This document shows, piece after piece, positions 1 through 33,102 of a DNA stretch of 33,102 bases (position 1 is the stretch's first letter; the number at the start of each line of letters is the position of its first letter). Source of the stretch: Anaerolineae bacterium (GTDB lineage Bacteria; Chloroflexota; Anaerolineae; UBA1429). The stretch covers positions 1-33,102 of the forward strand of contig JAGGYI010000210.1 in NCBI GenBank assembly GCA_021162655.1, written 5' to 3'. The notes below the pieces were generated by a model, which saw only the letters and a program-made list of their open reading frames with translations, ran no database searches and was not told the DNA's origin. The translations under genes were made by a program, and so were the position numbers.

Positions 1-345
1 GATTGTTTCTTTACCAGAGGTGTATCGGCGACGAATGACCAGCTCTGGGTGGCGGAACCAGCGTTCGATCTCAGGAGTGGAGGAGAGTTCTTTGCCTTGC
101 CATGGACCGATTTGCAAGGGTAAAGAAGATAGGCTGGACATTCGGAGGTCATAGTAGCTAAGCAGGGCAGTTTCTTCGGGAGTGATCCGATACCAGCCAG
201 CGGTATCGATATAAAAGACGTTGAGCTGGGACTGTTCTGTAAAAGGGCTAGGGTTGGGGGTACTGGGACGGAACGATTGCGCTGCTATTATGCCCGCCCC
301 CAATATCAAGCAAGCTATTAGACAGTGGATCGTATCCCGTTGCAT
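1..345 (-). CDS. EpsI-like / exosortase-associated protein (C-terminal part cut off by window edge)
   Basis: Open frame read from ATG at 345 to the window edge: MQRDTIHCLIACLILGAGIIAAQSFRP...LPLQIGPWQGKEL...ELVIRRRYTSGKETI. N-terminal TM and the IGxWxGKEL style of EpsI-like proteins. Start overlaps the 3' end of the exosortase gene. Confidence 0.65.
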   Translation of the reverse strand, partial: MQRDTIHCLIACLILGAGIIAAQSFRPSTPNPSPFTEQSQLNVFYIDTAGWYRITPEETALLSYYDLRMSSLSSLPLQIGPWQGKELSSTPEIERWFRHPELVIRRRYTSGKETI

Positions 346-1169
346 CCCAGTATCCTTCCACCGAGAACAAGTAGACCGAGGGCGATGAGGAAAAGAAGAG
401 GGCTTGCCCAGGTGTGAAAGAGCTTTAATGTGCTGGACACGCCCGCGTAATTTGCCAGAAGGATGAGCCCCCAAAGGCGCAGGAGGTTGGCGGTAAGAGC
501 CAAGGGGATGGCTGCCAAGACGAGAATTCCCTTGGCCCAGGGGGTTCCCTCTACGAGATGACTGTAAAGGACAGCGAGGGCCACCAGGGAGACTAGCGAA
601 TTAACCCCGCTACAGGGAGCTCCAATGTGGAGAATCACAGAGCCGAGCTTGATTTGGGTCCCTTGCACTTGGAGCTCCTGGACAAAGGGATAAGCCATTT
701 TCCCTGCCCAAGCGGCGATGTGGCGGGCGAGAGAGGGGGTGCTCTTCTCTAACCAAGGGAAAGGAATCGCAAAGAGGAGAAAGACAAGGGGAAAGCTTTG
801 CCTTTTACAAAGTTCCTTTCCGCCGCGGAGGAGAACGAGCCCGCCGAGAGTGAGGAGGAGGGAGAGAGCAGAGAAAATATATAGCTCTCTCCAGAAGGCC
901 CAGAGGTGCCCAAGAATGCCCAGGCCAAGGAAAAGTAGACCGGCTGAAGCGTTCTCAGGTGGGGAGATCTCCGATTGGCGCCAGGCTCTCCAGGAGAGAA
1001 TGGCCGAAATGCAGGGGATGAGAAACCCGTGGCTGTAGTAAGGATTCCCCTTCCAAGTAAGGACTAGCCATTTTAAGGTGGGAAAGTAAAGCCCTCCGGT
1101 GAGGAATAGAGGAAGGGACCATTTCCATCTTTTGAGCCTGCTTAACAGTGTCATTGGGCTTCCCTCCAA
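318..1169 (-). CDS. Exosortase (transpeptidase-like multi-pass membrane protein)
   Basis: 283 aa, multiple TM segments. Exosortase motifs: APCSGVNSLVSLVALAVLYSHL (Cys), NLLRLWGLILLANYAG (Arg), LFHTWASPLLFL (His). Confidence 0.88.
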   Translation of the reverse strand: MEGSPMTLLSRLKRWKWSLPLFLTGGLYFPTLKWLVLTWKGNPYYSHGFLIPCISAILSWRAWRQSEISPPENASAGLLFLGLGILGHLWAFWRELYIFSALSLLLTLGGLVLLRGGKELCKRQSFPLVFLLFAIPFPWLEKSTPSLARHIAAWAGKMAYPFVQELQVQGTQIKLGSVILHIGAPCSGVNSLVSLVALAVLYSHLVEGTPWAKGILVLAAIPLALTANLLRLWGLILLANYAGVSSTLKLFHTWASPLLFLIALGLLVLGGRILGCNGIRSTV

Positions 1170-1238
1170 GGCATTGGAGATGATACCTCAAGACAAGCGG
1201 TCTGTCAGACGGGAGGTTTCTTCTTCTCTCTATCCCAT

Positions 1239-1246
1239 GATATAAT
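1239..1246 (+). promoter_or_regulatory. Extended -10 promoter for the M23 peptidase gene
   Basis: TG-A-TATAAT (TATAAT at 1241-1246), about 30 nt upstream of ATG 1275. Confidence 0.5.
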
Positions 1247-1274
1247 GGATTGAAACTTGCCAAAGGGTGGAGTC

Positions 1275-2276
1275 ATGTTTAGGGGAAGGGGTTTGTTACT
1301 CCTTGGGAGCATACTGGGCTTGTTTTTGGAAGGGTGTCTTGCTTTCCATGTGACTCCCCAGCCTCTTTCTACCCCGGTGCCCACCCTTTCTCTTGCTCCT
1401 ACAGTAAGGCCAACGCCCAGCGTTACCCCAAGCCCCTCGCCGACTGCTACCTCGACCCCGATCCCCTCTCCCACGCCTCGTCCCTTACAAGTCGAGTTCT
1501 TTTTGCCCGAAACGGAAATCGCCCAGGGGCACACCCTGTTCTTGCGTGTGCAAATGAATAAAGCTGGTCGGATCAGCGGACATTTGCGGGAGCGAGAGAT
1601 CCACTTTGTTCCAAAAGGACAGGGAGAGTTTGTTGCCTTTGTCGGAGTATCTGCGCTAGCGGAATTGGGCTCTCGGCCATTGACAGTGACTGTACAGACT
1701 AATGCTGGGGAAGAGGCTGCTTTTCATGCTATTTTGAGAATTGTCTCGGGCGAGTACTCTCAAGAGCGTCTGGTGCTCTCACCAGAGATGAGCAGACTTC
1801 TTGCACCTGAGATCGCTCGTCCCGAGCGGGAGCGTCTTCAGCGCATCTATAGCACCCTCACGCCCCGAGTGCTTTGGGCGGGCCCCTTTGCCTGGCCGTT
1901 CAAAGGGCCTGTCACTTCTGCTTTTGGTACGAGACGAGAGTATGGGAATGTGCTGCGTTCCTACCATGCGGGGGTAGATATCGATGGTGAGGAAGGAGAC
2001 ATCATCCGTGCGCCGGCTGATGGGCGCGTGTTGCTGGCCGAATTTCTCCAAGTGCGAGGCGGGGCAGTGATTCTCGATCATGGAGCAGGAGTTGTAACGG
2101 GGTATTATCACTTGAGTGATATAGCTGTGCAGCCTGGCCAGTTTGTGCATCAGGGAGATGCCCTGGGGAAGATGGGAAGTACAGGACTTGCAACTGGCTC
2201 GCATCTTCATTGGGAGTTACGGGTTGGAGGAATAGCGGTGGATCCGCTCGAATGGACTGAGCGTTCTTGGCCCTAA
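1275..2276 (+). CDS. Secreted/lipoprotein M23 family metallopeptidase with Pro/Thr/Ser-rich linker
   Basis: Start at 1275 preferred over TTG 1257 (AGGGTGG RBS). Signal with LEGC lipobox-like motif; PTPSVTPSPSPTATSTPIPSPTPRP linker; M23 motifs HAGVDIDGEEG, GSHLHWELR. Confidence 0.88.
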   Translation: MFRGRGLLLLGSILGLFLEGCLAFHVTPQPLSTPVPTLSLAPTVRPTPSVTPSPSPTATSTPIPSPTPRPLQVEFFLPETEIAQGHTLFLRVQMNKAGRISGHLREREIHFVPKGQGEFVAFVGVSALAELGSRPLTVTVQTNAGEEAAFHAILRIVSGEYSQERLVLSPEMSRLLAPEIARPERERLQRIYSTLTPRVLWAGPFAWPFKGPVTSAFGTRREYGNVLRSYHAGVDIDGEEGDIIRAPADGRVLLAEFLQVRGGAVILDHGAGVVTGYYHLSDIAVQPGQFVHQGDALGKMGSTGLATGSHLHWELRVGGIAVDPLEWTERSWP

Positions 2277-2293
2277 AATGCGCGAGGAGGTGG

Positions 2294-3058
2294 ATGATGG
2301 TATCCCAGGCAGGCGGCTTTTATTTGGAACGGCCCCTGATTTTTGCTCACCGAGGAGCTAGCGACGTGGCTCCGGAGAACACGATGGCAGCTTTTCGGGC
2401 TGCTTTGGAGGCAGGAGCAGATGGAGTAGAGTTAGACGTCACCCGTTGTGCTACGGGCGAGATCGTCGTGATCCATGACGACACAGTGGATAGGACGACG
2501 AATGGAACGGGTCCCGTCTCTGCTATGCCCCTTTTCGCCCTGCGTGAGCTTGATGCGGGCTCTTGGTTCTCCTCTCAGTTTGCAGGGGAGCGCATCCCCA
2601 TGCTTGAAGAGGTGCTTGATTGGGCTGTAGAGACAAAAATGCGCCTTAATATCGAGATCAAAGCGCGGAACCGCAAAGGAGATGGCATAGAGGAAGAGAT
2701 TGCCGGCATGATCCGTAGGCGCAACCTCGAGAGCCAAGTGATCGTTTCCTCATTCAATCCTTTGGCCCTCAAGAGGACGAAACAGGTGGCGCCAGAATTG
2801 CCCTGCGCTTTGCTATATGCTGCAGGTGGTCCAACTTTGGGCAAGAAGCCCTTGGCGCGGTTCTTTCTTCAGCTAGAGGCGCTCCACCCTCATTTTGCCA
2901 TGGTAGATGAAAAATTTATGCGTTGGGCCGTGCGGCAGGGGTATAAAGTGAATGTTTGGACGGTAAACGAGCCCGCTGAAATGGTGCGAATGATTCATCT
3001 GGGAGTGGATGGTATCATCACAGATCATCCCAGCAAGCTGCGGCAATTGCTAGAGTAG
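2294..3058 (+). CDS. Glycerophosphodiester phosphodiesterase
   Basis: FAHRGASDVAPENTMAAF, GVELDVTRC, IVVIHDDTVDRTTNGTG, VNVWTVNEP, DGIITDHP are GDPD motifs. ATG 2294 has an AGGAGGTGG RBS. Confidence 0.92.
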   Translation: MMVSQAGGFYLERPLIFAHRGASDVAPENTMAAFRAALEAGADGVELDVTRCATGEIVVIHDDTVDRTTNGTGPVSAMPLFALRELDAGSWFSSQFAGERIPMLEEVLDWAVETKMRLNIEIKARNRKGDGIEEEIAGMIRRRNLESQVIVSSFNPLALKRTKQVAPELPCALLYAAGGPTLGKKPLARFFLQLEALHPHFAMVDEKFMRWAVRQGYKVNVWTVNEPAEMVRMIHLGVDGIITDHPSKLRQLLE

Positions 3059-3072
3059 GAAAAGTGGAAGAT

Positions 3073-3112
3073 AAAAGAACTGGCCAGAGCAAAACCTCTG
3101 GCCAGTTCTTTT
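3073..3112. terminator. Bidirectional intrinsic terminator between convergent genes
   Basis: Perfect 17-bp stem AAAAGAACTGGCCAGAG / CTCTGGCCAGTTCTTTT with 6-nt loop and T/A tracts. Confidence 0.9.
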
Positions 3113-3115
3113 GCT

Positions 3116-4429
3116 TCAGCAGCATGGCACAGGAAAAGCTCGACAGAGCTCCAAAGTTTTTTGCCGCACTTCTTGGATGATGGCGTGGTTGCCAATGTGT
3201 TTGAGAACCCGGGCGATGAGTCGGGCAACTTCTCGCACTTCGCTTACTCCGAATCCTCGCGTGGTAATGGCAGGTGTGCCCAGCCGAATGCCGCTGGTAA
3301 TCCGAGGTGGCAGAGGGTCAAAGGGAATCTGATTCTTGTTGCAGGCTATCCCTGCTTCTTCGAGGGCTTTTTCAGCGTCTCTCCCATTAACACCTATGGG
3401 GGTGAGATCTACCAGGACAAGATGGTTATCCGTTCCTCCAGAGACTAGGCGAAGTCCTTGGTTCTCGAGTTCGTCGGCCAGGGCCTTGGCGTTTTCAAGG
3501 ATGCGTTGCTGGTAGTGTTTAAAGCTTGGTTTGAGAGCCTCGCCAAAGGCCACAGCTTTGGCAGCAATGACGTGCATCAAGGGCCCTCCCTGAAGGCCTG
3601 GGAAGACAGCGCGATCGACCTTTTTGGCGAGTTCTTCCTTGCAGAGAATGAGCCCGCCGCGTGGACCGCGGAGTGTCTTGTGAGTGGTTGAGGTGACGAT
3701 GTCGGCATAGGGGATAGGGCTGGGATGCAGGCCTACAGCTACTAATCCTGCAATGTGCGCGATGTCGGCCATGAGATAGGCGCCTACAAGGTCAGCAATT
3801 TTCCGCAAGCGGGGAAAATCGAAAACCCGGGGATAGGCTGTTGCCCCCGCAACGATTAGCTTGGGTCTGACCTTGAGAGCCTGCTCTTCGAGAGCGTCAT
3901 AGTCAATGCATTCGGTTTCACGGCTCACGCCATAGTGGACGAAATGATAGGTTTGCCCAGAAAAATTTACCTTGTGCCCATGGGTGAGGTGTCCGCCATG
4001 GGCGAGGCTCATGGCCAGCACAGTATCTCCAACATTTAGAACGGCCATGTATGCCGCAGCGTTCGCCTGAGAACCGGAGTGGGGCTGTACATTGGCATGC
4101 TCCGCATGAAAGAGCTCTTTTACGCGTTGAAGAGCGAGCTCTTCAACAGCATCTACATAGCGGCACCCTCCATAGTAGCGGCGAGAGGGATAGCCTTCGG
4201 CATATTTATTTGTGAGGACAGACCCTTGGGCCTCTAGGACGGCACGGCTCGCATAGTTCTCTGAAGCAATCATTTCGATGGTTTCCACTTGCCGCTGTGC
4301 CTCTAGCTCTAACACATGCGCTAATTCAGGGTCTTGAGAGGGAAGAACAGGCTCTCCCGTTGGTGCGTAGCTGATACAGCTGCCCTCCACTTCAGAAAGG
4401 CCCAGTTTCTGCTTTGATGACCCAGGCAT
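3116..4429 (-). CDS. glyA: Serine hydroxymethyltransferase
   Basis: SHMT motifs: [56 protein letters not shown] at 4429 has GGAGG RBS; the longer ORF to 4633 is not SHMT-like. Confidence 0.95.
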
Positions 4430-4461
4430 TTTTGACCTCCGTGGTACAGATATCGAACATG

Positions 4462-4513
4462 AAAAAAGCTCGCATCCACGCCCACAGACAAGGCGTGTAT
4501 GGAGCTCCTTTTT
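4462..4513 (-). terminator. Intrinsic terminator/attenuator hairpin in the glyA leader
   Basis: Minus-strand RNA AAAAAGGAGCUC-CAUACACGCC-UUGUCUGUG-GGCGUGGAUG-C-GAGCUUUUUU: about 20-bp stem with one mismatch, one bulge and G-U pairs, then a U-tract. Confidence 0.65.
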
Positions 4514-4604
4514 GCTCAATTCCTCAATCTCGAGCGCTTCAACGTCGAAGGACCGCCTTTGGTTTCTTACTATTGCGCTCCGGCGCGCGATCCAAAGCAA
4601 AGGC

Positions 4605-4633
4605 ATTATAATGAAATTCTCGAAAAAGGCCAA
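4605..4633 (-). promoter_or_regulatory. Sigma70-type promoter for glyA
   Basis: Minus strand TTGGCC (4633-4628), 17-nt spacer, TATAAT (4610-4605). Confidence 0.55.
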
Positions 4634-4634
4634 A

Positions 4635-5576
4635 CTAAAGCCGACGTCTCTGCCCTATCCAGAGGAGAGTGCCCAGAAGCATCAGAAGAAGCCCCGAGAG
4701 CACGAGGGCAGTGAGGCGAAGCAAGCCCCAGAGTTTCCAGAAGGGGAGGGTCTCTTCTCTTGAGGCCTCTATTAGAGAGGGAGGGCTTTCTACCCTCAGG
4801 GCCTGAGCTGTAGGCGGAGGAGAGGTGATCAGCATAGTAGGCAAGGCGCGAGCCATAGGGGTGGATGGCAGGGTGTGAACGGGGCTGGGAGATATGCTTC
4901 TCGCTTCGGTTAGCTCCTCTGACAGGGAAACAGCCTCTCCAGCGGCAGGCCTGGCACCAAAAGTTTTGGGCAAGGGACTTGAACCCCCGCGAACTGTCGT
5001 AGGAGGGGAGGGGAGAGACTCAGCACCTTGGGCATTGCGTATGGGAACAATGGCCTTGGGCTCAGCAGCAGTCGAAAGGACAGTGGGCGTCGAGACAAGG
5101 CTGCTCTCGGGAGCTCTCACTAGCTGGGGGAGAGCAGGGGCCTCTTGGGGAGATAAAGCCTTGCTCTCGAGGGCAGGCGAAGAACTCCCCATGGGGAGGA
5201 AGCCCATACTGAGAAGGACATCTCCAGAGATGAAAAAGATGAGTAGGAGGGCGACGGCCACAGTTGCTCCTTGAAGGAAGGAATAGGTAGCATCTAATCG
5301 GCGGTAGCGCTTTTGTTCTTCCACGACGGAAGCAGGGAGGAGAAAAGACCGAGGCAGAGCCTGGGGCTCCACTCGGTGTAAAAGCTCGACAGTAGCTCGG
5401 AGGGTTTCCAGCTCTCTAGCGCATTTGGGACAAACGGCCAAATGGCGTTCTACACGCCGTCGGGCTCGGGGAGAAAGCCGCCCGTCCAGATAAGTGGAGA
5501 GATGTTTTTGAGTGAAGCGGTGCTCGAAAAAGAATTTGAGATCTGAAGCGCCCATTGCCCTGTTAAGTTCCCTCAC
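4635..5576 (-). CDS. Anti-sigma factor, zinc-finger (zf-HC2 type), with TM segments
   Basis: [42 protein letters not shown] (HxxxCxxC); hydrophobic segments; GTG start overlaps sigma factor stop (GTGA). Confidence 0.82.
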
Positions 5577-6169
5577 CTTTTGTCGTTTCCTAGACGGTAT
5601 TTGGAAGGCAAAAGTTCCTCGTGAGCTAGCAAAAAGTTGCGCAGTTTGGCCCGCCCTCGGCTAAGGCGAGATTTTACCGTCCCCAAGGAGATAGAGGTAG
5701 CAGAGGCGATCTCTTCATAACTCATTCCTTGAATATCGCTCATCACGAGCACTACCCGTTGCTCATAAGGTAGAGATTGTAGTCCTAGCTGAATGAGGGC
5801 ATTTAGTTCTTGCCTTTCAACATAATCGTCGGGGGCCTCTTGAGGATCCTCAAAGATACGGCTATGCTCTTCGTTCTCTACCAAGTCGTCCAGTGGGGTA
5901 GTAGGACGGCGTCGCATTGTACGTAACTGATCATAAGCGCAGTTCGTGACGATACGCAGGATCCAGGTTTTGAAGGAGCCCCCGCGGAAGCGAGGGAGAG
6001 CACGGAAACCTTTGAGGAAAGCATCCTGGGTAGCATCCATGGCTTTGTCTTCATTGCCCAAAATGCGATAGGCGACATTGTAGACCAGCTCTTGATAGGC
6101 CAAGACAAGCTGGTTGAAGGCATTCAGGTCGCCCTTTTGGGCGGAAGCGATGAGAGCCCTCTCGTCCAT
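5573..6169 (-). CDS. RNA polymerase sigma factor, ECF subfamily (sigma-70 family)
   Basis: Start at ATG 6169 (MDERALIASAQKGDLNAFNQLVLAYQELVYNVAYRILGN). Region 2 DATQDAFLKGFRALPRFRGGSFKTWILRIVTNCAYDQLR; region 4 LPYEQRVVLVMSDIQGMSYEEIASATSISLGTVKSRLSRGRAKLR. Confidence 0.93.
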   Translation of the reverse strand: MDERALIASAQKGDLNAFNQLVLAYQELVYNVAYRILGNEDKAMDATQDAFLKGFRALPRFRGGSFKTWILRIVTNCAYDQLRTMRRRPTTPLDDLVENEEHSRIFEDPQEAPDDYVERQELNALIQLGLQSLPYEQRVVLVMSDIQGMSYEEIASATSISLGTVKSRLSRGRAKLRNFLLAHEELLPSKYRLGNDKR

Positions 6170-6248
6170 TCTGTGGGATCTATTCCTCGCTTTTTTGCTT
6201 TGGGGAAGGTATGTATCGTGCAGGTTGTCTGGAGATAGGTTTTCAGAC

Positions 6249-6277
6249 TTGACGAATCCCGTCAGTTGGTTTATACT
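6249..6277 (+). promoter_or_regulatory. Sigma70-type promoter of tRNA-Leu
   Basis: TTGACG (6249-6254), 17-nt spacer, TATACT (6272-6277), ending 12 nt before the tRNA 5' end. Confidence 0.75.
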
Positions 6278-6289
6278 AGCGCCAGATGT

Positions 6290-6376
6290 GCCGAAGTGGC
6301 GGAATGGGATACGCGGTGGTCTCAAAAACCACTGGAGATTTTCTCCGTGTGGGTTCGAATCCCACCTTCGGCACCA
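6290..6376 (+). tRNA. tRNA-Leu (anticodon CAA), CCA encoded
   Basis: GCCGAAG/CTTCGGC acceptor stem, anticodon stem-loop GTGGT-CTCAAAA-ACCAC, long variable arm, GTGGGTTCGAATCCCAC T-arm, 3' ACCA. Confidence 0.95.
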
Positions 6377-6534
6377 TGGTACAGTAAATGCCCTTTCTTG
6401 ACAAACGGCCGCGATGGACCAAGTCCTCGGGCTGCAAGCAGCGATGAGGGGCTTTTCCTCGTTGATGAGGAGTGGCCCTCTTTCTTTGTCTAAGTCGGAT
6501 TCCTTGCATGAATAACTGAAAGGAGTTTTAATAT

Positions 6535-7455
6535 ATGGCGCTTGTAACAAGTAAAGAGATGCTTCAGGCGGCTTTGGAGGGGCATTATGCTGTAGGGGCA
6601 TTCAATGCCAACAACATGGAGCAGGTCCAAGGAATTGTTGGGGCAGCGGTAGAAGAGCGTGCTCCCGTTATTCTGCAGGTGAGCCAGGGGGCCATCCGCT
6701 ATGCTGGGCTTGAGTTTGCCGCGGCTCTAGTCAAGACGGCTGCGGCAGAGGCAGATGTTCCCATTGTTTTGCACTTGGACCATGGTACAGATTTTGAACA
6801 AAATGTGCGTTGCTTGCGTGCAGGCTTTACGTCGCTAATGTACGATGGCTCCAAACGCCCTTATGAGGAGAATGTCGCCATTACCTCACGGGTGGTAGAG
6901 ATTGCTCATATCTGTGGCATTCCTGTGGAAGCAGAGCTGGGGCAAGTACTCAAGGCCTCGGATGGGGTTACAGAGGAAGAGGTTATCGCCGCCATGACGG
7001 ATCCTGATCAGGCTCTTGATTTTGTTCAGCGTACGGGCTGTGATTCGTTGGCGGTGGCCATCGGCTCTGTTCATGCGATGAAGGAGGCTCAGGCAGAGCT
7101 CGATATTGAGCGTTTGAAGGCTATTCATGCCAAGGTCAAGATCCCCTTGGTGTTACATGGGTCTTCGGGGGTCAAGGAAGAGAGCGAGGCAGAGGCGATT
7201 CAATATGGAATTGCCAAAATCAATGTGGCGACTATGTTGAACCAAGCCTTTGTGCGGGGTTTGAAGAAAGCGATGGAGGAGCTTCCTGATAACGTGGATC
7301 CGCGCAAGTGGCTGGTCTATTCTCGCGAGGAAATTAAAGAAGTTGTGCGCCATAAAATGCGGCTCTTTGGGTGCAGTGGCAAGGTAACGGCTAGTGGCTT
7401 TGTTAGCCCAAAGACGGTGCACCCTGCCGTGAAACTAGGGGATGCTGAAGAGTAA
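6535..7455 (+). CDS. fba: Class II fructose-bisphosphate aldolase
   Basis: VGAFNANNMEQVQGIVGAA, PIVLHLDHGTDFE, FTSLMYDGS, PVEAELGQV, PLVLHGSSGV, AKINVATML. Confidence 0.92.
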   Translation: MALVTSKEMLQAALEGHYAVGAFNANNMEQVQGIVGAAVEERAPVILQVSQGAIRYAGLEFAAALVKTAAAEADVPIVLHLDHGTDFEQNVRCLRAGFTSLMYDGSKRPYEENVAITSRVVEIAHICGIPVEAELGQVLKASDGVTEEEVIAAMTDPDQALDFVQRTGCDSLAVAIGSVHAMKEAQAELDIERLKAIHAKVKIPLVLHGSSGVKEESEAEAIQYGIAKINVATMLNQAFVRGLKKAMEELPDNVDPRKWLVYSREEIKEVVRHKMRLFGCSGKVTASGFVSPKTVHPAVKLGDAEE

Positions 7456-7467
7456 GGCGTGAAGGTT

Positions 7468-7502
7468 AAAGACCCCCTGCATTCAGCAGGGGGTCTTTTT
7501 TA
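7468..7502 (+). terminator. Intrinsic terminator after the aldolase
   Basis: AAAGACCCCCTGC-ATTCA-GCAGGGGGTCTTT followed by a T-run. Confidence 0.92.
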
Positions 7503-7505
7503 TCT

Positions 7506-8786
7506 TTACCCCAGTCCAAAGAACTCCTCTCCGTTCTTCAGCATGATATAATCGGCGATCTCTTCGGCGGTGCGTTGACTGATGAATCCCGCAGAGATCT
7601 TTTCTTCCAATACTCTGGCGATGCCCAGCTTGGCTTGCAGGGAGTAGCCCATGTTGCACCAAGGAAGCCCCGTGTCAGCACCATAGCCAAAGATCTTGTT
7701 GAAAGGAACACCATCTAGCCATTCTGAGAGGGCACGCGATGTCTCTGAGGGGTTCATTGCCCAAGCCCAGCAAAGATCTAACCAGACATTGGGATAGTTC
7801 TTGGCAATGGCTCCCAATTCCGAGGCCCAAGGCCAGGAAGCGTGAAAGATATCGAAACGGACGGAGCGGTACTTTTCAAAGATGGGGATAAGCAGAGAAG
7901 CTTTGGTGCCGTTTAGGGATCCCCAGTTCCCTGCAAGGTAACCCGTGTGAATTTGGACGGGAACATCTTTTTCAGCGGCCCATTGAATGATTTTGTGAAA
8001 AAGATAGTCTCCTAAAAGTCTCCCCGTTTTGGCGTCTACGGCTCCAGAATTTTGCTGGATTCCGTCCCAGAAAAGCTTGCGACTTCGAATGCGGTTAAAG
8101 GCCAGTTCTGCCTCGTGGGTTGTGGGGTCGCTGACATAGAGGTCCCGCGAGTAAGCCATGCCAATTTTGATAGCGGCAAGTTTGCCCGTCGCTTGGAAGC
8201 GTTCGATGCTTTTATAAAGGGCTTCGACAAGTTGCCCCAAGGTGTAGATGGGTTGCTGGGTGAAACGCTCCAGTGCCTCAATGGGGGAGGGTGTGGTCAT
8301 TTCAAAGAGTTCGTCCATGCGAAAGGCGAAAAAGTAGGAATCGGGATAGGTCCCCGTGATCCTTGTGTTGCTCACCCGGAACTTGCCATCTTGGATAGTC
8401 CACTTGTTCTGGGCCCTCTGATGAACGAAATAGTCGTACACCTCGGCCGCCGTCTTATTTTTGATGGAGGCCTGGAGGGCCTCTGTGATCGCATCAAAGT
8501 TTTCTGGGGTGTATTCCATGCCAAAGAGGGCTTGGCACCCTAATGTGACGGCTCTGCCATATCCAGTGGCTCGAATTTTAGGCCAGAGCTTGGCGATGCG
8601 TGCTCGATCCATTGGGAGCTGAGGAGCTTGGGGGCCTTCGGCAGTGATGAGGTCAGCTACAGCGTAGCCTAGGAGACTTTGGAATGTATAATTTGAACGG
8701 TTGGCGTCAAATTCTTCAAAGCTAGCGTGATGATCGTGATGGCAAAAGAGAGGATGGTTGAAAACATATTCACGAATGGTGGACAT
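7506..8786 (-). CDS. Amidohydrolase-superfamily protein, substrate unknown
   Basis: N-terminal HHDHH metal motif, QIHTGY, FDIFHASWPW, GYGADTGLPW; amidohydrolase_2-like TIM barrel pattern. Confidence 0.75.
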   Translation of the reverse strand: MSTIREYVFNHPLFCHHDHHASFEEFDANRSNYTFQSLLGYAVADLITAEGPQAPQLPMDRARIAKLWPKIRATGYGRAVTLGCQALFGMEYTPENFDAITEALQASIKNKTAAEVYDYFVHQRAQNKWTIQDGKFRVSNTRITGTYPDSYFFAFRMDELFEMTTPSPIEALERFTQQPIYTLGQLVEALYKSIERFQATGKLAAIKIGMAYSRDLYVSDPTTHEAELAFNRIRSRKLFWDGIQQNSGAVDAKTGRLLGDYLFHKIIQWAAEKDVPVQIHTGYLAGNWGSLNGTKASLLIPIFEKYRSVRFDIFHASWPWASELGAIAKNYPNVWLDLCWAWAMNPSETSRALSEWLDGVPFNKIFGYGADTGLPWCNMGYSLQAKLGIARVLEEKISAGFISQRTAEEIADYIMLKNGEEFFGLG

Positions 8787-8855
8787 AGGACGTCCTCCTC
8801 ATGTGTTATCTAAGAGCGCCAAAGCCATTAAAGGCTTGCCAGGTCTTTTGTCAAG

Positions 8856-8892
8856 TAAAAAAAGGCCGCTCCCGAGTGCTGGGAGCGGCTTT
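8856..8892 (-). terminator. Intrinsic terminator after the PFK gene
   Basis: Minus strand GCCGCTCCC-AGCACTC-GGGAGCGGC followed by C and a 7-T run. Confidence 0.9.
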
Positions 8893-8907
8893 GCTTCATT
8901 CAGTCCT

Positions 8908-10194
8908 TTACCGATAAGCTTGAGGGACGTACTTGGGGAGGCGCTGCTCCGCAAAGATTGGTTTCAAGCGTGCAAAGCGCATCCGACCGTCCACGAGGGG
9001 GATGGATGGCCAGTCGTTACCGATAAGGGGCCTGGCATAGCGGATAAAGTCATCAGTGACGTCTGTACGGCTAGGAGCAATCCACTCTTTGGGGAAGGTG
9101 CGCTCCGAGTTTGCCACTAGCTCCAAAGGCACCTTGTCGTAGCGGACTCGATAGATGGGCCCAGGATCACGCAGAATGGTGGCCATGTAACCTGATTCTC
9201 CCTCTGCAGCGAGAAGGGCAGCTTTTTGCCCCACAGCGTAGGCCTCAGCCAAGTCTACTGTCGAGGCATAGACGATATCGTGGCGTTGGTGAGTTCCTGG
9301 AATATTCAGACGAGCCTTGCCTCGAGCAGCAAGCCCGACACTGTTCAGGTAATTCACAACGATCTGGGCCACAGTAGTTTGGCTGGAGGAGAATTGGGTA
9401 TGGCCAAAGGCATCTTTAGATTCGCCAATATCGCCGATCTTGAGCCCTTCGCTGACTACCACAATGGCTCGTCCGCGTTCCTTGAGCATGTCGTTCACTC
9501 GATCGGCGAGTTCGGGGAGCTCAATGCCTGACTCGGCCAGGAAGATAAGCAGGGGCATCTCTCGGTTGGGATCGGCTAGGCGTGCTGCTGCAGGGATAAA
9601 GCCAATACGACGCCCCATCGCTTGCAGGACAAGGACGGGATCAGAGGGGGAGGACCCCCTATTCTCCTCCTCAGCTCCTTGGACCATGAGAGCCCAGTAG
9701 CGAGCAACACTGCCATACCCTGGGGTGTGGTCAATGAGTTTGAATTCGGTATCGCCTACGTCATTATCAATGGTCTTTGGAATGCCCACAGCTACCAGAT
9801 CGAGCCCTCGTTCGGCAGCCAACTTGGCAATCTTGTGGGCTGTGTCCATCGAGTCGTTGCCGCCGTTATAGAGGAAATAACCAACATTGTGGGCTTTAAA
9901 GACCTCGATGACGCGCTCAAAGTCCTCGGTGTTCTCTGGGCGCAACTTATAACGGCATGTTCCAATGGCACCAGCTGCTGGAGTCACGCCCAGGAGGCTG
10001 ATTTCCTCCGGATCTTGGGCAGAGAGGTCAAGAAGCTCTTCTTTAAGCACGCCCTCGATGCCATGATAACCTGCATAGATCTTGCCGAATCGATCGGGCA
10101 TCTCGCGACAGGTCTCTACTACTCCCCGTAGAGAACTGTTAATCACAGGGGATGGACCGCCGGATTGCGCCACGACCACGTTTTTGTTTTTCAT
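8908..10194 (-). CDS. 6-phosphofructokinase family, probably diphosphate (PPi)-dependent
   Basis: VVVAQSGGPSPVINSSLRG, LYNGGNDSMDTAHKIA, VGIPKTIDNDVGDTEF; ATG 10194 with GGAGGAAAG RBS. Confidence 0.88.
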   Translation of the reverse strand: MKNKNVVVAQSGGPSPVINSSLRGVVETCREMPDRFGKIYAGYHGIEGVLKEELLDLSAQDPEEISLLGVTPAAGAIGTCRYKLRPENTEDFERVIEVFKAHNVGYFLYNGGNDSMDTAHKIAKLAAERGLDLVAVGIPKTIDNDVGDTEFKLIDHTPGYGSVARYWALMVQGAEEENRGSSPSDPVLVLQAMGRRIGFIPAAARLADPNREMPLLIFLAESGIELPELADRVNDMLKERGRAIVVVSEGLKIGDIGESKDAFGHTQFSSSQTTVAQIVVNYLNSVGLAARGKARLNIPGTHQRHDIVYASTVDLAEAYAVGQKAALLAAEGESGYMATILRDPGPIYRVRYDKVPLELVANSERTFPKEWIAPSRTDVTDDFIRYARPLIGNDWPSIPLVDGRMRFARLKPIFAEQRLPKYVPQAYR

Positions 10195-10243
10195 GGGCTT
10201 TCCTCCGCGCATGTTGAGGGGCATCCAATTCGATGAGATCCTC

Positions 10244-10280
10244 TTTTGGGCTCCAGGAGCTTTGCTCCTGGAGCCCAAAA
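10244..10280 (-). promoter_or_regulatory. Strong intercistronic hairpin between gnd and PFK genes, no U-tract
   Basis: Perfect 17-bp inverted repeat TTTTGGGCTCCAGGAGC-TTT-GCTCCTGGAGCCCAAAA; downstream of the stem on the minus strand is GAGGATC, not a T-run. Confidence 0.75.
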
Positions 10281-10283
10281 CAC

Positions 10284-11693
10284 TTACTTGGTCCATTCGG
10301 TGTGGAAGATGCCTTCTTTGTCTATGCGCCGATAAGTGTGGGCGCCGAAATAGTCTCGCTGGGCCTGGGTGAGATTAGCAGGGAGCCTTTCTGAACGGTA
10401 GGCATCGAAATAGGCTAGGGAAGCGCTGAAGGCAAGGCAGGGGATTCCCAGCCCCACGGCCGTTTGGATAACTCGCCGCAAAGAGTCTTGCCGAGAGACA
10501 AAGGCCTCTTTAAAGTAGGGGTCGAGTAACAGGTTGGTCAGTTCAGGGTTGCGTTCGTACGCCTGGGTAATGTCATTAAGGAAACGCGCTCGAATGATGC
10601 AACCTCCTCGCCAGATCTTGGCAATGTTTCCTAGGTTGAGGTTGTAGTCATATTCTTTGGATGCGGCCTTGAGCAGAGCCATTCCCTGGGCGTAGGAGCA
10701 AATCTTGGCTGCATAGAGAGCATTACGAACATCCTGAAAGAGCTGGTCGCGGTCGCCGTCAAAAGTTGCTGTAGGACCTGTGAGGATCTTGCTGGCAGCT
10801 ACCCGCTCTTCCTTGTAGGCAGAGATGATTCGCGAGGTAACGGCAGCGTTGATGGTTGGAATGGGAGCCCCAATGTCTAAGGCATCCTGAGAGGTCCATT
10901 TGCCCGTACCTTTTTGTTTGGCCTCGTCAAGGATGAGGTCCACGAGAGGTTTGCCCGTCTCTTCATCGATCTTGGCGAAAATGTCGCGGGTGATCTCGAT
11001 GAGGTAGGATTGAAGTTCTCCTTCGTTCCACTCGGCAAAGATCTCATGGAGCTCCTGGGCGGAGAGCCCTAGAGCCCTGCGCATGATATCGTAGGATTCG
11101 GCGATTAGCTGCATGTCGCCATATTCGATGCCATTATGTACCATCTTGACATAGTGCCCGGCACCGCGCGGGCCAATGTAGGTGACGCAGGGTTCACCAT
11201 CTACCTTGGCAGCGATGGCGGTAAAGATGGGCTCGACCATCTTGTAGGCTTCGGGTTGCCCACCTGGCATAATGGCTGGTCCCCAAAGAGCTCCAGCCTC
11301 GCCCCCTGAGACGCCCGTACCAATGTAATTGATTTTGAGAGCAGCGAGTTCCTCTGAGCGACGCTCAGTATCTTTGTAAAAAGAGTTTCCGCCATCGATG
11401 ATCAGGTCTCCGGGCTCAAGCAGGGGCTTGAGTTGAGAGATCATCTGATCGACAGGCTCCCCTGCTTTGACCATGAGCATGATTTTGCGTGGTTTCTCTA
11501 GAGAATCGACCAACTCTTTGAGAGAGTAGCATCCTTTGATCCTTTTCCCTTGAGCGCGTTTTTCGATGAACTCCTTGGTGCGAGCAGCAGTACGGTTGTA
11601 AACGGCCACTGAAAACCCATTGCGCTCGATATTCAGGACAAGGTTCTGGCCCATCACAGCCAGACCAATCAAGCCAAACTGATAGCGTTCCAT
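10284..11693 (-). CDS. gnd: 6-phosphogluconate dehydrogenase (decarboxylating)
   Basis: [92 protein letters not shown]-terminal [17 protein letters not shown]. Confidence 0.96.
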
Positions 11694-11712
11694 CTCAATC
11701 CTCCTTCACTCA

Positions 11713-12966
11713 CTATGCTTTCTGGCGGAGCCGGTAGAGCTTCTCTCCTGCTCGAGGCACTACCAGTATCCCTTCGTCCTCTCGTCCCATCCATTCCTCT
11801 GGGTTGATGGTGGCGGGATCCATGTAGCCAAGGTTGATTCTCTCGCAACGCTCTTTGGGAACCCCGGTTGCCAGGACCACATTGATCCGAGGCTTCTCAA
11901 CCCCATTCTCAAAGGTGCCTGCTCCTTTCACATGGGTGGCATGGGCCATCACAGTGCGTGGAACCCCTGCAAACTTGTCCATTTGTTTAAGGAAATAATC
12001 TCGTACGTGGTAGCCGATCTGGTCAAGGATTTTCCCATGTGTATAAGAGATTTCAGTGATGTGCGGAGCGTAGATAATCACGGTGCCTCCATCGGCGACC
12101 ACTGGCTCCATTTTGTACATCCCTTTGGCTGCGGTCCAAATGTCATCATAGAGTTCGGGCATCACAGAGAGGACCGTCTGGTAAGGTCTGTCGACGTAGG
12201 TGATGTTCACCCGTGCCGAAAGCTCAGCTGCCGCTCTTTGGGATTCCTCGGGAGTGCCAAAGTAAAGCCCGTTTAGGTCATGATGTCCTTGAACGACGAG
12301 GCTGAAGCAGGACTTGGGGACGTCGATCAAGCTAGCGGCACGGTCGATCACCCGGCGCACAGGGGTGTCTTCATGACCGATGATCTTGAGGTTTGTGATG
12401 ACGGCCCCAAGCCAATGGGTAAAGTCGATGACATTAGGCCCGCTGACACCGGGGAAAAAGTATTTATTCCCACCGGAGAATCCGACCACTTCATGAGGGA
12501 AGACAGGACCACAGATGATGATCCGGTCATAGTTAAAGAGGCGTTCATTCACCTCTACATGGACGTCCTCTTCCATCAATCCCTTACTTAGTTCGCGGAT
12601 CTCCCGGGCAGGAATTGTGCCAATATCCTTGAGGCCTTCTTTCCAGTTGTGATTGTAGATACCGACATGGGCATACTTGGAATGACGTTCCTCTGGGGTG
12701 ATCCCAAAGTGGTGGCAGATCCGCTCTTCGTTCAGGGGCAGGTGGGTGCCTAAAGCGATGAGGAAGTCTAGCTTGGCGGGCTCTTGCCCCAGGAGTTCAG
12801 TGATCAAGTGGAAAAGTAGAGCAAAGGGCCCACTGCGTGTGGTATCGGGGAAGATAAAGAGCAACTTCTTCCCCGAAGTTTCGATCTGTCCAAGTCCTTC
12901 AGCGAGGATTCCCCTGATCTCTTGCTCTGTCAGGAAACGGTCTGAGTAACCTTTGCCAATAACCAT
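11713..12966 (-). CDS. LarA-superfamily nickel-dependent 2-hydroxyacid racemase/epimerase
   Basis: ALGTHLPL, FPHEVVGFSGGNKYFFPGVSGPNVIDFTHWLGA: motifs and H-(10)-K-(16)-H spacing match LarA His174/Lys184/His200. Confidence 0.88.
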   Translation of the reverse strand: MVIGKGYSDRFLTEQEIRGILAEGLGQIETSGKKLLFIFPDTTRSGPFALLFHLITELLGQEPAKLDFLIALGTHLPLNEERICHHFGITPEERHSKYAHVGIYNHNWKEGLKDIGTIPAREIRELSKGLMEEDVHVEVNERLFNYDRIIICGPVFPHEVVGFSGGNKYFFPGVSGPNVIDFTHWLGAVITNLKIIGHEDTPVRRVIDRAASLIDVPKSCFSLVVQGHHDLNGLYFGTPEESQRAAAELSARVNITYVDRPYQTVLSVMPELYDDIWTAAKGMYKMEPVVADGGTVIIYAPHITEISYTHGKILDQIGYHVRDYFLKQMDKFAGVPRTVMAHATHVKGAGTFENGVEKPRINVVLATGVPKERCERINLGYMDPATINPEEWMGREDEGILVVPRAGEKLYRLRQKA

Positions 12967-12972
12967 GTTTTC

Positions 12973-13869
12973 TTACCTCTTCCAAGGCGGAGTGTCTGGG
13001 AGAGCCTTTTCAAAGTCGGCGATCAGTTTCGCCTCGTACTCTCCCCCATAGGTGCCTTCTAGGAATCGTTGGAAGGCTTCTTTGTAGAACCGCTCCCAGC
13101 TTTCTTCTTCGTGGCCTGGGTTTACGGGGAAAAAGAAGGCATTGTTCGCCCGCGCGGCTTTTAAATCGCCAGGGGCATCTCCGATCATAAGCTTGTGATC
13201 ATCTGCGTATTTGCCTTCTGAAGCATAGCGTAGGTGCTCCGTTTTGGTACCCATCTCTTGCCCGGCGATGACTCGTACGTAACCATCGATGTTGTGCTCT
13301 TTCCATTCGCGCACAAGGGCCTCGACGGGCGTCTGAGAGACGACGATAGCATCTGCATGTTTGCTAATAAGTTCGAGACTCTCGCGAACATATGGGAATG
13401 GGGGTACGCCATGGACCATGTCAGCAATTGTCGCATTGACAGCCTTGCTCCATTCGAGAGCTTTGATCAGTTCGGGGTCTTGGGTTTCTTCGACGAGCTT
13501 TGCCAGAGAGTCGTTGCTCAGAGGGAGGCCAGAATTGATGAACTCGCGGATCTTGGGTGTATCAGGGATGACGGCGTGCCGTCGTTGTACTTCTGGGCGT
13601 TCGCGCAAAAGGTCAAAAACCATCATTAACGCGGGCCAGCGGTTGATGCCCCGCCACTTTGAGTAAAGATTGACGAATTCGGCGGCTTCGCGGGCATATT
13701 TAGAGACCGCTTGGAGGTTCCAGTGCTTGATGATATTGGGGATGAAACACTCCTTGTGTTTGATTTCCATCGTGTCAAAAACACAGCCGTCAGAGTCGAT
13801 CCCGACAAAAAAGTCGAATTGGGGTTTCAGCTCTACAAGAGGACGAGCTACTTCGGGAATCTCTGCCAT
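12973..13869 (-). CDS. HAD-superfamily hydrolase
   Basis: GIDSDGCVFDT (motif I), VVSQTP (II), GTKTEHL (III), MIGDAPGDLKAA (IV). Confidence 0.85.
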   Translation of the reverse strand: MAEIPEVARPLVELKPQFDFFVGIDSDGCVFDTMEIKHKECFIPNIIKHWNLQAVSKYAREAAEFVNLYSKWRGINRWPALMMVFDLLRERPEVQRRHAVIPDTPKIREFINSGLPLSNDSLAKLVEETQDPELIKALEWSKAVNATIADMVHGVPPFPYVRESLELISKHADAIVVSQTPVEALVREWKEHNIDGYVRVIAGQEMGTKTEHLRYASEGKYADDHKLMIGDAPGDLKAARANNAFFFPVNPGHEEESWERFYKEAFQRFLEGTYGGEYEAKLIADFEKALPDTPPWKR

Positions 13870-13905
13870 GGTCGCACTCCTTTCCTTTTTTCCTTGGCTT
13901 GGAGC

Positions 13906-14739
13906 CTAGACTCCGCTAAAGGCGGCAAATCCGCCGTCGACGATCACCGTGGTGCCGTGCACGAATTTGGCCCCCGGTGAAAGCAACCAGATCACCGTAG
14001 ACATGAGTTCCTCTGGATCACCGTAGCGCCCCATGGGGGTGTGGTCGATGATCGTCTTCCCACGAGGAGTCATCTCTCCCGTTTTCTCATCAATTAGGAG
14101 GAAACGATTTTGGTTCGTCAAGAAAAAGCCCGGAGCAATGGCATTGACCCGGATTTGGGTCGAATAGTTCTGCGACATGTGGACGGCCAGCCATTCGGTA
14201 AAGTTCTTGACGGCTGCCTTGGCGGCCGAGTAGGCAGGAATGTTGGTTAGTGGGCGAATCGCATTGATGGAGGCAATGTTGAGGATGATTCCTTTGCCTT
14301 TTTCTGCCATATAGCGTCCGAAAACTTGAGTGGGCAACAGTACGCCGATAAAGTTAAGATTGAATACCCACTGAAAAGCATCTTCGGGGAGATCGAAGAA
14401 GCGGAGCTCTGGCGTCGTGGTAGCTTCTTTTTTGTTGCCGCCTGCACCGTTGATAAGCACATCGACGGTGCCAAATTTCTCAAGTACTTGGGTGGCGCAC
14501 TTTTCTAGCGTCTCTTTCGAGAGAACGTCAGCATAGAGAGCGATGGCCTCTCCCCCCGCTTGGGTGATGTCGTCGACGACTTTTTGCGCAGCCTCCAAAG
14601 AGATGTCGAGCACGGCGATCTTGGCGCCTGCCTTGGCCAATCCTCGGGCCATCGTGCCGCATAGAATGCCACCTCCCCCGGTGATGACGATCACCTGATC
14701 TTTGACTGTGAACAATTCATTGAGGTATTCCGTTTCCAT
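13906..14739 (-). CDS. SDR-family oxidoreductase, probable D-mannonate oxidoreductase / fructuronate reductase type
   Basis: TGGGGILCGTMARGLAKAGAKIAVLD Rossmann motif, NGAGGN, YSAAKAAVKNFTEW catalytic YxxxK; sits beside the uxaE homologue. Confidence 0.82.
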   Translation of the reverse strand: METEYLNELFTVKDQVIVITGGGGILCGTMARGLAKAGAKIAVLDISLEAAQKVVDDITQAGGEAIALYADVLSKETLEKCATQVLEKFGTVDVLINGAGGNKKEATTTPELRFFDLPEDAFQWVFNLNFIGVLLPTQVFGRYMAEKGKGIILNIASINAIRPLTNIPAYSAAKAAVKNFTEWLAVHMSQNYSTQIRVNAIAPGFFLTNQNRFLLIDEKTGEMTPRGKTIIDHTPMGRYGDPEELMSTVIWLLSPGAKFVHGTTVIVDGGFAAFSGV

Positions 14740-14743
14740 AGTT

Positions 14744-16297
14744 TCACTCCTCTGTAGATTTTGCTGAACTAAAGGGCTCCAGATGCTTGCTCAGATGGGT
14801 TTCTAGAGCATTGTAATGCGTTTCTTCGTTGGCTTCCAGCACTTTGAAAAGGCGATCGCGGAAGAGATAGTGCCCTGAGCCGTCTTGAGCGGTTAATACT
14901 GTGCCGAACGTAACGTGGAGAACTTGGCGGGCATCGAACTGATAGAGTACTTGGACAAGGTCCTGATCGTTCAAGTCGCTTGGGTTTGGCACTCGGTTGA
15001 GCTGGGCCGAGACGTGATAGGAGACTTTGTCCTTCTCATAGTTGGCGATGGCAAAAGTTAGAATCTCTCGAAAAAGAGCAGGATCCACTTGGGCAATGGC
15101 GTGAAGCGCCTCTAGGTAGCTGGTACCTGCTGTCTTGAGGTGGACAAGCTCACCCGCCAGCCGTGCAATGAGGGGATAGATGCTAAACTTGTCTGAGCCA
15201 GAATGGAGGCTGAGCTTGTAGGGCCCCAATGCCTTGGCTACTGCGACATGGCGTTTAAAAGTTTTTTCGAAAAGTGTGAGATCGCCAATATAGTCTACCC
15301 CCTTTTCAAAACGGCCGATGTAGCGGGGAGCCAAGCTGACCCATTCCACGCCTAGCCGACCGAGTTCACTGGCGATGAAAAAGTGTTCTTCTGGCTTGGT
15401 AGGAGTGTCCGTCTCGTCTACCGAGATTTCGAGCTCAAAGGGGCGCCCCGCTAGTCGCGTTTTCAGGTGCTGGTAGAGTTCTGCCAAGTGGGCCAAAGCC
15501 TGGCCATATTTGCATGCTGCTCGCAAAAGAGTTTCCTCTGTCATGTGGAGAGTGCAGTCTGGGGAGAGGGTCCAGTCTTTGCCGGCATAAGTCCGCATAG
15601 TCTCCTCAGCCGTGCTATGTAGGCGTCCCCAAGGAAGGGAGTAGAACTTTTGACGCAATGTATCCAAAGAGTCCGTTTCTGCTTGGTTGTCTACATGTTC
15701 TCGCGGGTCGAGGGTGTACATGATAAAGCCAGCTGTTACACAGCGATCGATATCCTCTTTGGTCTTTAGATGATCTGCATCGGCACCGAAACCCTCTCGC
15801 CAACCCTCTTGAAAGACTCCCCAGGTAGCAGAGTCTATAACTTGCTCTGGAGAGCGATGTGTGCGTTCCATCTCACGGATCGATTGCTGAGCAAGCACCC
15901 CAAAGATTCCTGGAGCATGTCGTAAAGCTCGGATGTGCCCTGGTGTGGCAATGCCCAATCTATCGCCCAAGCCAGCTGATTTGCGCAAACCTACCCGTAC
16001 AGGTGCGGTGAACGGCAGAGCTCGACGCAGGGCCTCTGCGTTTTGATGATTTGCTTGCCCGATTCCCAGGAAAAGTTGCTGACCGTGAAATTCGACCTGC
16101 CTTGTTGAGAGATCAAAGTCCTCGGGCAATGAGGAACCGAGCATACCTAGGAAGCGCTCACCCTTTTGTTTAGCGAGGAAAAAGAGTACTCCATCCTTTG
16201 TGGTGATGGAGCGGGAATAGACCTCTAACCCAGAGATGACAGCAAGTTCCTGGGGCAGATTGTCTGACTTTTGAATGAGCTCTTTGAGGTTGGCCAT
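14744..16297 (-). CDS. uxaE: Tagaturonate epimerase family protein (UxaE-like)
   Basis: VGLRKSAGLGDRLGIATPGHIRALR, FGADADHLKTKEDIDRCVTAGFIMYTLDPREHVDNQ, LSLHSGSDKFSIYP; ATG 16297 with GGAAGGAG RBS. Confidence 0.8.
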   Translation of the reverse strand: MANLKELIQKSDNLPQELAVISGLEVYSRSITTKDGVLFFLAKQKGERFLGMLGSSLPEDFDLSTRQVEFHGQQLFLGIGQANHQNAEALRRALPFTAPVRVGLRKSAGLGDRLGIATPGHIRALRHAPGIFGVLAQQSIREMERTHRSPEQVIDSATWGVFQEGWREGFGADADHLKTKEDIDRCVTAGFIMYTLDPREHVDNQAETDSLDTLRQKFYSLPWGRLHSTAEETMRTYAGKDWTLSPDCTLHMTEETLLRAACKYGQALAHLAELYQHLKTRLAGRPFELEISVDETDTPTKPEEHFFIASELGRLGVEWVSLAPRYIGRFEKGVDYIGDLTLFEKTFKRHVAVAKALGPYKLSLHSGSDKFSIYPLIARLAGELVHLKTAGTSYLEALHAIAQVDPALFREILTFAIANYEKDKVSYHVSAQLNRVPNPSDLNDQDLVQVLYQFDARQVLHVTFGTVLTAQDGSGHYLFRDRLFKVLEANEETHYNALETHLSKHLEPFSSAKSTEE

Positions 16298-16316
16298 AGG
16301 TACTCCTTCCGAGTTT

Positions 16317-17351
16317 TTAGGCGGACTCTCTGAGGATGAGTTCTGCATCGAGAAGAATTGGAGGAGGGGTTGATTCAGGTTTGGTCATGAGATCGAGTAG
16401 TAGGGCCATGGCTCTCTCTCCGATCTGGTATTTGGGCATGCGCATGGTGGAGAGGGGTGGAGTAGCATAGGAAGCAAAGATGATATCATCCCAGCCCAAG
16501 AGAGCACAGTCTTTGGGAACTTGGCGCCCCAAAGTGCGACAGGCTTGAAGCACTCCGAAGGCTACCAGGTCGTTGTATGCTAGGATTGCGGTCACCTCGG
16601 GATGCTCTGAAAGAAGTTTGAGAGCCGCTTGGCGTCCACCCTCAACATCAGGAGAACAAGGGAGGCACCAAGAATCCTCAGTGGTTAGGCCCGCAGTGCG
16701 CATCGCCTTTAGATAGCCCTGCCGCCGTTCCATCCCCGAGCGAGATTTGGGCGACCCACCCAAAAAGGCGATGCAGCGATGCCCTTGCGATACTAGATAG
16801 CGCACAGCTCTAAAGGCAGCCTCCGCATCGTTTACTAGTACGTAGCCAACACCTGGACGCGGCCTCTGGAGGCGGTTGATAAGGACGATGGGTTGCCAAG
16901 TCTCGATGGCTTGGTGCAGCCGCTCATCAGTGAGTCGAGAGCTGATGAGCAAAAGCCCATCGACCCTATGGGCCTCTAGCATATGAAGGATAGCCCATTC
17001 ACGTTCAGGGCGCTCATCGGTGTTGCAGAGCAACACACCGTAGTGTCTGCTGTGGGCGATCTCGGAAGCTCCACGCACCACTTCGGCGAAAAAGGGGTTT
17101 GCGATGTCAGGGACGACCACTCCCACCGTAAGGGTGCGGTTTGTTTTTAGTCCACGGGCAATGCTGTTGGGACGGTAGCCCATCTCTTGGGCGATGGCAA
17201 GAATGCGTTGCCGAGTCTCTGGGCTGATCTCGCCTTTGTTATTGATCGCCCTGGACACCGTTTGGGGAGAGACGCCCGCCCTCTGGGCCACATCCCGGAT
17301 GGTAACGTGGCGATTCCTTCGCTTCCCGTGATCGTTCACGTGATCGTTCAC
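16317..17351 (-). CDS. LacI-family transcriptional regulator
   Basis: VTIRDVAQRAGVSPQTVSRAINNKGEISPETRQRI HTH; VGVVVPDIANPFFAEVVRGASEIA periplasmic-binding-like domain. Start uncertain: GTG 17351 or GTG 17339. Confidence 0.92.
   Translation of the reverse strand: MNDHVNDHGKRRNRHVTIRDVAQRAGVSPQTVSRAINNKGEISPETRQRILAIAQEMGYRPNSIARGLKTNRTLTVGVVVPDIANPFFAEVVRGASEIAHSRHYGVLLCNTDERPEREWAILHMLEAHRVDGLLLISSRLTDERLHQAIETWQPIVLINRLQRPRPGVGYVLVNDAEAAFRAVRYLVSQGHRCIAFLGGSPKSRSGMERRQGYLKAMRTAGLTTEDSWCLPCSPDVEGGRQAALKLLSEHPEVTAILAYNDLVAFGVLQACRTLGRQVPKDCALLGWDDIIFASYATPPLSTMRMPKYQIGERAMALLLDLMTKPESTPPPILLDAELILRESA
17328..17351. repeat. Tandem 12-bp repeat GTGATCGTTCAC x2, each a dyad; putative LacI operator
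   Basis: CGTGATCGTTCACGTGATCGTTCACG: two adjacent exact copies with GTGA/TCAC arms. Confidence 0.75.
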
Positions 17352-17358
17352 GACCAGC

Positions 17359-17387
17359 AGTATAGCATACAGGCAGATCAGAGTCAA
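17359..17387 (-). promoter_or_regulatory. Sigma70-type promoter for the lacI-uxaE operon
   Basis: Minus strand TTGACT (17387-17382), 17-nt spacer, TATACT (17364-17359). Confidence 0.75.
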
Positions 17388-17485
17388 TAGGAAGCTTGCT
17401 GGCCATAGTTGACGAAGCGGGGAGGGCTGTGGTAAGGTAAGGCAGCTTTGGCTAAAAGCCTTATTTTGTGGTTGGGGAGAGGCGG

Positions 17486-19768
17486 ATGAAAAAGGCACGT
17501 GCGCTCGTTCTAGGGATCCTCCAGCAGGGTGAGCTGTATGGTTACCAGATCAAAAAAATGTTCCAGGAGGAACGCTTTAGCACGTGGGCTACTCTTCCGA
17601 TCGCCTCCCTTTACCATGAATTGAATAAAATGGCCGAGGAAGGGCTCATTGAACGTGTGGCTACCCAGTCTTCAAAAGGGCGCCCTGCACGGACGATCTA
17701 TCGGATCACTGAGCGGGGGCGCCAGGAGCTGAGCCACCTCTTGCGCAAGGCCTGGCTAGAGATGGAACCTCCCCGTTCCTCTCAGGACATTGCGGTCTTT
17801 TTTATGAATTCTCTACCTGAAGAAGAAGTGCTGAGTATGCTGCGTGAGCGCCTGGCAAAGCTTGAGGAAAAGTTACGCTGTGTGGAACGGGCATTGGAAA
17901 AGCAGGCTCGGCAGGCCGCAAGTCCTTCAACCCTTAGGGCCGTTTTAGATCACGCTCAGCTGCGCATCCTCGGGGAGATCGAGTGGACCCAGCACCTGAT
18001 TCGCGCCATTGAGAAGGGGGAGTTTAGGGCGCGTGCAAAGGAAGAAGCGCGGCGAGCTTCTTTGCGCAAGACGAAGGGGATAGGTGCTTTCACCTTTGTT
18101 TTGCATAGCCATTTACCGTATTGTCGGATGGCGGGCCAGTGGCCTCATGGTGAAGAATGGCTCCACGAAGCCTTGGCGGAGACGTATATTCCCCTTTTAA
18201 ACGCTCTTTATGATCTCAAAGAGGAAGGGGTCCCCTTCAAGCTGACGCTGAGTTTGACCCCCGTGCTTACTGAGCAACTCGCTGATCCCGATGTCCGCCG
18301 TCATTTTCTTCTTTATTTAGATCGTGAGATTGAGGTCGCACGTCGGGACATCCTCCGATTTGGTGAGATGGGCGATGCCCATTTGGAGTATTTGGCCGCT
18401 TTTTACCGAGATTATTATCTTCGTATTAAGGAGAGCTTTCTCCAGCGTTTTGCGGGAGATGTGATCCTGGCCTTCAAGCGTTTGCAGGACGAGGGATATG
18501 TAGAGATCGTTACCTCAGCGGCGACCCATGGATACCTTCCCCTCCTTGCGCGGGATTCCTCTATATATGGGCAATTGCGGACAGGCGTCGAGAGCTACAG
18601 GCGCTTTTTTGGACGTTCTCCAAGGGCTATATGGCTCCCCGAGTGTGCTTATCGCCCTGCTTACCATGAAGATGGCCTAGTGCGTCCTGCGTTAGAAGAG
18701 TTTTTGGCTCCGTTAGGATTGACTTGCTTCTTTGTAGAGACTCATGCCATAGAAGGAGGGCGCCCCGTAGGAAAGGCTGCGGGGGAGGTTGCCATTGGCC
18801 CGTACAGTGCCATCAGAAGGCGCTATGTGATTCCTATAGAGGAACGGGAGGCGACAGGAGGGACGACGTATTCTGCATACTATGTGGTGGGCAGTGATAA
18901 AGGGTTGACGGATCCTCCTGTTGCAGTCATCGGGCGGAACAACCGCACTGGGCAGCAGGTCTGGTCGGCGGATTGGGGTTATCCAGGGGATGCAGATTAT
19001 CGAGAATTTCACAAAAAAGATGGCGAGTCGGGCTTGCAATATTGGCGCGTCACTGGGCCAAAGGTCGATTTAGGCGGCAAGGATTACTATCACCCTGATT
19101 GGGCTGAGTATAAGGTGGAGCAGCATGCTCAGCATTTCGCCTCGCTGGTAGAGGATTTGCTTCGTTCCTATCATGAGGAAACTTCCAAATATGGGATTGT
19201 CTCTGCGAACTATGATACTGAGCTTTTCGGGCATTGGTGGTTTGAGGGGATAGAGTGGATCAAGCGAGTATTGCGCAAGCTGGCGCAAAGTGACGTGGTG
19301 GACCTGGTAACGGCTAGTGAGTATGTGGAGGTAAATGAGCCGGAAGAAGTGATCGCTCTTCCAGAGAGTTCCTGGGGAGCTGGGGGCACCCATTGGACTT
19401 GGGACAACCCCAAGACGCATTGGATGTGGGAACCAATTCATAGGGCAGAGAAACGCATGGAGAAGCTTGTGCAAAAGTATCCTGCGGCTCAAAAAGAGGC
19501 TCTTGCAGCCCTAAACCAAGCAGCTCGGGAGTTGTTGCTTTTGCAAGCGAGTGATTGGCCCTTTTTGGTGACAACTGGTCAGGCCAAAGAGTATGCAGAG
19601 GCGCGCTTCAAAAAGCACCTTGGGCGTTTTCACCGCCTGGCAGATTTACTCGAGCAGGGGGACCTAGCCGAAGCGGGGCGGTACGCGAGCAAGCTTTACG
19701 AATTGGACAAGATATTTCCTCATATAGATTATCGTTGGTTTGCCCCTCGACAGGGCAATCCCCAGTGA
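17486..19768 (+). CDS. PadR-type winged-helix regulator fused to GH57 1,4-alpha-glucan branching enzyme
   Basis: N-term LVLGILQQGELYGYQIKKMF...LYHELNKMAEEGLIERV...GRPARTIYRITERG (PadR). C-term FTFVLHSHLPYCR, AIWLPECAYRP (catalytic Glu), NYDTELFGHWWFEG (catalytic Asp), SDWPFLVTTGQAKEYAEARFKKHLGRF. No stop codon between them. Confidence 0.88.
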   Translation: MKKARALVLGILQQGELYGYQIKKMFQEERFSTWATLPIASLYHELNKMAEEGLIERVATQSSKGRPARTIYRITERGRQELSHLLRKAWLEMEPPRSSQDIAVFFMNSLPEEEVLSMLRERLAKLEEKLRCVERALEKQARQAASPSTLRAVLDHAQLRILGEIEWTQHLIRAIEKGEFRARAKEEARRASLRKTKGIGAFTFVLHSHLPYCRMAGQWPHGEEWLHEALAETYIPLLNALYDLKEEGVPFKLTLSLTPVLTEQLADPDVRRHFLLYLDREIEVARRDILRFGEMGDAHLEYLAAFYRDYYLRIKESFLQRFAGDVILAFKRLQDEGYVEIVTSAATHGYLPLLARDSSIYGQLRTGVESYRRFFGRSPRAIWLPECAYRPAYHEDGLVRPALEEFLAPLGLTCFFVETHAIEGGRPVGKAAGEVAIGPYSAIRRRYVIPIEEREATGGTTYSAYYVVGSDKGLTDPPVAVIGRNNRTGQQVWSADWGYPGDADYREFHKKDGESGLQYWRVTGPKVDLGGKDYYHPDWAEYKVEQHAQHFASLVEDLLRSYHEETSKYGIVSANYDTELFGHWWFEGIEWIKRVLRKLAQSDVVDLVTASEYVEVNEPEEVIALPESSWGAGGTHWTWDNPKTHWMWEPIHRAEKRMEKLVQKYPAAQKEALAALNQAARELLLLQASDWPFLVTTGQAKEYAEARFKKHLGRFHRLADLLEQGDLAEAGRYASKLYELDKIFPHIDYRWFAPRQGNPQ

Positions 19769-19787
19769 GGCAGGGGAGGGGACGTTC

Positions 19788-20822
19788 GTGGCTATTCCTC
19801 CAAAGAAACGTTCTAAACCATTATATTGGCAGGTTGTCGAGGACATCTCTGCCCAGATCGAAGCCGGGACTTGGCGCCCTGGAGACAAGCTTCCCAGTGA
19901 GCGGGTGCTATGCAAAATGTATCGGGTTAGCCAGATCACCATTCGGAGGGCGTTGAGAGAGCTAGCTCATTTAGGGCGTGTTTACAGTCATCATGGTGTG
20001 GGCTGGTTCGTTTCTGATGCTCCGCTATCTGGCGTGCGACCTCAAGTAGGGCTGTTTGTTTCTTCCTGGGATCGATTAATGGGGCGGTTCATCTGGCACT
20101 TAGCCAAGGAGCTGGCTCAGGCAGGGATGGATCTCTGTTTGCTCCCAGAACCAACCCCTGCTGGAGAGACAGAAGTGCTCCTTTTCGCTGTGGCAGGTCG
20201 GGAGCAAGAGGTGAACGCACATTATGCGCAGCTGAGTGCCCAAAAGGCCTCGGCGCTTTTTCTTTTGCGTGGTTTGAATGAGCAGGCTCCGGCAGCCATC
20301 TTGGATGAGCGCCTGGGGATGGAACAGATCACGCGACACATTCTCAGCATGGGACACCATCGGGTTGCTTATTTGGGCCTTGATCCTGCTCTACTGGAAG
20401 GGCAGCTTCGCTATAGAGGTTTCGTTGAGGTGCTTTGGGAGCATGGGCTTGAGCTTCCCTTGGATTGGGTTTTTGCAGACCTAGAGCGAGAGGGAGAAAG
20501 ATTCCTGCGAGTTTTTCGTCCAGGCTACGGACCTACGGCGCTCGTTTGCGCCTCTGATCTTCAGGCGGCCAGAGCGATGGGCATGCTCCAGGAGGTTGGG
20601 CTTCGATGTCCGGATGATGTAGCCATTGTGGGGCTGGGCGACGAGGAGTTTGCCGCCTTTTTGCCAACGCCCTTGACGACGTTTCGTTTTGATTTGCTGG
20701 AGCTGGCTCGGCGCGTTGCTATGCTCTGCTTGGCTTTTTATGAGGGGAGAGAAGTGGAAAACGTTCGCGTTGCCGGAGAATTGGTTGTGCGGCAAAGCTG
20801 TGGGGCTAGCCAGAGGGCCTGA
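19788..20822 (+). CDS. GntR-type HTH regulator with LacI/PBP1-like effector domain
   Basis: PLYWQVVEDISAQIEAGTWRPGDKLPSERVLCKMYRVSQITIRRALRELAHLGRVYSHHGVGWFV; C-term HHRVAYLGLD...TALVCASDLQAARAMGMLQEVGLRCPDDVAIVGLGD. GTG 19788 with GGGGAGGGG RBS. Confidence 0.85.
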   Translation: MAIPPKKRSKPLYWQVVEDISAQIEAGTWRPGDKLPSERVLCKMYRVSQITIRRALRELAHLGRVYSHHGVGWFVSDAPLSGVRPQVGLFVSSWDRLMGRFIWHLAKELAQAGMDLCLLPEPTPAGETEVLLFAVAGREQEVNAHYAQLSAQKASALFLLRGLNEQAPAAILDERLGMEQITRHILSMGHHRVAYLGLDPALLEGQLRYRGFVEVLWEHGLELPLDWVFADLEREGERFLRVFRPGYGPTALVCASDLQAARAMGMLQEVGLRCPDDVAIVGLGDEEFAAFLPTPLTTFRFDLLELARRVAMLCLAFYEGREVENVRVAGELVVRQSCGASQRA

Positions 20823-20841
20823 CTAGGTTTGGAGAAGAGGA

Positions 20842-21984
20842 ATGGGTGAGCGGCGGATACCACAACGTGTGTTAGGCAAAACGGGGTTGAAAGTCTCGGT
20901 TTTGGGCTTGGGGGGCTTTCATCAAGTAGAGATTGGGCAGAGCTATGTGGAAAGACTTGTCGAGCGGTACCTGGAAGCGGGGGGAAACTATATAGAGACT
21001 GCTCGGAGCTATGGGGGAGGTGCGGCTGAGCGTAAACTGGGCCGTGCTCTGGTAGGCAAGAGAGCAGAGATCGTTCTTGTCTCCAAAACAGGGCAGCGTG
21101 AGGCTGAGGGAGCTTGGCAGGAAATTAACGAGTCTTTGGAAGCTCTCAAGACGGACTATCTGGATATCCTCCTCTACCACGGGGTAAATGATCGGGAGGC
21201 GGTGAAAGCGATACTCGCCCCTGGTGGGGCTGCCCAGGCCTTTGCGCGGGCTCGGGAGGAAGGGATGGTGCACTTTATAGGGGTAAGCTCCCACTGGCCG
21301 CAACTTCTTCCCTGGGTGATGGAGCAGCTCGATTTAGATGTGGTGATGTATTGGGTGAATTACTTGGATTTTTGTCATTATCCCGAGATCCCCCAACAAG
21401 TTGCTCCTGCCGCTCGTTCGAAGAGGTTGGGCATTATAGGAATGAAACCGCTGGCAGATGGTTACCTTTATCGTTCTGTCCGGGAGGCGTTCACTTTTGC
21501 TTTGGCTCAGGAAGTGGATGTGCTGGCATGTGGGTTTAACTCCTTAGAGATGTTGGAGAGAGATATCGAGGCGGTTTGTGCCTGGACGCAGCCTAATGTC
21601 CAGGTGTTGGAAACTATTCTCCGGGATGCGCCCGAATTGGGCGATTACGTTTGCCGCCAATGTGGGCAATGTCGCTTGCCCGACTTGGATTTACCCAAGG
21701 TCTTTGAGTTGGAGGGCAAGTTTGACCGCCAGATGTTTGATGGCCGCCCCAAGGAGGCGCCGGATTATGCCCTCCGCCAGCGCTTGGGGCCGTGGTTTCA
21801 CAATCAAGAGAGGGCGATTACTCTTTACAAGCCCTATGCAGAGCGGGTCCGAACTTTTTTGGAAGAGAGCAGACCTTTGCCAGCGTGCCCTTATGGAATC
21901 GATCTTTCATGGAAGCTTCGATTGGCTCATCTAAAGTTGACTAGTGATGGACGTTTCCCAGCTGGAGCAGCCGATGATTTTTAA
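20842..21984 (+). CDS. Aldo/keto reductase family protein with C-terminal Cys cluster
   Basis: RVLGKTGLKVSVLGLGGF, NYIETARSYGGGAAERKLGRAL, LDILLYHGV, FIGVSSH, GIIGMKPLADG; CRQCGQCRLP...ACPYGID. Confidence 0.87.
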   Translation: MGERRIPQRVLGKTGLKVSVLGLGGFHQVEIGQSYVERLVERYLEAGGNYIETARSYGGGAAERKLGRALVGKRAEIVLVSKTGQREAEGAWQEINESLEALKTDYLDILLYHGVNDREAVKAILAPGGAAQAFARAREEGMVHFIGVSSHWPQLLPWVMEQLDLDVVMYWVNYLDFCHYPEIPQQVAPAARSKRLGIIGMKPLADGYLYRSVREAFTFALAQEVDVLACGFNSLEMLERDIEAVCAWTQPNVQVLETILRDAPELGDYVCRQCGQCRLPDLDLPKVFELEGKFDRQMFDGRPKEAPDYALRQRLGPWFHNQERAITLYKPYAERVRTFLEESRPLPACPYGIDLSWKLRLAHLKLTSDGRFPAGAADDF

Positions 21985-21998
21985 GGAGGTAGGGTTCC

Positions 21999-22973
21999 AT
22001 GGCGCGACATGTACGCATCGCAACGGTGGCTCTTTTGGATAGAGGTGGGCCGACGGTAGAAGCGAACAGAGAGCGCATTGCCGCGTTGATAGAACAGGCG
22101 GCCGCGGAAAAGCCTGATATCATTTGTCTCCCAGAGACGTTTTTGGAGCAGGGAGTTTCCTTTACTGATCTGGCTCAAGTAGCGGAGCCGATCCCTGGTC
22201 CGACGATTGACATGGTAGCTGGGTATGCGAAGAAGTATGGCTGCTATATTATTTGCCCGCTAACGGCTATCCACGGCGATAAGTACATGAATGACTCTGT
22301 CTTGCTTGACCGTCGTGGTCAGGTGGTGGGGATCTATTCGAAAATACATCCTGTAGTTGAGGGATCTGAATTTAGGAGCTTGGAAAAAGGGATGACGCCT
22401 GGCACCGAGGCGCGGGTGTTTGATACAGATTTTGGTCGGGTAGGTATGCAGATTTGTTTTGACATTTTTTGGCCAGAGACATGGCAAGAGCTCAAGTGTA
22501 ATGGCGCAGAGATCGTTTTCTGGTCCTCTGCCTACGATGGGGGCAAGCATTTGAGTATTCATGCGTGGAACAACCATTTTTACGTTGTTTCGGCCGTCAA
22601 ATCAAGACGGGCTCGCATCGTTGATGTAATGGGAGAGGTGCTGGGCGTCACTGGGTGGGCTGACCCGGTCATCGCTCGTACAGTGAACCTTGATGTCGAA
22701 GTCTTTCATTGTGATTTCAATCGGTCGCAGATTCCTCTTATCAGAGCCAAGTATGGTCCCGATGTCAAGATACGTCTCTGGCACGAAGAGGATCTCTTTA
22801 CCTTGGAAGCGGAGCGAGAGGGGTTGACGGTAGAGGAGATCATTCGTGAATTCTCCTTGGAGCCTCTCCATGAATACTTGGATCGCAATGCGCGTCTGCA
22901 GGATGCCTGGCGCCGTGGATGGGCTATCCCCGATCTAACCCCGCCTTACGTTGGGAGACCTCAGTGGGAATAG
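21999..22973 (+). CDS. Carbon-nitrogen hydrolase (nitrilase superfamily)
   Basis: Catalytic E-K-C motifs: ICLPETF, GIYSKIHP, VGMQICFDIFWPE. Confidence 0.9.
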   Translation: MARHVRIATVALLDRGGPTVEANRERIAALIEQAAAEKPDIICLPETFLEQGVSFTDLAQVAEPIPGPTIDMVAGYAKKYGCYIICPLTAIHGDKYMNDSVLLDRRGQVVGIYSKIHPVVEGSEFRSLEKGMTPGTEARVFDTDFGRVGMQICFDIFWPETWQELKCNGAEIVFWSSAYDGGKHLSIHAWNNHFYVVSAVKSRRARIVDVMGEVLGVTGWADPVIARTVNLDVEVFHCDFNRSQIPLIRAKYGPDVKIRLWHEEDLFTLEAEREGLTVEEIIREFSLEPLHEYLDRNARLQDAWRRGWAIPDLTPPYVGRPQWE

Positions 22974-22993
22974 AAAGATAGGGCGAGGGGCTT

Positions 22994-23022
22994 TTGCTTA
23001 GGCCTCTGTTTGACGGTATAAT
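22994..23022 (+). promoter_or_regulatory. Candidate promoter for the CBM48-like gene
   Basis: TATAAT (23017-23022) with 17-nt spacer to a weak -35 TTGCTT (22994-22999). Confidence 0.45.
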
Positions 23023-23080
23023 CTTTTTGAAGCTTTGATGGGCGTACCTAAAAAGACGGCGCTGTCCAAGGAGGTCGCCG

Positions 23081-23380
23081 ATGATTATCAAACGTGATGG
23101 CCCCAAGCCCGGCACGGTGTTAGTGACGTTCAAATTGCCAGCGACGGTGTGGGCTGAAACAGTGCACCTAGTGGGTGATTTTAATGATTGGAATCGGCAT
23201 TCTCACCCCTTGGTTCGTTCTAACGTGGATGATACGTGGGAGATAACCCTCGAATTGGAAAAGGGCAAAGTATATCAATTCCGCTATTTAATCAACGGGA
23301 ATCAATGGCAGAACGATTGGAACGCAGATCGCTATGTTCCTAACCCCTTTGGTGGGGATAACTCTGTGTTAGAGACCTGA
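23081..23380 (+). CDS. Stand-alone CBM48 / glycogen-binding (isoamylase early-set) domain protein
   Basis: VTFKLPATVWAETVHLVGDFNDWNRHSHPLVRS...WEITLELEKGKVYQFRYLINGNQWQNDWNADRYVPNPFGGDNSVL; AAGGAGGTCG RBS. Confidence 0.88.
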   Translation: MIIKRDGPKPGTVLVTFKLPATVWAETVHLVGDFNDWNRHSHPLVRSNVDDTWEITLELEKGKVYQFRYLINGNQWQNDWNADRYVPNPFGGDNSVLET

Positions 23381-23419
23381 GGATCCCCGTCTCCTCCTCT
23401 TTCCCCCTGGGAAGTTTCT

Positions 23420-25168
23420 ATGAAGGTCTTTGACTTTTTGGCGCGGCTTGCGCAAATGGTTTTGGACGCAGCCGCTGCCGTCCTAGGTATCTGCTATACC
23501 GCCAAGTATACCGTTATCATTCGCCGCTTGGGGTTGGCCAAGCTGAGCGAGACGGAACGCCCCGGTCTTCTCATTATTCAGATCGATGGCCTCTCTTACG
23601 AGCACCTCCACGAAGCCATGAAGAGAGGATACGCCCCTCATCTGCGTTGGCTTTGGCGGCAAGGAGAAGTTATCCTCCGTCCCTGGTATGTAGGTCTCCC
23701 TTGCACAACTCCAGCCACTCAGGCGGGGATTATGTTTGGTAACAATGAGGACATTCCTGGCTTTCGCTGGTACATCAAAGAGGCTCAGCGGGCTATTACT
23801 TGCACTTCGCCGAATGCAATCGCAGAGATCCAGAGGCGCATCTCCCAAGGGCGCCGAGGAATCCTCAAGGGCGGTTCGAGCTTTATGAATATGTTCGATG
23901 GCGATGCTTCCCTCTCGATGTTCACTTTGGGGGCAATGAACCGCCAGCGCTTTTTTGAGAGCGTTCGAGGGTTGGGCTTCTTCTTGCTTTTCCTTCTTAA
24001 TCCCTTTCGAACGGTCAAAACGCTCTTTGTGGTTGTTTGGGAGTATTTCCAGGATGTGGTGCAACGTGTCTCTGCTCTCTTGCGTAAGGATAAAGTGCCC
24101 CACTTGTTAAAGGGCACCTCCCTTTTTTTGCGGATTATGGGCGATGTGATCTTTCGAGAGGTTCAAACTTTTGCTGTAATGATAGACATCTACCGGGGGG
24201 TTCCAGCGATTTACACGACGTATTATGGTTATGATGAGGTTGCCCATCATTATGGCCCTCTTTCCAAGCCGGCACTCCGTGCTCTGCGGGCGATCGATGC
24301 GCGTGTTCGTCGAATAGATAGCTTCCGTCGCCGCTCGCTGACTCGGGATTATGATCTCTACATTCTCTCGGATCATGGGATGACCTCAGCTGTTCCCTTT
24401 CGCAAGGCGTATGGGCAAAGCTTGGGGGATTTCATCCGAGGGCTGGTGGGCAAGCGGGCTCGTCTTGCAGAAAGCCTCGACATTGAGCGACGCGATGTCC
24501 TTCATGCGATGTACCTAAAGGAGGAATTGCAGGCTATTGAGTCGAACGTTCGTCCGGCACTGGCGCGGGTCCCGCACCGGCTTGCGGAGATCGTTCGCGA
24601 GCGCTTTGGACTTGACGGCCACAATGGCAAGGAGGCCTCTCTGGAAAGTCTTAGGGAGGCGGATGTCGTCGTGCGCAATTCCGGGTCTATGTCGCACGTT
24701 TATTTGAATGTTGGTTCCAAGCAGCTCTCCCTTTCTGAGATCGAGGAGTTCTTCCCAGGGCTAGCACAGGGGCTTTTGGCCCATCCAGGCATCTGGCTAG
24801 TGATAGGAAGAGAAGGGGAGACGGTGATCGTTTCCTCTCGGGAAGGGAAGCTTTTCTTGGATGGGGAATACCGGGTTCTGGGCAGAGATCCACTGGAAGG
24901 CGTCGCCTCTCCCCGAGTGATGGCGGATTTCATCCGGCGCATGGCACGTTTCCCTCATGCTGGAGACCTTATTTTAATGGGACGTTACGAACCCAAGACA
25001 GAGATTGTCTCTTGTTTTGAGGAACAATGGGCTTGCCATGGAGGGTTAGGAGGCCCCCAAGAAGTGGCTTTCCTGATGGTGGAAAAACATGTTCCTTGGG
25101 AAGCTATTGAGGTCAGACAGGCAACAGACCTTTACCAGTTCTTCAAGGAGCGCTATAGTGGAGGGTAG
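23420..25168 (+). CDS. Alkaline phosphatase/phosphodiesterase-superfamily protein with hydrophobic segments
   Basis: LLIIQIDGLSYEHLHEAMKRGYAPHLRWL, CTTPATQAGIMFG, TTYYGYDEVAHHYGP, LYILSDHGMT are metal-ligand/nucleophile motifs; hydrophobic FFLLFLLNPFRTVKTLFVVVW segment. Confidence 0.8.
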   Translation: MKVFDFLARLAQMVLDAAAAVLGICYTAKYTVIIRRLGLAKLSETERPGLLIIQIDGLSYEHLHEAMKRGYAPHLRWLWRQGEVILRPWYVGLPCTTPATQAGIMFGNNEDIPGFRWYIKEAQRAITCTSPNAIAEIQRRISQGRRGILKGGSSFMNMFDGDASLSMFTLGAMNRQRFFESVRGLGFFLLFLLNPFRTVKTLFVVVWEYFQDVVQRVSALLRKDKVPHLLKGTSLFLRIMGDVIFREVQTFAVMIDIYRGVPAIYTTYYGYDEVAHHYGPLSKPALRALRAIDARVRRIDSFRRRSLTRDYDLYILSDHGMTSAVPFRKAYGQSLGDFIRGLVGKRARLAESLDIERRDVLHAMYLKEELQAIESNVRPALARVPHRLAEIVRERFGLDGHNGKEASLESLREADVVVRNSGSMSHVYLNVGSKQLSLSEIEEFFPGLAQGLLAHPGIWLVIGREGETVIVSSREGKLFLDGEYRVLGRDPLEGVASPRVMADFIRRMARFPHAGDLILMGRYEPKTEIVSCFEEQWACHGGLGGPQEVAFLMVEKHVPWEAIEVRQATDLYQFFKERYSGG

Positions 25169-25192
25169 GAATCTTTTCCCAAGAGGAGTTAC

Positions 25193-25861
25193 ATGCTTGT
25201 ACCAGTGATACGGCATCGTTGGGATCTCAGCCCTCAAGAGGCGATAGCTCTGCAACGCGAGTTGGTTTCGCGCATTATCCAAAAAGATGTCTTACCCAAG
25301 ATCACTACGGTGGCGGGAATTGATGTGGGGGTAAAAGGCGGGGTGGCTCGCGCTGCTGTGGTAGTAATGCGGTTCCCTGAATTAGAAATCATTGAGCACG
25401 TCCGAGCAGAATTGCCATTGGCTTTCCCTTATGTGCCGGGATTGCTTTCCTTTCGTGAGGCTCCAGCCATTTTAGAGGCTTTGGCGAAATTGGAGCACGA
25501 TCCTGATGTGCTCATCTTTGATGGGCAAGGATATGCTCATCCTCGTCGAATGGGCATCGCTACTCACATAGGGATCTTGCTGGATCATCCAACCGTGGGT
25601 TGTGCAAAATCCCGACTTTGCGGGACTTTTGAAGAGCCGGGGATCGAAAGGGGTAGTTATTCCTGGCTTTGGGATGGAAAGGAGATCATTGGAGCTGTCG
25701 TCCGTACACGGACTAGGGTAAAGCCGGTGTTCGTATCTGTGGGGCATAAAATGCGTCTTGAAAGTGCTATCGATCTTGTTCTCCAATGTGGTAGAGGATA
25801 CCGACTTCCAGAGCCTACACGTTGGGCTCATCGGCTTGCCTCTGGTGACGGGGCGCGATGA
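25193..25861 (+). CDS. nfi: Endonuclease V
   Basis: VAGIDVGVKGGVARAAVVVM, PYVPGLLSFREAPAILEAL, DVLIFDGQGYAHPRRMGIATHIGILLDHPTVGCAKSRL, VSVGHKMRLESAIDLV. Confidence 0.94.
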   Translation: MLVPVIRHRWDLSPQEAIALQRELVSRIIQKDVLPKITTVAGIDVGVKGGVARAAVVVMRFPELEIIEHVRAELPLAFPYVPGLLSFREAPAILEALAKLEHDPDVLIFDGQGYAHPRRMGIATHIGILLDHPTVGCAKSRLCGTFEEPGIERGSYSWLWDGKEIIGAVVRTRTRVKPVFVSVGHKMRLESAIDLVLQCGRGYRLPEPTRWAHRLASGDGAR

Positions 25862-28800
25862 GAGAGATTCCCTGGCGGGGATGGCTTTGGCCTTTGTTGC
25901 TCGGCGCGGTGGGGTTGCTGCTCTATGGGGCGCCTTTGCTGAGCCAAGGGCCCTTGATTGAATATTCCAGTGGATTCATGGGCACTGTGACGGACCTTGC
26001 CACAGGGGAGCCCATTGTAGGGGCCCGGGTATCCGTTGGGAAAAGGTCTGCGATCACGGACCAGGCGGGGCGCTACATCTTGCCCTTGCCCGCAGGGGTG
26101 TACAATGTGCGTGTTCAAGCCCCAGAGTACATCGGGATGACGCAAACCTACCAGCGGGTTCAGGAATCCGGTTGGACCTCGCTTTCCTTGGAGATGATTC
26201 CCCAACATCCCAGCCCTCAGGAGGCCAGGGTGATCGACGAGAGGGTAATGCACCCCGGCCAAGAGCCCCCAAGCGAAGAGGAAGTTAGGGCCAGGGGGTA
26301 TGGGCTCTCCAATGTCCAAGTTCCACCGAGCACCATTCGGGTGCTGATGCCTGATGGTTCTGTTGTGGTCATGCCTTTAGATGAGTATCTCAAGGGCGTT
26401 GTTGCCCAGGAGGTGCCGGCCTATTGGCCGATGGAGGCGCTCAAGGCCCAGGCAGTGGCTGCGCGAAGCTATGCGGCGACACGGCATGCTCATAGTGATG
26501 TTGGGGCGGACGTTTGCACGACAGTCCATTGCCAGGCATGGAGCGCGACCCATTATGATACAACGGACCAAGCGGTGGATGAGACTCATGGGGTTGTGGC
26601 TACTTATGCAGGGAATATCATTCATGCTTTCTTTTTTGCGCATTGTAATGGGCATACACGCAATAGCGAGGATGTCTGGGGAGGGTATCTACCCTATTGC
26701 CGCAGTGTGAGCTGCCCCTGTGGGTATACCTATTTTTGGGGGCACGGTGTAGGAATGTGCCAGCAGGGGGCTCGGGTATTGGCTGTTCAAGGGCAGGATT
26801 TCGAGGCCATTCTCAAACATTATTACACTGGCATAGAGGTAACTCGTCCCTCACCTGGGCGGATTGTTTATGCTTCTGTGGATCCTCTCTCTGGAGATAC
26901 AAACACTTGGTTTACTTATCAGGCCTTTTATGAAAGCGCTCTGGGGGATCTTCCTGCCATTGCAAGCGTGTTGATCGATGGGCAGGCGAGGGCTTTGCAG
27001 CGAGTCCCTGAGAGTTCGAGGAATCTGTATCGCCTGGTCACCAAGCTTGCGCCTGGGGAACATACTTTTCGCTTCCATTTTGACGATGGGTATGGCCATT
27101 CTTCTGCAGTACCTAATGTGGGGACCTTTGTTGGGCCCTCTGTTTCTGAAGCGGAGCCAACTGTTCCGGTGCCAACCCTTCCACCGACACCCACCAGTGC
27201 CCAAGTCCGGGACTTTTTCTGGTCCACTCGTCAGGACTGGGAGGGAGGGACCCTCGATGGTTTGGAAGTCGTTGCGCAAGCCGAGGGGGCTTTACGCTTG
27301 ACGTCTGGTACCGTAGAGGGAGAATATCTCTCTCTGCCGGTGCAGAGTCCTTTCCCTTTTATGGCGTTGGGTGTTTGTTGGATTACTAGTCCCGCTAGCC
27401 GTGGTTCTCTGTCGTTCGACGTTCGTTTGAGCCAGGATGGAGATTCTTGGGGAGAGTGGTGTTCTCTCCAGGAGGATGAAGATGCACCCGGGCGCCATGG
27501 CTGGCATTCAACAAACCTCCTTTTAGGGGAGGGGCGCTTTTTCCAGTACCGAGTTCGTTTTCGGGTTTCTTCCGAGGGCGAATCCCCTGTTCTCACCAGT
27601 TTACGGGTGGTTTGTCTCGATACACGCCCTGGCCCGACGGCGGCCGAGTTGGCGGCTACCTACGGTGGGGTATCATCTTCACGGCCTCTGGTGATCCCTC
27701 GTAGTGCTTGGGGGGCTGAGGAGCATTTGATGTTCTGGCCCCCAGAGTATCGGGTTCCTAAAGTAATCATTTTGCACCATACTGGGAGTGCCGATACGGG
27801 CCTCGATCCTGCAGCTGTTGTGCGGGCACTGTACTATTACGATGCCGTGGTTCGCGAGTGGGGGGATATCGGCTATAACTATCTCATCGATCGCTTTGGG
27901 AATATCTATGAGGGGCGTTCGGGAGGCCCAGGAGTGGTGGGCAGACATGCCAGACGCTTCGATTGGGGAAGCATAGGGGTAGCTCTTATCGGAGATTACG
28001 ATAAAGAGGACGTCCCCTCTGCAACTCTCGAGCGCCTGGAGGAATGGTTGGCTTGGCAGTGTCGGGATTATTTCATCTCTCCCCTAGGTGAGGGAGCGTT
28101 TATCGATCAGGAAGGGCTGCCAAAGATCATGGCCCATCGTGATTGCGCGGCGAATACTTGCCCTGGCGAGCGTCTTTATGCCCTTTTGCCTGAGATCCGT
28201 CTTCGCACATTGCAGAAAATGGCTCAGATTCCCCCTCACATCGAGCTAGCTTCTCCTCGAGAGGGGGAGGCTGTGCGAGGAGTGGTACACGTCTCTCTAG
28301 AAGCCAGCGCAAACCTTGAGCGGGTGGATTATTTTGTTGATGGGGTCTTGAGGGCAAGTGTTGACCAGGAACCCTTTGGCTGGCGATGGAACACTTTAGA
28401 AGAGCCGGAGGGAGTTCATGTAATACGTGCGGTAGCTCATAATGCGGCTGGTGAGGCAGAGGATGAAGTTCAGGTCCGAGTAGATAATACTTTGCCAGGA
28501 GGGGAGGTACAAGCACCAGCTTGGAATAGTTCACCATGGGTTCCCTTTACTATTCAAAGTGAAGAGGCGACAGCTGTTCAGTTCAGCAATGATTGGGTCT
28601 GGGAGGGAGAAGAGCTTTACCATGCGGCAGGAAGTGGCCACGTGGTTGAGGATCCGCAGGCATTGAATGGTCAAGCTTGGATGGGAAGGGCGGGAACCGA
28701 TGTTCCTGGAGGGTGGTACGGCCCATATACTTGTGATCTACCTAGTTGGCGGGATTATTGGGTATACTTTCGCCTCAAGACTCCTGATCGAACTTTGCAA

Positions 28801-29568
28801 GCAGGTTTGGCTACGCTTGACATTGTAGATAACCAAGGGCAGAGACGCTATGCTTTGCGGGAGATCTCGGGACCCGACTTTGCTCGTAGTGGAGCTTACG
28901 AGGAGTTCCCCTTGCAACTGGAGTACCGAGACCGCTGGCCAACTTGCTCTACTCCTGGGCGGGATGATGGGCTCGAATTTCGTACCTGGTTCAGTGGAGC
29001 GGGAGACCTTTATTTGGACAGAATAAGTATTTTCAGCGCTCCTCAAGCACTCAATGGCCCAGCCATCACTTGGAAGATTCGAGAGGAAGAGGGGCTCCAA
29101 AGGGTTCTTGTGCGCCTTTTGGATGAAGCAGGAAATGCACAAGAATATCAACTTGCTGTTGGGTTGGATAGGACGCCACCTCAGTGGGTGGGTTACGGTT
29201 TTCGTTCGGCGTGGGTGGAAGACGCCCTTTCAGGGCTGGATGTAGCGAGTGCTCAATGGGCCGTTTCTAGAGATGGAGGTGCCCATTGGGAAGCTTGGCA
29301 GAACCTTCAAGTGGAGGGCATATCTGGAACGCGAACGGTACAGTTAGTGGCACCATCGGCAGAGGGCACTCACTTGCGCTTCCGGATTAGTGATTTGGCC
29401 GGTAATGAAAGTATCAGTGCGCCTCTGCCGTTAGAAGGCAGCCCCACGGCCACTCCGACAGCTTCCTTGCAGCCAACGAGTACTCCTACACCAGAACTTA
29501 CTCTGCCGGCAACTCCCACTGTAACCCGCACTCTGGTTTTTCTCCAGCTTCCCCTGCTCTTCAAGTAA
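25858..29568 (+). CDS. Large secreted SpoIID/LytB-domain + PGRP/N-acetylmuramoyl-L-alanine amidase protein with accessory domains
   Basis: N-terminal TM/signal; carboxypeptidase-regulatory-like repeat (GTVTDLATGEPIVGARVSVG); SpoIID (MPLDEYLKGVVAQEVPAYWPMEALKAQAVAARSYA, GHGVGMCQQGA); PGRP (IPRSAWGAEE, VIILHHTGS, YNYLIDRFGNIYEGR, MAHRDCAANTCPGERLY); Ig-like and Pro/Thr-rich tail. Confidence 0.88.
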   Translation: MREIPWRGWLWPLLLGAVGLLLYGAPLLSQGPLIEYSSGFMGTVTDLATGEPIVGARVSVGKRSAITDQAGRYILPLPAGVYNVRVQAPEYIGMTQTYQRVQESGWTSLSLEMIPQHPSPQEARVIDERVMHPGQEPPSEEEVRARGYGLSNVQVPPSTIRVLMPDGSVVVMPLDEYLKGVVAQEVPAYWPMEALKAQAVAARSYAATRHAHSDVGADVCTTVHCQAWSATHYDTTDQAVDETHGVVATYAGNIIHAFFFAHCNGHTRNSEDVWGGYLPYCRSVSCPCGYTYFWGHGVGMCQQGARVLAVQGQDFEAILKHYYTGIEVTRPSPGRIVYASVDPLSGDTNTWFTYQAFYESALGDLPAIASVLIDGQARALQRVPESSRNLYRLVTKLAPGEHTFRFHFDDGYGHSSAVPNVGTFVGPSVSEAEPTVPVPTLPPTPTSAQVRDFFWSTRQDWEGGTLDGLEVVAQAEGALRLTSGTVEGEYLSLPVQSPFPFMALGVCWITSPASRGSLSFDVRLSQDGDSWGEWCSLQEDEDAPGRHGWHSTNLLLGEGRFFQYRVRFRVSSEGESPVLTSLRVVCLDTRPGPTAAELAATYGGVSSSRPLVIPRSAWGAEEHLMFWPPEYRVPKVIILHHTGSADTGLDPAAVVRALYYYDAVVREWGDIGYNYLIDRFGNIYEGRSGGPGVVGRHARRFDWGSIGVALIGDYDKEDVPSATLERLEEWLAWQCRDYFISPLGEGAFIDQEGLPKIMAHRDCAANTCPGERLYALLPEIRLRTLQKMAQIPPHIELASPREGEAVRGVVHVSLEASANLERVDYFVDGVLRASVDQEPFGWRWNTLEEPEGVHVIRAVAHNAAGEAEDEVQVRVDNTLPGGEVQAPAWNSSPWVPFTIQSEEATAVQFSNDWVWEGEELYHAAGSGHVVEDPQALNGQAWMGRAGTDVPGGWYGPYTCDLPSWRDYWVYFRLKTPDRTLQAGLATLDIVDNQGQRRYALREISGPDFARSGAYEEFPLQLEYRDRWPTCSTPGRDDGLEFRTWFSGAGDLYLDRISIFSAPQALNGPAITWKIREEEGLQRVLVRLLDEAGNAQEYQLAVGLDRTPPQWVGYGFRSAWVEDALSGLDVASAQWAVSRDGGAHWEAWQNLQVEGISGTRTVQLVAPSAEGTHLRFRISDLAGNESISAPLPLEGSPTATPTASLQPTSTPTPELTLPATPTVTRTLVFLQLPLLFK

Positions 29569-29575
29569 AGGTTAT

Positions 29576-30478
29576 TTATTTTCGAGGGATGCGTAGTTGT
29601 TGCCCAGCACGGATCAGTTCCGGGCTGGGGAGACTCTTTTTATTTGCTTCCCAAATGGTGCGCCAGGGGATTCCAAACTTGCGCGAGATGCTATAAAGGG
29701 TATCTCCTGGCTGAACAGTGTAAAGTACCATCTCATCGCCAGGGCGAGTAGGAGTTAGAGCAGGAGGGAAGAGAGTCTTCTCTTGGATGGTCAAAGTTGG
29801 GGTGCTTTGGGAGAGGGGAGTTGGGAGCTCAACGGACATGGTGCCTTGAGCTGGCTCTGGGGAGAGGGGTTGTCCTAGCTGTACATCGATTTCTTGACCA
29901 GCTTGTACCTGGGCAGTTTGTTCGCCCATAGAGATCTCGACTGTTCCTTCGTAAACGGTAACGTGGATGTGATTCTTTTCGAGCACTTGACATTGAAAAG
30001 CTGCGTGTTGGGTATGCACAGTGGCGGGGAGGGTTTGGATCTCAAAACGCGTTCCTTGCAGGGGTTTTCGCTGGAGTTTGGAGAGAACTTGGCCCTTTTC
30101 TAAGCTCAAGATGGCGACCAAGGCACGGGACATGGCCGTACGATAAAGGTCGAGAATGCTCAGTTGAGTTTTGCTTCCTATCTCGACAAGTTCGCTATCC
30201 CCAAAACTTAACCGCGCTCGGGTATTATCCCCTGTAGTGACTTGATCTCCTCTCTGAAGGGTGGTGTTTTGCCCTGCGGTGATGGGAGGATCCGTGCCGG
30301 CATCGGCGCGAGTAATGATGGCCTCTCCTTCCAGGACAACGAGAGTAGCCCTAACGGGTGCGGGGGCGCTTCGATTTTGTAGCCAATGCAGAGCACCCGC
30401 TACTGCAATGACAGCAAGGACAAGGAGAACGAGAGAGATAGAACGCCGATTGCCATTTTTTTGAACCGTGTAGCTCAT
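29576..30478 (-). CDS. Membrane-anchored FecR-domain protein with C-terminal LysM
   Basis: N-terminal TM; FecR-like LQRGDQVTTGDNTRARLSFGDSELVEIGSKTQLSIL; LysM VLYTVQPGDTLYSISRKFGIPWRTIWEANKKSLPSPELIRAGQQLRIP. ATG overlaps miaA stop (ATGA). Confidence 0.87.
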   Translation of the reverse strand: MSYTVQKNGNRRSISLVLLVLAVIAVAGALHWLQNRSAPAPVRATLVVLEGEAIITRADAGTDPPITAGQNTTLQRGDQVTTGDNTRARLSFGDSELVEIGSKTQLSILDLYRTAMSRALVAILSLEKGQVLSKLQRKPLQGTRFEIQTLPATVHTQHAAFQCQVLEKNHIHVTVYEGTVEISMGEQTAQVQAGQEIDVQLGQPLSPEPAQGTMSVELPTPLSQSTPTLTIQEKTLFPPALTPTRPGDEMVLYTVQPGDTLYSISRKFGIPWRTIWEANKKSLPSPELIRAGQQLRIPRK

Positions 30479-31434
30479 GAGGATAGGCCCTCTTTTTTGG
30501 TGTCCTGCTCCCAAAAGGTTAGGACCGCTTCCAAAAGGGCGGAGACGTCCAGTTGGGCGGCATCGAGCCAGTGAATGGAGCGATCAGAGAGGCGAAACCA
30601 ATTATACTGTTGACGGACAAAGCGTCGAGTGTGTCTCTTGATCAGAGCAATGGCTTCTTCTAGAGAAACTTCGCCCCGCAAGTACTGGCCTATTTGTTTG
30701 TATCCCAAGCCAGACATAGAGGGAAGTTCATATCCGTAGCCCCGAGCTACTAGCTCTCGCACCTCTTCGACGAGTCCTTCGGCAATCATGCGGTCAACTC
30801 GAGCGTCGATGCGTTTGTAGAGTTCTGGCCGGGGTAGCGTTAGCCCCAACTTGTACACGTGATAGGGAGGAGGAGCTTTTTTCTGCAGTTGGGAGATAGG
30901 TTTGCCCGTGTGATAATATACTTCTAAGGCTCTGATGACTCGCCGTACATTACGAGGGTCGATCCGTTTTGCAGCTAGGGGATCCACCTGGGCAAGGCGC
31001 TCGTGGAGGTGCTGAGGGCCAAAGCGCTCGGCTTCTCTTTCCAATTCGGCCCGCAAAGATTCATCGGGGGGGACGTGGGGGATCGTCCATCCCTCTAGAA
31101 GGGCTCGGATGTAAAGACCTGTGCCGCCGACGAGCATGGGGAGTTTTCCTCTTGACCAAATATCTTGGATGGCTTGATTGGCCAGTTCTTGGTATTGGGC
31201 CAGGGTCAAGGTTTGGTCTGGATCGACGATATCGATAAGGTGATGGCGAAGGCGGGCTCGCTCCTCGGGCGTGGGCTTGGCTGTGCCAATATCCATATAG
31301 CGGTAAATCTGTCTGGAATCGGCGGAAACCACTTCGGCAGCCAAGTGTGCTCCCAATTGAAGTGCTAGGGCAGTTTTCCCCACGGCTGTGGGTCCCAGGA
31401 TGACGAGCACCTTGGGTGAGTTATCGCTCCCCAT
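30475..31434 (-). CDS. miaA: tRNA dimethylallyltransferase
   Basis: VLVILGPTAVGKTALALQLGAHLAAEVVSADSRQIYRYMDIGTAKP, LVGGTGLYIRALLEG, RRVIRALEVYYHTGKPIS, RFVRQQYNWFR. Confidence 0.95.
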   Translation of the reverse strand: MGSDNSPKVLVILGPTAVGKTALALQLGAHLAAEVVSADSRQIYRYMDIGTAKPTPEERARLRHHLIDIVDPDQTLTLAQYQELANQAIQDIWSRGKLPMLVGGTGLYIRALLEGWTIPHVPPDESLRAELEREAERFGPQHLHERLAQVDPLAAKRIDPRNVRRVIRALEVYYHTGKPISQLQKKAPPPYHVYKLGLTLPRPELYKRIDARVDRMIAEGLVEEVRELVARGYGYELPSMSGLGYKQIGQYLRGEVSLEEAIALIKRHTRRFVRQQYNWFRLSDRSIHWLDAAQLDVSALLEAVLTFWEQDTKKEGLSS

Positions 31435-31440
31435 GTTTTT

Positions 31441-31830
31441 CTAGTCTATCCCTATGCCTGTGATGATTCTCAAGCGACGTAAAGTGTCCTTTGGTCCCAG
31501 CTCGATGGCTACTAGGTCAATGCGCCAGCTCACTTCTAGGTCTCGTTCTGCAAGGTAGATCTCAGCTAGCTCACATAGGCGGTTGAGTTGGGCTTCAGTC
31601 AGAGCTTCCTCCGGCGCTCCTGCGGTGTGCCCGTGGCGTGTCTTGACCTCAACAAAGACCCAACAGTCACCATCTTGAGCGATGATATCGATTTCGCCTT
31701 GAGGGCAGCGCCAGTTTCTCTCAATGAGTATGTAGCCACGCTTTTGAAGAGCCTGGCTAGCCAGGCTCTCTCCCAAGAGACCCGTGTGTCTGGTCGAATT
31801 TCTCTTTGAGGGAGATGTTGCTTTGCGCAC
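31441..31830 (-). CDS. YraN / UPF0102 family endonuclease-like protein
   Basis: GLLGESLASQALQKRGYILIERNWRCPQGEIDIIAQDGDCWVFVEVKTRHGHTAGAPEEALTEAQLNRL. GTG start at 31830. Confidence 0.85.
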   Translation of the reverse strand: MRKATSPSKRNSTRHTGLLGESLASQALQKRGYILIERNWRCPQGEIDIIAQDGDCWVFVEVKTRHGHTAGAPEEALTEAQLNRLCELAEIYLAERDLEVSWRIDLVAIELGPKDTLRRLRIITGIGID

Positions 31831-31861
31831 AATCGCTCCCTTGGCCTGGTCTTTGAGTCTT

Positions 31862-31870
31862 ATTATAGCA
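31862..31870 (-). promoter_or_regulatory. Extended -10 promoter candidate for yraN-miaA-fecR/lysM
   Basis: Minus strand TG-C-TATAAT (TATAAT at 31867-31862), about 30 nt upstream of GTG 31830. Confidence 0.5.
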
Positions 31871-31916
31871 TGGGAAGGGTTTTCTGGGTACAGGGTGGAA
31901 CCAAGGAACCGTTTAC

Positions 31917-31948
31917 CCAAAAAGAACCCTGCCTTCAAGGCAGGGTTC
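31917..31948 (-). terminator. Intrinsic terminator for the arsR/ferredoxin unit
   Basis: Minus strand GAACCCTGCC-TTGAA-GGCAGGGTTC followed by TTTTT. Confidence 0.85.
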
Positions 31949-31984
31949 CTGATCTCTCTTTGGCTCCCTTGATTGGTAGCTCTT

Positions 31985-32071
31985 TCAAACTCCTTCAAAT
32001 TTGATTACTACCTCGGGTGCTATCTTCTCTAAAAAGATGCCCACACCAATGTAAAGCAAAAAAACCAGAAT
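31985..32071 (-). other. Short hydrophobic reading frame: unrecognised small membrane peptide or 3' remnant of a permease
   Basis: Minus-strand frame ILVFLLYIGVGIFLEKIAPEVVIKFEGV* between ferredoxin stop and the terminator; no ATG/GTG start, only ATT/CTG/TTG, with GAGAGG upstream. Confidence 0.3.
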
Positions 32072-32104
32072 GTTAGATACCTCTCAATTGGCGATTTTTT
32101 CCGC

Positions 32105-32431
32105 TTATTGCTCTCCTCCCCTGGACGAATTTGGAATTTTCCCTTCCTCAATCAATTGCTTTTTTACTTTTGCCCAAATCCCATGTTTCTTATAAAGCTT
32201 TCTGACTTCCTGTATGTCGGGGAAAGTTATAGCGTTTCCAAGACAGAGATTAGCGCAGGTGGTACATCCTACGACACATTGAAAGGGGCGTACAACCTTG
32301 GGGCCGTCTTTGGTCCATTCGTAAACATTTTTCCCACAATTCATGCACATCCCACATTTTACGCATTTACTTAGGTCTATAGTGGGATACCATTTAACCT
32401 TTTCTCGTGGATACCCTGTTAACCATGCCAT
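32105..32431 (-). CDS. 4Fe-4S ferredoxin-type protein
   Basis: DLSKCVKCGMCMNCGKNVYEW and CVVGCTTCANLCLGNAITFPD cysteine clusters. Confidence 0.82.
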   Translation of the reverse strand: MAWLTGYPREKVKWYPTIDLSKCVKCGMCMNCGKNVYEWTKDGPKVVRPFQCVVGCTTCANLCLGNAITFPDIQEVRKLYKKHGIWAKVKKQLIEEGKIPNSSRGGEQ

Positions 32432-32434
32432 CTT

Positions 32435-32815
32435 TCAATCTCCTTTTCTTATGTTTTGCGCTCTCGCGCACTTATATTTCAAACCTGATTCTATCACTCT
32501 TTTTGCTCTTTCTCTATCCTTCTGAATGACGTCTTCATCATTTAGCCATTTTGATAATAACTTTACCAGTTCTAGGTGATAATCATTAATCTTTTCGTTG
32601 TTTATCGAATAATATATCCATACTCCTTCGCGTCTATCAGTTACAAATCCCGCATCTCTGAGAATGCCCAAGTTCCTGGATGCCCTTGTTTGTGAAATAT
32701 CTAGTGCCTGCATAATTTCGCAAACACAAAGTTCGTCCCATTCTTGAAGAATTTTGAGGATGCGAAGTCTCACTTCGTCAGACAGTGCCTTTAACACCTT
32801 AATTAATTCTCGCAT
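32435..32815 (-). CDS. ArsR/SmtB-family transcriptional regulator
   Basis: LKALSDEVRLRILKILQEWDELCVCEIMQALDISQTRASRNLGILRDAGFVTDRREGVWIYYSI; ELCVCE metal-binding-type motif. Confidence 0.92.
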   Translation of the reverse strand: MRELIKVLKALSDEVRLRILKILQEWDELCVCEIMQALDISQTRASRNLGILRDAGFVTDRREGVWIYYSINNEKINDYHLELVKLLSKWLNDEDVIQKDRERAKRVIESGLKYKCARAQNIRKGD

Positions 32816-32826
32816 AGTCTTTCTTT

Positions 32827-32846
32827 ATATTTAAATATTTAAATAT
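32827..32846. promoter_or_regulatory. Perfect 20-bp palindrome, putative ArsR operator
   Basis: ATATTTAAATATTTAAATAT equals its own reverse complement; 12 bp upstream of the arsR ATG. Confidence 0.75.
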
Positions 32847-32866
32847 CCGCATACACAGCATGCAAC

Positions 32867-32895
32867 ATTATAACCAACAATATCTACTTTGTCAA
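32867..32895 (-). promoter_or_regulatory. Consensus sigma70 promoter for arsR-ferredoxin
   Basis: Minus strand TTGACA (32895-32890), exactly 17-nt spacer, TATAAT (32872-32867). Confidence 0.88.
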
Positions 32896-32957
32896 GAGTT
32901 TTCCTCTTATGGGGCAAGTCGGAGGGATACTTTTTTGGGGATAGCCATAAAAAATAG

Positions 32958-33030
32958 CTCCTCGGGCTGGACTCGAACCAACAACCAACCGGTTAACAGC
33001 CGGCCGCTCTACCGATTGAGCTACCGAGGA
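32958..33030 (-). tRNA. tRNA-Asn (anticodon GTT), CCA not encoded
   Basis: Minus strand TCCTCGG...GAGC-G-GCCGG-CTGTTAA-CCGGT...GTTGGTTCGAGTCCAGC-CCGAGGA-G; 3' flank is CTATTTTTT. Confidence 0.95.
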
Positions 33031-33043
33031 ACTTTCGAGCGCT

Positions 33044-33072
33044 ATTCTATACGAATTTTGCCGCTGCGTCAA
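33044..33072 (-). promoter_or_regulatory. Sigma70-type promoter of tRNA-Asn
   Basis: Minus strand TTGACG (33072-33067), 17-nt spacer, TAGAAT (33049-33044). Confidence 0.75.
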
Positions 33073-33102
33073 ATTCTTTTATTCCTTGTGATCTCCGTTG
33101 AC

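Follow-up and report, generated by a model that had tools for sequence, protein, structure and literature searches.

The window, the whole 33,102-nucleotide stretch of Anaerolineae DNA that was analysed, carries a forward-strand gene in which a PadR-type regulator and a GH57 branching-enzyme-type protein are read as a single polypeptide (Table 1). The frame runs without internal stops for 760 amino acids, from an ATG directly preceded by a Shine-Dalgarno-like GGGGAG to a TGA at 19766-19768. A sequence-only reading of this DNA had proposed a fused protein of about 88 kDa with no stop or frameshift between its domains and with the enzyme beginning at FTFVLHSHLPY; its coordinates, boundary and approximate size all held, the GH57 part starting at residue 200. 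The domain identities that it gave, PadR and a GH57 branching enzyme with its C-terminal domain, were upheld by Pfam, where PadR (residues 8-83) scored 55.3 bits against a cut-off of 27, and Glyco_hydro_57 (residues 203-626, 124 bits) and BE_C (residues 651-752, 115 bits) also scored above their cut-offs. The predicted architecture is a PadR winged helix with its helical domain, a short linker, and a complete GH57 branching-enzyme-type protein (residues 200-752).

Table 1. The fused gene, its parts and the genes that follow it, in window positions.
Feature	Position	Strand	Evidence
Fused PadR-GH57 gene	17486..19768	+	Open frame; Pfam domains; full-length homologues in 6 further genera
PadR winged helix-turn-helix domain, residues 8-83 (Pfam stretch); motifs LYGYQI, SLYHELNKMAEEGLIE, GRPARTIYRIT	17507..17734	+	Pfam PF03551, 55 bits; AF2 match to 5x11
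PadR C-terminal helical (dimerisation-type) domain, residues ~86-180; conserved E164..W167	17741..18025	+	AF2 helices; weak PF10400 match under cut-off
Variable linker, residues ~181-199	18026..18082	+	Mean identity 0.19 with many gaps (7 genera); pLDDT <50 at 183-193
GH57 catalytic domain, residues 200-640; conserved E386 (predicted nucleophile) and D577 (predicted acid/base); flexible loop ~426-456	18083..19405	+	Pfam; alignment; top fold match 3n8t
Branching-enzyme C-terminal domain (BE_C), residues ~641-760	19406..19765	+	PF09210, 115 bits
GntR + periplasmic-binding-protein-type regulator, 19 nt 3' of the fused gene	19788..20822	+	Pfam; neighbour comparison
Aldo/keto reductase, next gene of the run	20842..21984	+	Pfam; L031 and L144 have a similar protein following their GntR gene
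Carbon-nitrogen hydrolase, next gene of the run	21999..22973	+	Pfam; similar protein downstream in L032

The fused gene is not adjacent to glycogen genes. Upstream of it lies a divergent LacI-type gene (probable GTG start at 17306), and between the two are tandem perfect copies of a short sequence, GTGATCGTTCAC GTGATCGTTCAC, at 17328-17351; these resemble a LacI-family operator and could also influence the promoter of the fused gene. Behind the LacI-type regulator, a minus-strand run of sugar-acid genes at 10284-17306 encodes a UxaE tagaturonate epimerase, an SDR protein, a HAD protein, a lactate-racemase-like protein and a 6-phosphogluconate dehydrogenase, which together probably form a uronate-type pathway.

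The source genome (G000; 3.1 Mb, 96% complete) holds the fused gene in single copy. A domain-architecture search of related genomes, suggested beforehand as a check, recovered the fusion in seven genera of one family: besides the source genome, full-length homologues were present in 6 of 100 relatives, each from a different genus. These matches span residue 1 or 2 to residue 758 or 759 in one stop-free frame at 56-66% identity, and four of the six contigs were met again in a separate collection. Such full-length conservation in six other genera places the PadR-GH57 domain order far above chance. A sequencing or assembly error that merged two genes is scarcely credible, as the identical junction occurs in seven separately assembled genomes whose proteins differ this much, no PadR gene adjoins GH57 in unfused relatives, and nothing was found in its favour. 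The outcomes that had been named as undoing the fusion, a frameshift between the domains, an assembly artefact or two separate genes in close relatives, are thus either excluded or were not seen in the relatives examined.

The fusion is restricted to these seven genomes out of 92 with a GH57 match (E 1e-60 or better; 396 genomes of the class searched), and a 400-genome sample of the phylum, queried with the PadR part alone, contained no further PadR-GH57 fusion. Within the order (15 genomes), the seven fused genes were the only places where the PadR part was found, and no stand-alone copy of this PadR was detected. Seven other family members have an unfused GH57 gene, one of them (G007) in a gapped assembly. 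In the unfused relatives examined, GH57 stands alone, with no adjoining PadR gene, and we therefore rejected an ancestral pair of neighbouring PadR and GH57 genes as the source of the fusion. Long N-terminal open frames on other GH57 genes of the class (e.g. G042) were also set aside, having no PadR match; the one that was read (G042, L023) appears to be open but non-coding. Other long PadR frames in the phylum sample have the appearance of upstream non-coding extensions, and among those read, the PadR fusions with a genuine extra domain were PadR-DUF4388 proteins. These form a separate family of proteins of about 490-540 amino acids, spread over several Chloroflexota families, that also have another region at the C-terminal end (L124, L125, L126, L127, L128 and L130); DUF4388 was confirmed by Pfam in L124, L127 and L130. 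Among the open-access papers searched, none names both PadR and GH57, and where PadR, branching enzyme and fusion are all mentioned, titles and abstracts point to no such protein.

We compared the fused and unfused genes of the family by phylogeny. In a tree of full-length GH57 sequences, the seven fused proteins form one clade (support 93/88), whose sister group consists of six unfused family members (100/96), and the outgroups are unfused. A regulator of GntR type with a sugar-binding-protein domain lies 3' of the fused gene in five genera and of the unfused gene in G003, G005 and G011, and an aldo/keto reductase-like protein follows the GntR gene in G000, G002 and G005 (recognized in part by eye on translations). 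This common locus indicates that the PadR part was gained by, or lost from, a resident gene. Seven family members have an unfused GH57 gene, which in three of them is followed by the same neighbour, so a single fusion event on a pre-existing GH57 gene is probable. When the sequences were shortened to the length available for G007, whose unfused gene is interrupted by two Ns, the tree resolved neither the root of the family nor the position of G007 and the sequence of gain and loss, so the family ancestor may already have gained the PadR part, with losses later. The pieces flanking the NN gap in the G007 gene (L136) overlap in query coverage (residues 514-586) yet differ in sequence, like two joined copies. 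In G001 and G009, the neighbourhood of the fused gene differs from that in the other genera. Just 5' of the fused gene, these two genomes carry a short protein that resembles, by eye, a GH2-type sugar-binding domain (G009, L138 6019-6498; G001, L137 9354-9812).

The enzyme half is closely related to known GH57 branching enzymes. Those of solved structure match from residue 200 onward (E down to 1e-141, 41-44% identity), and the NCBIfam models for GH57 branching enzymes gave strong matches that fall under their equivalog cut-offs, which is unsurprising in a distant lineage. The catalytic Glu and Asp motifs noticed in the sequence-only reading are confirmed by alignment: counted on the printed alignment, E386 and D577 correspond to E183 and D354 of T. 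kodakarensis TK1436 (3n8t), which we take to be the catalytic pair of that enzyme, and both are invariant in a 28-sequence alignment. The roles of the GH57 catalytic Glu as nucleophile and Asp as acid/base have been described (PMC10346327). The loop at residues 426-456 contains Y440 and Y447, and the loop tyrosine of 3p0b appears aligned to Ala432. Since branching activity differs widely among GH57 enzymes (PMC10346327) and this loop differs in sequence from that of characterised enzymes, we treat the enzymatic role of the GH57 part as a prediction.

The source genome encodes a GT5 glycogen-synthase-type protein (a frame of 485 amino acids) along with partial or weaker GT5 matches, and its GlgC-like matches all lie under the equivalog cut-off. 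Alpha-amylase_C, the marker of GH13-type GlgB, gave no match in this genome, and the positive controls, E. coli and B. subtilis among them, were matched. Therefore, the fused gene is the only branching-enzyme candidate found in this 96% complete assembly.

The seven fused proteins are unevenly conserved along their length. Among these genera, mean pairwise identity falls from 0.71 in GH57 and 0.65 in BE_C to 0.42 in the winged helix, 0.30 in the helical (dimer) domain and 0.19 in the linker. In the winged helix, a rough Nei-Gojobori estimate, of which only the ordering is trustworthy, gave a dN of 0.33-0.50 with a dS that was above 2 or saturated. GC content by codon position in the PadR part is of coding type, and all seven members score above the PadR cut-off of 27 bits (29.5-57 bits). 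The low identity of the N-terminal part (29-46%, versus 65-74% for GH57) could mean that the fusion was an accidental and harmless event, with a GH57 enzyme that works alone and a passenger PadR part in decay, and unfused orthologues in the same family do manage without PadR. However, about 180 codons have been kept open in seven genera with coding-type GC, the hallmark residues are invariant, and the linker diverges far faster than the PadR domain; we consider a neutral passenger quite unlikely. It is very improbable that the fusion is a co-expression device giving two products, a free GH57 enzyme, made from an internal start or by cleavage in the linker, and a separate PadR repressor. All seven genes do have a candidate GTG, TTG or ATG near the linker, but the source genome has only one TTG, seven codons before the GH57 domain and without a clear Shine-Dalgarno sequence, and the start position is not common to the seven genera.

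We examined the DNA-binding motifs of the PadR part. The YGY motif, the recognition-helix tyrosine and wing residues have been implicated in DNA contact by PadR proteins (PMC3506622), in a motif set listed there for subfamily 2 and applied here to a PadR part of subfamily 1 type. The source genome has all three (LYGYQI, SLYHEL and GRPARTIYRIT). The recognition helix reads YHEL in G000, G001, G002 and G009 and YAEL in G012, and YHEL was not seen in the stand-alone PadR proteins compared from the phylum. In G006 and G004, both the recognition-helix tyrosine (ILETL and LWDML) and the basic wing are gone, and G009 has lost the YGY motif; in these three, PadR scores fall as low as 29.5-33.7 bits, near the cut-off. 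The net charge of the winged helix is +7 in the source genome, the most basic of the seven, and -1 to -3 in the six others, with a mean of about +1 among the phylum matches compared. Given this erosion beside the intact motifs of G000, some genera may have retained PadR function while others lost it.

The same observations bear on the main rival to a regulatory role, in which the PadR part of most members would no longer bind DNA and would serve as a dimerisation or allosteric module that places the enzyme under small-molecule or protein-partner control. Consistent with such a module, DNA-contact residues are lost in G006, G004 and G009, the winged-helix charge is negative outside G000, and the fold core is kept in all seven proteins (Pfam scores over cut-off). 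On the other hand, conservation is higher in the winged helix than in the dimer domain, contrary to what dimerisation alone predicts, the YHEL surface signature is retained in four genera, and the motifs of G000 are intact on a basic winged helix. A winged helix that is retained while the dimer domain is looser speaks for DNA binding over dimerisation alone, and we regard the allosteric module as rather unlikely.

The structural predictions point to a PadR fold as well. PadR regulators of solved structure match residues 5-149 (phmmer E 7e-13). An AF2 model of the PadR part, built from five sequences, has a mean pLDDT of 80. Ranked by E-value, its PDB matches are headed by all eight chains of the B. 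subtilis PadR-operator complex 5x11, but global superposition on 5x11 is poor (TM ~0.4, rmsd 19), and the fit to M. tuberculosis PadR proteins is better (TM ~0.5-0.6). The C-terminal domain is modelled as helices at 76-91, 98-109, 112-142 and 149-176, in keeping with the 80-90 residues of a dimerisation-type domain, and it matches PF10400 with a sub-threshold 17.8 bits. The full-length AF2 model (mean pLDDT 81) first matched GH57 branching enzymes (3n8t, TM 0.87 by target) and also 5x11; confidence is low at the linker (183-193) and the loop (426-456), and how the two halves are placed relative to each other cannot be read from the model. Upstream of the fused genes, neither a canonical ATGT-N8-ACAT operator nor a shared palindrome was found, and near-matches to ATGT/ACAT-type operators within the window are at chance level. 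The source genome encodes four other PadR proteins scoring over the cut-off. We took a weak match, under the cut-off, to PhaQ, which its NCBIfam name describes as a PadR protein that responds to a storage polymer, as a sign of shared family only.

Each half resembles well-known proteins. The N-terminal part has the YGY, recognition-helix and wing motifs of PadR subfamily 1 (B. subtilis PadR and AphA; 5x11 and 1yg2), together with a helical C-terminal domain of about 90 residues, but known members are free-standing proteins of about 180 amino acids, several with small-molecule ligands, whereas here 560 enzyme residues follow. The C-terminal part shares its fold, catalytic Glu and Asp, and BE_C domain with GH57 branching enzymes such as TK1436 (3n8t) and those of P. 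horikoshii (5wu7) and T. thermophilus (3p0b). It differs from the characterised enzymes in its N-terminal regulator and in a longer flexible loop without the aligned PYGE/VYGE tyrosine (Ala432), a loop form that is common to unfused Anaerolineae GH57 enzymes. The PadR-DUF4388 proteins of other Chloroflexota (L124, L127 and L130) likewise join PadR to an extra C-terminal domain in one ORF, but with a domain of unknown function as partner and as a separate event. Trigger enzymes such as PutA connect a DNA-binding domain through a linker to a metabolic enzyme fold. The regulator BzdR, which likewise carries an HTH DNA-binding domain on a shikimate-kinase-like fold, is a further parallel (PMC3602430), with DNA binding predicted in our case; catalysis has been lost in BzdR, whereas the catalytic residues are intact here, and the DNA-binding and enzyme families differ. 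A synthetic BzdR chimera was bifunctional (PMC3602430), and in the PadR protein LmrR, ligand binding moves a C-terminal helix and alters DNA affinity (PMC4235314).

By analogy with BzdR and with PadR proteins such as LmrR, we read the fused protein as an enzyme-regulator in which a coupling of enzyme state to transcription is plausible. This reading starts from the fusion and its conservation, the intact catalytic and winged-helix motifs of the source genome, the constraint on the winged helix and the linkage to the GntR gene. That the protein is a bifunctional, trigger-enzyme-like regulator, produced when PadR was joined once to the N-terminus of GH57 in one Anaerolineae family, seems to us about evenly balanced. 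In this mechanism, a subfamily-1 PadR protein would have been joined once to the N-terminus of a resident GH57 branching enzyme. The PadR C-terminal helices would dimerise and set two winged helices on an inverted-repeat operator, while the GH57 part would remodel alpha-glucan. Binding of glucan or a glycogen granule by GH57 would shift the orientation or location of the PadR dimer, so that it is released from or fixed on DNA. The likeliest targets would be its own promoter and the downstream GntR, aldo/keto reductase and hydrolase genes. More tentative is the specific proposal that the sole branching enzyme doubles as a transcription factor with sequence-specific DNA binding and that alpha-glucan occupancy switches this binding, giving a direct feedback from polymer to promoter.

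Bacterial glycogen synthesis is controlled by small metabolites and global regulators. If the proposed reading is true, a branching enzyme equipped with a one-component DNA-binding domain would sense the storage polymer directly. Some members of the family have partly eroded winged helices and others an unfused enzyme at a similar locus, which makes the family a natural example of a DNA-binding domain being recruited to an enzyme and perhaps lost again in some lineages; BzdR has served as a model for such a route (PMC3602430). Through its predicted DNA binding, the fusion may link sugar storage to gene control in these Anaerolineae.
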